Position numbers and translations under genes: made by a program. The notes under the pieces were generated by a model that did not search any database, was not told the DNA's origin, and saw nothing but the letters and a program-made list of their open reading frames with translations. Positions 1 to 64,000 of a stretch of 64,000 nucleotides of DNA are shown here, piece by piece; position 1 is the first letter of the stretch, and the number at the start of each line of letters is the position of its first letter. Source of the DNA: Pseudomonadota bacterium (lineage in GTDB: Bacteria > Pseudomonadota > Alphaproteobacteria > Rhizobiales > MH13). The stretch spans positions 310,001 to 374,000 of the forward strand of contig JBCCPK010000001.1 of assembly GCA_039024915.1 (NCBI GenBank), written 5' to 3'.

Positions 1-1467
<1,467 letters not shown>

Positions 1468-1500
1468 TGCGCAATTCATCAAAACAGCCACCCTTGAACA

Positions 1501-1665
1501 ATGCCTTACGACGACAAAGACAAACGCTCCTCCAAACCAGACCCCCGCGCCGCGGCACTGAAGGCGAACATGGCCAAGCGGAAGGCCCAAGCCAACGCCA
1601 GGCGTGGCGGTAAGGCGATCGGGAAATCGGAACCGAGCGCCTTTCAGCCTCGCGACGGCAAGTAA
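1501..1665 (+). CDS. Small basic protein upstream of murA (54 aa)
   Basis: ATG to TAA gives MPYDDKDKRSSKPDPRAAAL and then a Lys/Arg/Ala-rich helix (NMAKRKAQANARRGG) ending in RDGK. It has no membrane segment or known domain. Short basic proteins of this kind are common just upstream of murA in Hyphomicrobiales (from memory), which is the main reason to accept it. No strong ribosome-binding site is seen. Function unknown; a nucleic-acid-binding role is only a guess from charge. The 138 bp from here to murA show nothing I can name. Confidence 0.6.
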   Translation: MPYDDKDKRSSKPDPRAAALKANMAKRKAQANARRGGKAIGKSEPSAFQPRDGK

Positions 1666-1803
1666 CCGCGCGACAAGTATCCGCGCGACCTGCATTCACG
1701 ATTGGAAACGGCAGTTCGCGAGCGCGATCATGCCTTGCTTGTTTTGCACCCGCGAAAGGCTTAAACCCACCGCTCGTTCATCACCACGTGAGTTCAATCA
1801 ATC

Positions 1804-3093
1804 ATGGACAAGATTCGGATTGTCGGCGGGAACGCACTTAACGGCGTTATCCCCATTTCCGGTGCGAAGAATGCCACGCTCCCCCTGATGATCGCCAGCC
1901 TCGCCAGCGCTGAGACGCTGACGTTGCACAACGTACCCGGGCTGCAGGATGTTGTGACCTTGTCCCGAATTTTGGGCAATCACGGCGTGGATTATGCGGT
2001 CGCGGGCCGGCGCGCCGGCCAAAGTGGACGCAACGGCTCAACAGTTCGGCTCACCGCCAGTGAAATCGTCGATACGACAGCACCTTACGACTTGGTTCGG
2101 CGCATGCGCGCCAGCTTCTGGGTCATCGGGCCGCTTCTCGCGCGCATGGGTGAGGCGCGCGTCTCTCTGCCGGGCGGCTGCGCCATCGGCACGCGCCCCG
2201 TCGATTTCTTCCTTGATGCTCTCGCGGCGCTGGGCGCCGATATCGCAATCGAAAACGGGTATGCGGTGGCCCAGACCAGAAAAGGCCTGGTAGGCAACCG
2301 GATCACCTTCCCGAAGGTCTCGGTGGGAGCGACCCATGTTGCCATGATGGCGGCGGCTTTGGCGCGCGGCGAGACCGTGATCGAGAACGCGGCCCGCGAA
2401 CCCGAAGTGGTCGACGTTGCCGATTGCCTGAACAAAATGGGCGCCAAAATCGAAGGCGCTGGGACCTCGACCATCCATATTCAAGGCGTGGACGTTCTGC
2501 ATGGGGCAGAGCATTCGGTCGTCCCGGATCGGATCGAAACCGGCACTTATGCCATGGCGGCAGCCATGACAGGCGGTAAGGTCACCCTTGAAGGCACGCG
2601 CGCGGAGCATCTATCGGCAGCGCTGGATGCTTTGGAACAGGCCGGAGCCAGCATCGAACGCGGCCCTCAAAGCATCACGGTCGCACGCAACGGCAATGGC
2701 CTGTTGCCCGTCGATGTCACCACCGACCCCTTCCCCGGCTTCCCAACGGATCTTCAGGCCCAGTTCATGGCGCTGATGACCCGTGCGCAGGGCACGGCGA
2801 CGATCACCGAAACGATTTTCGAGAACCGCTTCATGCATGTCGCCGAGCTGGCGCGTCTGGGGGCCCAGATCCGTCTCGATGGCCAGAGAGCGCATGTGGA
2901 TGGCCAACCCGGCCTTACCGGGGCTGAGGTGATGGCGACCGACCTACGCGCGTCGGTGTCATTGGTCATTGCGGGTCTCGTTGCCGACGGTGAGACAACC
3001 GTCGGTCGCGTCTACCATCTCGATAGGGGCTTCGAGAATCTGGAAGCCAAGCTGTCTGCGTGCGGGGCGCAAATCGAGCGCCTGGCCGCCTGA
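1804..3093 (+). CDS. murA: UDP-N-acetylglucosamine 1-carboxyvinyltransferase
   Basis: MurA transfers enolpyruvate from PEP to UDP-GlcNAc, the first committed step of peptidoglycan synthesis in the cytoplasm. The 429 aa length is normal for the family. The N-terminus ([14 protein letters not shown]) and the active-site loop [12 protein letters not shown] with the catalytic Cys, which is the fosfomycin target, are intact. The ATG at 1804 gives the expected N-terminus. It opens the housekeeping run that continues to yacG; the next gene begins 13 bp downstream. Confidence 0.97.
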
Positions 3094-3105
3094 AGTCGAC
3101 CATCC

Positions 3106-3576
3106 ATGAGTGCACCCCCCAGCCTCTTGAAACTGGCCGCGTTCGATGCCGACGATCTGGCGGTTGTTTCCGCAGCGATGCAGGACTGCGTCATCAAAGC
3201 GGATGACATGGCGTTCCTACAACACGAGAAGCGATTTGCACTCGTTGGCAACCGTTTCGCGTGGGAGGTCAACCGCAACCGTAAAGCGCCCCCTTATGAG
3301 CGGCGACGGACGGGGCTGCAGGTTACCCGCGTGCTGCGCGCGGAGCGCGCCGGACTGGCCGACGACCGTCCCGACGATGTGTTAAATCTGCTCTCGATTG
3401 CCTTTACCGAGGGCGATGCGCCAGCCGGCCTTGTCGAATTATCGTTCGCAGCGGGCGCCTCGGTGCGGCTTCATGTCGAGTGTCTTGAACTTGCCATCGC
3501 CGATCTCGGCGGGGCATGGACCACTGACAGCCTGCCAGATCACCAACTGAGCGGATCCGACGAGGACTCTGCCTGA
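3106..3576 (+). CDS. DUF2948 family protein
   Basis: A 156 aa soluble protein of unknown function, recognised by its N-terminus (LLKLAAFDADDLAVVSAAMQ), the segment FALVGNRFAWE and the C-terminal LHVECLELAIADLGGAW. DUF2948 proteins are alphaproteobacterial and regularly lie between murA and hisD, as here. It probably shares a transcript with murA and hisD: the gaps are 13 and 26 bp. No catalytic motif is evident. Confidence 0.85.
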   Translation: MSAPPSLLKLAAFDADDLAVVSAAMQDCVIKADDMAFLQHEKRFALVGNRFAWEVNRNRKAPPYERRRTGLQVTRVLRAERAGLADDRPDDVLNLLSIAFTEGDAPAGLVELSFAAGASVRLHVECLELAIADLGGAWTTDSLPDHQLSGSDEDSA

Positions 3577-3602
3577 TGCAGGCATGTCGCTGGGAGGTGG
3601 CA

Positions 3603-4910
3603 ATGCAGACAAAGCCCTCGATGCGGCTTTCAACCCAAGATGCCGACTTTGAAGCGTCGTTCACCCGTCTTCTCGCCGCTAAACGAGAAGACGCGCCGGA
3701 CGTCCGCGCTGCCGTCGACGCGATCCTTGCTGACGTGCGTGAGCGCGGCGATGAGGCGGTTTGTTCATACACAACCCGCTTCGACCGCCACGAAGTTACG
3801 CCCGATAACCTGCGTGTGACGGACAAAGAAATTGACGACGCAATGGCTACGGTCGACGCCGATGTCATCAAGGCGCTCGACCTCGCCGCCTCCCGCATCG
3901 AGTCTCATCACCGACGCCAGATGCCCTCGGACGATGCGTACTCGGACGACCTGGGCGTTCGGTTGGCGTCGCGCTGGACACCGATCGATGCCGTTGGACT
4001 GTACGTTCCTGGCGGAACGGCGAGCTACCCATCCTCCGTCCTCATGAATGCTGTACCAGCCAAGGTCGCTGGAGTAGCTCGCGTTGTCATGGTCGTCCCA
4101 ACGCCCGATGGCGTTACAAACCCGGCAATCCTCGCTGCTGCAAGGCGCGCCGGCGTTGATGAGATCTACCGGATCGGTGGTGCGCAGGCTGTGGCGGCGC
4201 TCGCCTATGGCACCGAAACAATCGCGCCGGTGTCCAAGATCGTCGGCCCAGGAAACGCTTACGTAGCAGCGGCGAAGCGAGCGGTCTTCGGCACAGTTGG
4301 GATCGACATGATTGCGGGCCCTTCCGAGGTTCTGATCATCGCTGATGCGACGGCGAACCCCGATTGGGTGGCCGCCGACCTTCTTGCTCAAGCCGAACAT
4401 GATGTCGCTGCCCAATCCATTTTTATCACGCTTCACGCCGAACTTAGCGAGAAGGTCGCAGAAGCGGTCGATCGTCAGCTGACGAGCCTGCCACGGGGTG
4501 AAATTGCTGGACGCAGTTGGCGCGACTATGGCGCAATCATCACCGTTGAATCGCAGGAACAAGCCGTCTCACTTGCTAACCGCGTTGCTGCGGAACACCT
4601 CGAACTTGCGGTAGCCGATCCAGAGGCACTTCTACCGCACATTCGCCACGCCGGAGCCATCTTCCTTGGCCACCATACCCCGGAAGCTATCGGGGATTAC
4701 GTTGGTGGCTCAAACCATGTTCTGCCCACCGCGCGGTCCGCGCGGTTTTCGTCGGGGCTGTCGGTTATGGACTTTATCAAACGCACATCTGTCCTCGCCT
4801 GCGGGCCGGACGCCCTTGCTGCACTTGGCCCAGCCGCCATCACACTGGCCGAGACGGAGGGGTTGACGGCGCATGCCCGTTCCGTTGCGATACGGACCAA
4901 CCGTTTCTGA
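3603..4910 (+). CDS. hisD: Histidinol dehydrogenase
   Basis: HisD catalyses the last two steps of histidine synthesis, L-histidinol to L-histidine, with two NAD and zinc. Diagnostic segments are the signature [17 protein letters not shown], the zinc ligands in AQAEHD, the catalytic pair in AAEHLEL and the C-terminal [12 protein letters not shown]. The frame opens at 3576, but the ATG at 3603 has a strong ribosome-binding site (GGGAGG, 5 nt spacing) and gives the usual 435 aa length, so I chose it. Confidence 0.95.
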
Positions 4911-4957
4911 TCGCCCGCTTTGTTGGCGGCAACCCATCAGCTGAGCCCGATCCGCGC

Positions 4958-5458
4958 GTGACCGATACCATGACCGCTGACTTCAGAACCTCCGATCGGC
5001 TGATGGGCGTGGTGATCGACGAGGTGTCGATCGGACGCTCCAACCCAGCCGTTGACCATGAGCGGCAGGTCGCAATCCACGATCTCATCGAAGAGAACAG
5101 CTTCGCGCTACCGGGCCATGACAAAGGACCTTACTGCCTTAACCTTGCGGTGGTGGAACGGCGTCTGGTGTTCGATGTTCGCAATGAGGCGAACAGTGAG
5201 CCAGTCGCGGCCCACATGCTGGCTCTGTCGCCTTTGCGTCGCGCTGTGAAGGACTACCACATGATCTGCGACAGCTATTATGAGGCGATCAAATCAGCCA
5301 GCCCGCGGCAGATCGAAGCAATCGACATGGGGCGACGCGGCCTCCACAATGATGGCTCGACGTTGCTCATGGAGCGGCTTGCCGGCAAGATTGAGATGGA
5401 TTTTGAAACCGCTCGCAGGTTGTTCACGCTTGTATGCGTTCTGCATTGGAAAGGTTGA
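4958..5458 (+). CDS. UPF0262 family protein
   Basis: A 166 aa protein recognised as UPF0262 by [30 protein letters not shown] and the C-terminal [12 protein letters not shown]. The family is uncharacterised, confined largely to Alphaproteobacteria, and typically lies directly after hisD. The start is GTG 4958 or ATG 4970; no ribosome-binding site decides it. No signal peptide or membrane segment. Confidence 0.85.
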
Positions 5459-5467
5459 GGGCTCAGG

Positions 5468-5917
5468 GTGGCGGCCCATCCCGACCAACTCCATGATGAG
5501 CCCAGCTCAGTCCTGTTTGCCTGCTCCATGAACGCCGTTCGTTCGCCAATCGCCGAACGGATCGCAAAGCATCATTTTCCAGGCCGCTTTTACATTCAGT
5601 CCGCAGGTGTGCGGGCCGGCGAACCCGACCCTTTTGCGATAGCCATCATGGAAGAAATGGGCCTCGAAATGGGCCGGCACCGGCCGCGTACCTTCGAAGA
5701 CATCGAAGACAGCTTCTTCGACCTGATCGTCACACTAGCTCCCGAGGCGCATCACAAGGCACTCGAGTTGACCCGAGATCAGGCCGTTGATGTCGAATAC
5801 TGGCCTACAATGGACCCCACGCTGGTCCAGGGCAATCGAACGGCGATTCTGGATGCTTACCGGAGCATGGCCAACGGGCTGCTCATGCGCATGCGCAAGC
5901 GCTTTGCACGATCATAG
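5468..5917 (+). CDS. Low-molecular-weight phosphatase family protein
   Basis: A 149 aa protein of the low-molecular-weight protein-tyrosine-phosphatase/arsenate-reductase fold. The P-loop CX5R(S) is present as CSMNAVRS near residue 19, and the general-acid DP motif lies in WPTMDP. The likely reaction is phosphoester hydrolysis through a Cys-phosphate intermediate; the physiological substrate is unknown. It follows UPF0262 by 9 bp with a GTG start and precedes infA, the usual order in this clade. Confidence 0.85.
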
Positions 5918-6048
5918 CTGGTGACACGCGTAGCGGCCGCTCTCGGCTGGGGTGCCCGAGCCTTCACTTTGCTGGGCTTTTCGGATACATCGCGCTGCAG
6001 ATGTATATGGGCTCGCTAATAAGGCTTGCTCCACAGGATAGGAACCGA

Positions 6049-6267
6049 ATGACGAAAGAAGAAGTACTTGAGTTTCCCGGCGTGGTCACGGAGCTGCTGC
6101 CAAACGCGACATTTCGCGTCAAGCTTGAGAATGAACACGAAATTGTCGCCCACACGGCTGGGCGGATGCGCAAGAACAGAATCCGTGTTCTCGCTGGCGA
6201 CAAGGTCCTTGTCGAAATGACCCCTTACGACCTTACAAAAGGTCGCATCACCTACCGGTACAAATAG
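6049..6267 (+). CDS. infA: Translation initiation factor IF-1
   Basis: A 72 aa single S1/OB-fold protein that binds the 30S A site during initiation. The sequence [20 protein letters not shown] and the ending [12 protein letters not shown] are essentially those of alphaproteobacterial IF-1. The frame extends upstream to 6001, but the ATG at 6049 gives the standard N-terminus. The 131 bp gap upstream may hold its own promoter, though I see no clear consensus. Confidence 0.96.
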
Positions 6268-6343
6268 GCTCTCCGTCCAATTGATTTGCCAGCGTAGCAA
6301 TTATGGTAATGCCTCAGCATCCCCGCTCATCTGGTGAATTGCA

Positions 6344-7006
6344 GTGTCGCTAACCTCCCCCGATCCGTCGGATGTTCCACTGTTGGTGTTGGCGTCAGCT
6401 TCGCCGCGGCGACTGTCTCTGCTGGAACAGATTGGCTTGGTTCCCGACCGACTTGAACCGGCCTATGTCGACGAGTCACCGCAGCGCCTGGAGCTGCCGC
6501 GCAATCTGGCGTTACGTCTTGCAAAAATGAAGGCCGTGACGGCGCAACGGCGACTGGCGGTCGAAGACAATTACCGTGGCGCACTTGTGCTGGCCGCAGA
6601 TACTGTTGTCGCAGTTGGCCGCCGCATCTTACCGAAAGCCGAAACAAAAGCGCAGGCTGAGCGTTGCCTAGAGTTGCTGTCAGGGCGCGCGCACCGCGTT
6701 TTCACGGCGGTTGCCGTCGTTGATCCAAATGAAAAGGTTGTCACCAAAACGGTCGAAACCCGCGTGCGGTTCAAACGCCTGTCGCGCGTCGAAATTGCGG
6801 CCTACCTGACGACGATGGAATGGGACGGAAAGGCCGGAGGTTACGCTATCCAGGGTAATGCGGGAGCGTTTGTCGTGCAGATCGTCGGCTCTTACACAGG
6901 GGTTGTGGGTCTGCCGCTATACGAGACAGCGCAACTGCTAGCCGGACGCGGGCTGCCCATAACCGAAAGTTGGGTGCAGACTTCGCCCGCTTCAGTGGAT
7001 GTCTGA
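6344..7006 (+). CDS. maf: Maf family nucleotide pyrophosphatase
   Basis: Maf proteins hydrolyse (d)NTPs, often modified or UTP/dTTP, to monophosphates and PPi. The N-terminal LASASPRR motif, the AADTVV segment with the catalytic Asp and [12 protein letters not shown] are all present in 220 aa, slightly long for the family. The start is GTG at 6344. It is followed 11 bp later by yacG. Confidence 0.93.
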
Positions 7007-7017
7007 GGCATCAATCG

Positions 7018-7248
7018 ATGGCTGCACGCTCGAAACCTTGTCCGATCTGCGAACGCCCCGCAACGAAGGCCAACGCACCATTTTGCTCGGACCGGTGCAA
7101 GCAGGTCGATCTCAACCGCTGGCTTGATGGAAGCTACGCCATCCCAGCCGCTGAGAGCGATGCACCCGATGCTGAAGACTATGCGGCAAGCGTGCATGAT
7201 GATCCAATTGTGAACGCGTCTGTTCGTTCGCGGCCAACGAAGCACTGA
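7018..7248 (+). CDS. yacG: DNA gyrase inhibitor YacG
   Basis: A 76 aa zinc protein; E. coli YacG binds GyrB and blocks DNA binding. Four zinc ligands are seen at C8, C11, C23 and C27 (CPIC ... CSDRC), then the conserved KQVDLNRWLDGSYAIP. The frame opens at 6970, but the ATG at 7018 gives the standard N-terminus right before the first Cys pair. It is the last gene of the housekeeping cluster. Confidence 0.93.
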   Translation: MAARSKPCPICERPATKANAPFCSDRCKQVDLNRWLDGSYAIPAAESDAPDAEDYAASVHDDPIVNASVRSRPTKH

Positions 7249-7413
7249 CCGTTCGGCGTGAAACGCGGGTGGGTTCGTCCTAAGCCCTTTCTGCCGCGCG
7301 CCGCGCATGCCCAAAGCAAAAGACCATGCTTAACCTGTCTTTAAGCTCAACTGTGGCTATTCATACTACAACTTTAGATTGAATAATCACACAGAGCATC
7401 TTGAGGTGTAGGC

Positions 7414-9420
7414 ATGCTTGAGCGAATTTCCCTGAAAACGATGATTGTCGCTGGCTTCACTTGCACGCTTGTCTTGCTGGTACTTCTGGCAGCGGTGGCG
7501 CTACGCGGCAACGCGATCATTGGCGCCGACTTTACCGATTATCGGCAAGCCGCCCGCGAAGGTTTGCTGATGAATGAGGCCAATGCCGCGCTGCTGGAGA
7601 CCCGTTTGGCGGTCACGCAGTTTCGTATGACGCATGACATGGCGCGCGCGGATGCCGTACGGGCGTCACTAGACAGTCTTGACGGCATCAAGGCGCAGGC
7701 AGACTCCATCATCACCGAGCCTGCAGTGATTGAGCGGCTCGAACAGCTGCGTGCGGGGGTCGGGCACTATCGCGCCGCGTTTGAAGAGATGATGCAGGTT
7801 CATCAGGAGATGGCAGTTCTCACGCCGGAGATTTCAAATGAAGGCCGAGCCGCGCGTTCGGCAATCAGCGAAATCATGCAAAGCGCCTATGCCGATAATG
7901 ATGCCGAAGCGGCCTATCTTGGCGGGGTGCTACAACAGAATATCATGCTCGCTCGGCTGTATGCCGATCGCTATCTTGCGACCTCCTCACCTGATCACCT
8001 CGAACGCGTCTCGCTTGAGCGTGAACGGGTGCTTGAAGCAGGCGCAACCTTGTTGCGGGCCCTCCAGAATCCGGCCCGTCGCTCGCTTCACCGTCAGTTC
8101 ATCGATCATTTCAACCGCTTTTCATCCAGCTTTGACGATGCGGCAGCGTTATTGCAGCAGATGAACGCCATCAAGAATGAGCGACTTAATATCCTCGGTC
8201 CGCAAGTCATGGCCGGCTATACAAGCTTGCTCCGCGCGGCAACCGATACCCAGAACACGCTTGGGCCAAAGGCAGCGTCCGAGATTGCAAGCGTCAGCCG
8301 TACGACGGTCATTCTTACGATTGTTGCGTTGGCGATTGGCGCCCTCGCCGCCTACCTTATTGGGCGGACGATCACCAAAGCCCTATCGGCTGCTGTTGGC
8401 CGGATGAGTGCTCTGGCGGAGGGTTCACTAGACATCGAGATTGAGGGCGACGCGCGCGCCGATGAGTTGGGCGACATGGCCCGAGCACTGCGCATCTTCC
8501 AAACCAATGGTCATGAAAAGGTGCGCCTTGAGACTGAGCAGGCGGCGCAAGCCGAACGCGCGGAGGAGGAAAAACGGGCCTCGATGAACGCGTTGGCGGA
8601 TGGCTTTGAAGCCTCCGTGAACGAGGTCGTCGCAGCAGTGTCAGCGGCTGCGGAGCAAATGCTTGGCTTGGCGCAGGCCATGAGTGAAGCCGCTGACCGC
8701 GCCAATCATCGGTCATCGGCGGTCTCAGCGGCGTCCGAAGAGGCTTCAACGAATGTTGAGACCGTTGCGGCAGCATCTGAAGAGATGACCAACTCGATTG
8801 CGGAGGTCTCTGAGCGTATCAGTCAGTCAGCAACGATGACGGACGACGCCGCACGCGGAGCCGAGCGCGCAACCTCTACTGTGTCGCAACTGTCGACGAG
8901 TGCCCAAACCATCGGCGACGTGGTCAGGCTGATCTCAGACATTGCGGAACAGACCAACCTGTTAGCCCTCAATGCGACCATCGAGGCAGCACGTGCAGGT
9001 GAGGCAGGCAAAGGCTTTGCAGTCGTCGCATCGGAAGTCAAAAGCCTCGCAAACCAAACCGCAAAAGCGACAGAACAAATCTCTAACCAGGTGAACGGCA
9101 TGCAAGGCGACACCAATGCTGTCGTCGACGCTATCAGCTCCATCGGCAGCATGATCAGCGAGCTCAACACGACGGCGTCGTCGATCGCTGCAGCCGTCGA
9201 AGAACAGCATTCGGCTACCCAGGAAATTGCGCGCAACACCCAACAGGCTGCTGACGGTACCCGCGAGGTTTCTTCGAATATCACAGAGGTGTCTACGGCC
9301 GTTATGGAAACCGGTGAGGCGGCCCGGGAAGTGCTCTCGGCGTCTTCCCAATTAGCCGGTGACGCAGAGCGATTGCGCGACCGGATGCGCGCGTTCCTTG
9401 AACAGGTTCGCGCCGCCTAA
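7414..9420 (+). CDS. Methyl-accepting chemotaxis protein
   Basis: A 668 aa transmembrane chemoreceptor. TM1 is near residues 10-32, an all-helical periplasmic domain of about 260 residues follows (possibly the helical-bimodular type), TM2 is near 296-318, then a HAMP domain and a long signalling hairpin with the conserved tip [20 protein letters not shown]. No CheR/CheB-tethering pentapeptide is visible at the C-terminus (FLEQVRAA). The ligand cannot be read from the sequence. It is a single gene with a 165 bp upstream gap and its own terminator. Confidence 0.95.
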
Positions 9421-9442
9421 GTCCGGGCCTGACCATCAAGGG

Positions 9443-9479
9443 GCGCCGCGTGTCGAAAAGATGCGCGGCGCTGTTTTTT
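9443..9479 (+). terminator. Rho-independent terminator of the chemoreceptor gene
   Basis: A perfect 8 bp stem GCGCCGCG / CGCGGCGC with a 13 nt loop is followed by TGTTTTTT, 22 bp past the stop codon. Confidence 0.88.
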
Positions 9480-9564
9480 CTGCACGCTGATTTCTGTTGG
9501 TATCGGTGTTGCACCGCCCAACGGCCCGACCTATAAGACCGCTCGTGCCGCTTCGCAGGCGCGT

Positions 9565-9640
9565 GCCCAGGTAGCTCAGTTGGTAGAGCATGCGACTGAA
9601 AATCGCAGTGTCGGTGGTTCGATCCCGCCCCTGGGCACCA
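9565..9640 (+). tRNA. tRNA-Phe (anticodon GAA)
   Basis: A complete cloverleaf: acceptor GCCCAGG/CCTGGGC, D arm GCTC/GAGC, anticodon stem TGCGA/TCGCA with loop CTGAAAA, T arm GGTGG/CCGCC, discriminator A and encoded CCA. Its last 16 bases are the left copy of the att repeat of the following element, so the tRNA is regenerated intact after integration. Confidence 0.97.
9625..9640 (+). repeat. Left att core (attL) within tRNA-Phe
   Basis: CCGCCCCTGGGCACCA, identical to 21598-21613. It covers the 3' T-arm strand, acceptor strand and CCA of the tRNA. Confidence 0.9.
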
Positions 9641-9685
9641 TTCATTTCCGAACCTCAATGTTTACAGTGGGTTGGGTGGCGATTT

Positions 9686-9734
9686 TGTCCCACCGTCTGC
9701 CACCACGTCGAAAAGTGGGACACTTTTGTCCTAC
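9686..9734. repeat. Arm-type GTGGGACA repeats, left end
   Basis: Copies are TGTCCCAC at 9686-9693, GTGGGACACTTTT at 9715-9727 and a one-mismatch TGTCCTAC at 9727-9734 that runs into the integrase stop codon. The same motif recurs at the other end of the element, so these are probable integrase or excisionase arm sites (inference). Confidence 0.6.
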
Positions 9735-10795
9735 TTCCGTTCCGCCGTCATGCGCTTCAGGGCGCTTTCCGCGCGGGTCTTCTGACTGGCGGCACGGGTG
9801 TAGCGGGTGACTTCCTTCGAAGTCCGGTGGCCCGTAATCGCCATGATCTCGAATTCGGTGCAGCCCATTTCGGCGAGCCGCGCGGCGGCGGCCTTGCGGA
9901 GTCCGTGGACAGAGCATTGGGGCAGCCCTGCTTCGTCGCACCACTTGCGGAAGCGATTTCCGAAACCGTTCGACGTGAAGGGCCGATTGAACGCCGTCAC
10001 CAGGAACGTCAGGTCCCCTGTGGGGCTGGCGTCGATGATCCGCTGAAGGTCTTCCACGATGGGGATTTCCTGACGGACAGGCGAGCGGTTCCGGTTCTTG
10101 TGCTGAGTGAAGACCAGCCACCCGTCGCGGACGTGCTGTTTGCCCAGCGTCACCAGATCGGAACGCCGCTGGCCCGTGTAGAGCGCCAAGGCGAGCGCCA
10201 GACGCGCCATTGTCCCCACCGGATGCGTCTCTTCGAATTTCTCAATTTCGGCCAAGGTCCAAGAATGGAATCCATCTGCATTCTTCGGGCTGAGATATTC
10301 GATTTCCGTCGCCGGATTCCGATCATGCAGATCATAGCGGACAGCGAATTTGTAGAGTTGGCGAAGCGCCTTCACCATTCCATTCGCAGCTTCAGGGCGG
10401 TCCATCATTTCGTCGCGCCGCGCCCGGATGTGCTTCGGCTGAAGCATCGCGAAGGGCTTGTCCCCGTCGTTCTTGTGCTGACAGAAGCGGCCCAGGATTC
10501 CCCGGCGGACCTTCTGGGTCCGGGGGTCCAGTTCCCGAAACATGGCGGATTTGAAGTATTCAGCGCAGAGGAACCGCACCGAACCGGGCACCAGATGCCC
10601 CACCTTGGGCGCAGTCTTCGCCTTTGATTCGCCCGCGAAAGCGGTCTTGTAGGCCGCCAAGAATTCGGGCGAGCCAACAGGGCTGGGAAGCCTGATTTTC
10701 TTGCCGTTCCGCCGGAAATACAAACGGACGTTGCCGTGGCGATCCACGTCTTCGACGACGTATTTCAAGCGTATCTTCATAGCGTCCCCGGTCAT
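9731..10795 (-). CDS. int: Tyrosine-type integrase
   Basis: A 354 aa site-specific recombinase that would integrate the element at tRNA-Phe. The C-terminal catalytic residues are visible: Arg in LYTGQRRSDL, HGLRK (HxxR), ITGHRTS and the nucleophilic Tyr in EVTRYTRAA. A SAM-like core-binding region precedes them. The stop codon is 91 bp from the tRNA, the normal position for a tRNA-specific integrase. The start may be 10795 or the in-frame ATG at 10780. It lies directly behind the AlpA-like gene, which suggests co-transcription. Confidence 0.95.
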   Translation of the reverse strand: MTGDAMKIRLKYVVEDVDRHGNVRLYFRRNGKKIRLPSPVGSPEFLAAYKTAFAGESKAKTAPKVGHLVPGSVRFLCAEYFKSAMFRELDPRTQKVRRGILGRFCQHKNDGDKPFAMLQPKHIRARRDEMMDRPEAANGMVKALRQLYKFAVRYDLHDRNPATEIEYLSPKNADGFHSWTLAEIEKFEETHPVGTMARLALALALYTGQRRSDLVTLGKQHVRDGWLVFTQHKNRNRSPVRQEIPIVEDLQRIIDASPTGDLTFLVTAFNRPFTSNGFGNRFRKWCDEAGLPQCSVHGLRKAAAARLAEMGCTEFEIMAITGHRTSKEVTRYTRAASQKTRAESALKRMTAERK

Positions 10796-10796
10796 C

Positions 10797-11051
10797 TCAA
10801 TCGTCCCAGGGATTGTCGTCTATGTCGCCGTCACTCGGCAAGGCTTCAAAGAATCTGTCCAGAGCGCGCACGTCCCAGACCTTCCGCCCGTCGATCCTCT
10901 TCGGCTTTGGCATTCGCCCATCGGAAACCATTTCGTCGAATTTCGTCGGGCCGACGCCGACATAGCCCGCCGCCAGGACACGCGACAATCCCCGCTTCGT
11001 GGGCGGAAGGACTGCCGGTTCCCGGCTTTGGGTATGGTCGGCGACGCCCAT
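10797..11051 (-). CDS. AlpA-like small DNA-binding protein, possible excisionase or satellite activator
   Basis: An 84 aa protein with a MerR/AlpA-type winged-helix core: AAGYVGVGPTKFDEMVSDGR, PKPKRIDGRKVWDVRALDRFFEAL. AlpA is the master activator of known Gram-negative PICIs, and excisionases share this fold, so either role is possible. Position next to int fits both. The frame opens at 11132 inside the DUF2190 gene; I chose the ATG at 11051, 10 bp past that gene's stop, though its ribosome-binding site is weak. The C-terminus is acidic (GDIDDNPWDD). Confidence 0.72.
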   Translation of the reverse strand: MGVADHTQSREPAVLPPTKRGLSRVLAAGYVGVGPTKFDEMVSDGRMPKPKRIDGRKVWDVRALDRFFEALPSDGDIDDNPWDD

Positions 11052-11061
11052 CGGGGGAGCG

Positions 11062-11391
11062 TCAGAAGGTGCCGTTGAGACGGACGCCGACGCTCGCCGC
11101 GCCGTTGCCCGCGACGGACACGGCGACGCCAACTTTCGTGTTGCCGCTCGCCGTCGTCGTCACCAGCCCGTCGCTCGACCGCCAGTAGACGGCAGCGCCC
11201 AGGTCGAAGTCGTCGGCGGCCACCTTGGGCATGTCGAAGACGCCCGCCGTCACCAGGACCAGCGGTTCGCCGATGGCAGCATCGCCCGACGCGATGCCGA
11301 AGAGGTTGCCGATCTTCACGCCGTCCCCGCTGGTGGCAGCGGCGGCGGCGGTCACGGTGATGTTCTCACCGGCTTGGACGAAGTTCTTCAT
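11062..11391 (-). CDS. DUF2190 family protein, likely capsid-stabilising decoration protein
   Basis: A 109 aa, Ala/Gly/Val-rich beta protein (MKNFVQAGENITVTAAAAAT, GNLFGIASGDAAIGEPLVLV, GDLGAAVYW-like segment, VGVAVSVAG). DUF2190 proteins lie next to major capsid genes and are treated as head decoration or fibre-like proteins. ATG 11391 has AAAGGA 8 nt upstream; a GTG six bases earlier is possible and would overlap the gpW-like stop. It belongs to the head operon. Confidence 0.8.
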   Translation of the reverse strand: MKNFVQAGENITVTAAAAATSGDGVKIGNLFGIASGDAAIGEPLVLVTAGVFDMPKVAADDFDLGAAVYWRSSDGLVTTTASGNTKVGVAVSVAGNGAASVGVRLNGTF

Positions 11392-11393
11392 GG

Positions 11394-11624
11394 TCACAGT
11401 CCTTTCGAAGTCTGGAATCGGATGGTGTGCGGGGGCGTCCGTGCCCCCGCGACTTGGGCTTCGAGGTCCGCGACATACCGCTGAAGGTCATTGCGGCTGA
11501 CGGGGCGAAACTCGATTTTCTCGCCGTTCTGGTCCGTGACGGACACCGCTTGGGTGCCGGTCAGAAGCTGGTGAAGCGCCTCTTGCGCCTCTTCCAGCCG
11601 CTCTTGGGTGGTCAGGACGGCCAT
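11394..11624 (-). CDS. gpW-like head-to-tail joining (head-completion) protein
   Basis: 76 aa with the layout of phage lambda gpW: N-terminal helix (TQERLEEAQEALHQLLTGTQ), a beta hairpin (VSVTDQNGEKIEFRPVS) and a second helix (NDLQRYVADLEAQV). gpW plugs the portal after DNA packaging and creates the site to which tails join. In an element without tail genes, this interface must match the tail connector of another phage. It lies between the capsid and decoration genes, 3 bp from the capsid stop. Confidence 0.82.
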   Translation of the reverse strand: MAVLTTQERLEEAQEALHQLLTGTQAVSVTDQNGEKIEFRPVSRNDLQRYVADLEAQVAGARTPPHTIRFQTSKGL

Positions 11625-11627
11625 GGG

Positions 11628-12908
11628 TTACGCGCCCGGAATCTGGTGCGCGCCGCGCCAGTCCAGCCAGCCCGCGCCGAAGTCCAGGAAGGCGCGATAC
11701 TTCATGCCCAGCGTGTCCCAGGCTTCCGTCCGCTGAATCTGGACGCCCTGGGCGGACGACAGGTAGGCGTATTGCATCGCTGCCAGCCGCGCCGGGTCCG
11801 CGAAGACATACCACGTCCCCGCCGGAAGGCGCGGTTCCACCAGAAGAGTGAGCTTCCCGCCGAAGGGGTTCACGGCGCCCGTGGTGGACGGCTGGATCGA
11901 CGCCAGCACCCGTTCCGCTTCGGTTTCGAGGTCCGCGCCCACCAGAAGGAAGCGGGGCGCGGCGGCGATGATGGTCTTGCCGTCCAGGCCCTTGCGGGTC
12001 CGCATGGCTTGCCGCGCTTCGGTCAGGGCGTCCACGTCGGGGGCGCTCGCCGTGCCGATGTTGTCGCGGCTGGCGTCGAAGACCGGGTTCCCGTCCGACA
12101 GGTTCGGGTTGCCGGTCAGAAGGTCCACCAGAATGTCGGCTTCGGTCTGGGCCGCCGCTTCGCCCAGGGCTGCCGTCATGTCCCCCAGAAGGCCCAGATC
12201 GTCGTCGATCATCAGCTTCCGGGACACCGTGACGCCGCGCGCGAAGGTCTTCAGGCGCATCGTCTCGCCGTTCTCCGCGCGGCTGGTGTGGGTGATCTCG
12301 CCGGACTCGGCGAGTTCTTCCAGGCGGCCCATTTCGCCCAGGCGGATCGACGTGGACTCCTTGAAGTTCGGAAGCGTCCGCTGGCGACAGAGCCGTTTCA
12401 GCGGCGACTCGGCGGCCCGGTAGGTGTCCAGAGCCACCTTGCCCATGGCGTTGCTCACGGTCAGGGGGAAGTCGCTGGTGGTGTGCTCACCGGCCCTCGT
12501 GAACACTTCGTCCGCCGACATGCCGCGCGTGGACACGCCCGCGCGGGTGAGGGAGTCGACGGCCATGTCCCGAAGGCTGAGGTTCAGGAAGGGCCGAACC
12601 TCTTCGGCGGGGTCCCCGCCCGCGCCCATGCGGAAGGCCAGCGCGTCGGACTGGCGGCGGGTGATCGTCGCCGGGTCGTCGTTCGCCGGGGCATGGGACC
12701 GGATGATCGGGGCCGCACGGCGACGCTCTTGCAGGGCGTCATAGACCTCGGCCTTGGCCCGCGTCATGTCCGCGCCCGCGTCGATCAGATCGTCCGCCAC
12801 CTGGGCGTCCAGGCCAGCGGTGCGGACAAGAGCGCGGATGTCGCGTCGGCGGGTCGTTTCGAGTTCCGCCGCATCCGGCGAAACCGTTTCGATGATGTCG
12901 TCAGGCAT
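11628..12908 (-). CDS. Possible nested in-frame start producing the capsid part alone (426 aa)
   Basis: Within the fusion gene, the codon at 12908-12906 is ATG (MPDDIIETV) and is preceded by AAGAGGAG six bases upstream, a near-ideal ribosome-binding site exactly at the protease/capsid boundary. Phage lambda uses the same arrangement for its protease/scaffold pair C/Nu3. It would supply capsid in excess over protease-capsid fusion. Sequence-based inference only; the fusion may instead be cleaved. Confidence 0.5.
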   Translation of the reverse strand: MPDDIIETVSPDAAELETTRRRDIRALVRTAGLDAQVADDLIDAGADMTRAKAEVYDALQERRRAAPIIRSHAPANDDPATITRRQSDALAFRMGAGGDPAEEVRPFLNLSLRDMAVDSLTRAGVSTRGMSADEVFTRAGEHTTSDFPLTVSNAMGKVALDTYRAAESPLKRLCRQRTLPNFKESTSIRLGEMGRLEELAESGEITHTSRAENGETMRLKTFARGVTVSRKLMIDDDLGLLGDMTAALGEAAAQTEADILVDLLTGNPNLSDGNPVFDASRDNIGTASAPDVDALTEARQAMRTRKGLDGKTIIAAAPRFLLVGADLETEAERVLASIQPSTTGAVNPFGGKLTLLVEPRLPAGTWYVFADPARLAAMQYAYLSSAQGVQIQRTEAWDTLGMKYRAFLDFGAGWLDWRGAHQIPGA

Positions 12909-13403
12909 GGGGGACTCCTCTTTTTGCCGCAGACGGGCGGACGGGTCCGCCGGGTTCGAGGTCAGGGTGACTTCGGTGATCTTCCAGGCGGTGGGCGACT
13001 TCACCCGTCCCGCGCTGGTCTGTTTCTCGGTCCATCCCGCGACTCGGTAGCCGATGCTGACACCGCTGACGGTTCCGTCCGCGATCCGCTGCACCACGGG
13101 CGCAGCATCTTCGGCGGCGGTCATCTCCAGAACGGCGGTCACGGACCCACCTTCCAGAGCGACAGACCGAACCCGCCCCAGGGTGTCACGCACCGTCGCG
13201 GTTCGGTGACTGTCCAGGACCGGCAAGCCTTCGGCGGCGGACAAGTCCAGCGTGTCCGCCGTCAGGATTTCGAGGAACGGGCCGCGCGCATCGCGACGGC
13301 GCACCGGGGACGGCGTGGCGATGACCGCCGAAACCGTTCGGGCGTCGGGGTCCCAGGTGTTCGAGCGCGTCGGCGCGGCCCGCGTCAGGGTGTCAGTCGT
13401 CAT
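11628..13403 (-). CDS. Prohead protease / major capsid fusion protein
   Basis: 591 aa. Residues about 15-155 match the S78 prohead-protease fold, with putative catalytic His in LPVLDSHR, Ser in VSGVSIGYR and the conserved Glu in KITEVTLTSNPAD. The remainder is a major capsid protein (LCRQRTLPNFKESTSIRLG, FARGVTVSRKLMIDDDLG, YVFADPARLAAMQYAYL). Protease-capsid fusions occur in some phages. ATG 13403 with GGAG 7 nt upstream overlaps the portal stop; the frame opens 30 bp earlier. An internal start at 12908 could yield the capsid alone. Confidence 0.88.
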   Translation of the reverse strand: MTTDTLTRAAPTRSNTWDPDARTVSAVIATPSPVRRRDARGPFLEILTADTLDLSAAEGLPVLDSHRTATVRDTLGRVRSVALEGGSVTAVLEMTAAEDAAPVVQRIADGTVSGVSIGYRVAGWTEKQTSAGRVKSPTAWKITEVTLTSNPADPSARLRQKEESPMPDDIIETVSPDAAELETTRRRDIRALVRTAGLDAQVADDLIDAGADMTRAKAEVYDALQERRRAAPIIRSHAPANDDPATITRRQSDALAFRMGAGGDPAEEVRPFLNLSLRDMAVDSLTRAGVSTRGMSADEVFTRAGEHTTSDFPLTVSNAMGKVALDTYRAAESPLKRLCRQRTLPNFKESTSIRLGEMGRLEELAESGEITHTSRAENGETMRLKTFARGVTVSRKLMIDDDLGLLGDMTAALGEAAAQTEADILVDLLTGNPNLSDGNPVFDASRDNIGTASAPDVDALTEARQAMRTRKGLDGKTIIAAAPRFLLVGADLETEAERVLASIQPSTTGAVNPFGGKLTLLVEPRLPAGTWYVFADPARLAAMQYAYLSSAQGVQIQRTEAWDTLGMKYRAFLDFGAGWLDWRGAHQIPGA

Positions 13404-13405
13404 GG
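13384..13405 (-). repeat. 22 bp repeat at the portal/capsid gene overlap (copy 1)
   Basis: This copy is identical to 18500-18521 over 22 bp. It covers the portal stop, the capsid-fusion ATG and the codons for MTTDTLT. Both copies sit at a stop/start overlap where the upstream protein ends HDD and the downstream one begins MTTDTLT. Confidence 0.85.
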
Positions 13406-14781
13406 GCGGACTCCGGGGTGTCGGCGGGGCCAAAGGTCAGCCCAAGGTCGCGTTCGCGGGCGCGGTCGGCGGCGATCTCTTCGTCCAGATCGTCCGCGTT
13501 CCAGCCCAATTCGTTGATGGCCTTCGTTCGGCTGGTCAGCCCCAGGGCCAGTGCCTCTTTGACCGCCGCCAAGTCCTTCTGGGGGTCCACTTGCATCGGG
13601 CGGGGCATGATCCATTCCGCCGCCAGATCGGGCGTCAGGTCCAAGCGCCCGGACAGGACTTCGGTGACGATCCAGCGTCGCCAGACAGGCCGCAGGAATT
13701 GCGGGACCAGCGTTCCGTATTGCGCTTGCTCCACGCGCGCCCGGAAGGGCAGCAGGCCCGCCCGAAGGGACGAATAGTTCGCATTGGTCAGGTCGCCCGA
13801 CAGAAGGTGTTCGGGAAGTCCTAGGGCGGCGGCGAGCGCTTGAAGGTTCATCCGCAGGAACGCGGGCGAGTCCTTGGCTGCGTCGGGCGCGCTGAATTTC
13901 ACGTCCACGCCAGCAGGCAGCACCTTCAGGGTTCCGGGTTCCAGGCCGGTATCCATGATGTTCCCGGCTTGCTCGCCGTCGAAGGGCAGCGCGCCCGTCG
14001 AGTTCAGATCGGTCAGGAAGCCCGCGAACATGGCGCTAGTCTTCACCCCCACCAGAAGGGCGTCCATGAGCTGGTCCAGTTCGGACGCGGACAGAACCGC
14101 CGGGGCCAGCCATGACAGGCCGCGAACCTGCCCCGCGCCTAGGGGGCGCATGATGTGCAACACGTCGGCGGCGTCGAAGCGGATCGACGGGGCGTAATCG
14201 GTGAAGGTCGAATGCGGGCGGTGGGGAAGTAGCCAATAGGCGACGCGGCGGCCCTGGGCGTCGAATTCCACGCCGCCCGCAATCATCCGCCCGCCGCCCA
14301 ATTCGGCGGTTTTCGCTTCGTCCAGTTGTTCGGGCGCGACGACTTGAAGGCGCAACCCGTCCGTGTCGTCATGGACGATGACCAGAGCTTCCCCGTCCAC
14401 GATCAGGTGACGGGCAATGTCGCGCTGAAGCCCCCAGAAGTCCGACCGCCCCGCCGCGTCCGCGTCGTCCGCCCAGGTCTCGAATGCGCGGCTTGCGGTG
14501 CGTCGCGTGTCGGCGTCATCGGCGCGCGGTGTCGGGCGTATTCCGGCACCCACCAGTGCGGCGGACCAGTTGTCCACGCCGTTGGCCAGGAAGGGGTTAT
14601 TCGTTGCCAGATACCGGGCGCGGGACCGCGTGAGCGTCGCACCTGCCGCGACTTCCGGGTTGATCGGCCCGAAGGTGCCCATGCCCCCGCCACGCCGCCC
14701 ACCAGCCGCCGCGTCGATCATTCGACGGGCGGTCGGCGGACTGGTCCGAAACAGTTTCGGCAGGCGAAGGCGAAGGGCCAC
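13393..14781 (-). CDS. Phage portal protein, lambda gpB type
   Basis: 462 aa, the usual length for the phage_portal_2 family. It forms the dodecameric DNA-entry ring at one capsid vertex. Recognisable segments are TRSRARYLATNNPFLANGVDNW at the N-terminus, RDIARHLIVDGEALVIVHDD, VLHIMRPLGAGQVRGLSWLAPAV (quoted in part), MNLQALAAALGLPEHLLSGDLTNANYSSLR and the C-terminal QKDLAAVKEALALGLTS. The start is GTG 14781, 2 bp after the stop of the upstream gene; its end overlaps the capsid start by 11 bp, so translational coupling is likely. Confidence 0.92.
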   Translation of the reverse strand: MALRLRLPKLFRTSPPTARRMIDAAAGGRRGGGMGTFGPINPEVAAGATLTRSRARYLATNNPFLANGVDNWSAALVGAGIRPTPRADDADTRRTASRAFETWADDADAAGRSDFWGLQRDIARHLIVDGEALVIVHDDTDGLRLQVVAPEQLDEAKTAELGGGRMIAGGVEFDAQGRRVAYWLLPHRPHSTFTDYAPSIRFDAADVLHIMRPLGAGQVRGLSWLAPAVLSASELDQLMDALLVGVKTSAMFAGFLTDLNSTGALPFDGEQAGNIMDTGLEPGTLKVLPAGVDVKFSAPDAAKDSPAFLRMNLQALAAALGLPEHLLSGDLTNANYSSLRAGLLPFRARVEQAQYGTLVPQFLRPVWRRWIVTEVLSGRLDLTPDLAAEWIMPRPMQVDPQKDLAAVKEALALGLTSRTKAINELGWNADDLDEEIAADRARERDLGLTFGPADTPESAHDD

Positions 14782-14783
14782 GG

Positions 14784-15281
14784 CTAGTCGCTTTCCAGGG
14801 TGTCGAGAACAGGTTTTGCAAGTGTCGTTACGGGCCAGATAAGAACCTGCGTTGCGCCTTCAGCGGGTTCCGCTTTTTGAACGCTTGCGTCCCCCATGAA
14901 GGCGGGGTTCTGCGGAAACGGAGAGGGGATGTGCTCAATACGAGCGAAGATCGGTTGACCGGATTTGATCGAAGCCAGATTTCGTTCAAACATCGGTTGT
15001 CCGGTCGCGCTCTTCACCTTCCGTAGTTGAAGGTTCAACAACTCGATTGTTCCCCAACTGACGCCGTTCAGGCTGGCGGCCAAAGCGACAACGGCGAACG
15101 CGCAATCCGCTTCGGTGAAGGTCATGGTTTTCCCCTGGGAACGGGGATTGGTGCTACAGATTAGCCCTTTGTCTCGGAGCATCCGCGCGCGGTCATAGAT
15201 GCGCTGACGATCATCGTCGTTTTGATCGACGCCCCAGTTTTTCCAGTAGGCGTCGGCAATTTGTCGAAGGGTGTAGTTCAT
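14784..15281 (-). CDS. Putative MerR/winged-helix-like regulator of the element
   Basis: 165 aa, not assignable to a family with confidence. The N-terminus (MNYTLRQIADAYWKNWGVDQ, then IYDRARMLRDKGLI) has the pattern of a winged-helix DNA-binding domain and is followed by a helical middle (AFAVVALAASLNGVSWGTIE). ATG 15281 has GGGGAG six bases upstream. It lies between cargo genes and portal and reads away from an inverted-repeat operator-like region shared with a small divergent gene, the layout of a phage-type repressor locus. That function is inference; it could also be an accessory structural gene. Confidence 0.5.
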   Translation of the reverse strand: MNYTLRQIADAYWKNWGVDQNDDDRQRIYDRARMLRDKGLICSTNPRSQGKTMTFTEADCAFAVVALAASLNGVSWGTIELLNLQLRKVKSATGQPMFERNLASIKSGQPIFARIEHIPSPFPQNPAFMGDASVQKAEPAEGATQVLIWPVTTLAKPVLDTLESD

Positions 15282-15316
15282 GGCGATCTCCCCGGTGTAG
15301 GCAAGGCGACCATATC

Positions 15317-15346
15317 ACTTGCAAAGTAGATTCGCAAGTTACTTGC
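15317..15346. promoter_or_regulatory. Operator-like inverted repeat in a divergent intergenic region
   Basis: GCAAGT-T-ACTTGC (15334-15346) is a perfect palindrome, with a further half-site ACTTGC at 15317-15322 and GCGCAAG nearby at 15356. It lies 36-65 bp upstream of the putative regulator start. The segment 15282-15471 is otherwise non-coding and more AT-rich than its surroundings. A role as autoregulatory operator is inferred. Confidence 0.5.
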
Positions 15347-15471
15347 AAAATCACTGCGCAAGACCTACACTGTCTCCCACAGTGCGGCTCATCACCGGGC
15401 TGTCCTTCTCTAAATGAGTCGGGGGGCAGGTCTTCCAGGGTTTGCCCCCCGGCAACTCGAAAGCCTCCCCC

Positions 15472-15684
15472 ATGCACCGAACGGACGAACACAGGGCCAA
15501 GGCCCGCTGCTACACAAAAGCCGCCCGCCGGGGGTTGTCCTTCAGGTCCTGCTGGGACGTGAAGCGTGGGGTGTCGAGATACCACATCGTCCGCGACGGG
15601 GATTTCGAGGTCTGGTGGGCCGATCACATCGGAGACGCTGAAGCCTATCTCGACAAGGCCCCGCCCAGGTTGTGGACCGACTAG
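15472..15684 (+). CDS. Small protein of unknown function on the opposite strand (70 aa)
   Basis: The only plus-strand gene I accept in the element. It encodes MHRTDEHRAKARCYTKAARR, then a segment rich in aromatic and acidic residues (YHIVRDGDFEVWWADHIGDA). The frame opens at a TTG at 15442, so the product may be 80 aa; no clear ribosome-binding site supports either start. Its stop overlaps the stop of the convergent cargo gene by two bases. No family recognised; it could be a small regulator or anti-phage/anti-helper factor, but nothing in the sequence shows this. Confidence 0.5.
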   Translation: MHRTDEHRAKARCYTKAARRGLSFRSCWDVKRGVSRYHIVRDGDFEVWWADHIGDAEAYLDKAPPRLWTD

Positions 15685-16745
15685 CTATCGAATAGGTCCA
15701 AATCGACCTTTGAGAGCAGCCAACCAAACGGGAAATGTTGATTTGTGAAGCATTGGTCACAGTCTAGGCGCTCGCCGATGAAGAGGCGCGGTGCATCCGC
15801 CTTCTTGATACGAAGCTGAGCCTCACAGACCGGACACTGCATGAATTCGGCGAAGTTCGAATTCACAAAGTTCGTCATCCGAGAGCGGCCCTTGGTAAAG
15901 AGAGCTTCATATGCACCAAGGGAAGTGAACAACATCCAATTTTGGTATTTCTTGCTGGGTTCTCTCATCCGTCCATACAATTCAATCTGCATGATATGAA
16001 GAAAGAGAATCAGCATTGCTAGTTGGGCATATGTCCCACCGGCATAGATGTCTTCATCCATCGGATTCTTGAAGATGAAATTGAGGTTATAGTCTTCGGT
16101 CTGGTTTCTTCGAAACTCCGTCACTAGGTGCGTAGCTTTATCGAAAAGCCCTGCAAAACCTAGATCGTTCTGAAAGTTGAAAACGGTGTCATAGACCGCA
16201 TCGGGGTTTGTGAAGCTGCACCCCCGGCTCGCCTTCATGGCGGCCTCAAGCAGAGCCTTTATCCCTGCTTCGTCCAAGTCCCTCCGATTCAGCAGGTTCT
16301 TTGCGTCAGACTTCATCTGGTCGAAGAACGCCACTTCGTCCGCGCACATCTGAGCGACGATCAACATGCCTTCTTTCAGGGGTTTACGAAGGAGGGAGAA
16401 AGCGACAGTAAATTTTCGCTTCTCCAGCGCCCGAAGAGCTTCGTAAATGAAGTGGAGCATATCAGAAAAAAGCGCATTACAGACGTGATTTACGACCGCG
16501 CGCCTTTCTAAGTCCCCGCGTCCCGACTTATCCAGAAACTCCAAGATATGGATGCCGCTTGCCAATAGGCGGCGATCTTCTTCGGACTCGATCTCAAATT
16601 GAATATGCCCCGCCTTCTGGATTTCCATTTGCACAAGCAGCGCTGCCATGAGGTCGTGCAGGTGGAAGCAAAATTCGTGCTGCGCCCTATACTTTTCCGG
16701 GATGTTTTGTAGTCTGTCCGGGTCGATCAGTCCGATTGTCTTCAA
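15681..16745 (-). CDS. Cargo gene: helical protein with C-terminal zinc ribbon, function unknown (354 aa)
   Basis: Predominantly helical protein ending in a zinc-ribbon pair (CPVC at the start, CDQC about 25 residues later), with FSLLRKPLKEGMLIVAQMCA and TYAQLAMLILFLHIMQIELY in the middle. An RxxxxH pattern (RAVVNH) resembles HEPN nucleases but is too short to prove it. The frame opens at 16871 inside terL, yet the TTG at 16745 has GGAGG seven bases upstream and starts right after the terL stop, so I chose it. Its base composition is visibly richer in A/T than terL and portal, and it splits the packaging and head genes. This suggests recently acquired cargo, such as a defence gene. Confidence 0.7.
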   Translation of the reverse strand: MKTIGLIDPDRLQNIPEKYRAQHEFCFHLHDLMAALLVQMEIQKAGHIQFEIESEEDRRLLASGIHILEFLDKSGRGDLERRAVVNHVCNALFSDMLHFIYEALRALEKRKFTVAFSLLRKPLKEGMLIVAQMCADEVAFFDQMKSDAKNLLNRRDLDEAGIKALLEAAMKASRGCSFTNPDAVYDTVFNFQNDLGFAGLFDKATHLVTEFRRNQTEDYNLNFIFKNPMDEDIYAGGTYAQLAMLILFLHIMQIELYGRMREPSKKYQNWMLFTSLGAYEALFTKGRSRMTNFVNSNFAEFMQCPVCEAQLRIKKADAPRLFIGERLDCDQCFTNQHFPFGWLLSKVDLDLFDS

Positions 16746-16749
16746 ATCA

Positions 16750-18519
16750 TCACCCTCCAAGCCAGCGTGACTTAATGACAGTAGGTCTATTCGGAGTCGC
16801 AGCTTTGGTCGAGACTTCCGCTTCACGTCGTTCCAGGTCCACGCCCACCAGCGGGCGCACGGCGAGCGCATAGACCATGCAGTCCAGCGACTCGGCCCGT
16901 CGCCCCGTAATCCGTTCCCAGACGCGCACGGGCGCGCCCCGCTTGTAGCGCACCAGACGGCGTTCGCTGGCCAGTTCTTCGAAGAACCTGTCTTCCAGGC
17001 TATCGCTGAAGCGCACCGTGCGCCCGCGCGACAGGTGCGACGCCAGCGTGGCCTTCAGCCCGTCCACGCCCAGGATGAAGAGCCGGGACCCGCGCGTTTC
17101 GCTGGCCTTGATCGACGGGCGCGCGCCAGGTGCCCCCTTAATGGCCACGATCCGGCGAGCGAAGCGCGGGCGGCAGAAGGACATAACCGGGTCCATGGTC
17201 TCGCCGTCCCCGGCGTCGATTGCCACGGCGTCCATGCGTAAGGTCCCGCCGCCAGGGTGCGGCCACTGTCCGCAAAGGAAGTCGTCCAGTTCCGCCCAGG
17301 TGTGATCTTCGTGGGGAGTGCCCCAGATGACATGCTGCGCCAGAACGAAGAAGTCCGTCTTCCCGTGTCCCAGGATCACGATTTCCAGGCGGTCCCGCTG
17401 AACGTCGACTCCGGCGGTCAGGACCAGCACGTCCGGGGGCAGTGCGTCCAGCCCGAACCGTTCCCGCCGCGCGGCCAAGGCGGCTTCGTCGATCTCTTCC
17501 GCCGCCTCTCGCCAGCCTTCGGCCAGGATCGTGTTCACGAAGGTCTGTAGCTGGTCCGGGTGCGCTTTGGCCGCGATGAATTCCACCGCCAGCTTGCCCC
17601 AGGATGCGTTCGCCAGCGTGGACACCAGGGCGTTGAGCCGGAAGCCCGCGTGGCATTCGATCTCGGGGCGCGTCGCTCGCCATGCCCCGGCTTCGACCAT
17701 GGCCGCCTTGTGCGTCTCTGCGATCAGGGACTCGCAATGGGGGCAGCGGAAGGCCGCCGTCTGGGGCTTGTCCGGTTCCCATTCGATGTGCCGCCATTGG
17801 ATTTCGGTGAAGGCCCCGCAGTCCGGGCACGGGACTTCGAAGACGCGGGCGTCGCTCTGGGCGTAGGACCGCAGGACGTTGGACGTGTCCAGAAGCGTCG
17901 GGGTCGATCCCAGGATGATCTTGCGGTTCGCGAAGCTGAGGGTCCGCCGTTCGGCCAAGGTGATCGGCGAGCCTTCGGCGGACGGTTCCATCGCGTCGGC
18001 TTCGTCGATCAAGAGAATTCGCACGTTGTGGCGGCGCAGGTTCCGGGGGGATTTGGCGGCGACGATCTTCAGCGACCCGCCTGGGAAGCGGCGGGACAGA
18101 AGCGTGGACCGCCCGGACTCGTCAGCGTCACCAGAGATGAGGCCGCGCAAGGCCGGGGTCGCGTCGAAGATCGGTTCCAGATCAGAGACGACGTAATCGC
18201 GGGCGTCGGCTTCGGTGGGTAGTAGGGCCAGAATCGGGGACGGCTCATTCGCAACGTAGCTGGCGAGTGCGCCAGTCAGAAGCGTCGTGAACCCGACGCG
18301 CACGGGCTTCACCAGCGTCACACGCTCCACCAGCGGGTCGCTGATGGCCTCTGCAATGCCCCGCTGATAGGGCCAGAGGGTGACGCGCCCAGGTAGGGCA
18401 GAGACGCCTTCAGGAAGCCGCATGTGAGCTTCCATCCAATCGCCCAGGGACAGGCGCGGCGGGGGCTTCAGGGCGGCCAGCGCGCGGCCTCTGGCGGCGG
18501 TCAGGGTGTCAGTCGTCAT
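16750..18519 (-). CDS. terL: Terminase large subunit, GpA family
   Basis: 589 aa packaging ATPase/nuclease of the lambda gpA type (PF05876-like). Seen are LWPYQRGIAEAISDPLVERV near the N-terminus, the Walker A-like KPVRVGFTT, Walker B ILLIDEAD, the cysteine pairs CPDC and CPHC of the zinc segment and the nuclease-region VLTAGVDVQRDRLEI. It cuts concatemers at cos and pumps DNA into proheads through the portal. The start overlaps the terS stop by 11 bp within the 22 bp repeat. Confidence 0.93.
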   Translation of the reverse strand: MTTDTLTAARGRALAALKPPPRLSLGDWMEAHMRLPEGVSALPGRVTLWPYQRGIAEAISDPLVERVTLVKPVRVGFTTLLTGALASYVANEPSPILALLPTEADARDYVVSDLEPIFDATPALRGLISGDADESGRSTLLSRRFPGGSLKIVAAKSPRNLRRHNVRILLIDEADAMEPSAEGSPITLAERRTLSFANRKIILGSTPTLLDTSNVLRSYAQSDARVFEVPCPDCGAFTEIQWRHIEWEPDKPQTAAFRCPHCESLIAETHKAAMVEAGAWRATRPEIECHAGFRLNALVSTLANASWGKLAVEFIAAKAHPDQLQTFVNTILAEGWREAAEEIDEAALAARRERFGLDALPPDVLVLTAGVDVQRDRLEIVILGHGKTDFFVLAQHVIWGTPHEDHTWAELDDFLCGQWPHPGGGTLRMDAVAIDAGDGETMDPVMSFCRPRFARRIVAIKGAPGARPSIKASETRGSRLFILGVDGLKATLASHLSRGRTVRFSDSLEDRFFEELASERRLVRYKRGAPVRVWERITGRRAESLDCMVYALAVRPLVGVDLERREAEVSTKAATPNRPTVIKSRWLGG

Positions 18520-18521
18520 GG
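18500..18521 (-). repeat. 22 bp repeat at the terS/terL gene overlap (copy 2)
   Basis: This copy is identical to 13384-13405. It spans the terS stop, the terL ATG and the codons MTTDTLT. Identity stops on both sides within one or two bases. Confidence 0.85.
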
Positions 18522-19015
18522 CTGGCCTCTTCGAGCGCGTCGCGGACTTCGCGGTCGATCATCTGCACGTCATGGGCGGTCAGGTGCCCAAGACGCTGTT
18601 GCACCCGCGCGGGGATGGCGAGCATGGCGGCGCGCACGTCCCGAAGGACCGACGCCCAAGCGGCTTCCACGTCCGCGACGGGGACCAGCGCCGCACGGGT
18701 CTTGGCGTTGGCCAATTCGATCTTCTCGGCATTGGCGCGGGCCAGCCGCAGCTTCTCGGCATTCAGTTCGGGGTCCGTCGTCGTCCGCCCCTGCCGCGCG
18801 TCTCGAAGGTGGGCGGCATAGGCGAGGATGGCGGCCCGCAAATCGAACCGCTTGTCGTCCGTCCGGGGGATGACGCCCTGACGGGCCAGCCGGTGAACCT
18901 GGGTCCCGTTGACGCCCAGCCATGCGCCGACTTCATCCGCGCTCACCGTGTCCGCGTCGGCAGGTTCGGGGCCGCCGCCCAGGACGGCTTCAATGTCCGG
19001 GTCATAGGCGGTCAT
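18509..19015 (-). CDS. terS: Terminase small subunit (Nu1-like)
   Basis: 168 aa. The N-terminal winged-helix region (VSADEVGAWLGVNGTQVHRLARQGVI) is the Nu1-type DNA-recognition fold. A coiled-coil linker follows (LNAEKLRLARANAEKIELAN), then a helical C-terminus for contact with TerL. It would recognise the element's own packaging site. The frame stays open to 19225, but ATG 19015 has GGGGGA five bases upstream and gives the family length. The iteron cluster directly upstream is where lambda has its cos region. Confidence 0.82.
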   Translation of the reverse strand: MTAYDPDIEAVLGGGPEPADADTVSADEVGAWLGVNGTQVHRLARQGVIPRTDDKRFDLRAAILAYAAHLRDARQGRTTTDPELNAEKLRLARANAEKIELANAKTRAALVPVADVEAAWASVLRDVRAAMLAIPARVQQRLGHLTAHDVQMIDREVRDALEEASHDD

Positions 19016-19025
19016 GCGTGTCCCC

Positions 19026-19220
19026 CATTCCAGGATTTCTTGAAATTCCAGAGATGCTGAAATGCCCCTGCGCGAGTCCCAGATTCCAGAATTTCTGGAA
19101 AGCGTGGAAAGCCGGGGCTCCGCGCCCCCCGCGACGCGCCACGCCCAGGAAGGACCCGCGCGGCATGTCCCCGGTCCCTGGGATTTCCAGAGTTTCCAGA
19201 GATTGCCAGAATGCTTCTGG
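19026..19220. repeat. TTCCAGA iteron cluster upstream of terS (candidate packaging site)
   Basis: TTCCAG(A/G) occurs at 19027, 19045, 19084 (as the palindrome TTCCAG-AATTT-CTGGAA, 19084-19100), 19184 and 19193, with near-copies TTGCCAGA at 19203 and CTTCTGG at 19214. It lies 10-205 bp in front of terS, the place of cos in lambdoid phages. Together with the next entry it fills the 336 bp gene-free gap 19016-19351. Role inferred from position. Confidence 0.55.
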
Positions 19221-19237
19221 TTCACGGGGCAGCGGGT

Positions 19238-19347
19238 GAGACAACGAGACAGCCCCTAAAGGGGCTTGTCTCGGTCTGTCTCGCCTCCCGCCGCAATGCC
19301 GGGGTGAGACAATCGAGACTTGTCTCGCCTTTGTCTCGGTCTGTCTC
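19238..19347. repeat. GAGACA/TGTCTC iteron cluster downstream of the primase gene (candidate replication origin)
   Basis: Eight exact hexamers lie in 110 bp: GAGACA at 19238, 19246 and 19306; TGTCTC at 19267, 19277, 19321, 19332 and 19342. The first four flank a hairpin (AGCCCC-TAAA-GGGGCT, 19251-19266). Satellite and phage origins are often iteron arrays next to the replication gene, so this is a plausible binding region for the primase-helicase. Confidence 0.6.
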
Positions 19348-19351
19348 GGTT

Positions 19352-21379
19352 TCACGGGTCCGTCTCCCCTTCGTCCAAGTCGTCAAAATCGTCCGTCAGA
19401 TCGTCCCCCGTTCGCACCAGGGACACTTTAGACTCGGCCAGTTCGATCACGTTCTTCCGCACAAGTTCTCGCAATGCCCTGTTGAACGTGTCCTTACGGC
19501 TGGCGGGACGATCCGAAGTTGAAACTGAAGCGTCGTTTATGGCCGCGTCCCGAAGGGCCGTCCTGTCCACACTTGCCGCGCCGTTCGCTAGTCGTCCGAC
19601 GACCGCCATGACCGCCCGTTCGGTGGGCGACAAACTGGGCGTCGTCTTGGCCGCCCCAGGGGGCAATTCGTCCGCGAACGCCGCCTGAATTTCGTCGCCG
19701 TCGTCGTCGGGGCCGAACCCGTGAACGCCGATGGTGAAGGCAATGTCCAGATCGCACGGGCCGTTGCGGTTCTTCGTCAGTCTGCCCCGGACTATCCCGT
19801 TCTGGTCCTTCGCCGTCAGGTGCAAGGCCATGTCGAGCGCGCCGTTCAAGACGCTATGGCCGCGCGGCGTGTTGCCTTCCGCCTTCGTCCCGTGGTGGAC
19901 CAGAATGACCGCCGCGCCCCACTTGGTCAGCGCCCGCGCGACGGCGACGACTCGGCCCATGCCCTTCGCGTCGTTCTCTTCCAGCCCAGGGAAGGTCATG
20001 GCCAAGGTGTCGATCACGATCAGGCCGGGACGGTCCCGCTTCACCGCGCGCCGCAGTTCCTTCAGATCGGGCGCGTCCTGGGCGAAGAGGTTGGACACGC
20101 CGCCCACCAGCTTGAAGTCCTGGGCGCTGCCATGGGCGGCCCTGAGCGCCCGCACACGCCAGCCCATGCCCGCTTCGTCTTCGGCGGCCACATAAAAGAC
20201 GGACGCTTCTTTCGTCCGCAGTCCGAACGTCTCGCGTCCCTGGGCGACGGCATAGCCGATGCTGGGGGCGATCAGGCTCTTGCCCGCCCCAGGGTCGCCG
20301 AAGATGCAGCCGATTTGCCCAGGCGCGATCAGGCCCTTCACCACATAGCCTTGCGGGGCTTCAGCGGCGCATTCGTCGGGCGTCCTGAAGGTGAGCTTCC
20401 CAGGCTTCGCGGGCGTAGGGTCGTCCAGGCCCAGGATGCGGGCGATCTCGCCATCCAGATCGTCGTCGGCGTCCAGGTCGTCGAAGTCGTCTTCATTGAC
20501 TTCCGGGTCCGGGGGATAGCGCGGGACCTTGCGGCCCGTCTTCCGTCCACTCTTGATCGTGGCCAGACAGGCTTCCTTGCCGTCTTCCTTCAGCAGCCCG
20601 TTCGCCGCGCAGGCGGCCAAGAGCCGGAACCCGACTTCGTTCGCGTCCAGCAGCCCCAGGGCTTCGACGCCGCCCAGGCGGAAGGCCGCGTCGTTCAAGG
20701 CATGGTTGCGCCCGCCGGGTTCTGCGTCTGCCAGGGCCGCGCACACGTCGTCCAGTTCCCGCCGCGCCCAGGCGCGGTCATGGTCGCTCGCGTCCGGGGC
20801 CATGGGCTTCACCGGCTCTTCCGCGCGCCGCATGGGCTTCAGCGCGTCGGGCCAGTCGGGCAGCCCCAGCACGTCGTCGGCGATATGTGTGTCCAGAACT
20901 TCGAAGACGCCCTCTCCGTTGACCGCGCCCATGGCGTGGACGTAGCCGCCTTCGCCCCGCACATCGACTCCGTCTGCGATCTTCGACGCCGAATTGGTCA
21001 GGCCCTTCCGGTGCCGGAAATAGATGTGACTTCCGCCGCTGGGCGTCTGGACGCGGACATGGCTCAGGGCGTCGGGGTCAAGCCCCAGGGACCGAAGGGC
21101 AGCGTGGCCGTCTTTCCCATTCTTCATGTCCACGTCCAGGACGCTCACGCCGCTTTTCGCGCCCGTTGGCATGGCAAACATGGCGTCGGGCCAGCGGTCC
21201 CACCAGCGGCGCACCTGGGCGGCGTCCGCCGTCGCCGCGTCCTTCCACTTCACCAGCGGCTTGCGGTCCTGTGACACCGGGAAAACAGGGATACCAGCGC
21301 GGGCGAGCTTCAGCGCGGCGGCCATGTTGGGGTTGCTCTTCGGTTGTCGAGTGTGGTATTCAGATACCGCGCTGGTCAT
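19352..21379 (-). CDS. Bifunctional primase-polymerase / RepA-like helicase
   Basis: 675 aa replication protein. The N-terminal half is an AEP-type prim-pol domain (GIPVFPVSQDRKPLVKWKDA, then VSVLDVDMKNGKDG with the DxD pair). The C-terminal half is a RepA/RecA-like ATPase: Walker A FGDPGAGKS, Walker B LIVIDTLAMTF, HHGTKAEGNTPRGHSVLNGA, then a winged-helix-like tail. It should replicate the excised element. The frame opens at 21445; ATG 21379 has GGAGAG upstream and gives the natural N-terminus MTSAVSEYHTRQ. It is the first gene of the minus-strand array. Confidence 0.9.
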   Translation of the reverse strand: MTSAVSEYHTRQPKSNPNMAAALKLARAGIPVFPVSQDRKPLVKWKDAATADAAQVRRWWDRWPDAMFAMPTGAKSGVSVLDVDMKNGKDGHAALRSLGLDPDALSHVRVQTPSGGSHIYFRHRKGLTNSASKIADGVDVRGEGGYVHAMGAVNGEGVFEVLDTHIADDVLGLPDWPDALKPMRRAEEPVKPMAPDASDHDRAWARRELDDVCAALADAEPGGRNHALNDAAFRLGGVEALGLLDANEVGFRLLAACAANGLLKEDGKEACLATIKSGRKTGRKVPRYPPDPEVNEDDFDDLDADDDLDGEIARILGLDDPTPAKPGKLTFRTPDECAAEAPQGYVVKGLIAPGQIGCIFGDPGAGKSLIAPSIGYAVAQGRETFGLRTKEASVFYVAAEDEAGMGWRVRALRAAHGSAQDFKLVGGVSNLFAQDAPDLKELRRAVKRDRPGLIVIDTLAMTFPGLEENDAKGMGRVVAVARALTKWGAAVILVHHGTKAEGNTPRGHSVLNGALDMALHLTAKDQNGIVRGRLTKNRNGPCDLDIAFTIGVHGFGPDDDGDEIQAAFADELPPGAAKTTPSLSPTERAVMAVVGRLANGAASVDRTALRDAAINDASVSTSDRPASRKDTFNRALRELVRKNVIELAESKVSLVRTGDDLTDDFDDLDEGETDP

Positions 21380-21429
21380 GCTTCTTCTCTCCGGTTTGGC
21401 AGGACCCGCGTGAGTCCCAATCGGTCTTG

Positions 21430-21469
21430 CCGCCGTCCAGGTCATCCCCCTGGGCGGCGGTTTCCGTTT
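21430..21469 (+). terminator. Hairpin resembling a terminator, in the leader of the primase gene
   Basis: A 12 bp stem (CCGCCGTCCAGG / CCTGGGCGGCGG, one G-T pair, 7 nt loop) is followed on the plus strand by TTTCCGTTT. It could stop plus-strand transcripts or act as a structured leader or operator of the primase transcript. The T tract is imperfect. Confidence 0.4.
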
Positions 21470-21503
21470 CAGGTCGATTGTCGTGAGTTGGCGGGGCTTT
21501 TTG

Positions 21504-21559
21504 GTGGGACACTTTTCCCGAAAAACCCTGAGAAATCATGGGACATTTTGGTGTCCCAC
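21504..21559. repeat. Arm-type GTGGGACA repeats, right end
   Basis: Copies are GTGGGACACTTTT at 21504-21516 (identical to the left-end copy), ATGGGACA at 21538-21545 and TGTCCCAC at 21552-21559. The last two form an inverted repeat around TTTTGG. They lie 39-94 bp inside attR. Confidence 0.6.
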
Positions 21560-21597
21560 TTTCCGTTATCTATCTGATTTTTATAGGTTTCTGCATT

Positions 21598-21613
21598 CCG
21601 CCCCTGGGCACCA
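21598..21613 (+). repeat. Right att core (attR)
   Basis: The second copy of CCGCCCCTGGGCACCA, an orphan tRNA-Phe 3' fragment with no tRNA in front of it. Identity ends at a C/T mismatch on the left and diverges directly after CCA, so 16 bp is the exact core. Chromosomal DNA resumes here; 21614-21730 shows nothing else recognisable. Confidence 0.9.
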
Positions 21614-21730
21614 CTTTTCAGAAAACGGCAGCTTGACCCTGTGGGCCGCAACCTCAACTCAGTCTTCGCGGGCCGCGTGCTCGGTCACAGCTCCCATTCT
21701 GTCCCGTGGCCCATATGAGCTATCGAGGCC

Positions 21731-22537
21731 TCAGCGTGTATTGGCGTCAGGCCAGCCCATGGATCTGATGGCGATCGCTTCGAGGTCGTTCCAAACGCCA
21801 GGAGCGGCTCCAAGAACCGGGCCCGGTGCCTGATCGGCGGCGAAAGGCTGGATGACGCCTCCCGCCTCGTCGATCATCAAGAGACCTGCGACCGCATCCC
21901 AGCTGTTCATTTCTGGCTCAATGTAGCCACCTAGACGCCCCGCAGCCACGTTGGCCAACATATTTGCGCCCGAGCCGTTGCGGTAAAACATGCCGCCGCT
22001 GGCGAGCAGCCCGTCCATGATCGAGGTTACCACCGCACGATCCGCACGATCGTTCGCGCCCACAGCGACCAGAACTTGATTGATGCGCTTCGATGGATCG
22101 AGCTTGAGCGGAGAACTGTTCAAGCGTGCGCCCTGCCCCTTTCGGGCGGCGAAGTGCTCGCCAATGCAGGGAACCTCGATAATGCCGACCAGCGTTTCCG
22201 ACCCCTTGGCCACCGCGATGACGACACACCAGTGCGGCAGTCCCATCAGAAAGGGGACAGTTCCGTCAATCGGATCGATGATCCACGTGTAGCCGCTTGA
22301 GCCCGAAGCCGCGCCGCCCTCTTCGCCCACGATGCCATCATCCGGAAAGGCCGCTTTGATCCCATCACGGATGAGGTCTTCGACGGCACGGTCAGCTATG
22401 GACACCAAATCCAAGGCGCTTGCTTTGGTTTCGATCTCGAGGCTGTCTCGGTTGGAGTAATAGTCAAGCGCGAGCTGGCCAGCACGTTTTGCCAGCGCTG
22501 ATGCCAGCTGCTCGCGCGCGGCGACGGGGTCGGTCAT
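21731..22537 (-). CDS. Inositol monophosphatase family protein
   Basis: 268 aa Mg-dependent phosphatase fold. Metal-binding motifs are present: GEEGG (Glu), WIIDPIDGT (two Asp) and the C-terminal NSWDAVAGLLMIDEAGG. Substrates of the family include inositol phosphate, 3'-phosphoadenosine and histidinol phosphate. The start 8 bp from the ABC ATPase gene suggests it acts on what that transporter brings in, for example a phosphorylated polyol or sugar (inference). ATG 22537 preferred over the TTG at 22543. Confidence 0.88.
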   Translation of the reverse strand: MTDPVAAREQLASALAKRAGQLALDYYSNRDSLEIETKASALDLVSIADRAVEDLIRDGIKAAFPDDGIVGEEGGAASGSSGYTWIIDPIDGTVPFLMGLPHWCVVIAVAKGSETLVGIIEVPCIGEHFAARKGQGARLNSSPLKLDPSKRINQVLVAVGANDRADRAVVTSIMDGLLASGGMFYRNGSGANMLANVAAGRLGGYIEPEMNSWDAVAGLLMIDEAGGVIQPFAADQAPGPVLGAAPGVWNDLEAIAIRSMGWPDANTR

Positions 22538-22544
22538 CGGCAAG

Positions 22545-23564
22545 TCAGTCCTCGTGAACCAAGATCAGGTCTTCAGGGTCCAGCGCCAGGGATACGGCGT
22601 CCCCAGCATCAAAGCGAGGCTCCGAAATCGGCCGGGAAATGAGAAACTCGATCCCCTCATCCTGAACCGCATATTCAACGCGGCTTCCCAGATAGGTGGC
22701 CGACAAAACCTCAGCTGCCCCACCCGCTACAAGGCCTACTCGCTCGGGCCGAATGGTTGCTGTTACTGCGCCATCGGGCGCATCAACTGGAAGATGAAGA
22801 TGAGCCGCGCTGAATGTACCGCCATGGACATGACCATGGATAAGGTTTGCGTCCCCGATGAAGTCGGCGACAAACGTCGAGGTCGGATGTTCGTAAAGCT
22901 CGGTGGGCGTACCAATCTGGGCGATCTTGCCCATCTTCATCACAACGATGTGGTCGGAAACTGCAAGCGCCTCTTCTTGATCGTGGGTGACGTAAACGGC
23001 CGTCAAACCGAAACGCTGTTGCAGCTCACGAATTTCAGCGCGCACTTTTCGGCGCAGCTTTGCATCAACATTTGATAACGGTTCATCGAACAGCAGGACA
23101 TCGGGCTGCTGAACGATGGCGCGGGCAACCGCAACGCGCTGTTGCTGACCACCCGACAGCTCGGACGGCAGGCGTTCGTGTAAGCCACCCAAACCAACTT
23201 GCTCAAGAATATCCCGCGCCTGTTTTTGCGCGTCTGCCTTGGTAACGCGCCGGATCGTCGGGCCGTAGGCAACGTTGTCCAAAACGCTCATGTGCGGGAA
23301 CAGAGCATAGGATTGGAACACCATTCCGACATTGCGCTCCGAGGCCGGGTCCCGGCTGACATCGCGGCCGGCGATCTTCACCTGCCCTTCGCTCGGTAGC
23401 TCCAAACCAGCGATGAGCCGCAAAGACGTCGTTTTCCCGCAACCTGAGGGCCCCAGAAATGTCACCAGTTCCCCCTTCTGGATGGAGAAGTTGATGCGGT
23501 CGACGGCAGTGGTTGCCCCATAGCGCTTGACCACGTCGACGAACTCGATGGCGCTTTCAGTCAT
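22545..23564 (-). CDS. ABC transporter ATP-binding protein, Fe3+/sugar-phosphate/putrescine class
   Basis: 339 aa. Walker A GPSGCGKTT, Q-loop, signature LSGGQQQR, Walker B VLLFDEP and switch His in VTHDQ are all intact, followed by a TOBE-like C-terminal domain. It energises the fused permease encoded 10 bp upstream. The frame opens at 23696, but ATG 23564 gives the normal N-terminus MTESAIEFVDVVKRYG. Order in the operon: binding protein, permease, ATPase, phosphatase. Confidence 0.92.
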   Translation of the reverse strand: MTESAIEFVDVVKRYGATTAVDRINFSIQKGELVTFLGPSGCGKTTSLRLIAGLELPSEGQVKIAGRDVSRDPASERNVGMVFQSYALFPHMSVLDNVAYGPTIRRVTKADAQKQARDILEQVGLGGLHERLPSELSGGQQQRVAVARAIVQQPDVLLFDEPLSNVDAKLRRKVRAEIRELQQRFGLTAVYVTHDQEEALAVSDHIVVMKMGKIAQIGTPTELYEHPTSTFVADFIGDANLIHGHVHGGTFSAAHLHLPVDAPDGAVTATIRPERVGLVAGGAAEVLSATYLGSRVEYAVQDEGIEFLISRPISEPRFDAGDAVSLALDPEDLILVHED

Positions 23565-23574
23565 GAAACGGCCT

Positions 23575-25785
23575 TCACTCTGCAGGAACGGCGGTCGAAG
23601 CCGCATCATCTGATGGCGGCGAGCGCCCCTGCAGTTCCTTGCGTCGGCCCAGCTTGCGGGTGCCGACAAGCAGCTGAATGAGCGCAACGCAGACAATCAT
23701 CACGATCATCAGCGTGGCCGAATAGGCAATAGCCAGTGCGTACTCCCCAGCCTCGACGCGGCCCATAATGTATGCGGTCGCCATGTTGTGGCGCGCCGAA
23801 ACGAGGAATATCACCGCCGAAACCGCCGTCATTGCCGTCACGAACGAATAGACCAGTGCCGTGAACACGGCAGGCTTGATGAGCGGGAGGACGACCCGCC
23901 TCAAGGTCGTCAGGCCGCCACCGCCCATGGTTTGGCTCGCCTCCTCCATACTTTTGTCGATCTGCGCCAGCGCGGCGAGCCCCGCGCGCATACCAACCGG
24001 CATGTTGCGGAAGACAAAGCAGATAACGAGGATTGCCGCCGTCCCGGTCATGTCAACCGGTGGCACGTTGAAAGCCGCAACGTACGAGACGCCGACCACG
24101 GTGCCGGGGATCGCGAAAGAGAGCATGGTACCGAACTCAAATGCTCGGCGGCCGGCAAAGTCTTGCCGAGCGACGAGCCAAGCCGTCAGGATGCCCACCA
24201 AAGTTGTCAGTGGAGCGGCAAGGCCTGAAACCCAAAGGGTCGTCAGCATGGAGTCCCATGCTGAACCGAACAGGCGCAAACCTTCCTCGTTGATCTCGAA
24301 GCGGAACGCGGTGACCAGATGGTTGAAGGTTGGTGTCAGGTCCCAACGACCGATGTCGGTGACGAAGCCGCCGGCGGCGACAATAATGTAGACCGCCAAC
24401 GTGAACACGACCCAGGGGATAACGACGGCGAATACACCGATTTTGAGGATCGGAGGCAACGGCGCCGCGAGGCCAGCGTCCGACTTACCGGTCACCGTGA
24501 CGTAGCTTTTGTTGCCCATCCACTTCATCTGCAACCAGAAGGCGATGAGCGTCAGGCCCAGAAGGATCATGGCAAGCGTCGCCGCGTTGCCCAGATCGTA
24601 GCGCGCACCGACAACGGCGAAGAATATTTTCACCGACAGAACTTCGAAGCCACCGCCCAAAACGATTGGATTACCAAAGTCGGCGAGGCTCTCGATAAAG
24701 GCCAGCAGGAATGCCGCCGCTAAGCCCGGTCGCAGCAGCGGCCAGGTGACCGTTCTGAAAGTCTTCATGGACCGCGCACCGAGCGTGCGCGCCGCTTCCT
24801 CAAGCGTAGGATTGATTGCTTCCAGCGTGGATAGAAGAACCAGAAAGGTGATGGGCGCGAACGCGAGAACCTGCGCCATCAAAACGCCGGGCAATCCGTA
24901 GACCCAGCGCGATGGCCTTACGCCCAGAAGATCCGCGCCCCAGCCCGTGACCAGCCCTGTGCGGCCAAAAAGGACAATAATGGCGACGCCGACCACGAAG
25001 GGCGGGGTAATGATCGGCAGGATAGAGACCGCCCTTAGGGCCCGCTTCATGCGGAAATCTGTGCGGTTGACCAACAGGGCGAGCGCAAGGCCAAGTGCCG
25101 TCGCAAGGGTCGCCGACAGGACTCCCAGTATCACGGTGTTGACCACAACGCCGCACCGCAGGCCGCTATAAAAACACGCCATGCCCCAGAGTTCGGGTGC
25201 AATCAGCCGTTCGACGAAAGTCACCAGCGCCAGATTGCCATCAACGTCGATGAAGGCGGCGAGCCCAAGCTTAAGGATCGGAAAGAAAACAAAGGTCGTC
25301 AGCGCGGCGACGATGCCGACGATCGCGAGAGACGCGAAACGTTCGCCGCGGCAAAATCCGCGCGCGGCGAAGATATCGGACAGGAGGCCTACAAGCATGG
25401 CGCCTGCGATGAAACCGCCCCACCCAAGGCCGGTTTGACCTTGGAGTGCATCGGGAAACACGCCGCCCAACCAGGCAGCATTCGGGCCGCGAAGGCCAAC
25501 GGAGAACGCCTGCCAAATATAGAGGGCAATCGCCGCGACCACGAGACCCAACGCAGCATCACTTGCCTGCCATTTGCGGCGTGTCGCCAGCAAGCAAAGC
25601 GCCGCGATGACGGCAAGCATAGGCCATAACCAGCCGTGACCGCCTAGCGCTTCAGAAAGCGCCGAGGTCGCCGGTCCCGCCCAAAGTGCCTGCGCCTTGT
25701 ACCAAGGCAACAGAACCATCGACGCCACGAGTGCACCGAGCCAGATTGCTCCGGCTCGGTCCGATGTTATGGTTCGCGTTTCCAC
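23575..25785 (-). CDS. ABC transporter permease, two fused transmembrane domains (FbpB/AfuB type)
   Basis: 736 aa inner-membrane protein with two BPD-type permease domains in one chain, as in ferric and sugar-phosphate systems. Two EAA-loop motifs contact the ATPase: EEAARTLGARSMKTFRTVTW in the first half and EEASQTMGGGGLTTLRRVVL in the second. Extra N-terminal membrane helices (residues 1 to about 200) make it longer than FbpB. The start is GTG at 25785, 28 bp after the binding-protein gene. Confidence 0.9.
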   Translation of the reverse strand: METRTITSDRAGAIWLGALVASMVLLPWYKAQALWAGPATSALSEALGGHGWLWPMLAVIAALCLLATRRKWQASDAALGLVVAAIALYIWQAFSVGLRGPNAAWLGGVFPDALQGQTGLGWGGFIAGAMLVGLLSDIFAARGFCRGERFASLAIVGIVAALTTFVFFPILKLGLAAFIDVDGNLALVTFVERLIAPELWGMACFYSGLRCGVVVNTVILGVLSATLATALGLALALLVNRTDFRMKRALRAVSILPIITPPFVVGVAIIVLFGRTGLVTGWGADLLGVRPSRWVYGLPGVLMAQVLAFAPITFLVLLSTLEAINPTLEEAARTLGARSMKTFRTVTWPLLRPGLAAAFLLAFIESLADFGNPIVLGGGFEVLSVKIFFAVVGARYDLGNAATLAMILLGLTLIAFWLQMKWMGNKSYVTVTGKSDAGLAAPLPPILKIGVFAVVIPWVVFTLAVYIIVAAGGFVTDIGRWDLTPTFNHLVTAFRFEINEEGLRLFGSAWDSMLTTLWVSGLAAPLTTLVGILTAWLVARQDFAGRRAFEFGTMLSFAIPGTVVGVSYVAAFNVPPVDMTGTAAILVICFVFRNMPVGMRAGLAALAQIDKSMEEASQTMGGGGLTTLRRVVLPLIKPAVFTALVYSFVTAMTAVSAVIFLVSARHNMATAYIMGRVEAGEYALAIAYSATLMIVMIVCVALIQLLVGTRKLGRRKELQGRSPPSDDAASTAVPAE

Positions 25786-25812
25786 CTCGCGACGCCGCTC
25801 AAACGGGTGGTC

Positions 25813-26835
25813 TTACTGCGGCAGAGAGCCGATCTCATCGTCCCAGCGGGCGAGCAGACGGGTGCGCTCCTCACTCGAACCATAGAGCGCAAAATCGTAA
25901 TCGATCAGCTCGATATCCTCCAGACGAGGCGACGCGTCAGGGGTCGCCGCGTTGACGTTCGATGGGATCTGGAAGCTGTTGGCCGTCGCGCCGATTTCCT
26001 GTGCTTCTGGCGTCAGGGCCCAGTCGTAAAAGGCTTTGGCGGAATCCGGATTTGGACCACCCGCAACAATAGACATTGAACCGACCTCGTAGCCTGTGCC
26101 CTCGCACGGCGCGACGGCTTGAATGGGCGCTCCCTGCACTGTCTGTGCGACAGCGTCGTGCATGAATACAATACCGATGGCGGTTTCGCCGGTTGCGGCC
26201 GCGCGGATCGGGGCCGAGCCTGACTGGGTGTACTGGCTAACATTGGTATGGAGCTGGGCAAGGAACTCAAACGCTTCGTCTTCGCCCATCAACTGCACGA
26301 CAGTAGCCAGCAGCGTATAAGCTGTACCAGACGAATTGGGATTGGCGACCTGCACGTCATCGGCGAAGCGTTCATCGAGCAGATCCGCCCAGCAAGACGG
26401 CGGATTGTCTTCCACCAAGTCGGAATTGTATCCAAATCCGAGGCCACCGGCGTAAATTCCGACGGTTTTGAAGTCAGCGGTTTCCGCCTGACGCACGGCC
26501 CAGTCCTGCAACTGGTCGAGCATTGGGGAGCGATACTCCATCGTCAGGCCTTCTTGCGCGGCCTGCAAATGTGGATCGCCAGTTCCACCCCACCAGACAT
26601 CCCCGCGTGGCTGTTCAGCCTCTGCAGCGAGCTGTGCGAACGTTTCACCCGAAGACCGGCGGGTCATCAGAACCTCGATGCCGGTTTCGCGCTCAAAGGC
26701 TTCCGACATCGCCCGGCACCACTCCTCCTGGACGGAGCAGTAAAGTACCAGTTCGTCCGCCTGAGCGGCTGTCGTCGGTACAAGCGTCGCAGTCCCCGCC
26801 ATCAGTGCCGCGAGCAGCAGAGGTGTCTTTGTCAT
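25813..26835 (-). CDS. ABC transporter periplasmic binding protein, AfuA/FbpA-like
   Basis: 340 aa with a Sec signal peptide (MTKTPLLLAALMAG to about AQA, residue 24). The mature start LVLYCSVQEEWC and WWGGTGDPHLQAAQEGL are typical of the AfuA branch of ferric-type binding proteins. I do not see the adjacent Tyr pair that binds iron in FbpA, so iron is unlikely; AfuA itself binds sugar phosphates. ATG 26835 has GGGAGA five bases upstream. First gene of the minus-strand operon with the phosphatase. Confidence 0.85.
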   Translation of the reverse strand: MTKTPLLLAALMAGTATLVPTTAAQADELVLYCSVQEEWCRAMSEAFERETGIEVLMTRRSSGETFAQLAAEAEQPRGDVWWGGTGDPHLQAAQEGLTMEYRSPMLDQLQDWAVRQAETADFKTVGIYAGGLGFGYNSDLVEDNPPSCWADLLDERFADDVQVANPNSSGTAYTLLATVVQLMGEDEAFEFLAQLHTNVSQYTQSGSAPIRAAATGETAIGIVFMHDAVAQTVQGAPIQAVAPCEGTGYEVGSMSIVAGGPNPDSAKAFYDWALTPEAQEIGATANSFQIPSNVNAATPDASPRLEDIELIDYDFALYGSSEERTRLLARWDDEIGSLPQ

Positions 26836-27187
26836 AATTGTCTCCCGGATGGTGTTTTGGTTTTTATGACGCGCATAAAGGCGCACACCGCAAACAGGCG
26901 CAAGCCCCGAAAGGAACTTCGAGGTGCGTTGCGCTCAACCGGAGAGCAGGAATCGTACCGGGCTTGGGCAAGACGGCCTTAAATCGGGGGAGATCGGTTT
27001 CAACAAGAACCGAGTCAGGCTGTGCCCTGTAGGCGCCCACTCCCAACTGCAATGCTCTATCAGTACAGACCCACATGCAAAAACGCCGATGGTTTTCCTA
27101 CCGTTTACCACACCCAAATTTGTGTGACGGTGGGCAGCTGCTTTTGCCATGGGTATGGTGCGCCCAAGAGAGCCGGAGGAGCCGATC
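26836..27187. promoter_or_regulatory. Divergent intergenic region (352 bp) with an inverted repeat
   Basis: It separates the AfuA-like operon (minus) from the PfkB-GatZ operon (plus) and must hold both promoters. The only symmetrical element I see is CACAC-N8-GTGTG at 27109-27126, about 60 bp in front of the PfkB start, a possible operator. No clear -35/-10 pair and no RNA gene recognised. Confidence 0.4.
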
Positions 27188-28147
27188 ATGCCCCCCACGA
27201 AAAGCATTGTAACTGTTGGCGAAATCCTTGTGGAATTTGTCTCTCATGAGCGCAACTGCGGTCTGGAGCGGGTGGCGCGCTATTCCGGGCCCTATCCGAG
27301 CGGTGCACCGGCGATCTTTCTCGATCAGGCTGCGCGGATGGGCGCAAGGGCGCAGCTTATAGGCGGCGTTGGAGATGACGGTTTTGGGCGTAGTGTGCTG
27401 GAGCGCCTGCGGACCGATGGTGTCGGTACCGAGGGCATTACTGTCTCACCCGATCATGCGACGGGGGTCGCGTTCGTGTCCTACTACAATAGCGGAGAGC
27501 GCACATTCATCTTCCATCTGCCAGGAACGGCGGCCGACCGCTTCGCAATTCCGCTGGCAAAGCTGAGGGCAGACGACACGATCCTGCATGTCTCGGCCTC
27601 GTCTTTGGGCGCACCAAGTCTGCGAGAGAAGATCATGGAAGCGGTCGACGCGGTCAGCGATGCCGGTGGTATGATCAGCTGTGACCCCAATGCGCGGCCC
27701 GAGTTGATGCGTGACGCAGCCGCCAAAGCTGCTGTCATGGATGTGGTCGGGCGCAGCACCTATGTCCTGCCCAGCATCAGTGATCTGCAGTTTCTTTATC
27801 CGGACATGAGCGAAGACACCGCGATTGCGCACCTGTTGGAAAACGGCGCACAGATTGTCGCGGTTAAACGCGGCGACAAAGGCGCCACGGTCATAGGGCC
27901 AGATGGGCCATACGAGTATGACGCGCACCGCGTTGACGAAGTCGACCCAACCGGGGCCGGCGATTGTTTCTGCGGGACTCTGATGGCGCTCTTAGCCCAG
28001 GGCGTCCCACTTCAAGAAGCCGGAAGGCAGGCCAATGCAGCGGGCGCAATTGCCGTCACGCGGCTTGGGCCAATGGAAGGCAATTCCACGCCGCAGGAGA
28101 TCGCAGCCTTCCTTGCTCACGCGGATCAGCCGGGCCTAAGTGCATGA
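27188..28147 (+). CDS. PfkB family sugar kinase (tagatose/ketohexose-kinase-like)
   Basis: 319 aa ribokinase-fold kinase. The N-terminus IVTVGEILVEFVS, the glycine-rich IGGVGDDGFGRSV and the C-terminal signature DPTGAGDCFCGTLMA with the catalytic Asp are present. Translationally coupled by an ATGA overlap to the GatZ-like gene, so a ketohexose such as tagatose is the likely substrate (inference). ATG 27188 has GGAGGA seven bases upstream; the upstream GTG/ATG codons lack one. Confidence 0.85.
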   Translation: MPPTKSIVTVGEILVEFVSHERNCGLERVARYSGPYPSGAPAIFLDQAARMGARAQLIGGVGDDGFGRSVLERLRTDGVGTEGITVSPDHATGVAFVSYYNSGERTFIFHLPGTAADRFAIPLAKLRADDTILHVSASSLGAPSLREKIMEAVDAVSDAGGMISCDPNARPELMRDAAAKAAVMDVVGRSTYVLPSISDLQFLYPDMSEDTAIAHLLENGAQIVAVKRGDKGATVIGPDGPYEYDAHRVDEVDPTGAGDCFCGTLMALLAQGVPLQEAGRQANAAGAIAVTRLGPMEGNSTPQEIAAFLAHADQPGLSA

Positions 28148-29397
28148 GCGTCGTTCGCAGTCTCATCGAAGCGAACCGCTTGGGCGCTCGCAAAGGTCTG
28201 CCGTGCTTCTGCACGGCCAACGAACATGTTTTGAGGGCGGTTCTGGACCAAACGGCCGCCACCGGCTTGCCAACGGTCATTGAGGCCACCTGCAACCAGG
28301 TCAATCAGGATGGTGGCTACACGGGCCTCGCCCCGCGGCAGTTCAAGGCCTGGTTAGACGAGCTTGCTACCGATGCCGGGGTACCGATGGACCAGATCAT
28401 TTTGGGCGGCGATCATCTCGGCCCGAACCCGTGGCGCGCGCGGCCCGTGGATGAGGCAATGGACAAGGCAGGCGAGATGGTGCGGCTGTATGCTGAGGCC
28501 GGGTTCACCAAGATCCATTTGGATGCCAGTATGGCCTGCGGCGGCGAACCTGACCCAAGCTTTGAGCAAATTGCGAACCGCGCAGCTGACCTGTGCGCAG
28601 TGGCCGAAGCGCACGCTCCCGATCCCGGCAAGCTTATCTATGTCATCGGGACTGAGGTCCCCATACCCGGCGGTGAGATTGACGAACCTGATGCGCTAGA
28701 CGTGACCTCCGTTGAGCGCTTTCATCAGACGATTTCAACGCATCAGGAAGCGTGGAACGCCCGCGGACTGAATGGAGCGTGGGAGCGCATCGTGTCCGTG
28801 GTGACCCAGCCGGGTGTCGATTTTGGTCACACCTCGGTCTACCCGTTTAAACCGGAAAAGGCGCAGCCGCTTGCGCAGTCCATTGCTGAGCATTCGGGCC
28901 TGACATTTGAAGCGCATTCAACGGACTACCAAAGCGATGACGCTCTGTCGGCGCTGGTCGACGCACACTTCTTTTTTCTCAAAGTGGGACCGGAGCTGAC
29001 CTTCCGTTTTCGCGAAGCGGTGTGGGCGCTGGCGAGGCTCGCGGCTGAAAGCGAACAGCCACCAAAACGCGATGTGCGCGCGGTGGTGATGGACGCGATG
29101 CAAAAAACGCCGCAACACTGGAGGGACTATTATCGGGGCAACGCGCGCGAAGTGGAGACACTGAAGGTCTTCAGTTACAGTGATCGTATTCGCTACTACT
29201 GGTCGGACGCCACGGTTGCAGAAGCGCTCGATGAGTTGATGTCGTTACTCGAGGCTCAACGCATCGCCGAAACCGAGATATCGCAAGCCTTCATGGGCCT
29301 CGCGTTCGGCGCGCTTACGTCGGATCCAACAGAGCTGATCAAGCGGCACATCCAGACAAGCGTCCGTCGGTACTTCCAAGCTGCGGGGCATGGCTGA
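28144..29397 (+). CDS. GatZ/KbaZ family protein, probable D-tagatose-6-phosphate 4-epimerase
   Basis: 417 aa TIM-barrel protein of the family annotated as the non-catalytic subunit of class II tagatose-bisphosphate aldolase (FCTANEHVLRAVLDQTAATG, LGGDHLGPNPWR, KIHLDASMACGG, TEVPIPGGE, FEAHSTDYQ). No GatY/KbaY catalytic partner lies in the window. A homologue in Agrobacterium is reported to be a tagatose-6-phosphate 4-epimerase, which fits pairing with a kinase. The epimerase role is therefore preferred, by inference. Confidence 0.85.
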   Translation: MSVVRSLIEANRLGARKGLPCFCTANEHVLRAVLDQTAATGLPTVIEATCNQVNQDGGYTGLAPRQFKAWLDELATDAGVPMDQIILGGDHLGPNPWRARPVDEAMDKAGEMVRLYAEAGFTKIHLDASMACGGEPDPSFEQIANRAADLCAVAEAHAPDPGKLIYVIGTEVPIPGGEIDEPDALDVTSVERFHQTISTHQEAWNARGLNGAWERIVSVVTQPGVDFGHTSVYPFKPEKAQPLAQSIAEHSGLTFEAHSTDYQSDDALSALVDAHFFFLKVGPELTFRFREAVWALARLAAESEQPPKRDVRAVVMDAMQKTPQHWRDYYRGNAREVETLKVFSYSDRIRYYWSDATVAEALDELMSLLEAQRIAETEISQAFMGLAFGALTSDPTELIKRHIQTSVRRYFQAAGHG

Positions 29398-29421
29398 TCG
29401 GGAGATCCTAGCTATCTGCTT

Positions 29422-30546
29422 TCACACCATGGAGAAGATCGCCTCGCGCCGCAGATCGCAGCATCCGCGTGCAACGGCATGCTGCGCAAAGGGGAGCAGC
29501 ACAAAGCGGGGTTTGGCCGTGCCATGCATGAGCAATCCCTCGTAGGCTTCGTCAAGCAGCGGAAGCGATCGTTCCAAGAGCGTCGTGAGGGGTCCGCCGA
29601 AAACGAGACTGCCGGGGTTCAGGACGCTGGTAATCGTGGACAGAGCCTGGGCGAGAACCTCGACCCATTCGTGTTGAACTTGCCGTGCGGCGCGCTCGCC
29701 TTGGTCTAACGCGTCAACAAAAGCGTCAAGCGAAACGCCTTCGCCGCCCAGCGCACCATAACGCGCCAAAAGGGCAAAGCGGCCAATGAAATTCTCGAGC
29801 CTGACAGGCGCTTCGGCAGAGCTTGGTTGCACGAACATGTGGCCAAACTCGCCCGCAAGCCCAGACTGGCCATCCATCAGCTTGCCGCCGCTGAGAATGG
29901 ATCCGCCCACGCCAACATCCATGGACAGCACGATGGTCATCTCGTCGGGCGCGACATGGCCGCGAATGACCTCGCCCATTGCAAGTGCGTTCGCATCGTT
30001 TTCAAGCGAGAGCGGGCCATAATCACCCAAATGGCGAGCCAGTTGATCGCGGAAGGACACATCTTTCCATCCAAGAAAAGGTGCGCGCATGACATAGCCT
30101 TCGCGGGTGATGATACCCGGCACCGCAACCGATACCCCGCCGATAGATGGCGCGCCTATCGCGACCTCCTGCACAAGTGACACCACACGATCCAGCATAG
30201 CTGCGGGCGCCCTGTCTTCGGTCTTGATTTGTTCGGCGGCCACAACGGTGCCAGCAAGATCCATTCGCAGCGCGATGACGAAACCAATGCCGGCATCAAC
30301 TCCGATGACGTGACAGTGGTCGGGGTTGATGGACACGCGCTCGCCTGGGCGACCAATGGTGCGGTGCGTATCGTGCTCAGCCGAGCCTGCGGTCCGTACA
30401 ATGCCTTCTTCCAGCAGCCGCGCGACGACGTTGCCCGCGGTCGCGCGGGTCTGCCCGATCGATCTGCCAAGATCTGCCCGGCTTTGCGGACCTTGCTGTG
30501 CAAGGCTCTGCAACAGATTGGCCTCAGCCTTTGAACGCCGCCTCAT
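29422..30546 (-). CDS. ROK family transcriptional regulator (NagC/XylR type)
   Basis: 374 aa. An N-terminal winged helix (residues about 8-55, GPQSRADLGRSIGQTRATAG) precedes a ROK sugar-binding domain (VIGVDAGIGF, GVSVAVPGII, ENDANALAMGE, GEFGHMF). The CxCGxxGC zinc motif common in ROK proteins is missing, and nothing suggests kinase activity. It is the last gene behind the ribose-type ABC transporter (gap 41 bp) and is convergent with pfkB-gatZ, so it probably controls both. Confidence 0.9.
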   Translation of the reverse strand: MRRRSKAEANLLQSLAQQGPQSRADLGRSIGQTRATAGNVVARLLEEGIVRTAGSAEHDTHRTIGRPGERVSINPDHCHVIGVDAGIGFVIALRMDLAGTVVAAEQIKTEDRAPAAMLDRVVSLVQEVAIGAPSIGGVSVAVPGIITREGYVMRAPFLGWKDVSFRDQLARHLGDYGPLSLENDANALAMGEVIRGHVAPDEMTIVLSMDVGVGGSILSGGKLMDGQSGLAGEFGHMFVQPSSAEAPVRLENFIGRFALLARYGALGGEGVSLDAFVDALDQGERAARQVQHEWVEVLAQALSTITSVLNPGSLVFGGPLTTLLERSLPLLDEAYEGLLMHGTAKPRFVLLPFAQHAVARGCCDLRREAIFSMV

Positions 30547-30587
30547 AATGTTAGGCTCCTGCCAAAGGGAGCAGACGAAGGCGCTGC

Positions 30588-31328
30588 TTAACCAGTAGCT
30601 CCCATCATCAGCCGCACGATCTCCTCATCATTGGTGTCTGCCGGCCTGCGCTCGCCCGCCACGATCCCGCGCGCCAGCACAATAATGCGGTCCGCCGCCG
30701 CGAAGATATCCGGCAGATTATGCGAGATCAGAATGATGCCAACACCTTGGGACTTGAGCCTCTCGATCAGCGCCATGACCTCGCGTTGCTCGGGGACCCC
30801 AAGGGCGGCGGTCGGCTCGTCCATGATGACCAATTTGGCTTTCCAATGAATAGCCCGCGCGATCGCGATCGCCTGTCTCTGCCCGCCTGAAAGATCGCGC
30901 ACCGGAGCCGAAGGATCAGGGATAACGATCCCCAGTCCCTTGAGCACCTCCTTGGCCGTCTCTCGCATGGTCCGGCGGTCGACGACGGGAATGCCCAAAA
31001 AGCGGCGCGTAGCCTCACGACCAAGATAGAGATTGAGGCCAGGGTCGAGATTGTCGGCCAAAGCTAGGTCCTGGTAGATCGTTTCGATCCCGGTCTGCCG
31101 TATTGCGTTCGGTGTCTTACCGGTGAGGCGTTCATCCTGGAACCGAACTTCGCCGCCTGTCGGCGTGTGTACGCCAGAGATCATCTTGATGACCGTTGAT
31201 TTCCCGGCCCCGTTATCACCCGCAAGCACCACGCACTCGCCCGCGTTGACGCCAAAGGAGACGTCCTTCACGGCCTCGTTGCCGCCGAAGCGTTTGTTCA
31301 GGTTCCGAGCTTCGAGGATCGGCGTCAT
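30588..31328 (-). CDS. Sugar ABC transporter ATP-binding protein, single-domain
   Basis: 246 aa. Walker A AGDNGAGKST, signature LSGGQRQA, Walker B LVIMDEPTAAL and the His switch in ISHNL are intact. It is of the ribose/xylose (CUT2) type but has one nucleotide-binding domain, about half of RbsA, so it would act as a homodimer. Its start overlaps the permease stop by ATGA. Confidence 0.92.
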   Translation of the reverse strand: MTPILEARNLNKRFGGNEAVKDVSFGVNAGECVVLAGDNGAGKSTVIKMISGVHTPTGGEVRFQDERLTGKTPNAIRQTGIETIYQDLALADNLDPGLNLYLGREATRRFLGIPVVDRRTMRETAKEVLKGLGIVIPDPSAPVRDLSGGQRQAIAIARAIHWKAKLVIMDEPTAALGVPEQREVMALIERLKSQGVGIILISHNLPDIFAAADRIIVLARGIVAGERRPADTNDEEIVRLMMGATG

Positions 31329-32338
31329 GATTGTGCGCCGGTGAGTTTGTCTCGCGACTGATCGACAAGCACGGCGACGATAATCACGAGGCCCACGGCG
31401 ACAAACTGCCAGTAGGGCGGCAGACCCGAGAAGACGAGACCGAATTGGATGACAGCGATGATGAACGCTCCGATGACCGTTCCCGTGATCGTCCCCTGTC
31501 CGCCCGTCAGGGATGCTCCGCCGATGAACACAGCGGCGACCGCGTACAGCAAGATCGGCTCACCCGCATTGGCTGCACCGGCAGAGAAGCGTCCGGTGTA
31601 GACCAATCCGCCCACACCGGCTGTCACGGCCGAGATCACGAAAAGCCAGATCAGATGCTTCTTGACGTCAACGCCGGCCCGCTCAACCGAGGCACGGTTC
31701 GCCCCCAGCGCGTAGGTGTGCACCCCGAAACGGGTGTGTGCCAGAAGGTAATGGCAAAGAAACGCCAGCACAGCAGCGACAACCACTGGCACGGGAAACC
31801 CCAGAATATCGCCGTTGCCGAAGGCCCGAGCCTCATCGCTTCGGATGGAAACGGTTGCACCACCGGCGACGATCAACGCTCCGCCGCGCGCGACGCCGTA
31901 TGTTCCCAAAGTTCCGATGAAACTTGGCACGTTGAGGATAGCCACGAGCCAGCCATTGACGAGGCCTACAATGACGGCGGCGAACGTTCCGACCAGCATG
32001 GCGAGGATGACAATTCCCCACCCGGAATCTGGCCCCGCGACGCGGATCACCAACGCCATGACGACGGCCGAAAGGCCGGTCGTGAAACCGATCGACAGGT
32101 CAATGTGCCCTGCCACGATGACAAGCGTCAGGCCCAGAGCCAGCAGCAGAATCTGAGAGGCTGCGATCGCGATCGACTGGATGTTGTAGACCCGGAAGAG
32201 AAATGTCTGCCCGGTTTCAGCGCGCGCATACAGCTCGAAGAAAACGAGGATCGCGAGCAGAAAGATCCATGACCACGCGCCCAAAAGGGGCTTCAGAAAC
32301 GAAGCCCCTACTGGTTTTTGTGCAGATATATCGCTCAT
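31325..32338 (-). CDS. Sugar ABC transporter permease (RbsC type)
   Basis: 337 aa inner-membrane protein with about 8-10 hydrophobic segments. The CUT2 family pattern is seen in ALGLTLVIVAGHIDLSIGF, LNVPSFIGTLGTYGVARGGA and GGASLTGGQGTITGTVIGAF. Both ends overlap the neighbours by four bases (ATGA), so binding protein, permease and ATPase are translated as one coupled unit. Confidence 0.93.
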   Translation of the reverse strand: MSDISAQKPVGASFLKPLLGAWSWIFLLAILVFFELYARAETGQTFLFRVYNIQSIAIAASQILLLALGLTLVIVAGHIDLSIGFTTGLSAVVMALVIRVAGPDSGWGIVILAMLVGTFAAVIVGLVNGWLVAILNVPSFIGTLGTYGVARGGALIVAGGATVSIRSDEARAFGNGDILGFPVPVVVAAVLAFLCHYLLAHTRFGVHTYALGANRASVERAGVDVKKHLIWLFVISAVTAGVGGLVYTGRFSAGAANAGEPILLYAVAAVFIGGASLTGGQGTITGTVIGAFIIAVIQFGLVFSGLPPYWQFVAVGLVIIVAVLVDQSRDKLTGAQS

Positions 32339-33306
32339 TCAGAGTAGATGAACTTAGCGATATCCGGATCGTCCACATTGTCAGCGTTGATGACCGTGAA
32401 GCCGGTACCGATGGAGGTCGGTACCGAGTTACCCGTCAAGACGGCATAGGCGGCCATGACACCGAAGTAACCGATCTCCGCGGGATGCTGCGCAATGGCC
32501 GCGTCCACCAAGCCGGTGGAGATATTATCGACAATGCTCTGCGGCGCATCGAACGCAATCACGGTCACGTTGTCGGCTGCCCCTGCCGCTTCAACGCCGT
32601 TACCCGCGCCGAGGGCGGAGAACAGGTTGGCACCGAAAACGCCGCTGACGTCGGGGTTACGTGCTAACACGGCGCTAAACTGCGATGCCGCAAGCGAAGC
32701 ATCGTTTTCGTTGTACTGCGTGTCCAACACGGTGACGCCCGGGAAATTCTCGGCCATTTCAGCCTTGAAGCCCTCTTCGCGCTGGTCTGTGGTCGAGATA
32801 CCCGGACGCACGTTCGACACGTACACCGTGCCTTCGCCACCAATCGCTTCCGCCATGAAGCGTGCGGCCATGCGGCCACCGCCGACATTGTCGGAAGCGA
32901 CATAAGCCATTGGGAAGTCGCCATCGCCAGCACCATCCTGGTACAGGCCATCGTCGATGAAGGTGTCGACGGTGATGACGGGAATGCCGGCTTCATGGGC
33001 GCGGCGCAGCGGCTCGATCATCTGCGTGGTGTCGGTCGGCGCAATCAAAATGGCATCGGGACCGCGCGCAATCACAGCGTCGAGAACAGGGGTCTGGAGC
33101 ACGGGATCAAACTCTTCGGCACCCTGGAAATTCACGGTTATGCCGAGAGCTTCAGCGGCAGCTTGTGCGCCGCGGTTCATGGTGATGTAAAAGGCGTCCG
33201 TTGTGAGACCCGGCACCAACGTGATATTGATGTCGTCCTGGGCGACGGCGGGCCCCGCCAAACCCAGCGTTGCCGCGCACACTGCGGCCTTCATGAAATT
33301 GCGCAT
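32335..33306 (-). CDS. Sugar ABC transporter periplasmic binding protein (RbsB type)
   Basis: 323 aa with a signal peptide ending near AVAQD (residue 22). The type I periplasmic fold is seen in DAVIARGPDAILIAPTDTTQ, AGIPVITVDTFID and VTVIAFDAPQSIVD. ATG 33306 has GGAGG eight bases upstream; the frame opens at 33363. The ligand is a sugar or polyol, probably the substrate of the neighbouring SDR, kinases and aldolase (inference). Confidence 0.92.
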   Translation of the reverse strand: MRNFMKAAVCAATLGLAGPAVAQDDINITLVPGLTTDAFYITMNRGAQAAAEALGITVNFQGAEEFDPVLQTPVLDAVIARGPDAILIAPTDTTQMIEPLRRAHEAGIPVITVDTFIDDGLYQDGAGDGDFPMAYVASDNVGGGRMAARFMAEAIGGEGTVYVSNVRPGISTTDQREEGFKAEMAENFPGVTVLDTQYNENDASLAASQFSAVLARNPDVSGVFGANLFSALGAGNGVEAAGAADNVTVIAFDAPQSIVDNISTGLVDAAIAQHPAEIGYFGVMAAYAVLTGNSVPTSIGTGFTVINADNVDDPDIAKFIYSE

Positions 33307-33464
33307 GCTGACTTCCTCCGTTTTATAGCTGGCCTTTGGCCATTCTTGTTGTTTTCGGCACATGGCCGGGGCGGTCTGAACGTGAGCTCGACACGACCAC
33401 CTTCCGACATCGTATCCTTCTTTTACAAATTGTCCAGAACGCAGCGACCGTTACGGCCAGCGGC

Positions 33465-34208
33465 TCAGCAGGCGGTGTAACCGCCATCAATGGGAAGCGC
33501 GACTCCGGTGATCATGGATGCCCCATCAGACAGCAGGAAAGCGACCGGTGCCGCGATCTCATCCTCAGTGGCCCAACGCCCAAGGGGCATCGCTTCAAGG
33601 AACGGCTTTTCAATATCTGGCCGTCCCCAATACCAAGCCGACATTGGGGTCATGACAACAGTGGGATGAACTCCGTTGACCCGGATGCCGTGCTTGCCCA
33701 GTTCGAGAGCGGATACCCGTGTGATGTTGTCGAGGGCCGCCTTCGATGCGCCATATGAAATGTGACCCTTCAAGGCGACCAGCGCGGCTTGGCTGGAAAC
33801 ATTGACGATCGCGCCGCCCTGACCCAGTCGGATCATCGTCTGCGAGGCATATTTGGTGACCAGCAGCGCCCCGCGCGTGTTGATCGCAATTGCCTTGTCG
33901 AAAATCTCGATGTCGGTATCCATCGGCGTCGCGATCTCGCCTCCGAAGCCCGCGCAGTTGACGACGCCCCACAGATCGAGGCCTTCCAAAGCCTCGCGAA
34001 CGCTGTCTTCGCTGGTAACATCAAACGCCAGCGCCTGTGCTCCGGTTTCCTTCGACAGTGCGTTGAGCTTGTCCGTATCGGTGCCGCTGGCGATTACCGG
34101 GACTTGAAGGCTGGTCAGATGCCGGACAATGGCACCGCCAATGCCGCCGCTTGCGCCGGTTACCAGAACGGGTCCAGCGATGTTCAGACCGCTTGCAGAA
34201 GACGCCAT
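33465..34208 (-). CDS. Short-chain dehydrogenase/reductase, polyol/xylulose-reductase-like
   Basis: 247 aa classical SDR: cofactor motif TGASGGIGG, NCAGF, catalytic Ser in NVSSQAA and YGASK (YxxxK). The segment VNGVHPTVVMTPM resembles L-xylulose or polyol dehydrogenases. It could oxidise a hexitol to a ketohexose for the kinases nearby (inference). ATG 34208 with GGGAGG eight bases upstream. Divergent from the aldolase-kinase operon and upstream of the binding-protein gene. Confidence 0.88.
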   Translation of the reverse strand: MASSASGLNIAGPVLVTGASGGIGGAIVRHLTSLQVPVIASGTDTDKLNALSKETGAQALAFDVTSEDSVREALEGLDLWGVVNCAGFGGEIATPMDTDIEIFDKAIAINTRGALLVTKYASQTMIRLGQGGAIVNVSSQAALVALKGHISYGASKAALDNITRVSALELGKHGIRVNGVHPTVVMTPMSAWYWGRPDIEKPFLEAMPLGRWATEDEIAAPVAFLLSDGASMITGVALPIDGGYTAC

Positions 34209-34300
34209 CAAAGCCCTCCCTTTCTTCTTGTTTGCCACCATGGATGGCCGGTTTTATCGCGTGGCAAGAGCCCCCGCAGCTTGCCTTTGTCGGTTGGCCA

Positions 34301-34352
34301 TAGCATAGCGACCTGCAAACAAAAGCAATGCTACATGAGCTTCGAACGTTCG
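34301..34352. promoter_or_regulatory. Two inverted repeats between divergent SDR and aldolase genes
   Basis: TAGCAT (34301-34306) and ATGCTA (34328-34333) form an inverted pair 21 bp apart, and CGAACGTTCG (34343-34352) is a perfect 10 bp palindrome just before the aldolase ATG. Both are candidate operators in the 145 bp divergent promoter region. Confidence 0.45.
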
Positions 34353-34353
34353 C

Positions 34354-35250
34354 ATGACCCATGAAATGACGACCGCCGAGCGGCGCGGATACCAACAAAT
34401 CTGCGCCCAGAACGGAATGATGATGGTGGTTGCAGCCGATCAGCGCGGCGGGATGCGCAAGGTCCTTGCAGACACGCCAGAAGCGCAATCAGCTATTGAT
34501 GAGAAGACCCTCGGACACGTCAAATCGGGGATCGTCAGGCATCTGGCCAACAAGGCGTCCTGCATCCTCCTCGATGCGGTGTGCGCGGTACCTGACGTGG
34601 TCGATGACGGCACACTGGCACGAGACACCGCCCTTCTGATTGGACTTGATGCGTCAGGCTGGGACACCGATGAAAATGGCTTCCGGATCTCCAAACTGGT
34701 TCCCGGAACAACCGCGCGCCGGGTCCGTGAATTGGGCGGAACAGGCGCCAAACTGATGGTGTATCTGCGCTCGGACACGCCCAACGCCAATACCGCTAAC
34801 ATGGAAACGATCCGTCAGTGCGTGGCAGACTTCGCCACCGAAGACCTTCTGCTTGTGGTGGAGTTCTTGACCTATCAGCTCGAAGGGGAGAGCGATGCGG
34901 ACTACGCGGCGGCCTTTCCTGACCTGATTATTGGCGGCACGAAGATCTGCATCGAGTTGGGCTCCAAGGTCCTCAAGCTACCCTATCCGGGTCATGCGGA
35001 AGCGTGCCGGAAAGTCACCGATCTGTGCAACGGCATACCCTGGGCCGTTCTCTCAGCGGGTGTCGATCACGAGACTTTCCTTGGCCAGGTTGAGACTGCC
35101 ATGCAGAACGGGGCTTCGGGTGTCATCGCTGGGCGTGCGCTTTGGAAGGATTGCATATCGCTCGATGATGCTGTGCTCGCCGACCGCCTTGAGACCATCG
35201 CGAGCGCTCGTCTGGCTGAAATCCAGGCGATTTTGCAGCGCTACGCATGA
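34354..35250 (+). CDS. LacD/YihT-like class I aldolase
   Basis: 298 aa TIM barrel of the tagatose-bisphosphate / sulfofructose-phosphate aldolase family (MMMVVAADQRGGMRKVLAD, LVVEFLTYQLEGESD, ELGSKVLKLPYPG with the probable Schiff-base Lys in LKLPYP, VLSAGVDHETF). It would cleave a ketohexose phosphate to two trioses. Starts a plus-strand operon with a ROK kinase (38 bp later) and a P-loop kinase. Exact substrate unknown. Confidence 0.85.
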   Translation: MTHEMTTAERRGYQQICAQNGMMMVVAADQRGGMRKVLADTPEAQSAIDEKTLGHVKSGIVRHLANKASCILLDAVCAVPDVVDDGTLARDTALLIGLDASGWDTDENGFRISKLVPGTTARRVRELGGTGAKLMVYLRSDTPNANTANMETIRQCVADFATEDLLLVVEFLTYQLEGESDADYAAAFPDLIIGGTKICIELGSKVLKLPYPGHAEACRKVTDLCNGIPWAVLSAGVDHETFLGQVETAMQNGASGVIAGRALWKDCISLDDAVLADRLETIASARLAEIQAILQRYA

Positions 35251-35287
35251 CGTACCGCGGCGTGCGATCGCCGACTGGTCACCATCG

Positions 35288-36202
35288 ATGAACACGCCTG
35301 CGCGCACGGCAATCGGCGTGGATGTCGGCGGCACCAACATCAGGGCAGCGCGCATCGATGCCTCTGGAAGCATCCTTGAGCATCGCATTGAAAAGGTTGA
35401 GCGGGGCCGCGAAGAGTTCGCCCGACAGATCAGCGCAATGGTCGGCGGCGTAAAGGATGCCAGCTGCATCGGCGTTGGGGTCGGCATACCCGGTCGGGTT
35501 GAGGCTCACCACAATCGCATTCTATCCGCAGGTTACCTTGATATCGCGGGCCTCGACCTTGTTGGCCTTCTCGACGGCACGCATGGTCTACCAGCGACCT
35601 TGGAAAACGACGCTCTGATGGCCTTGATCGCGGAGGTGCATTGGCGACCGCAGTTGAAGGACGGGCTCATCCTGATGGTAACGATCGGCACCGGAATTGG
35701 TGGGGCAATCGTTCACGATGAGATGCCGTGGTATGGCGGTGGCCTCGCCGGGCAGTTCGGTCACATCGTTGTAGGGAACGCGGACGGCGAACCGGGCGAC
35801 GTGCGATGCAATTGCGGTCGCTATGGCTGCGTTGAGACTTACAGCTCTGGGACCGCACTGCGCGCCCTCATCAAGCAAGCAGGCCTCCCCGAGGACCTTA
35901 GGGCAAGCGATCTGTTGGCGCGCGCTCAAGCGGGCGACAGCATCGCTTCCGACATCCTGGACCGTTGGAGCGTGCCGTTTCAGCGTGCGCTTGAAACGCT
36001 GACCTCGGCGTTTGATCCGCGGCTGATCATCATCGGCGGTGGGCTAGGTGAGCAGATGGTCCAAGCGCTGCAAAGAACCGAGCAGCGCAGCGCGTGGTTT
36101 GAGGTGCCGGTCGAGGCCGCCATCTTGAAGGATGATGCGGGCGTGATCGGCGCGGGGCTGCATTGCTTCCCCCTATCACAACGCATGGCAGCACGGGCAT
36201 GA
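35288..36202 (+). CDS. ROK family sugar kinase
   Basis: 304 aa. The ATP-binding DVGGTNIRAA, catalytic Asp in LENDALMA, TIGTGIGGAIV and the complete zinc motif CNCGRYGCVE mark a catalytic ROK kinase, unlike the ROK regulator at 29422. The zinc-adjacent motif reads GQFGH where GE(L/F)GH is usual. It presumably phosphorylates a hexose or hexulose taken up by the adjacent ABC transporter. It overlaps the next gene by ATGA. Confidence 0.9.
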   Translation: MNTPARTAIGVDVGGTNIRAARIDASGSILEHRIEKVERGREEFARQISAMVGGVKDASCIGVGVGIPGRVEAHHNRILSAGYLDIAGLDLVGLLDGTHGLPATLENDALMALIAEVHWRPQLKDGLILMVTIGTGIGGAIVHDEMPWYGGGLAGQFGHIVVGNADGEPGDVRCNCGRYGCVETYSSGTALRALIKQAGLPEDLRASDLLARAQAGDSIASDILDRWSVPFQRALETLTSAFDPRLIIIGGGLGEQMVQALQRTEQRSAWFEVPVEAAILKDDAGVIGAGLHCFPLSQRMAARA

Positions 36203-36753
36203 AGCGCGCGGTGCTCATCAATGGCGTGCCCGCAAGCGGCAAATCAACGGTGGCTGCCAGCCTGGTCGCCTACTTACAAACGAATAGTGTCATGGCGATC
36301 CCTCTGACCCTGGATGTGGTCAAGGAGGCGCTCTTCAATCATGTTGGCACGGGCGACCGGGAGCACAACCGTATGCTTGGCCGCGCAAGCTATGAAGCGA
36401 TCTTTTCGAGCATCGCCGCTTTTCCCGATGAGGTCGTACCCGTGGTGGATGCATGGCACGGCTTTCAGCCGACCGAGATCGTTGAACAACGCCTCAGCAT
36501 GGCAAAAATCGAGCGCTGCGTTGAGATTTGGTGCAAGGTCTCACCACAGTGCGCGGCGGAGCGTTACAGGGCTCGCGCTGATGAACGGCGAACGGGCCAC
36601 CCGCCAGCCTCTTATGCGCTGGAACTTCAAGCGTTGGCCGAAAAGGCCAAACCGCTCGGCTTAGGGCCGGTTATTGAGATCGACACCGAAAGGCCACTTG
36701 ATCAAGTGCGTTTTGCGCGCGTCTTGGCACATCTGGCGACCAGTTCTTTCTGA
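36199..36753 (+). CDS. AAA/P-loop small-molecule kinase-like protein
   Basis: 184 aa with Walker A NGVPASGKST, VVDAWHG (Walker-B-like) and a lid with RYRARADERRTGHP. This resembles gluconokinase-like or Zeta-toxin-like P-loop phosphotransferases. As the third gene of an aldolase-kinase operon, a sugar or sugar-acid kinase is more likely than a toxin: no antitoxin gene is seen. Substrate unknown. The following 206 bp show no feature. Confidence 0.75.
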   Translation: MKRAVLINGVPASGKSTVAASLVAYLQTNSVMAIPLTLDVVKEALFNHVGTGDREHNRMLGRASYEAIFSSIAAFPDEVVPVVDAWHGFQPTEIVEQRLSMAKIERCVEIWCKVSPQCAAERYRARADERRTGHPPASYALELQALAEKAKPLGLGPVIEIDTERPLDQVRFARVLAHLATSSF

Positions 36754-36959
36754 TAGACAAGGATGGCAGCAGGCTGCAAACCGGCTTTGTTCTGATCGAA
36801 AAGGAACATTTGAAGACTGTTCACGCCGTGGTCGCCGGGTGCTGCTTGGCTTCCAAGTCTCTATCAGACGTTCGGACAACCGCCTTTTGCAAGCGTGTTG
36901 GCAAGGTCGCTTGAACCTGTGAAATCATCGCCGTTGCAACCAAGCTTCATGGTCATCTT

Positions 36960-37637
36960 TCAAACCCGATTGAGGCCCATGCCCGATAACAACTCCACCA
37001 GGACATCGCGCGCATGCATGCGATGGAGCTGGTGGCGGGTTCTGGCCTGCTCGGCGTCTCCCTTGCGGATCGCATCGCTCACGGCCCGATGATCCTCGTT
37101 AGATTTCAACGGCAAAGGTCGAACAAAAAGCGTGACCCAACGGGCTCGACGAACCTGGTTGCTCATTCGCTCGACGATTTCTTCGATACGGCTATTGCCG
37201 CCTAGGCGCACAAGCTCGCGGTGGAAGTCATCGTCCGCCACGGCCCAAGCCTGTCGGTCCTCGCGAGCAATGGCCCGGTCCATGCGCTCGATGGCATCTG
37301 TCAGGTCAGCAAGGTCCTCGTCTTGATACCCAGCCTTGGCGGCATTCTCAGCAGCCAGACTTTCAAGCGCGGTCAGGACATCGTAGATATCGCGCATATC
37401 GTTGGGAGAGATCGGTAATATGCGAACGCCCTTGCGCGGGCGCACCGACAACAGGCCCTGCCCTTCCAACATGACGACGGCCTCGCGAACCGGCGTTCGG
37501 GACATTCCCAGTCGATCTGCGAGTTCGGATTCCAGATGGTCGGAACCGGGGGACAGGTCGCCGGAGAATATCAATTCCCTGATCGCGGCTGCGGCCCGCT
37601 GGGAGTTTGATTGGGTTTTTTCGGTCTGCGCGTCCAT
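36960..37637 (-). CDS. GntR family regulator with FCD ligand-binding domain
   Basis: 225 aa. The N-terminal winged helix (residues about 12-75, LIFSGDLSPGSDHLESELAD, GMSRTPVREAVVMLEGQGLL) is followed by an all-helical FCD domain with metal/ligand His (DDDFHRELVRLGGN, EDHRAVSDAI). Its start overlaps the stop of the oxidoreductase gene by one base (TGATG). It probably regulates the divergent pair of operons around 39820, where a palindromic site overlaps a promoter. Confidence 0.92.
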   Translation of the reverse strand: MDAQTEKTQSNSQRAAAAIRELIFSGDLSPGSDHLESELADRLGMSRTPVREAVVMLEGQGLLSVRPRKGVRILPISPNDMRDIYDVLTALESLAAENAAKAGYQDEDLADLTDAIERMDRAIAREDRQAWAVADDDFHRELVRLGGNSRIEEIVERMSNQVRRARWVTLFVRPLPLKSNEDHRAVSDAIRKGDAEQARTRHQLHRMHARDVLVELLSGMGLNRV

Positions 37638-38671
37638 CACATTGCCAGTTCTAGCTTCTGTCCGGTTTCGGCAGACTTATAGATCGCCTCTTCGACTTCG
37701 ATAACCTTCAGGTAGTCCTGCGCCGCATTCTCGACCGCGCTGCCATCAACAATTCCCTCGATAACGTGACTTTGAAGCGCGTGGACGCAATCCCCGCCAA
37801 ACTCCGGGCTCGTATCTGGGGAACGGATCATCTGACGACTGGAGCGTCCGAAACGGCGCAGGCCGACCGAGCCATCACCAAGCAGGTCGATCGAACCCTT
37901 TGTGCCTTCGATCAACGCCTCACCCATAGTCCTGCGAGGGTTATCACTGGCGTGGTCAAGCAGACGGTTGCCATCGAACAACGCCCGAACCCCACTGGCA
38001 TGATCAAACAGAATGTGCCCCGAATCCTCGCCTGCGATAGCAGGGTTTAGACGCCGCAGATCAGCGTAAACAGCGACCAACTCACCGAACAAATATTGGA
38101 AGGTGTCGATCCAGTGCACAGCCGTTTCGTGGACCAGAAACCGCTCCATGGACTGAAAATAGGGCTGACGGTCGAGGTAAGCGCGAAGACCCTGACCATC
38201 GCCCGGCCGCAGTCTGAAGGTCATCTGCAACACTTCACCGATCAGGGCGTCATCAATCGCTGACTTGATGCACCGATACCAGGGTTGAAAGCGAAAGTTT
38301 TCGTGGATCACAAGGATAGCATCGGCCTGTCGCGCTTTGGCGACAATCGTGCGTGCCTCGTGAAGTGATCGGCAAAATGGCTTCTGGCAGATGATCCACT
38401 TCACGCCGTGCGCAAGGGCGGTCGAGATAGCTTGAGCCTGAGCTGCCGGTGGGACGATGATATCCAGCACCGTGGGGTTCTGGCTCTTGAGCATCGCTGG
38501 CAGGTCATCGAACGAGGCAACGCCGGTTGCCTGCGCCTTCGCGATATCCTGATCGCATACACCAACGAGCTTGACGCTGGGCATGCGTAACCAGCTGCGG
38601 ATATGGAACTGACTGAAGTAGCCCGCGCCGACACAGGCGACCGTTACTTCATCGACGGGCTGCGGGTTCAT
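37637..38671 (-). CDS. Gfo/Idh/MocA family oxidoreductase
   Basis: 344 aa NAD(P)-dependent sugar or cyclitol oxidoreductase. Rossmann motif VACVGAGYFSQFHIRSW, the catalytic Lys in CQKPF (family EKP) and VIHENFRFQPWY are visible. Overlaps the upstream dehydrogenase-like gene by four bases and GntR by one, so the three form one operon. Substrate unknown; a hydroxy-acid or sugar-acid pathway is suggested by neighbours. Confidence 0.88.
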   Translation of the reverse strand: MNPQPVDEVTVACVGAGYFSQFHIRSWLRMPSVKLVGVCDQDIAKAQATGVASFDDLPAMLKSQNPTVLDIIVPPAAQAQAISTALAHGVKWIICQKPFCRSLHEARTIVAKARQADAILVIHENFRFQPWYRCIKSAIDDALIGEVLQMTFRLRPGDGQGLRAYLDRQPYFQSMERFLVHETAVHWIDTFQYLFGELVAVYADLRRLNPAIAGEDSGHILFDHASGVRALFDGNRLLDHASDNPRRTMGEALIEGTKGSIDLLGDGSVGLRRFGRSSRQMIRSPDTSPEFGGDCVHALQSHVIEGIVDGSAVENAAQDYLKVIEVEEAIYKSAETGQKLELAM

Positions 38672-39759
38672 GAGACGAAGAGAGCGCTCAATACCGCTTC
38701 AGCCGCCTCATTTGTGGTCGCCCGCCCCTTCAGATCGCGGGTGAGTGTGGACGCCTCATCGATCACGGCGTCAACGGCGTCACGCAGCTTTCGGCCGTCG
38801 CGACGCATCTCACTGAGGTCGTGCTGGGTGCCCAGCCATTCCAACATCATCGCAGCAGACAAGATCATCGCGAGCGGGTTTGCGATGCCTTGGCCCGCAA
38901 TGTCAGGAGCCGACCCGTGGCATGGCTGAAAGACAGCGTGGTTCTCACCAATATCCGCCGACGGGGCCAGACCGAGACCGCCCATCAAGCCCGCTCCCAA
39001 GTCCGACAGAATGTCCCCGAACATGTTCTCGGTCACCATGACGTCGAAAGACCAGGGCTTTTCGATCATCCACAGCGCCGCCGCATCAACATACGCATGA
39101 TCGGCGGTCAGGGCCGGCCAGTTGACGGCCTCGTCGTTAAACAGCTGCCGGAAATAGGCGAAGGCACGAAAGACGTTTGCCTTGTCGACGCATGTCACGC
39201 GGCCTGGACCGTCACCGTTCGCCTTGCGGTCTGCTGCAAGGTTGAAGGCAAACCGAAAGAGCTTTTCTGATGTTGTCCTGGTTATGCGCAGAGTTTCCCG
39301 CGCTTCGTTCTCGCTGACTTGCCCCGCGCCCAGCGAGAAGAACAAACCCTCGGTGCTCTCACGTATCAAAACGAAATCAACCGCCTTGCCTTTTGGTATC
39401 CGTAAGGGGCTGGCCTGTCCTGCGCGAATGCGAACCGGCCGCACACCGGCAAACAGATCAAGCTGCATGCGTAGTTCGATCTGCGGCGTGATCTCGGTAC
39501 CGTCAGGATAGCGGACATCGGGCAGCCCCATGGCCGCCAGCAGAATGGCATCCGATCGACGCGCACGGTCCAGCGACTGGTCCGGAAGAGATGCGCCCGT
39601 TTGAGCGTAATGCCCCGCACCTGCAGCTAGGCTGACGAGATTGAGGCCATAACTCTTGGCACCCTTCTGTATCTCACGGAGGATCTCGAGGGTTGGCGCC
39701 ATGATCTCCGGACCAATCCCATCACCGGGGAAAACCGCGATCTCAAAAGTCTTAGCCAT
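38668..39759 (-). CDS. Isocitrate/isopropylmalate dehydrogenase family, tartrate-dehydrogenase-like
   Basis: 363 aa NAD- and metal-dependent beta-decarboxylating dehydrogenase. Motifs are AVFPGDGIGPEI, RESTEGLFF, the catalytic Lys in CVDKANVF, ENMFGDILSDLGAGLMGGLG with the metal Asp residues and CHGSAPDIAGQGIANP. Its position with a TTT transporter rather than leuCD argues against leucine synthesis and for oxidation of a C4-C6 hydroxy acid. First gene of the minus-strand operon. Confidence 0.88.
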   Translation of the reverse strand: MAKTFEIAVFPGDGIGPEIMAPTLEILREIQKGAKSYGLNLVSLAAGAGHYAQTGASLPDQSLDRARRSDAILLAAMGLPDVRYPDGTEITPQIELRMQLDLFAGVRPVRIRAGQASPLRIPKGKAVDFVLIRESTEGLFFSLGAGQVSENEARETLRITRTTSEKLFRFAFNLAADRKANGDGPGRVTCVDKANVFRAFAYFRQLFNDEAVNWPALTADHAYVDAAALWMIEKPWSFDVMVTENMFGDILSDLGAGLMGGLGLAPSADIGENHAVFQPCHGSAPDIAGQGIANPLAMILSAAMMLEWLGTQHDLSEMRRDGRKLRDAVDAVIDEASTLTRDLKGRATTNEAAEAVLSALFVS

Positions 39760-39818
39760 GGTTTCTTCTCTGTAGGTCGCCTGCAGTCGGGAATGACAGG
39801 TACGTGGCGAATGTCAAC

Positions 39819-39847
39819 TTGACAACGCATACATTAATGCATACACA
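39819..39847 (+). promoter_or_regulatory. Promoter with overlapping operator in front of the TTT transporter operon
   Basis: A consensus -35 TTGACA (39819-39824) is followed by a weak -10 TACACA at 39842 (17 bp spacing). The spacer holds an imperfect palindrome centred on CATTAATG (39832-39839), with direct repeats GCATAC at 39827 and 39839. This is the arrangement of a repressed promoter; the GntR/FCD protein is the likely binder (inference). Confidence 0.55.
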
Positions 39848-39888
39848 AAATAATGCAATACAAAATGCGTTAATGAGGGGAAACGTCA

Positions 39889-40905
39889 ATGTTTGAGAAA
39901 ATCAATACGGTTGCCGCACTGGCGATCAGCGCGGTCGCACTGGGCTCCGCGGCAACAACTGCCACCGCTCAGGAATATCCATTCCGCGACATAACCACGG
40001 CCGTCGTCTGGGGAGCGGGTGGTGGTACCGACACCATCAACCGCATGATCATGGCCGAGATGGAGGCATTCCTTCCGGTGTCGATCAATGTGATCAACCA
40101 GACCGGTGGCGTCGCTGGATCCAACGGGATGGTCTACGTCGCCAACCAGCCAGACGATGGTTACACGCTGGTTGGCCTATCAGAATCAAACGTTACAGCT
40201 GCCGTTCAAGGCGGTTGGACCGAACGCTTCGATTACTGGTACCCGTTCATCGTCGGTGGATCACCGGACCTCGTGTCGGTGCCAGCCAACAGCCCGCATG
40301 AAACCCTCCAAGAGCTCATAGAGGCAGCACAGGCAGCTCCAGGTACGATCCCCGCCGCCGCCAGTGGCGCAGGTTCCATTCACCACCTCAACCTACTTGC
40401 CCTGCAGAACGGAGCAGATGCTGAGTTTCTATTCGTGCCCTATCAAGGCTCCGCTCCGGGCCAGGAGGCGGCGATCGCGGGAGAAGTTCAGCTTGTGGTC
40501 ACCTCGCTTGCCGAGCAGGCAGCTCTGATCGAAGGTGGACAGTTGTTGCCGCTGGCCATGCTCACACCGGACAGCGTTGAGATCGCAGGGATGACCGTTC
40601 CATCGGCCTTCGACATGTATGATGGGCTCGACCAGTACCTGCCGCTTATGCAAGCGATCGGCTTTGCTGTTCATGACTCTGCGCCTGATGAGGTCAAGCA
40701 GGTTCTGAGCGAAGCCTTCTCACAAGCGATTCAAAGTGACACCGTCGCGGAGTGGGCCGCCGCAAACAATTACGCGGTCTCCGGCGCCCATGGTGAGGAC
40801 GCTCAGGAAATATTCTCCACGCTTGAATCCAACTTTGCCTACACCTTGCAGGAACTGGGAGCGACGACCGTCGATCCATCCTCGCTGGGCATTGAAGCGC
40901 CCTGA
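39889..40905 (+). CDS. Tripartite tricarboxylate transporter binding protein (TctC/Bug family)
   Basis: 338 aa with a signal peptide ending near ATAQE (residue 28). Family features are YPFRDITTAVVWGAGGGTDT, INQTGGVAGSNGMVYVA and SIHHLNLLALQNGADAEFLF. Bug proteins capture carboxylates and aromatic acids in the periplasm for the TctAB membrane unit encoded next. ATG 39889 is preceded by GAGGGG. Confidence 0.9.
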   Translation: MFEKINTVAALAISAVALGSAATTATAQEYPFRDITTAVVWGAGGGTDTINRMIMAEMEAFLPVSINVINQTGGVAGSNGMVYVANQPDDGYTLVGLSESNVTAAVQGGWTERFDYWYPFIVGGSPDLVSVPANSPHETLQELIEAAQAAPGTIPAAASGAGSIHHLNLLALQNGADAEFLFVPYQGSAPGQEAAIAGEVQLVVTSLAEQAALIEGGQLLPLAMLTPDSVEIAGMTVPSAFDMYDGLDQYLPLMQAIGFAVHDSAPDEVKQVLSEAFSQAIQSDTVAEWAAANNYAVSGAHGEDAQEIFSTLESNFAYTLQELGATTVDPSSLGIEAP

Positions 40906-40923
40906 TCGAGACCCTAGACACCT

Positions 40924-40951
40924 GACGCGCGCGATGATGGTTGCGCGCGTC
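40924..40951 (+). terminator. Intercistronic stem-loop after the binding-protein gene
   Basis: A perfect 9 bp inverted repeat GACGCGCGC / GCGCGCGTC with a 10 nt loop, without a T tract. It is likely an attenuator or mRNA stabiliser that lets binding protein be made in excess of the membrane subunits. Confidence 0.55.
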
Positions 40952-40973
40952 GGCATGCCACGGAGACGCGTCG

Positions 40974-41723
40974 ATGGCCGAAAGCAACGATATCGCAACG
41001 TTGCGCACGCGCGACTTTTGGGCAGCGCTCGTTCTAATTGGGCTGTCACTATTCTTCCTCGCCGAAACGCTTACCATCCCCATCTTGGGAGAGAACCGGG
41101 CGGGCGTTAGCGGCGCAGCTTGGTACAACTCGGCTGCAATCGTTCCCTTGGGGATCTTCTCAGGTCTTCTGGTTCTCGCACTGGTTCTGTTGATGACGTC
41201 CATCCGGGCCGGTGGAGCAGCGCGGGCCATGTCCGCCATCGGCCTTGGCTGGAACGCGCAGGAAGCATGGCGCGCAGCCGCGGTTGTGATCATCATCGCA
41301 AGCTACATCGCCGGACTGGTGCCACGGGTGGACTTCATCGTCTGCACCGGTCTTCTGATCACCGCCCTGATCTTTGGTTTCCACGGCGGGTTTCGCGCAC
41401 GCGCACTGATCGCGATGGCGTTCGTGGCGGCACCGGCAGCCTTTGCGCTCGTGTTCTTCCCCGCCCAAGCTGATTGGCGGTCACACACCGATGACTGGGT
41501 CACGCTGACCTGCTGGGTTGCGCTGACCGGCGTCGTGCTGTGGATGGGGCGAGGATCGCGCGTGACGCGGTTTATCCCGTTCGTCTCCGTGCTCGCGCCG
41601 GTCATTCTTGTGACGGCGATGGCATTCGGCTTTCGCCAGAATGTGCCGGCGCGAACGGGTTTGCTGTTCACCAAGATCGAGTACCACTACTATGTCACCC
41701 TTCGCCCGCTGTGGAGGGACTGA
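40974..41723 (+). CDS. Tripartite tricarboxylate transporter small membrane subunit (TctB-like, extended)
   Basis: 249 aa with about seven hydrophobic segments (for example ALVLIGLSLFFLAETL, PLGIFSGLLVLALVLLM, FVSVLAPVILVTAMAFGF). TctB is usually about 150 aa with four helices, so this one is longer by a C-terminal set. Assignment rests on position between TctC and TctA and on topology. ATG 40974 has GGAG nine bases upstream. Confidence 0.78.
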   Translation: MAESNDIATLRTRDFWAALVLIGLSLFFLAETLTIPILGENRAGVSGAAWYNSAAIVPLGIFSGLLVLALVLLMTSIRAGGAARAMSAIGLGWNAQEAWRAAAVVIIIASYIAGLVPRVDFIVCTGLLITALIFGFHGGFRARALIAMAFVAAPAAFALVFFPAQADWRSHTDDWVTLTCWVALTGVVLWMGRGSRVTRFIPFVSVLAPVILVTAMAFGFRQNVPARTGLLFTKIEYHYYVTLRPLWRD

Positions 41724-41724
41724 C

Positions 41725-43236
41725 GTGGAGTTCGTTGCCTCGCAGCTTTCAGGATTTGGCGTGCAGTTCGCTGGCCTCGTTGTTGACCCGCTTACTTACA
41801 TCTATCTGGTCAGCTCGGTATTCCTCGGCATTACATTCGGCGCGCTGCCGGGGCTGACCGCAACGCTCGCGGTGACCATTCTCACCGGGTTCTTCGGCAA
41901 CAAAATTCCACTCGATTATTCGCTTATCGCGCTTTTGGGCGCGTATGTCGGCGCCATTTATGGCGGCTCCTACCCGTCGATCCTTCTCAATATTCCGGGC
42001 ACCGCGGCAAGTGCGGCGACCGCCATGGATGGGTACCCCTTGGCCAAGGCTGGCCGGGGTGGGGAAGCGCTTGGCCTGACCACCACCGCCAGTTTCATCG
42101 GCACGGTGATTGGGACCATGGCCTTACTGATTTTCGTTTGGGCGCTTCTGTTGATTTCGCAGAACATTGCAAGCCCGGAAAAGGCAATGCTGGCGCTGTT
42201 TGGTATTCTTTTGTCCGGCACGTTGATGAGCGAGGACCTCGCGATAAAGGGCTGGATCGCGGGCCTGATTGGCCTCGCAATGGCGATGGTTGGCCTCGAC
42301 CCACTGCTTTCGGAGCCGCGCTACACCTTTGGCTGGTCTTACATGTTGTCCGGGTTCCAGGTGGTCCCGGTCCTGATGGGCGCATTTGCCGTTCCGCAGA
42401 TCATCGAGGGTATGCGGCATGTCGCCAGTGGCAAGGTCCAGCCATTGCAAGGGCGGATCTTGCCCAACATGGCCGCCATCCGCCGCCATCTCCCGACCAT
42501 TGGCCGTTCCGGTGTCATCGGAACCGGCGTTGGCGCACTTCCCGGCGTCGGTGAGGATGTGGCGGGCTGGGTGAGCTATGGCGTCGGGAAGACAGTCAGC
42601 AAAGATGGCAAGAACTTCGGCAAGGGGAGCCTTGAAGGTCTGCTGTCATCGGAGACCGCCAACAATGCCTGCATCGGCGGCGCGCTGATCCCGCTGTTGG
42701 TCCTGGGCATACCTGGCTCGCCGCCAGCAGCGGCTCTCATGGGAGCGTTGAAGATCAACAATGTCATTCCCGGCCCCACAATTGATCCCGCGCTGATCCT
42801 GCAGGTTGTGGCGATCCTGGTCCTGGCATCCCTGACCATGTTCCTGATGGGCCTGTTCGCGGCCCGCGTCTTTATCATGATCCTCCGGCTGCCGCAGACC
42901 GTTTTCTTGCCCATCGTGATGGCGCTGACGACGATCGGCTCTTTCAGCGTCGGTGGCGGTATCAACGACCTCTACCTGATGTTGGGCGTCGGGGTGGTCG
43001 CCTATTTTATGAACCTCATGAAGTACCCCATCGCGCCGCTGGTGATTGGCGTCATCCTTGGTGGCCTGCTCGACGAGACCTTTCGGCGATCGTTGCTGAT
43101 ATCCGGTGGCGATCTCTCAGTTTTCATCTCGCGGCCGGGCGCAGCCATTCTTTTGTCGCTCAACGTCGCCCTGGTTCTCAGTCAGCTACCCCTTGCAAAA
43201 CGCATGTTCGCCAAACTGACGAACAAGGAAGCGTGA
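41725..43236 (+). CDS. Tripartite tricarboxylate transporter large permease (TctA)
   Basis: 503 aa with 10-12 membrane segments and the strongly conserved N-terminal block GALPGLTATLAVTILTGFF, GAIYGGSYPSILLNIPGTAA and DGYPLAKAGRGGEALG. It drives ion-coupled uptake of the ligand held by TctC. GTG 41725, with GGAGG eight bases upstream and 2 bp after the TctB stop, is preferred over upstream ATGs that overlap tctB. Confidence 0.93.
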   Translation: MEFVASQLSGFGVQFAGLVVDPLTYIYLVSSVFLGITFGALPGLTATLAVTILTGFFGNKIPLDYSLIALLGAYVGAIYGGSYPSILLNIPGTAASAATAMDGYPLAKAGRGGEALGLTTTASFIGTVIGTMALLIFVWALLLISQNIASPEKAMLALFGILLSGTLMSEDLAIKGWIAGLIGLAMAMVGLDPLLSEPRYTFGWSYMLSGFQVVPVLMGAFAVPQIIEGMRHVASGKVQPLQGRILPNMAAIRRHLPTIGRSGVIGTGVGALPGVGEDVAGWVSYGVGKTVSKDGKNFGKGSLEGLLSSETANNACIGGALIPLLVLGIPGSPPAAALMGALKINNVIPGPTIDPALILQVVAILVLASLTMFLMGLFAARVFIMILRLPQTVFLPIVMALTTIGSFSVGGGINDLYLMLGVGVVAYFMNLMKYPIAPLVIGVILGGLLDETFRRSLLISGGDLSVFISRPGAAILLSLNVALVLSQLPLAKRMFAKLTNKEA

Positions 43237-43601
43237 TGTACGCCGTCACGGTCCACTTCTCGGTCAGGAGTGACACAGTCACCGCGTTCCTACCCCTTAT
43301 GTTGGATAATGCGGCGACGTCTTTGCGGGACGAGCCCGGCTGTCACCAGTTCGACGTGTGCTGGAACGATGATGAGCCGGCCGAGATCTTTCTCTACGAG
43401 ATATACCAGGACAGAGCGGCCTTCGACGCTCACCTCAACAGTTCACATTTCCAGCGCTTCGACACGGCCGTCGCTGACATGGTAGTGGCCAAAAGCGCGA
43501 AGACATTTCAGCAGGTTCAGCATGACACCTTGGGAAGTATACGCTGTCAAATATGCGGATCGGAATGCACGCCTTCGTGGCGACAGTTTTATCTTCGATG
43601 A
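43236..43601 (+). CDS. ABM-fold (antibiotic biosynthesis monooxygenase-like) protein
   Basis: 121 aa. The first 95 residues show the dimeric ferredoxin-like ABM pattern (MYAVTVHFSVRSDT, RDEPGCHQFDVCWNDDEPAE, YEIYQDRAAFDAHLNSSHFQ). Such proteins are monooxygenases, isomerases or stress-linked enzymes such as LsrG. The start overlaps the tctA stop (TGATG). The C-terminal 26 residues overlap the next gene by 80 bp and look non-conserved, so the functional part may end near 43520. Confidence 0.78.
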   Translation: MYAVTVHFSVRSDTVTAFLPLMLDNAATSLRDEPGCHQFDVCWNDDEPAEIFLYEIYQDRAAFDAHLNSSHFQRFDTAVADMVVAKSAKTFQQVQHDTLGSIRCQICGSECTPSWRQFYLR

Positions 43602-44307
43602 CCGCCATGACGCGCCGCATCCCATGGACTACTTCATGTGGCTGTTACGCCGGGACAACGAGATCATTCTCGTCGATACTGGCTATGACGAGGCGGAAGC
43701 AGCGGCTCGCGAACGGCCCATCCTCAAAAACCCGCGCGAGGCGCTGGCGCCGCTTGGTGTGACGCCAGAGGACGTCACCGAACTGATCGTCACCCATTTG
43801 CACTATGATCATGCCGGCGGGCTTCATCTGTTTCCCAATGCCCGACTCCATATCCAGGCCGCTGAGATGGCCTACGCAACCGGTCCGTGCATGTGCCACG
43901 ATACGCTGCGTATGCCCTTTACCGCTGGCCATGTTTGCGAGGCGATCAGACGGCTGTATTCGGGAAAGGTCGCTTTCTACGATGGCGACGCGCAGATTGC
44001 CGAGGGTGTCACGGTGCACCGGATCGGCGGCCATTCGCGCGGGCTCCAATCGGTGCGTGTATCAACGTCCGCTGGATGGCTTGTGCTCGCATCCGACGCG
44101 GCGCACTTTTATGAGAATTACGAGGCTCGCAAACCTTTTCCCATCGTCGTCGATCTGCAGGACATGTTGGACGGATTTGACACGCTTTATCGTTTGGCCT
44201 CCTGGCCTAACCTCATTATCCCTGGCCACGACCCATTGGTCATGCAGCGCTTCCCATCCGGTCCGGCGGACCACATCGTGCGGCTGGACAGCGGCCCCGA
44301 ACGATAG
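43522..44307 (+). CDS. Metallo-beta-lactamase-fold hydrolase, N-acyl-homoserine-lactonase-like
   Basis: 261 aa. The zinc-binding HLHYDH motif (TELIVTHLHYDHAGG), the second-shell HRIGGHSRG, LASDAAH and IIPGHDP are all present. It resembles quorum-quenching lactonases, but in this catabolic operon it more likely opens a lactone of the transported substrate (inference). The 237 bp downstream gap 44308-44544 shows nothing recognisable. Confidence 0.85.
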   Translation: MTPWEVYAVKYADRNARLRGDSFIFDDRHDAPHPMDYFMWLLRRDNEIILVDTGYDEAEAAARERPILKNPREALAPLGVTPEDVTELIVTHLHYDHAGGLHLFPNARLHIQAAEMAYATGPCMCHDTLRMPFTAGHVCEAIRRLYSGKVAFYDGDAQIAEGVTVHRIGGHSRGLQSVRVSTSAGWLVLASDAAHFYENYEARKPFPIVVDLQDMLDGFDTLYRLASWPNLIIPGHDPLVMQRFPSGPADHIVRLDSGPER

Positions 44308-44544
44308 TTTTGCCCGGTGCTACCAACAAGCGCAGCACGCCGGTCGGCGCTTTGGGCACAACACGTCTGGGTCGTCACCGGCTCGGTAGAGACGAAGATA
44401 CACATCGAGGCGTGGTTGCGCCCTTCCATTGGTTGTGAATTCGGTAGGCGGACTTGCCACGCGCACCAGATGCGCACCAGTCCGCACCTTCGGCAAGCCT
44501 AACGCCTAGACCGGAGCCGATCACTGCCGATAGGTGAACGTGAC

Positions 44545-45411
44545 ATGGATTACTGGACCGAAATCAACACCGCTTACTGCGTCGCGAAGGCGGGCACGAT
44601 CAGCAAGGCCGCAAGGATGCTCGGCGTCCACCGAGCCACCGTGAACCGGCATATTGACGCCCTCGAAAAGCACCTGGGGGCGCGGTTGTTTATCCGGCAC
44701 AATCGCGGGTACCAACTCACGGAGATTGGTCAGGAATTTTTCGATTCAGCCGATCGCGCCCATGACATCTTGGACGATTTTGTCGGGCAGGCTAAAGTCA
44801 AGAACGTCGGAGTGGAGGGGGAAGTGATCATCACGACCCTCTTGCCGATCTCGACATTCCTGATGCCAGCCCTGCACGCGTTTCGCCGGGACCATCCGAA
44901 ATCGAGGGTGGCCCTATTGACCGGCGCCGAGCAGCTCAGACTGGAGCGTGCCGAAGCGCATATTGCCGTTCGAGCCGGGCACAAACCCGATAAGGGCGAC
45001 TACGTCGTGCAGCAGTTTTGCGTGCTGGACTTCGCGCTATTTGCACATGCGTCCTACCTTGAAGCTCACGGCCAACCGGGCGGCCTCGACGACCTGGCCG
45101 ACCATGATTTTGTGGGAAACCCGATAGCCGATTCGCCAAAGAGATTTGAAGCATGGCTGAGCGAGAACGTTCCGATTGAGCGTGTGGTGTTCCGTTCCGG
45201 CGATGCTTTCCTCCAGGAGCGCGCGATCCGCGACGGTATGGGGATCGGCTTTCTGCCGGTGGCCGAGTCAGAACCGAACCCCGACTTGCATCAGATCGGT
45301 CCGTCACTTGACGAATGGACGGTCAATGTCTGGCTGGTGACCCATGCCGATGTTCATCGCACACGGAAAATACAAGCCATGTTGGCGCACCTTAAGGCAC
45401 TCAAGCTCTGA
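44545..45411 (+). CDS. LysR family transcriptional regulator
   Basis: 288 aa. N-terminal winged helix (residues 1-60, KAGTISKAARMLGVHRATVN, HLGARLFIRHNRGYQLTEIG) and a periplasmic-binding-like effector domain (GEVIITTLLPISTFL, GMGIGFLPVAESEPNP). Target unknown; it is not divergent from an obvious operon. The catabolic locus to its left, or the exported proteins to its right, are candidates. Confidence 0.9.
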   Translation: MDYWTEINTAYCVAKAGTISKAARMLGVHRATVNRHIDALEKHLGARLFIRHNRGYQLTEIGQEFFDSADRAHDILDDFVGQAKVKNVGVEGEVIITTLLPISTFLMPALHAFRRDHPKSRVALLTGAEQLRLERAEAHIAVRAGHKPDKGDYVVQQFCVLDFALFAHASYLEAHGQPGGLDDLADHDFVGNPIADSPKRFEAWLSENVPIERVVFRSGDAFLQERAIRDGMGIGFLPVAESEPNPDLHQIGPSLDEWTVNVWLVTHADVHRTRKIQAMLAHLKALKL

Positions 45412-45422
45412 GCGCGCGATGC

Positions 45423-46232
45423 CTATCGTGGGGCGAAGGACAAACTGGTTGTCGAGGGTTGAGGGTCGCCACCGTCCAGCGGGCGATCAAACAGCACCCC
45501 GGGGCGGTTGCCTGCGAGGTCTTCCAGCCGCTCATCCACGATCAGCTCATAGGGCACCGCCCGCCATGGCTGTGCGGGCGTAAAGCTCCAACTGCGTTCC
45601 CCGGGGCCAAGATCGATCGATCCGGGCACCACCGAGGCTGTCTGGTCGAAAACACGCAGACGATAAGCCAACGAAAGGTGATCGTGCGAGCTACCTAAGT
45701 CGAGCTGAACAGGTTCTTTGGTGCCCGCAGCGGGCGCCGCAAAGGTCCAAGCCTCGGGGTCGGGGGTTTCGAGGTCAGCATCGATCACGGAAAAGCTGTA
45801 GCGGGCGGATGTGCCAAGTTCACAGCCGTTCGCGGCTTCCATGTCCGCAGGCACCTCCAAGGTATAGCTCTGCCCGGGAACAAGGGCGCGCCCCAAAGCA
45901 TTGTGAGCAGCTAAGCCCGACTTCACGCGTCCGGGGTTCAGCAATAAGGTCAAACGCCGCCGGTCTGGCGACCACAGCTCCTGCCGCGACACCAAAAACA
46001 CGTCGTCTATCGGCGTCCCATCCTGTCCCAAAAGCCGAACGCTCTGGACCCCCTCATCAGCTGCCATGGCATGGGGGAAATAAACATACATCCGCAGGAG
46101 ATTTTCCGGCAGCGTCGCCGCGGTCGGGTAGATGTCGACCAAACTGCCCGCTTGTGGCTGGCAGGCAGCGGATACCGGCGCGCTCGCAATCATCAAAGCC
46201 GCGAGCGCTGCACTTACCCTCACAGCGATCAT
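45423..46232 (-). CDS. Exported protein of unknown function, beta-rich
   Basis: 269 aa with a signal peptide (residues 1-22, ending PVSAA). The rest reads as two beta-sandwich-like repeats (PTAATLPENLLRMYVYF, RRRLTLLLNPGRVKSGLAAH, LVPGQSYTLEVPADM; then LDLGSSHDHLSLAYRLRVFD, YELIVDERLEDLAGNRPGVL), the spacing seen in bacterial Ig-like domains. No catalytic motif. It overlaps the preceding propeller-like gene by ATGA, so the two are made together and probably interact outside the cytoplasm. Confidence 0.75.
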   Translation of the reverse strand: MIAVRVSAALAALMIASAPVSAACQPQAGSLVDIYPTAATLPENLLRMYVYFPHAMAADEGVQSVRLLGQDGTPIDDVFLVSRQELWSPDRRRLTLLLNPGRVKSGLAAHNALGRALVPGQSYTLEVPADMEAANGCELGTSARYSFSVIDADLETPDPEAWTFAAPAAGTKEPVQLDLGSSHDHLSLAYRLRVFDQTASVVPGSIDLGPGERSWSFTPAQPWRAVPYELIVDERLEDLAGNRPGVLFDRPLDGGDPQPSTTSLSFAPR

Positions 46233-47464
46233 TGCACGATTTCGCCGGGGAAGCCTTCATCCGCTTTCAGCATGTTCTGGAACATGCGGATACCCTGTGC
46301 CTCTTCAGAGTAGGCATAGTCGGGAAAGTTATACTCGCTGATGAAGTCGCTGAGGCGGAAGAAGGCGCCCTTGCGGAACGACACGAGCTCCATGGCGCCG
46401 GTATCAAGATCACGCCGCATTGTCAGCAGAAACTGGTTGTCCTGATCGGCACCGTGGAGGACGCCAGACAGCGGGAGTGGCACCGTGTTGACGCCTGCCG
46501 TAGCACCCAGGAACGGAATGGGCTGGGATAAGCCCGGGCCGTTTGCGGCCGCGGTGAGATCACCCAAGGAAATCAGGTCGGCATCCATTTCCCGATTGAT
46601 CACCAAAACGTAGCTTTCAATGTCGCCCTGCATGTTGGCGGCAGAAAACGGTATGACGTCCAAAGGCGTGTTGCCGTAGCCCAATTCCGCAATGGTCTTC
46701 CCGAACACATGTTCTCCATCCTGGAGCGCATCGACCGCGACAGTGACCAACGGTGTGCATGTGTACGCAGCCACCACCGTTGGCTCTCCGTCCAGATCCA
46801 GGACGGTCATGGCGCGTATCGGAGCCCGCGTCTCGTTCTGGCCGTGAGCAGCGTGGTACATCTCGACACTGGTTGAGACCTTTGACCCGTCAAATGGATA
46901 GGGGACCCGCCTCAGCGTCGAGGCAAACTCACCGGTCGAAATACCGGAGATGAAAAGTTCACCATCCACGAAATCCATGTCCGTGACGGTCAATGTGGGA
47001 GCGGGAATATCGCGCCAGAATGCGACTGCATCGTCAGCAGGATTTTGGATCGCAAAACGCGTCGAGGGGATTTCCTCGAGGTTGAGCGGGACCACTTCGC
47101 CATCATGGCTTATCGAGACAATGGCGCTGGTTTCCTCGCCATCGATCTGAGTGGTCAAAGAGATGTAAGCCGCCCGGGTGACGGGATGGACTGCGAGATC
47201 ATTGTAGATGATCCGTCCCTCGGAACCCAAGGCATCAGCAATGAGTGCATCGATGTCCAAAAGGTTGAATGCGCGATCTTCGGCGGGTGCGGATCCGTCA
47301 TCTGGCAAATCGTAGGCCCAGATTTCACCGGCCGCCGAATCCGCGACAAACAGCGTGTCATCCAAGCCGAATTCGAGCACGCCATAGCGGGGAGATGTCT
47401 CCGCCGCAGCCATGCCCGTGGACAAAACCAAAGCGCAAACAGACGTTGTAAGGCGAAGGGGCAT
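46229..47464 (-). CDS. Exported beta-propeller-like protein of unknown function
   Basis: 411 aa with a signal peptide (MPLRLTTSVCALVLSTGMAA, cleavage near AAAET). Successive blocks such as YGVLEFGLDDTLFVADSAAG, GRIIYNDLAVHPVTRAAYIS and LTVTDMDFVDGELFISGIST recur like propeller blades. No family is recognised. The frame opens at 47479; ATG 47464 gives the clean signal peptide. Partner of the gene at 45423. Confidence 0.75.
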   Translation of the reverse strand: MPLRLTTSVCALVLSTGMAAAETSPRYGVLEFGLDDTLFVADSAAGEIWAYDLPDDGSAPAEDRAFNLLDIDALIADALGSEGRIIYNDLAVHPVTRAAYISLTTQIDGEETSAIVSISHDGEVVPLNLEEIPSTRFAIQNPADDAVAFWRDIPAPTLTVTDMDFVDGELFISGISTGEFASTLRRVPYPFDGSKVSTSVEMYHAAHGQNETRAPIRAMTVLDLDGEPTVVAAYTCTPLVTVAVDALQDGEHVFGKTIAELGYGNTPLDVIPFSAANMQGDIESYVLVINREMDADLISLGDLTAAANGPGLSQPIPFLGATAGVNTVPLPLSGVLHGADQDNQFLLTMRRDLDTGAMELVSFRKGAFFRLSDFISEYNFPDYAYSEEAQGIRMFQNMLKADEGFPGEIVQ

Positions 47465-47734
47465 GATTGCGAGCTCCAATTCCAGTTGCGATGCAGCGCG
47501 CTGGGCGCACCCTACGCAGCCTGCGAAACCGTTTGCGTAACGGCAATAGCCTCTGGCGCGCTATGGGTGCGCATCTCGATCGCTTCCCAGTTCAACTTCG
47601 CTGCCGCACGCTTTTGCGAGTTAGAGCGCAATGGCTCCGACATGAAAGATCAAAATGCGTAATCATTGAGGGCTTTTGATGTCTTACTTATGTATTAAAA
47701 AAATATATTGATTTTTTACATGCGGATTTAAGAA

Positions 47735-49639
47735 ATGCAAATGTATAATGGTCGATATCACAGAAATTTTAGATGGATATTGCTGATCAATTCTTTCTTA
47801 TATTTATTGTGTTCGATCTCATTTGCAAATGATACTCCAGCCGCTGACAGGGCGTTGAATTATTATGATCGACACCTGATCGATATCTCCAACCTGAGGG
47901 AGTTCACCGAAGGATCGATGGTCGGGGATGCCATGATCCACCGCGGTGCCATGTTCGAGGAGACAACGAAATGGAAAATGACGTTGTTTCAGATGATCCG
48001 AGCCGACAGCCGCCATCATCAAGCGCGCAGTGCCTTTCAACTCTCATTTCTGGGCGTGCCTGACGACGAAATCCTGGCGGTGTGGAAACCTGATTACATC
48101 GACAGCATCGAAGACCCCCGTACGAGGGCTGCGTTTAGATTTGTCGATGAGCTGGCCACCCTGCCAGGTCGGGTGACCGCCGGTTCCCACGCCAATTTAC
48201 GCGCACACTTTGTCGATCGTCAGATCGCTGAGCTTATCGAACTGATCTCCTTCAACGCAGCCAACGCCGTCCACGATAACATTCTACCGATACCGACCGA
48301 TCAACAAACTCTGGAGTGGGCACATTCCAAGCTCGCGAGCGTGGGCTGGTCGGCAGCCAAGAATGTGGCCAGCAGCAGCGACGAGCAGAGGGCTGCCCTG
48401 TTTGCGGGCGAACTGATGGAGGCAGCTCGCCAAGAGATACTCGACGGCTGGGATCGCCAGGATCTTTCGGCTCCTTCCCCACGGTTTAGCCGCGACTGGC
48501 TAAACTCCGTCACAGGCTACGGCATTCCTCGGGTCACGATGGACAGCGACCGGGATGGTGTTGAAGACCCGTTCGACGATTTCCCGCTCGACCACAGCCG
48601 TTGGGCCGCACCCGGGCGCTGGGAGAGCAATCTTCCGGGCGATGACGTCTTGCCTTTCGATGGGGCGGCCTACGACGTCCCCTATTATTTCGCGCCAGAA
48701 GCCCGTCCGGCGGACGTTCCGTTCAGCGACCGGATAAACTTCGATACCGAATGGACCAGACAAACCGCCATGGGCACATCGCGGATCGAGGGCTACTTTG
48801 CCGCCGGCGATCGCGCACTACCCATGAAGTTTCTTTGGCAGACCTTCGTCACCTACCAATTGGCTTCAGGCTGCGTGCACTGTCAGGTTCATGGCACGCG
48901 TTGGCTCTACGAGTTTCTGGAAACCGAAGCCTCCGATGGCGTTGTCGGCGACGAAGCGCTGCGCGACATCTACGATCTTTTCGACATTGAGCGCTCGGAC
49001 AGGTTCTCACCAGCCGAGTTGGCAGCACTAAGGTTCGCGCGGGACGCCGGCCCCCTCCCCACCCGGACGACGGCGGCCCACATCGAAGAGCTCCGTCGAT
49101 ATTATGCAGACCGGGAAATCCAGGAACTCATGATGGTGGTGATAGCGGGCGCCCGCTTGGCCGCCGGGCAACAGGGAAACGTTACGGTCACCGACAGAAC
49201 CTCAATGGCATGGGCCTTGCGCGCTCTGCCTCCAATCGGGTGGCGGCCGGGCGATCATCTTGGGCTCCCGCAAGAGCAACGCCGGCTTTTCATGTCGGAG
49301 GTTGAGCCGACAATGGCCGGAATTGTGATGTCTGGGGCCGAACTTGATTTCGCCTCCGAGTGGGTGGGCAAACACGTGCCGCTGGCGGTTGATCGAGATG
49401 ATGACGGCGTTGAGGACGCCTTCGACGGCTTTCCTGACGACCCAACCCGTTGGGAGGATACCGACAGAGATGGCATCGAAGACGGCGCTGATTCAGACAT
49501 TGATGGAGACGGTCTTTCCAACGAACTGGAAGCGCAAGCGCGAACGTTCCCTTACAAGGCCGATTCCGATGGCGATGGCATCCTTGATCCCGATGAGCTG
49601 AGGGACAGAAGCGACCCCTTGGACCCCAGAAGCTTTTAA
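47735..49639 (+). CDS. Secreted tandem carboxymuconolactone-decarboxylase/AhpD-like protein with TSP3-type calcium repeats
   Basis: 634 aa: signal peptide (residues about 12-32), first CMD/AhpD-like domain (about 60-230), a DSDRDGVEDPFDDFP calcium repeat, second CMD-like domain (about 370-540), then DxDxDG repeats (DRDDDGVEDAFDGFPDDPTR, DSDIDGDGLSN, DSDGDGILDPDE) to the end. The second domain keeps the redox pair (SGCVHCQVHG); the first has RADSRHHQ there and lacks both Cys. Such domains reduce peroxides or act on lactones; here the location is extracytoplasmic. The first 100 bp and the upstream region are distinctly AT-rich. Confidence 0.78.
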   Translation: MQMYNGRYHRNFRWILLINSFLYLLCSISFANDTPAADRALNYYDRHLIDISNLREFTEGSMVGDAMIHRGAMFEETTKWKMTLFQMIRADSRHHQARSAFQLSFLGVPDDEILAVWKPDYIDSIEDPRTRAAFRFVDELATLPGRVTAGSHANLRAHFVDRQIAELIELISFNAANAVHDNILPIPTDQQTLEWAHSKLASVGWSAAKNVASSSDEQRAALFAGELMEAARQEILDGWDRQDLSAPSPRFSRDWLNSVTGYGIPRVTMDSDRDGVEDPFDDFPLDHSRWAAPGRWESNLPGDDVLPFDGAAYDVPYYFAPEARPADVPFSDRINFDTEWTRQTAMGTSRIEGYFAAGDRALPMKFLWQTFVTYQLASGCVHCQVHGTRWLYEFLETEASDGVVGDEALRDIYDLFDIERSDRFSPAELAALRFARDAGPLPTRTTAAHIEELRRYYADREIQELMMVVIAGARLAAGQQGNVTVTDRTSMAWALRALPPIGWRPGDHLGLPQEQRRLFMSEVEPTMAGIVMSGAELDFASEWVGKHVPLAVDRDDDGVEDAFDGFPDDPTRWEDTDRDGIEDGADSDIDGDGLSNELEAQARTFPYKADSDGDGILDPDELRDRSDPLDPRSF

Positions 49640-49735
49640 AGCGAGCCGCGAGCACTATTGCTGGCCAGGTGCCCTCTGTGAGCCGTTCAATGCTCCGACC
49701 TCTACTTTGTCTTCCGACCCAACCGGTTTGAGGCG

Positions 49736-50224
49736 ATGGCCAGCCACGTAAACAGCGCAGTCGAAAGCTCCACCTTCGGTGCCATCTATGGAACGATCAC
49801 CGTGCTCTCGGTTCTGATCGCACACGCCCCACCTATCGCTGACCCTTTCAAGCTTGCAGTCGTCCTGTTTGGCGCGGTCCTTGCCGTCGCACTTGCCGAA
49901 GCTTTTGCCGACATCTGCAAACTCATGATGGACACCGGCCGAACGGCCGCTTGGGCTGATTTCAAGCTGGCTTGGCAGCATTCATCGACGGTTCTGCTCG
50001 CAGCCAGTTTGCCATCAGTTTGTATGCTGTTGGCGGTCATGAACCTGCTTTCGAACCAAGCCGCTTACACCGCCGCACACATCGCAGCGATTGCAACGCT
50101 GACCGTCTTCGGTGCCCGGATCGGATGGAAAGCGAAAAGGACCATCTGGTCTTTACTGGCGGGCGCCCTCACAACAGCTCTCATCGGCATGCTGATCAGC
50201 TCGATGAAGTACTTTGCACATTGA
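49736..50224 (+). CDS. Small integral membrane protein of unknown function
   Basis: 162 aa with four hydrophobic segments (IYGTITVLSVLIAH, LAVVLFGAVLAVALAEAFAD, VLLAASLPSVCMLLAVMNLL, LLAGALTTALIGMLISSM). No domain recognised. The ATG at 49736 is the only sensible start. It stands alone 96 bp after the CMD-like gene and is convergent with the P1 peptidase gene 20 bp away. Confidence 0.65.
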   Translation: MASHVNSAVESSTFGAIYGTITVLSVLIAHAPPIADPFKLAVVLFGAVLAVALAEAFADICKLMMDTGRTAAWADFKLAWQHSSTVLLAASLPSVCMLLAVMNLLSNQAAYTAAHIAAIATLTVFGARIGWKAKRTIWSLLAGALTTALIGMLISSMKYFAH

Positions 50225-50244
50225 TAGGCTGGTCCCCTCAACTT

Positions 50245-51270
50245 TCACTGAGGAGGTACAAAGTTGTTTTGCTCTTTCCATGTCGGCAGCATATCGCCCG
50301 GCTGGGGCGTCGCTTCGAACACACCGCGCGCGATGGCGCGCGCAACGCAAACCGCAGCGCCGTGACCGATCTGCGCAAGTGTAGCGTCATCAACGATAGG
50401 GCCAGACCCCGTCGCGGCTCCAAACACCAGATCACCATCAAATGGCGAGTGGGCGGGCTGGATCGCCCGAGCGATGCCGTCATGCGCCGCCACTACAAGC
50501 CTATGACACTGCGCCTTGGTTAAGGACGCATCGGTGGCAACAATGCCGATCGTTGTGTTAGCGCGATCCTGACCGGCTTTCGCAATCAACTCCGCCTTGC
50601 GGCTAGCCGGAGGTTCAACGAGCCCACCGCGTGGGTCGGGTCCCCGCCCGCCAAACTCGTCATTCATCTCGTAAGGTGCCGCCCAAAAGTGCTGCATGCC
50701 GGGCGTGGTGACAGACCCAACAGGGTTCACAGCCATCAACGCTGCAACGATGATCCCGCAATCGAGGCACAGTGATGCCGAACCCAGACCGCCCTTGACC
50801 ATACCATCAAGCGCGCCCGTACCTGCGCCAGTGGATCCGAGCTCGAATGTGTCGGCAGCGGCCTCAAAGGCGGCTTTGCCGATCATCGGGTAAGGGTTCT
50901 CGTCCCACACCTTATCTCCGCCATTCACGAGATCGAACACGATAGTTCCAGGCACAATGGGCACCCGCGCTGGGCCAACGGCAAAACCTCGCCCAGCATC
51001 GCGTAGACCCGCCATGACACCATCACAGGCGGCCAAACCAAAGGCGGAGCCACCCGATAAAACTAGAGCGTCGACCGCCTGAACGGATTTGTCCGGAGCA
51101 AGCAGGTCAGTTTCCCGCGTTCCGGGCGCACCGCCCATAACATGAACGCTCGCAGTGAAAGGCGCGTCCGACACGACCACGGTCACGCCTGATTTCAGGC
51201 TCTGATCTTGCGCGTTGCCGACCCGCATGCCCGCGACGTCAGTGAGCAGGTTCTTAAGTCCAACCTTCAT
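50245..51270 (-). CDS. P1 family peptidase (DmpA-like)
   Basis: 341 aa N-terminal-nucleophile aminopeptidase family that activates itself by internal cleavage. The cleavage segment is seen as RANTTIGIVATDASLT, with the new N-terminal nucleophile a Thr where DmpA has Ser; VLSGGSAFGLAACDGV and ELGSTGAGTGA are also conserved. ATG 51270 has GGAGG seven bases upstream; the frame opens at 51357. Substrate may be a D- or beta-amino-acid peptide. Confidence 0.88.
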   Translation of the reverse strand: MKVGLKNLLTDVAGMRVGNAQDQSLKSGVTVVVSDAPFTASVHVMGGAPGTRETDLLAPDKSVQAVDALVLSGGSAFGLAACDGVMAGLRDAGRGFAVGPARVPIVPGTIVFDLVNGGDKVWDENPYPMIGKAAFEAAADTFELGSTGAGTGALDGMVKGGLGSASLCLDCGIIVAALMAVNPVGSVTTPGMQHFWAAPYEMNDEFGGRGPDPRGGLVEPPASRKAELIAKAGQDRANTTIGIVATDASLTKAQCHRLVVAAHDGIARAIQPAHSPFDGDLVFGAATGSGPIVDDATLAQIGHGAAVCVARAIARGVFEATPQPGDMLPTWKEQNNFVPPQ

Positions 51271-51488
51271 GCGGAAGCCTCCGGGTGCTTTGCTGTTTCG
51301 AGGTGCGCGTCCAGGCGGTTGGATACCGCGTTTCCAATGCAATCGAGAAGGCCGCAAAGCCTAATGGGAATTAAGCCTGTCGCTTTACCGAACAACAAGC
51401 ACAGTGAAGCTAACGTGTGCGCCAATGGACGCAGCAGCGCGAACGGGTTCACAGACCATGCGAGGCGCTGCGGAAAGGTCGGGGCGCT

Positions 51489-53651
51489 ATGGCAGATGGC
51501 CGCCAAACACACCGTCGTACGGCTCATGCCAACCGCGGCATCATCGACGCTGAGCAACTCAAACTCATGTTCGAGACGTGGCCGCATGGCGTATTTGCGC
51601 TCGATAATCGCGGTGCTTATGTCTACCAAAACGCGCTCGACCGCGCAGCCTTCGGTGACCTGACAGGCAAGGTTGCGGCAGACCTCAATGACGATACAGC
51701 CGAAGCGGAAAATTGGGCGGAAATCCACCGCCGGGTTCTGTCAGGCGAGACGGTTTCTCTGACCATCACCAACGAGGAAGGTGATCCTTCGGCGCGTGAA
51801 GTCGAGGTTACCATGTCGCCGCTCCATGAAGACGGCCAGGCAATCGGTATTCTTGGCATGGCGATCAATCGTTCCGATGCGTGGCGCCTGCAGCGGGAAC
51901 GGGAGCTTGCGGCAAAGGAAGTCGAGGCGTCCCGAGATCGTCTCAAGCGGTTAACCGACAGTGTTCCCGGAGGGATCTTCGAGTTTGTAATCGATAGCGA
52001 AGGGCGCTCCAGGTTCCCTTATGTCAATTCAGGCATGGGGCCACTGCTCGGCACCACGAGCGAGGCTATCGTCGTCGACGCGGAAGAGGCGTTCGCCAAC
52101 GACCACCCTGAAGACGCCACGGCGGTTCGGCTTTCTGTCGAACGCTCTTTCCAGACGCTGGAACCGTTTAGAATGACCCATCGCATCAATCACCCGGAAC
52201 TGGGGTTGCGATGGAACCGGGTGCAAGCCACGCCGCGCCGCCGCGCCGATGGTGGTGTTGTCTGGCACGGCTGCGTCTTCGACGTTACCGAGGAGCGCGC
52301 GCGGTCCGAAGAGTTGGAAAAAGCTCGCAACCGCATGGCTGCGCTGTCGCTACTTGATACCCTGACCGGGCTGCCCAACAGACGCGCATGCGATCAGGAG
52401 TTGCTCCGCCGAGCGAACGATCCGGACGCGCATAATCAGTCAGCCACCGTTATTCGCATCGACCTCGATCACTTCAAGGCTGTAAACGACACCCTCGGCC
52501 ATGAGGCTGGCGACGCAGTTCTATGCCGGGTTGGCGAATGCCTGTTGGAGGTCAGCGAACAAGGCGATTTCGCTGCAAGGCTTGGGGGCGACGAATTCGT
52601 GATCCTCCTCGCGCCAGGCAAAACGATGGAGTGCGCAAAGCAGGCCATCGACCAGTTGCGCGATCTGATATCGGTGCCCTTAACCCATGATGGCCGCCAT
52701 TGCCGCTTTGATGCGAGCTTTGGCGTTGCCTCAGAACCCAAGTTGCCGCGCGATCTTGCAGGCTTGTTGAGTTCTGCTGACGCCGCCCTTTTGCAAGCGA
52801 AAGCTCGGGGTCGGGGCCGACTGGCGGTGTTCACGCCCGAACTTCAACGCGAAATTGCGCACACGCGGAAACGAGCGGCACAAATCAAACTGGGCCTCGA
52901 ACGCAGTGAATTCGTGCCGTTCTTTCAGCCGCAGATTGATGCCACCAGTGGTGAGCTGGAGGGCTTTGAGGTCCTCGCGCGCTGGGAACACCCCGAGGAA
53001 GGTTGCCTTGCGCCCAGTGAGTTCGTTTCGGTCGCCGAGCAGATGCGAGTTGTCCAGGACCTTGATCGCATGATGTTTGAGAAAGCGATCGACGTGCTGG
53101 GGCAGCTTCAACGGGATGGTATTTCAGTCCCCAAACTGTCCTTTAACGTCTCTGCCGCGCGGGTCCATGATCCGCACATCATCCAATCGGTGAGAGACCT
53201 TCAAACCAATGGTACGCGGGTCGCCTTTGAGCTGTTGGAGTCGATACTGCTTGAAGATGAAACCGCCCTGTTCGCCCACCATATCGATTTGTTGAAGGAC
53301 ATGGGCATCGATATCGAGGTCGATGACTTTGGGTCAGGGCGTGCGTCAATCCTGGGCGTCCTCAAGATTTCGCCGAATACGCTGAAGCTGGACCGGCGAC
53401 TTGTGCTGCCGATCTTTGAAAGCCGGGCGGCCCAGGATTTGTTGAGGGCAATGGTTGATATTGGACGATCATTGAACCTCAACGTAACGGCAGAGGGTGT
53501 CGAAACCATGGAACACGCTTGGGCGGTGCGTGACTTGGGCTGTCAGACGCTGCAGGGCTATGCGTTTGGCCGACCGATGCCAGAAGCGGCGTTGCGGCAG
53601 TACCTTGCTTGCTTCAAGCCGGCCTTTTCAAGCTTGCGTTCAGCGAGCTGA
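51489..53651 (+). CDS. PAS-PAS-GGDEF-EAL cyclic-di-GMP protein
   Basis: 720 aa soluble sensor. Two PAS-like domains (residues about 25-135 and 150-280) precede GGDEF (RLGGDEFVI near 370) and EAL (EVL in GFEVLARWEHP, then FNVSA, FELLES, DDFGSG, LKLDR and EGVET). Both catalytic centres look intact, though EAL reads EVL and no RxxD inhibitory site lies before GGDEF. It makes and/or degrades c-di-GMP in response to a PAS signal. ATG 51489 is chosen for the N-terminus; 51417 is possible. The following 205 bp show no feature. Confidence 0.92.
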   Translation: MADGRQTHRRTAHANRGIIDAEQLKLMFETWPHGVFALDNRGAYVYQNALDRAAFGDLTGKVAADLNDDTAEAENWAEIHRRVLSGETVSLTITNEEGDPSAREVEVTMSPLHEDGQAIGILGMAINRSDAWRLQRERELAAKEVEASRDRLKRLTDSVPGGIFEFVIDSEGRSRFPYVNSGMGPLLGTTSEAIVVDAEEAFANDHPEDATAVRLSVERSFQTLEPFRMTHRINHPELGLRWNRVQATPRRRADGGVVWHGCVFDVTEERARSEELEKARNRMAALSLLDTLTGLPNRRACDQELLRRANDPDAHNQSATVIRIDLDHFKAVNDTLGHEAGDAVLCRVGECLLEVSEQGDFAARLGGDEFVILLAPGKTMECAKQAIDQLRDLISVPLTHDGRHCRFDASFGVASEPKLPRDLAGLLSSADAALLQAKARGRGRLAVFTPELQREIAHTRKRAAQIKLGLERSEFVPFFQPQIDATSGELEGFEVLARWEHPEEGCLAPSEFVSVAEQMRVVQDLDRMMFEKAIDVLGQLQRDGISVPKLSFNVSAARVHDPHIIQSVRDLQTNGTRVAFELLESILLEDETALFAHHIDLLKDMGIDIEVDDFGSGRASILGVLKISPNTLKLDRRLVLPIFESRAAQDLLRAMVDIGRSLNLNVTAEGVETMEHAWAVRDLGCQTLQGYAFGRPMPEAALRQYLACFKPAFSSLRSAS

Positions 53652-53856
53652 CGGCTTCTGCACATTCCCGGCATGAAAGCGCGCCGCAATTGGCCGCTGC
53701 CGGCAACGCAACAACCGATCGATTGGACTTGGCCTTGCGTCGATCCGTGAACGAGCGTTTGCTTGCCTGCGTCGGCCTTATCGCCGCATAATGGAGCGTC
53801 TGCGGTGTCGGCTTGCGAGCCAACATCGTATCGCGCCACTATGAGGCTTCACGAAA

Positions 53857-55071
53857 ATGCTAGAGCGACGCTCAGCCGGGCACGGCCCAAGTTTAGCACC
53901 CTTTGATTGGGCCGATCCATTCCATCTGGGCGATCAGCTCCATGAAGATGAGCGGCTGATTGTCGACAGTGCGCGCGCCTATGCAACGGACAAGCTTCTG
54001 CCGCGGGTGACCGACGCCTACATCAACGAGACGGCAAGCCCTGAGATTTTTGCAGAGATGGGCGCCATGGGCCTGCTTGGTGTCACCATTCCCGATGCTT
54101 ACGGCGGTCTTGGCAGTGGCTATGTCGCCTACGGTCTGGTCGCCCGCGAAATTGAGCGTATCGACTCGGGTTATCGCTCGATGATGAGCGTTCAATCCTC
54201 GCTCGTCATGTATCCGATCCACACCTACGGCAGCGATGCGCAGAAACAGACATACCTGCCCAAATTGGCATCAGGCGAACATATTGGATGCTTTGGACTG
54301 ACTGAGCCCGATGCCGGCTCCGACCCGGCGGGGATGAAAACCACCGCCAAAAAGACCAATAGCGGCTATGTTCTATCGGGCTCGAAAATGTGGATCTCCA
54401 ATAGCCCGATCGCCGACATCTTCATTGTCTGGGCGAAATCAGAGGCCCATGACGGCAAGATCCGAGGGTTCATCCTTGAAAAGGGGATGAGGGGCCTGTC
54501 CGCGCCCACCATCAAGGGGAAGCTGTCACTACGCGCCTCCGTCACTGGCGAGATCGTCATGGATGACGTCGAGGTCGGCGAAGAGGCGCTGCTGCCCGGT
54601 GTTGAAGGCCTCAAAGGTCCGTTCGGCTGCCTCAACCGGGCACGGTATGGTATCGCCTGGGGGGTCATGGGCGCAGCCGAAGACTGTTGGATGCGGTCGC
54701 GTTCCTACGGTCTTGAGCGGAGCCAGTTTGGGCGACCCATTGCCCAGACCCAGCTGTTTCAGAAGAAGCTTGCGGACATGCAGACCGAGATCAGCCTTGG
54801 ACTGCAAGGCGCGCTGCGGCTGGGGCGGATGCTCGACGAGGGCTCCGCGTCGCCCGAGTTGATCTCCTTGATGAAACGCAACAATTGCGGCAAGGCACTC
54901 GCTATCGCGCGCGAAGCCCGCGACATGCATGGCGGCAATGGGATCATGGGCGAGTACCATGTGATGCGTCACGCGCAGAACCTCGAAACGGTCAATACCT
55001 ATGAAGGCACGCACGACATCCACGCGCTGATCCTGGGTCGGGCGCAAACTGGCTTGCAGGCTTTTTTCTAG
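53857..55071 (+). CDS. gcdH: Glutaryl-CoA dehydrogenase
   Basis: 404 aa FAD acyl-CoA dehydrogenase that oxidises and decarboxylates glutaryl-CoA to crotonyl-CoA in lysine/tryptophan breakdown. Features are [28 protein letters not shown], the FAD-site [12 protein letters not shown] and the catalytic Glu in [18 protein letters not shown]. It pairs with the CoA-transferase gene 3 bp downstream, the standard arrangement. Confidence 0.93.
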
Positions 55072-55074
55072 GGG

Positions 55075-56277
55075 ATGGACAACCCGCAATCGGCCCCTGA
55101 AGACAAGGACGGTTTCGCTGGGGGCGACCCACCCCTCAAAGGGCTGAAGGTTCTCGAGCTAGCGCGCGTTCTCGCAGGCCCATGGGCCGGTCAGGTGCTG
55201 GCTGATCTCGGCGCGACGGTTATCAAGGTTGAAAGTCCAGACGGCGATGAAACACGCGGCTGGGGCCCGCCATTTATATCGCGCGATGGCGATACCACTG
55301 CAGCCTATTTCTACGCGTGCAATCGCGGCAAGACGTCCGTTGCCGTCGATTTGAAGACGGCCGAGGGCGCTGCCTACGTCCGCGAGTTGGCTGCCGACGC
55401 CGATGTGCTGATCGAGAACTTCAAGACCGGCGGACTTGTGCCGTTCGGGCTCGACTTTGCCAGCGTGGACGCGGCCAATCCGCGCATCGTGTATGCCTCG
55501 ATCACAGGTTTTGGACAGGATGGACCCGCTGCGCACCGGCCCGGCTATGACTATCTGCTGCAGGCGATGTCGGGGCTCATGTCGATCACCGGTGAGCCGG
55601 ACCGACCGCCACAGAAGGTTGGTGTGGCCATAACGGACCTGTTCACGGGGCTTTATGCGGTGGTTGGCATCCAGGCCGCGCTTGCCGAGCGCGAACGCTC
55701 GGGCAAGGGCCAGCACATTGACCTGTCCTTGTTTGATTCAGCGACCGCCATGCTTGCCAATCAGGCCATGAACTACCTTGCCAGCGGAACCGCGCCAGGT
55801 CGCATGGGCAACGCTCACCCAAACATCGCGCCCTACCAGGTTTTCGACGTCAGCGACGGCGCGTGCGTGATTGCAGTCGGCAATGATGGGCAGTTTGCCC
55901 GCCTGTGCGAGGTGCTCGGACTGGCGCACCTATCCGCCGACACACGGTTCGCCACAAACGCCGCGCGCGTCGCACACGCACAGGCTCTTATCCACGTGCT
56001 GCGTGGGCCTTTGTCCTCATGGCATCGGGACGAGCTCCTGGCAGCGCTCGAAAGTGCCAATGTACCCGCTTCGCCGATCAACAGTGTCGCTGAAGCGCTC
56101 AATCATCCACAGATCAAGGCGCGCAATATGGTGATCGAGCCTGAGGACATTGCAGGGCTCCGGACCCCCTTACGCTTTTCGCGCAGCGAGCTGGCGCTGG
56201 GCCGCAGTGCGCCGACAAAACCTGGGACAACCCAAGGTGGACTGCGCGTCTCCGTGCCACGCTTTGAGCGCGACTGA
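55075..56277 (+). CDS. CaiB/BaiF family CoA-transferase, probable succinyl-CoA:glutarate CoA-transferase
   Basis: 400 aa class III CoA-transferase. The N-terminus LKGLKVLELARVLAGPWAG, VIKVESPDGDETRGWGPP, the catalytic Asp region in IDLSLFDSATAMLANQAMNY and the C-terminal LRTPLRFS fit. Coupling to gcdH points to glutarate activation, which feeds GcdH. Confidence 0.9.
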   Translation: MDNPQSAPEDKDGFAGGDPPLKGLKVLELARVLAGPWAGQVLADLGATVIKVESPDGDETRGWGPPFISRDGDTTAAYFYACNRGKTSVAVDLKTAEGAAYVRELAADADVLIENFKTGGLVPFGLDFASVDAANPRIVYASITGFGQDGPAAHRPGYDYLLQAMSGLMSITGEPDRPPQKVGVAITDLFTGLYAVVGIQAALAERERSGKGQHIDLSLFDSATAMLANQAMNYLASGTAPGRMGNAHPNIAPYQVFDVSDGACVIAVGNDGQFARLCEVLGLAHLSADTRFATNAARVAHAQALIHVLRGPLSSWHRDELLAALESANVPASPINSVAEALNHPQIKARNMVIEPEDIAGLRTPLRFSRSELALGRSAPTKPGTTQGGLRVSVPRFERD

Positions 56278-56324
56278 ACCGTCGGTCAGCCCCTTCATAT
56301 CCGATGAACGGTGCTAATAGGCCC

Positions 56325-56379
56325 AGATTTGCAAGCCGAGATTACAAATCTTGACAGCTTTTGGGGCGCTCGCTATCCC
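56325..56379 (+). promoter_or_regulatory. Promoter with operator-like inverted repeat, before the Opp-type operon
   Basis: The -35 TTGACA (56351-56356), a 17 bp spacer and -10 TATCCC (56374-56379) form a good sigma70-type promoter. An inverted repeat AGATTTG-N13-CAAATCT (56325-56331 and 56345-56351) lies directly upstream and touches the -35, suiting a dimeric regulator. It lies 86 bp before the binding-protein ATG. Confidence 0.6.
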
Positions 56380-56464
56380 TTTCATAGCTGGTTTTGCGCA
56401 CTCAAAAACCACCGTCAAAACGGCGGTAAACAAACAGCGCAGACAGCCTAACTGGGAGGTATTC

Positions 56465-58387
56465 ATGAAACATGTCGGGCGCCTTGCGCGCACTTCCGCG
56501 GTTGCTCTGCTGTGCTCCACAACAGCGCTGTTCGCGATGGACTTTTCCGAAGCACCCATGCTCACGGAAATGGTGGAGGCGGGGCAGCTTCCGCCGGTCG
56601 AGGAGCGGCTGCCGGCCAATCCCGAAGTTATCACGCCGATTGAATCGGTCGGCGTTTATGGCGGCACGATCCGTCGCGCTCTGGGCGGGTCGAACGACCA
56701 CAACTCCATTCTGCGCTTCGTCGGCCCGCAAGGCCTTGTGCGTTGGAACCCCGAGTTCACCGCAGTGGTGCCGAACGTCGCCGAAGCGTGGGAAGTGAAT
56801 GAGGATGCGACCGAGTTCACCTTCACTTTGCGCGAAGGCATGAAATGGTCCGACGGCGAGCCTTTTACCGCTGACGATGTGATGTTCTTCGTCGAGGACC
56901 TGCTCAACAATGAGGAGTTCTACCCCAACGCGCCGGCGCGCTTTGCCATTGAAGGCGAGCGGATGCAGGCCGAAAAGATCGACGACACCACCGTGCGGTT
57001 CACATTCGCCGGGCCCTACGGCACCTTCATGAACGAGCTGGCGACGCCACTCGCTCAGGAACCGGTTATCTGGGCCAAGCACTACTGCCAGCAGTTCCAT
57101 CCAACCTACAATCCCAATGTTCAGGACTTGGTCGATGCGACTGAAGCCGTCGAGGATTGGGCAGCTCTGTTCCGGCTTCGCTGCGGCGAAGTTGAAGCGC
57201 CGAACCGCTGGAGCAATCCGGACCGCCCGACGCTTGATCCGTGGGTTGTGACCGAGCAGGCCTACACGGCCGGTGCCACGCAAGTCGTCATGGAGCGCAA
57301 TCCGTATTTCTGGCAGGTCGACACCGAAGGCAACCAGTTGCCCTACATTGATGTCTTCAACAACATCGTGTCACAGGACAATCAGGCTCTTCTCCTCGAA
57401 GCTATCGCCGGGAATATCGACCTGCAAAGGCGGCGTCTCGATGGTCTCGCAGATCGTCCGGTCATCGCTGAAAACCGCGATGCTGGTGGGTACGAATTCT
57501 ACAATTTGACCCCGTCCGCGTCGAATGACATGGCGATCCACCTGAACATGACGCACAAGGACCCGGACATGCGTGCGGCGATCAATGATCGCAGTGTGCG
57601 CGAGGCCCTGTCGATCGCCATCGATCGCGAGGAGATCATCGACATTGTTTATCAAGGTGTCGGCGAGCCCTGGCAGATCGGCGCGGTGCCCGAGCATCCG
57701 CTGTACAATGAACAGCTTGGACGGCAGCATACCGAGTATGATCCTGACCGGGCGAACGAGCTGCTTGATGCTGCCGGTCTCGACCAGCGCGATGGTGAGG
57801 GTTTCCGGCTTCTGCCCAACGGCGAACGCTTTGCTTTCAACGTCAACTACAGCGCCGAGACAACCCGCTGGGGTGATGCGCTCGAGATCATTCGCGAGCA
57901 ATGGCAAGAGATCGGCGTTGACGTAACATCGTCGGGCGTCGAGCGGTCGATCTACTACAGCCGCGGCGAAGCCAATGAGCACGACTTCATGGTCTGGACG
58001 GCGCCCGGTGGCCTCGATCCAACCCTGTCGCCGCGCAACGTGATGGCTGTTCACCCTCAGGCATCGTGGTTCGCAATTCCGTGGACCCGCTGGTACCTTT
58101 CCGGCGGTACCGAGGGAGAAGAGCCGCCCGCATCCATGCAGCGACGCTACGAGCTGTTTGAAGAGTACAAGGCCACCGGCGACCCGGCGCGCCAGCAGGA
58201 GCTGTTCGCGCAGATCCATCAGATTGCCGCCGACGAGTTCGAGGTGATCGGCATCACCAAGGCGCCGCAGATGACCGGCGTCAAGAACACACGGCTTCGC
58301 AATGTGCCCGGTGCCATGCCTGCCTCCTGGATGTACCCGGACCCGGCTCCAACGCTTCCTCAGACGTATTTCTTCGCGCCTGAGTAA
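56465..58387 (+). CDS. ABC transporter binding protein, family 5 (peptide/oligosaccharide type)
   Basis: 640 aa with a signal peptide (MKHVGRLARTSAVALLCSTT, cleavage near ALFAM). Family features are WEVNEDATEFTFTLREGMKW, SDGEPFTADDVMFF, IAGNIDLQRR and VREALSIAIDREEI. Members bind peptides, oligosaccharides or sugar acids; the enolase-superfamily gene in the operon suggests an acid-sugar ligand (inference). ATG 56465 has GGGAGG five bases upstream; the frame opens at 56351. Confidence 0.92.
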   Translation: MKHVGRLARTSAVALLCSTTALFAMDFSEAPMLTEMVEAGQLPPVEERLPANPEVITPIESVGVYGGTIRRALGGSNDHNSILRFVGPQGLVRWNPEFTAVVPNVAEAWEVNEDATEFTFTLREGMKWSDGEPFTADDVMFFVEDLLNNEEFYPNAPARFAIEGERMQAEKIDDTTVRFTFAGPYGTFMNELATPLAQEPVIWAKHYCQQFHPTYNPNVQDLVDATEAVEDWAALFRLRCGEVEAPNRWSNPDRPTLDPWVVTEQAYTAGATQVVMERNPYFWQVDTEGNQLPYIDVFNNIVSQDNQALLLEAIAGNIDLQRRRLDGLADRPVIAENRDAGGYEFYNLTPSASNDMAIHLNMTHKDPDMRAAINDRSVREALSIAIDREEIIDIVYQGVGEPWQIGAVPEHPLYNEQLGRQHTEYDPDRANELLDAAGLDQRDGEGFRLLPNGERFAFNVNYSAETTRWGDALEIIREQWQEIGVDVTSSGVERSIYYSRGEANEHDFMVWTAPGGLDPTLSPRNVMAVHPQASWFAIPWTRWYLSGGTEGEEPPASMQRRYELFEEYKATGDPARQQELFAQIHQIAADEFEVIGITKAPQMTGVKNTRLRNVPGAMPASWMYPDPAPTLPQTYFFAPE

Positions 58388-58399
58388 CGCCACGATACG

Positions 58400-58427
58400 C
58401 GCCGACGCAGTACCAGCTGCGTCGGCG
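58400..58427 (+). terminator. Intercistronic stem-loop after the binding-protein gene
   Basis: A perfect 11 bp inverted repeat CGCCGACGCAG / CTGCGTCGGCG with a 6 nt loop, followed by TTTCGGT. It is probably a partial terminator or mRNA stabiliser that lowers permease relative to binding-protein expression. Confidence 0.65.
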
Positions 58428-58458
58428 TTTCGGTCTCCGCTGGAATGGGCACTCGCCG

Positions 58459-59445
58459 ATGCTGCTGCGCTACATCGTCAAACGCATCATTTGGATGATC
58501 CCGTTCCTGTTCGGGATCTCGCTGGTGTCGTTCCTGCTTATTCAGGCGCCGCCAGGCGACTATCTAACCACCTATATTGCGACGCTTGCGGAATCGAATG
58601 AGGTCCTGAGCCAGGAAGCTATCGACAATCTGCGCGAGCGGTTTGGCCTCGACCAGCCCTTGCTGGTTCAATATTTCAAATGGATCGGCAACATCGTTCA
58701 GGGTGACTTCGGCATGTCGTTTGAGTGGCGGCAACCGGTGTCCGACCTGATCTGGGAGCGCATGGCGCTGACGCTGCTGCTGTCTTTCGCAACCCTTCTG
58801 TTCACCTGGGCCGTCGCGTTCCCCATCGGCGTCTACTCCGCAGTCCGCAAATACTCGGTCGGCGACTATGTCGCCACGTTCGTGGGCTTCATTGGACTGG
58901 CCACCCCGAACTTTCTGCTCGCCCTGATCCTGATGTACATCGGCGTCGTCTATTTCGGCTCGTCGGTTGGCGGGCTGTTCTCTCCGGAATACCAGAACGC
59001 GCCTTGGAGCATGGCGAAGTTTCTCGACCTTCTCAGCCATCTCTGGCTGCCGGTCATCGTCCTTGGTACCTCGGCGACGGCCAGCCTCATCCGCATCATG
59101 CGGGCCAACCTGCTCGATGAACTCGACAAACCCTACGTTGATACCGCTCGCGCCAAGGGCTTGTCCGAATTCTGGCTGATCGTGAAGTACCCTGTGCGCG
59201 TCGCGCTGAACCCGTTCATCTCGACCATCGGGTGGGTACTGCCATCTTTGGTTTCGGGAGCCGTCATCACGGCCATTGTTCTCAGCCTGCCGACGGCGGG
59301 GCCCTTGATGCTATCCGCGCTCAAGTCACAAGACATGTATCTTGCCGGCGCATTTGTCCTTCTGCTGTCGTCTCTCACAGTCGTCGGCATGCTGCTTTCC
59401 GACATTCTTCTGGTGCTTATGGACCCGCGGGTGAAATATGACTGA
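58459..59445 (+). CDS. ABC transporter permease (OppB/DppB type)
   Basis: 328 aa with six membrane segments; N-terminus MLLRYIVKRIIWMIPFLFGI, then SFLLIQAPPGDYL and the EAA-type loop DTARAKGLSEFWLIVKYPVR that contacts the ATPase. Second gene of the transporter operon. Good match to the family in length and order. Confidence 0.94.
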   Translation: MLLRYIVKRIIWMIPFLFGISLVSFLLIQAPPGDYLTTYIATLAESNEVLSQEAIDNLRERFGLDQPLLVQYFKWIGNIVQGDFGMSFEWRQPVSDLIWERMALTLLLSFATLLFTWAVAFPIGVYSAVRKYSVGDYVATFVGFIGLATPNFLLALILMYIGVVYFGSSVGGLFSPEYQNAPWSMAKFLDLLSHLWLPVIVLGTSATASLIRIMRANLLDELDKPYVDTARAKGLSEFWLIVKYPVRVALNPFISTIGWVLPSLVSGAVITAIVLSLPTAGPLMLSALKSQDMYLAGAFVLLLSSLTVVGMLLSDILLVLMDPRVKYD

Positions 59446-59453
59446 GCAGACGC

Positions 59454-60593
59454 ATGACTGACGTCGGCCTCAACGTCGGCGCCATCGCGGATAAAGCCAA
59501 ATCGCGCGATGTTGAAGTCGCCTCGCAATGGCAGCTGACCTGGTGGGCGTTCAAGAAGCATCGCCTTGCCATGATCGGCATGTGGGTGATCGGTTTTCTG
59601 TATCTGTTGTCGCTGTTTGCGGAGATCATTGCCCCCGCTGATCCGCTGCAGCAGAACCGCCGCGCGGTGTACCACCCGCCACAGGGCATTCACTTCATCG
59701 ACCGGACCGAGGATGGGACGGCCATCCGCCCCTATGTCTACAAGATGGAGCGGGAACGCGACCCGGTGACCCTCGCGATCACCTATGTCCGCGGCGATGA
59801 GAAAATCTATTTGCGCCTGTTCGGCGAGGGCGAAGAATACAGGCTGTGGGGCGTCATCCCCATGACCTTGAAGCTGTTCGCGACGGTGAACCCGCGCGAC
59901 CAGTTCTTCTTTTTCGGGGCGGACCGGCTGGGCCGGGACATGTTCTCGCGCGTGATGTATTCGACCCGCGTGTCCATGTCGATTGGCCTGGTCGGCGTCG
60001 CGATCTCGCTCGTGCTCGGCGTCGTTCTAGGTGGCTTATCCGGCTACTATGGCGGGCGAACCGATGCGCTCATCCAGCGCCTGATCGAGTTCATCCTGTC
60101 GCTGCCGACGATCCCGATCTGGATGGCATTGGCCGCGTCGCTACCGCCTGATTGGCCGATCTACATGCAGTATTTCGTGATCACCGCAATCGTCAGTCTT
60201 GTCGGCTGGACGGAGCTTGGCCGCGTGGTGCGGGGTCGGTTTCTCGCCATGAAAAATGACGATTTCGTCCTCGCTGCACGCATTGACGGCGTGTCCGAAC
60301 GCAGGATCATCTTCCGCCACATGCTGCCATCGCTGACGAGCCACATCATCGCCTCGCTGACGCTGGCGATCCCCCTGATGATCCTCGCGGAGACGGCGCT
60401 CAGCTTTCTCGGACTAGGGCTTCAGCCGCCGGCGCTAAGCTGGGGCGTCCTTCTCAAGGAGGCGCAGAACATCCGCTCGATCAGCCAGGCACCTTGGCTG
60501 TTCATTCCCGGCGGCTTCGTGGTGATCGCCGTTTTGGCCTTCAATTTCCTGGGCGACGGTCTGCGCGACGCCGCCGACCCGTATGGCCACTGA
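59454..60593 (+). CDS. ABC transporter permease (OppC/DppC type)
   Basis: 379 aa. One N-terminal helix (LAMIGMWVIGFLYLLSLFAE), a long periplasmic insert (residues about 65-150), then the permease core with FFGADRLGRDMFSRVMYSTR, GLSGYYGGRTDALIQRLIEF and GVSERRIIFRHMLPSLTSHI. The insert is longer than in peptide permeases but is common in the sugar/oligosaccharide branch. It starts 8 bp after OppB. Confidence 0.93.
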   Translation: MTDVGLNVGAIADKAKSRDVEVASQWQLTWWAFKKHRLAMIGMWVIGFLYLLSLFAEIIAPADPLQQNRRAVYHPPQGIHFIDRTEDGTAIRPYVYKMERERDPVTLAITYVRGDEKIYLRLFGEGEEYRLWGVIPMTLKLFATVNPRDQFFFFGADRLGRDMFSRVMYSTRVSMSIGLVGVAISLVLGVVLGGLSGYYGGRTDALIQRLIEFILSLPTIPIWMALAASLPPDWPIYMQYFVITAIVSLVGWTELGRVVRGRFLAMKNDDFVLAARIDGVSERRIIFRHMLPSLTSHIIASLTLAIPLMILAETALSFLGLGLQPPALSWGVLLKEAQNIRSISQAPWLFIPGGFVVIAVLAFNFLGDGLRDAADPYGH

Positions 60594-62334
60594 TATGGAC
60601 GCGGTTGTCGAAGACGGCACTCTGGCAACGGACGCCGAGGGCGGGACCACGCCGATCCTTGCCATTCGCGACCTGAACGTTGGCTTCGACCTGCGGCTTG
60701 GGCGCGTCGAAATCCTCGACAATGTGAGCTTCGATCTGCATCGCGGCAAGACGGTCTGCGTCGTTGGCGAAAGTGGCTCGGGCAAATCGGTCACCGCGCG
60801 CGCCGTCCTCAACATGGTCACCCGCCCCGGCTCGATATCGTCCGGCAGCATCATGTTCACCCCAGACGTGGGGATGGTAGGTTTTGACCTTGCCAAGATG
60901 AACCCACGCGGGCGCGCCATTCGGGACGTTCGCGGCGGCAAGATCGCAATGATTTTTCAGGAACCGATGAGCTCTCTGTCCCCGGTGCACACCATCGGGG
61001 CGCAGATCATCGAAGCGGTGATGCTGCACCAACGGATCTCCAAGGCGGAAGCGCGGGAGCTTGCCCGCAAGGCCCTTGAGCAGGTCGAGATACCTGAACC
61101 GGAACAGGCACTCGACAAATACGCGTTTGAGTATTCCGGCGGGATGCGCCAGCGGGCGATGATCGCGATGGCGCTGTCCTGCGAGCCGGACATTCTGATC
61201 GCCGACGAGCCGACCACCGCGCTCGACGTGACGACCCAAGCCGAAATCCTCGACCTGATCCGCAAGCTGCAGGACGAGAACGATATGGCGGTGATGTTTA
61301 TTACCCATGATATGGGCGTCGTGGCCGAAATCGCCGATGAAGTGGTCGTCATGCAGAAGGGCCGCGTCGTCGAGCGCGGCGACGTCTTCCAGATTTTTGA
61401 GCGCCCGCAAGACCCCTACACGCAGCAGCTGCTCGGCGCCGTCAAACAGCTCAACGGGCGCGCGGCGCGCAAGCGCGACGTCCCCGCCGATGCCCCGGCG
61501 ATCCTCAAGGTGCGCGACCTGACCCAGCATTTCGAGAAGCGCTCGGGCTTCCTGCAGCGGGTCACCAGTTCGACGCGTGCCGTCGATGGTGTCACCTTCG
61601 ACATCCGCAAAGGTGAGTCGTTCGGTATTGTGGGCGAAAGCGGGTCCGGCAAAACAACCGTCGGGCGCTGCCTGTGCCGGATTTACGATCCGACGTCCGG
61701 GCAGATGGAGTTTGACGGCTTCGACCTGTCGGCGGCCACCGGCAAACAGCTCACGCCGATCCGCCGCGACATCCGGATGATCTTCCAGGACCCGTTTGCC
61801 TCTCTGAACCCGCGCATGACGGTCAAACAGATCATTGCTGAACCACTGCTGGTGAACGGCATCGCATCGGGCGCGGAACTCGATACCCGCGTTTCAGAAC
61901 TTCTGGTGAAGGTTGGCCTCGAGCCAAAGATGGCCGAGCGCTACCCGCACGCGTTCTCCGGTGGCCAGCGCCAACGCATCGTGGTTGCGCGCGCCATCGC
62001 CCTCGATCCCCGCCTGATCATCGCCGATGAGCCGACCTCGGCGCTCGATGTGTCGATCCGCACCAAGGTCCTTGATCTCCTCCTCGACCTGCAGGACGAT
62101 CTCGATCTGAGCTTCGTTTTCATCTCCCACGACATGGCGGTGATCCGCTATTTCTGCGACCGGGTGGCGGTGATGTATCGCGGCAAGATCGTCGAAGTGG
62201 GCGAGACCGAACAGATCATCACAGACCCGCAGCACCCCTACACCAAGGCGCTGCTGTCTTCGGTGCCCATTCCCGAACCGAGCCTGCGCGGCACGCGCAC
62301 GCGCCACCGCTACGTTGAGGCGGCTGGAAACTAA
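60583..62334 (+). CDS. ABC transporter ATP-binding protein, fused DppD-DppF type
   Basis: 583 aa with two complete nucleotide-binding domains: GESGSGKSV (near residue 60), YSGGMRQR and LIADEPTTALD in the first; GESGSGKTT (near 352), FSGGQRQR and IIADEPTSALD in the second, plus an oligopeptide-type C-terminal extension. It energises the OppB/OppC pair. The start may be ATG 60583, overlapping oppC, or ATG 60595; neither has a clear ribosome-binding site. Confidence 0.94.
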   Translation: MATDMDAVVEDGTLATDAEGGTTPILAIRDLNVGFDLRLGRVEILDNVSFDLHRGKTVCVVGESGSGKSVTARAVLNMVTRPGSISSGSIMFTPDVGMVGFDLAKMNPRGRAIRDVRGGKIAMIFQEPMSSLSPVHTIGAQIIEAVMLHQRISKAEARELARKALEQVEIPEPEQALDKYAFEYSGGMRQRAMIAMALSCEPDILIADEPTTALDVTTQAEILDLIRKLQDENDMAVMFITHDMGVVAEIADEVVVMQKGRVVERGDVFQIFERPQDPYTQQLLGAVKQLNGRAARKRDVPADAPAILKVRDLTQHFEKRSGFLQRVTSSTRAVDGVTFDIRKGESFGIVGESGSGKTTVGRCLCRIYDPTSGQMEFDGFDLSAATGKQLTPIRRDIRMIFQDPFASLNPRMTVKQIIAEPLLVNGIASGAELDTRVSELLVKVGLEPKMAERYPHAFSGGQRQRIVVARAIALDPRLIIADEPTSALDVSIRTKVLDLLLDLQDDLDLSFVFISHDMAVIRYFCDRVAVMYRGKIVEVGETEQIITDPQHPYTKALLSSVPIPEPSLRGTRTRHRYVEAAGN

Positions 62335-62343
62335 GAGCCTCCC

Positions 62344-63495
62344 ATGAAGATTGAAAGCGTCGCGGTCCGCACGTTCCGCACCACGACCAACACCATGTCC
62401 GATAGCGACGGACATGCGCACCCCGGGCCGGAGCGGCAGACGACGAACGCGCTGCTGGAGATTACCGTAGATGACGGCACCGTGGGTCGCATGGTTGCCG
62501 GGCCCAGCCTGCTGCGCGAAGAAATCCTCGACAAATTTGTCCGTCCTGTCCTGGTTGGCGCGGACCCGATGCGCACCGAACAGCTCTACATGGGCATGTA
62601 CAAATGGCAGCGCGGTAGCGCGCTGAACTTTACCGACCAGACACTTGGCGTCGTGGATCAGGCGCTTTGGGATTTGAAAGGCAAGATTTGCGGCCAACCG
62701 GTCTGGAAGCTGCTGGGCGGCTACCGGGATAAAATCCCGGCCTACGGCTCAACCATGTGCGGCGACGATATGGACGGCGGGCTGGCAACGCCTGAAGACT
62801 ACGGCCGCTTCGCCGAATGGATGGTCAAGACGCGCGGCTATCAGGCCATCAAGCTGCACACCTGGATGCCGCCGATCCCCGGCGCGCCCGATGTGAAGCT
62901 CGACTATGCGGCCTGTGCGGCGGTGCGCGAAGCGGTTGGGCCGGACATCAAGCTGATGCTTGACCCGAACCATTGGTACAGCCGCACGGACACGCTGTGG
63001 CTCGGTCAGCGGCTCGAAGAGCTGGGCTATTTCTGGATGGAAGAGCCGATGGAAGAGGCATCGATCTCGTCTTACGTTTGGCTGACTGAGAAACTGCCGC
63101 GCCTCAACATTCTCGGGCCGGAGACGGCGCCCGGCAAATACTGGACGCGGGCCGAGTGGGTGCGCGCTGGCGCGTGCGACATGCTACGAACCGGCGCTCG
63201 CTCCGCAGGCGGGATCACGCCGTCGATGAAGGTCGCGCACCTCGCCGAGAGCTTCCATATGAGCTGCGAGTTGCACGGCACGGGGGTCGCCAACCTCGCC
63301 ATCGCCGCGGCCATTCCCAACACACATTTCTACGAGCGCGGCCTGCTGCATCCCTTCATCGATTACGAACAACCACGCGACTATCTCAACACGCTGGAGG
63401 ATGCGATGGACGCCGAAGGGTACGTGCACCTTTCCAACGATCCCGGTTTGGGGCAGGATTTGAACCTCGACTATATCGAGGCGAACCTGGCCTGA
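62344..63495 (+). CDS. Enolase-superfamily enzyme (mandelate racemase/muconate lactonizing family)
   Basis: 383 aa. A capping domain precedes a TIM barrel with metal ligands Asp in MLDPNHWY, Glu in WMEEPM and Glu in LGPETAPG. The first catalytic pair reads KLH in AIKLHTW (K-x-H rather than K-x-K) and a catalytic His lies in CELHGTG. This pattern suits a sugar-acid dehydratase or racemase; the exact substrate is unknown. It follows the transporter ATPase by 9 bp and probably processes what is imported. Confidence 0.86.
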   Translation: MKIESVAVRTFRTTTNTMSDSDGHAHPGPERQTTNALLEITVDDGTVGRMVAGPSLLREEILDKFVRPVLVGADPMRTEQLYMGMYKWQRGSALNFTDQTLGVVDQALWDLKGKICGQPVWKLLGGYRDKIPAYGSTMCGDDMDGGLATPEDYGRFAEWMVKTRGYQAIKLHTWMPPIPGAPDVKLDYAACAAVREAVGPDIKLMLDPNHWYSRTDTLWLGQRLEELGYFWMEEPMEEASISSYVWLTEKLPRLNILGPETAPGKYWTRAEWVRAGACDMLRTGARSAGGITPSMKVAHLAESFHMSCELHGTGVANLAIAAAIPNTHFYERGLLHPFIDYEQPRDYLNTLEDAMDAEGYVHLSNDPGLGQDLNLDYIEANLA

Positions 63496-63525
63496 GAGCC
63501 GGGGCCTGAAGGGAGCGGTGTGACG

Positions 63526-64000
63526 ATGACGAATGTGACGCCCTTACGGGGGTTGGACGATGCCACGCGGAAGGCTGTCGAACGCAAGTCCGGTGGCGTC
63601 TTTGTTCTTGATCCGCAAAAGCGGTCCGAACTTCTCGAATGCCTTGAATTGCGCCTCGCCATCGAAGCGGAAGCCGCGGGCTATGCCGCGACCCGGGCGA
63701 CTCCAGCGCAACGCCAGCGCATCGCCGAGTGCCTTGAAGACATGGCAGCGATGGTCGACAAACGCCGATCAGCAAGTGCGGCGGATTTCGCCTTTCACAT
63801 GGCTGTCGCGGACGCCGCCAACAATCGCTATTTCGTGAAGTTTCTGATGGCGCTGGGGATGCGCGCCGTCCCGCGCGCCCGACCTGAGGTCCACGCGCTT
63901 CTGACCGAGGAAGGCATCACTCAGGAACGCGCGCTGATCGATGAACATGAACGGGTGCTGGGCGCGATCAACTCCGGCAAGCCGGAAGTTGCGCGCGAGG
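63526..64000 (+). CDS. FCD-domain protein lacking the GntR winged helix, 3' end outside the window
   Basis: The visible 158 codons read MTNVTPLRGLDDATRKAVER then KSGGVFVLDP and an FCD domain (CLELRLAIEAEAAGYAATR, DFAFHMAVADAANNRYFVKF, DEHERVLGAINSG). KSGGVFV is what normally ends the GntR winged helix, but only about 20 residues precede it and an in-frame stop (63493-63495, the end of the enolase gene) blocks extension. So the DNA-binding domain is missing. GTG 63520 is an alternative start. It may sense the operon's ligand without binding DNA, or be a decayed regulator. Confidence 0.75.
   Translation, partial: MTNVTPLRGLDDATRKAVERKSGGVFVLDPQKRSELLECLELRLAIEAEAAGYAATRATPAQRQRIAECLEDMAAMVDKRRSASAADFAFHMAVADAANNRYFVKFLMALGMRAVPRARPEVHALLTEEGITQERALIDEHERVLGAINSGKPEVARE

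Follow-up and report, generated by a model that had tools for sequence, protein, structure and literature searches.

Is the short block of phage head genes in the tRNA-Phe gene of this alphaproteobacterial genome a damaged prophage or a satellite that forms its own capsid? The initial annotation of the window, the whole analysed stretch of 64,000 nucleotides, had favoured a capsid-forming PICI (cf-PICI). It would have been refuted by the other half of a split prophage elsewhere in the genome or by full-length prophages among the close relatives.

Anatomy of the element and its insertion site

The element has a length of 11,989 bp (9625-21613) and resides in the 3' end of a tRNA-Phe (gaa) gene, which was located with ARAGORN (9565..9640, plus strand). 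It is bounded by two exact copies of the 16-bp att repeat CCGCCCCTGGGCACCA, and the window contains no more of them. One copy is the last 16 bp of the tRNA gene (9625..9640, plus strand), the other forms the distal end (21598..21613, plus strand); the annotated borders were exact. On either side lie ordinary host genes, which code for a chemotaxis receptor and an inositol monophosphatase. All genes between the repeats lie on the minus strand in the order rep-terS-terL-cargo-MerR-portal-protease/capsid-gpW-cement-AlpA-int.

Pfam and PHROG profiles bore out all genes named initially, from the integrase, AlpA-like and prim-pol/helicase genes to those for terminase, portal, protease-capsid, gpW-like and DUF2190 proteins. 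The replication protein combines a Prim-Pol and an AAA_25 helicase domain (19352..21445; PF09250 2.4e-30, PF13481 5.3e-31). The small terminase was rightly recognised and is Nu1-like (phrog_57 5e-29), and only its extent had to be corrected: the open reading frame as called reaches 19225 and is too long, as an alignment of relatives places the conserved start at 19015 (18509..19015). The predicted packaging module of lambda type was recovered with a large terminase of the GpA type (16750..18519; PF05876 7.3e-84, PF20454 1.3e-80), a gpB portal (13393..14781; PF05136 1e-80) and the head-tail adaptor gpW (Ad1), which is relocated behind the capsid gene (11394..11624; PF02831 4.1e-14, phrog_75 1.3e-21). 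The S78 prohead protease and the major capsid protein are fused (11628..13433; PF04586 and PF25209 7.9e-47, phrog_4523 1.9e-151). A DUF2190 head decoration or cement protein follows (11062..11397; PF09956 7.5e-27). The AlpA/Xis-like helix-turn-helix gene (10797..11132) has no Pfam match and is supported by PHROGs 25900 (1.4e-14) and 66 (3.7e-05) only; its true start is probably internal. The tyrosine integrase (9731..10795; PF00589 1.3e-17) shares 97% identity with its counterpart in an Acuticoccus element (L062). Two further genes had not been named: a MerR-type gene (14784-15281) and an orphan cargo gene (15681-16871).

The head set thus comprises capsid, protease, portal, connector and both terminase subunits. 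The single connector is gpW, and no gpFII-like stopper or neck protein is encoded in the element. Neither Pfam nor PHROGs matched a tail, baseplate or lysis family within the element, as had been noted for the 12.0 kb, or an HNH family. With the att repeats and the gene set, this makes the original observation correct. The element fulfils the general criterion of a phage satellite: it is discrete and integrated, has an integrase and att sites, is far below phage size and lacks a complete virion or lysis gene set. It fails the criteria of a gene transfer agent (GTA) by the presence of an integrase, att repeats and a probable cos, and by the absence of a tail.

The occupancy of the site varies among congeners. 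The inositol monophosphatase is not shared with them, so the comparison is based on the chemotaxis gene-tRNA-Phe neighbourhood, which is common to them. In genomes G002 and G003 a single att core is present without an element. In G001, two exact copies of this att core enclose an element of 9,361 bp (L212 8423-17783; G001:C288). This sibling has a related integrase (68%) and AlpA (67%) together with replication and MerR-like genes; head genes and a cos motif were not found in it. The place of the head genes is taken by a SIR2 and a 920-aa protein, a pair that matches the split Dsr1 defence pair. The integration, regulation and replication chassis consequently occurs with and without the head module. 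G146, G172 and G194 were also considered as a clean empty-site comparison and rejected: the flanks are colinear, but G172 has another 2 kb there. The tRNA-Arg element of G172 is absent from its two sister genomes, but the far flank was not found beside the tRNA.

A family of tail-less satellites in Alphaproteobacteria

The element is a member of an extensive and old family of tail-less satellites in Alphaproteobacteria that had not been filed before. Searches with the capsid protein yielded 21 loci in bacterial genomes, mostly of Rhodobacteraceae/Paracoccaceae together with Acuticoccus and one Rhizobiales MAG, and 32 loci in viral contigs, many of them catalogued as 11-13 kb proviruses. Capsid relatives were present in 38 of 199 genomes of the same order. 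These counts depend on pattern-limited searches. Maps made with tblastn revealed a recurrent order, rep-terS-terL-[variable]-portal-capsid-(gpW)-cement-(alpA)-int, and the same architecture in more than 40 loci. At least 26 elements, including that of the window, have mapped att repeats and a size of 10.2-12.7 kb (median ~12.1 kb). They use tRNA genes for Phe, Ser, Gly, Arg, Pro, Cys, Met, Glu and Tyr. Deeper relatives are likewise short (9.9-18.5 kb) and lie at Lys, Val, Arg, Gly, Phe, Pro and Met tRNAs. Replication modules are interchangeable, with Prim-Pol/AAA_25, a D5-type primase-helicase (nine pooled proteins) or an O-like initiator. The position of int and alpA at the end of the head operon and of replication at its start, emphasised in the initial annotation, holds for the window and is usual in the family. 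It is not a universal rule: int is inverted in L025, L046 and L047 and located at the opposite end in L063.

The absence of tail genes extends to the relatives as far as the families listed for them show. Among 95 non-core open reading frames of 23 elements, no tail family appeared in the best 25 of 71 PHROG and the best 25 of 29 Pfam families. The families listed for these pooled frames included no lysis and no HNH family either. Individual members deviate in structure. In the rearranged relatives L036 and L185, terS/terL, or terL, come after the cement gene. Interrupted copies are L050, with a capsid frameshift, and L064, whose portal is split and whose cargo slot contains a DDE transposase. 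The 32-kb viral contig L067 apparently carries two family head modules in opposite orientation with an inverted terL fragment, and may be an assembly artefact. The cultured type strain Rhodovulum bhavnagarense DSM 24766 harbours two different satellites of the family, L044 at tRNA-Ser and L048 at tRNA-Cys. Members of the family also occur in the cultured type strains Sediminimonas qiaohouensis DSM 21189, Gemmobacter aquatilis DSM 3857 and Rhodovulum steppense DSM 21153.

The head genes are under purifying selection, with dN/dS ratios of 0.06-0.37 overall and of 0.06-0.33 for terL, portal, capsid and gpW. In close relatives the ratios are ~0.09-0.13 for terL and portal, ~0.13-0.27 for the capsid and ~0.06-0.22 for gpW. 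The best identities in 50,697 phage records were low, with 30.5% for the capsid, 34.8% for terL and 42.8% for the portal. In a capsid tree of 70 rows, all 35 satellite rows fell inside one clade of 37 rows (SH-aLRT 97). The remaining two rows of the clade are unclassified, and none of the 23 tailed-phage capsids was inside. The labels 'satellite' and 'phage' were based partly on neighbour genes within 1.5 kb. A more careful tree without the unclassified rows did not reject a single satellite clade (p-AU 0.469), nor did it prove one.

The position of gpW separates satellites and phages with the same head. In tailed phages in which it is annotated (Rhodobacter phages, Microcystis yong2 and Vibrio 2.096), it is located between terL and portal, and LPPA33, MinM1 and PBb002 have a short open reading frame at this position. 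The satellites have gpW behind the capsid gene, with cargo and the MerR gene filling the gap between terL and portal. The split recurs across 385 genomes of the class and 398 of the phylum: gpW and cement (and alpA/int) come after a satellite-type capsid, whereas a phage-type capsid precedes cement, head-tail and tail genes. The att-bounded close relatives are all tail-less and of 10.2-12.7 kb, and no full-length prophage was among them.

Putative packaging site, replication origin and cargo slot

The DNA upstream of terS is conserved across relatives despite differing neighbouring replication genes. Its core reads GGGTCC(C/T)TCC...GCGGGGGGCGCGGAGCCCCG and is followed by TCCAGAA-type repeats, a layout which we take to resemble cosN and cosB of lambda. 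In the window, this non-coding region (142 bp; 19016..19157, minus strand) comprises GGGTCCTTCCTGGGCGTGGCGCGTCGCGGGGGGCGCGGAGCCCCGG and then the cosB-like TCCAGAA repeats. Of 26 elements, 24 have the GGGTCCYTCC site directly ahead of terS. As a GGGTCCYT-type site it is 554-766 bp away from terL on the upstream side, even where the proteins are only 35-60% identical. The site moves with terS in the rearranged L036 and is also found beside terS in a second element of the host. A scan of 2.9 million viral contigs for the generalised or extended site retrieved 15 contigs of at most 17 kb, all 15 with a satellite terS adjacent.

The site also appears to be an exchange border between elements. Of seven pairs with the element of the window (WIN) or among its relatives, whole-element alignments start exactly at the site (0 bp) for WIN/L043, L048/L049 and L048/L052, and 3-11 bp from it for L049/L052, L044/L045, WIN/L062 and WIN/L071. 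The conservation, the similarity border and the matches limited to satellites together mark the site as a probable cos; cleavage data are not available. The Synechococcus phage MinM1, a complete phage whose head is of this family, has GGGTCCTTCC directly upstream of its terS (L127 position 4492). The site may therefore predate the satellites.

A candidate for an iteron replication origin is located between rep and cos. Eight of the element's ten GAGACA/TGTCTC hexamers cluster at 19238-19347 (no strand assigned). Free circular or terminally redundant forms were not found among the viral contigs checked for terminal repeats.

The gene directly 5' of the portal (14784..15281, minus strand, 165 aa) is poorly conserved in sequence and constant in place in the alignment of relatives. 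Its AlphaFold model (pLDDT 82.5) matched best with CvkR (7xn2, E 8e-3) in Foldseek and then with other MerR proteins; the E-values are weak and the ranking is consistent. The sequence profile also retrieves CvkR (E 0.0086). A MerR-type regulator is inferred from this prediction.

Between terL and the MerR gene is a slot in which cargo can be exchanged, as comparison of the sequences demonstrates. Across relatives the slot encodes HEPN, SEC-C or DUF3800 proteins or a transposase, and PADLOC found only single weak matches in the pooled cargo. The cargo gene of the window (15681..16871, minus strand) encodes Zn-ribbon-like Cys pairs at the C-terminus. Pfam, PHROGs and PADLOC gave no match for it, and the viral contigs contain no relative. 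L046 and L047 come from different genera. Over the length of the element they share 93.6-96% identity except for a swapped cargo slot, and the common ground of their flanks is limited to the tRNA region. Near-identity, unrelated flanks and the swapped slot document a recent transfer with cargo exchange.

A probable satellite with its own head and an inferred borrowed tail, and the alternatives

The element very probably is an integrated, autonomously replicating satellite, with a head that it makes and fills itself and with a tail, as well as lysis functions, taken from another phage. This reading is made without helper, induction or particle data. The first step is evident from the sequence: the tyrosine integrase inserts the element into the 3' end of tRNA-Phe, with AlpA/Xis encoded beside int. 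The following steps are inferred. Helper infection or induction may lead to excision, perhaps under the AlpA or the MerR-type protein, and the excised element would replicate from the GAGACA iterons by its own primase-helicase. With strong comparative support, the Nu1/GpA-type terminase is predicted to cut the element's own cos upstream of terS, and the DNA would be packed into a head of its own portal, protease/capsid and cement proteins. GpW may prime the neck, and a helper would provide stopper, tail and lysis. The exchange of cargo between terL and the MerR gene, in comparison, is visible among the relatives.

The tight size range of 10-13 kb suggests a small capsid or a fixed copy number in a larger one. 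Several 12-kb copies in a full-size head, in place of one copy in a small head, is a variant of the satellite reading that does not exclude it and is rather unlikely. Three copies would fit tailed phages with this type of head, whose genomes have 38-45 kb, and PICMIs package concatemers in helper heads (PMC10803314). The satellite has its own head proteins, so a small head is possible, and data are lacking either way.

Two possible tail donors exist in the host genome (G000). A tailed prophage with an HK97-type head is located at C1 ~54-74 kb (L114/L115, G000:C1 45001-85000), encoding a phrog_12 portal, a phrog_9 terL, a tail fibre and a PF10145 tape measure. It is a possible tail donor; no helper was identified. 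A GTA cluster at C3 ~262-282 kb (L116, G000:C3 262001-282000) has tail proteins of 1307 and 296 aa. Both tail modules adjoin their own unrelated heads. Elsewhere in the genome, a capsid of the satellite's type occurs only in a second satellite without a tail (G000:C5:368809-380210, L003 13810 to L004 6210), and the split prophage that would have refuted the satellite was not found. The second satellite comprises a tRNA-Arg gene, an HTH_36 replication gene, terS, a GpA terL, DUF3800 cargo, a portal-protease fusion, capsid, a gpW-like gene, cement, HTH_17/Xis and integrase, and has its own GGGTCCTTCC site.

It is highly improbable that the satellite takes its tail from the resident GTA instead of a phage. 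The genome has the cluster, and GTA-like tail proteins occur in Rhodobacter phages that share the satellite's head type, but no shared head-tail connector was shown, and the tailed prophage of this genome or virulent phages could serve just as well. Moreover, the heads and adaptors of GTAs belong to the HK97 kind. A prophage decayed by deletion of its tail and lysis half is very unlikely as well. Its head genes would be clearly phage-derived, as they are here, and tailed phages such as RcKemmy have the same order, terS-terL-portal-capsid-cement. This is opposed by dozens of relatives with the same content and nearly equal length in many tRNA genes, by the selection on the head genes, by a capsid clade free of tailed phages and by the conserved cos. 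The relocated gpW and the insertion of cargo and MerR gene between terL and portal cannot result from a tail deletion. Idiosyncratic deletions, relaxed selection and tailed close relatives were not observed, and a defective or deleted prophage is largely refuted. The complete head and packaging set, the probable cos and the element's own replication would also suit a self-sufficient minimal virus that leaves the cell tail-less or with an unrecognised short tail. This is barely credible: the conserved genes are limited to head, regulation, replication and integration without a lysis gene, they are too few to include a tail, and the other genes are variable cargo.

The satellite with its own head was compared with known systems. 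According to the literature, cf-PICI capsids belong to PF05065 (PMC13230959), the packaging module includes an HNH endonuclease (PMC10690885), and cf-PICIs have 14 kb on average and are found mainly in Enterobacteriaceae, Pasteurella and Firmicutes (PMC10803314, PMC13230959, PMC10690885). Like EcCIEDL933 and its kin, the element is integrated, has int, AlpA, a replication gene with a primase, complete head and packaging genes and its own terminase, and lacks a tail; cf-PICIs use helper tails. In contrast, its head is of the lambda/Mu type and not of the HK97 type, and it has a PF25209/gpT-like capsid fused to the protease, a GpA terminase, no HNH endonuclease, a size of ~12 kb, an alphaproteobacterial host, int usually last in the head operon and a MerR gene with cargo slot between terL and portal. 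None of 15 family capsids matched PF05065 at E<=1; all 15 matched PF25209, PF10124 and PF04586. The proposed cf-PICI identity is consequently retained in function and not in homology, and the element is classed with a lineage of capsid-forming satellites in its own right, which evolved independently and works like cf-PICIs.

The Streptomyces satellites MulchRoom and MiniFlayer evolved independently and have a full head and packaging set with a helper-dependent tail (PMC10690885). They differ by terminal direct repeats, virulent helpers, other head genes and their affiliation to Actinomycetota. The tail-less Vibrio satellite-plasmid cf-PISP encodes a capsid (PMC13230959), but it is episomal, has a PF05065 capsid and groups with gammaproteobacterial cf-PICIs. 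The Rhodobacter phages RcKemmy and RcMamaDuck share GpA terminase, portal, capsid-protease fusion, gpW and decoration protein; they are complete 41-kb tailed phages with gpW between terL and portal and a capsid of ~30% identity. P4-like satellites, PICIs, PLEs and PICMIs are also small, tRNA-integrated or island elements with own replication and int/AlpA-like genes. Unlike the element, they encode no capsid and use the head of the helper. The literature available for searching contained no report of alphaproteobacterial satellites of this kind.

A more far-reaching reading is doubtful: an ancient, self-contained lineage with lambda/Mu-type heads, independent of cf-PICIs, that has a cos of its own, a MerR regulator specific to satellites and a defence/cargo slot, which coexists with capsid-less siblings on a shared int/AlpA/MerR/replication chassis and may dock several kinds of tails including those of GTAs. 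The findings suggest that the combination of own head and borrowed tail evolved again with an unrelated head type, and that such satellites are widespread in Alphaproteobacteria, including marine Rhodobacteraceae. Where viral catalogues contain ~12-kb proviruses with these genes, the entries should be reinterpreted as satellites and not as truncated prophages. The predicted cos, the predicted regulator, the cargo slot and the cultured type strains make the mechanism directly testable.
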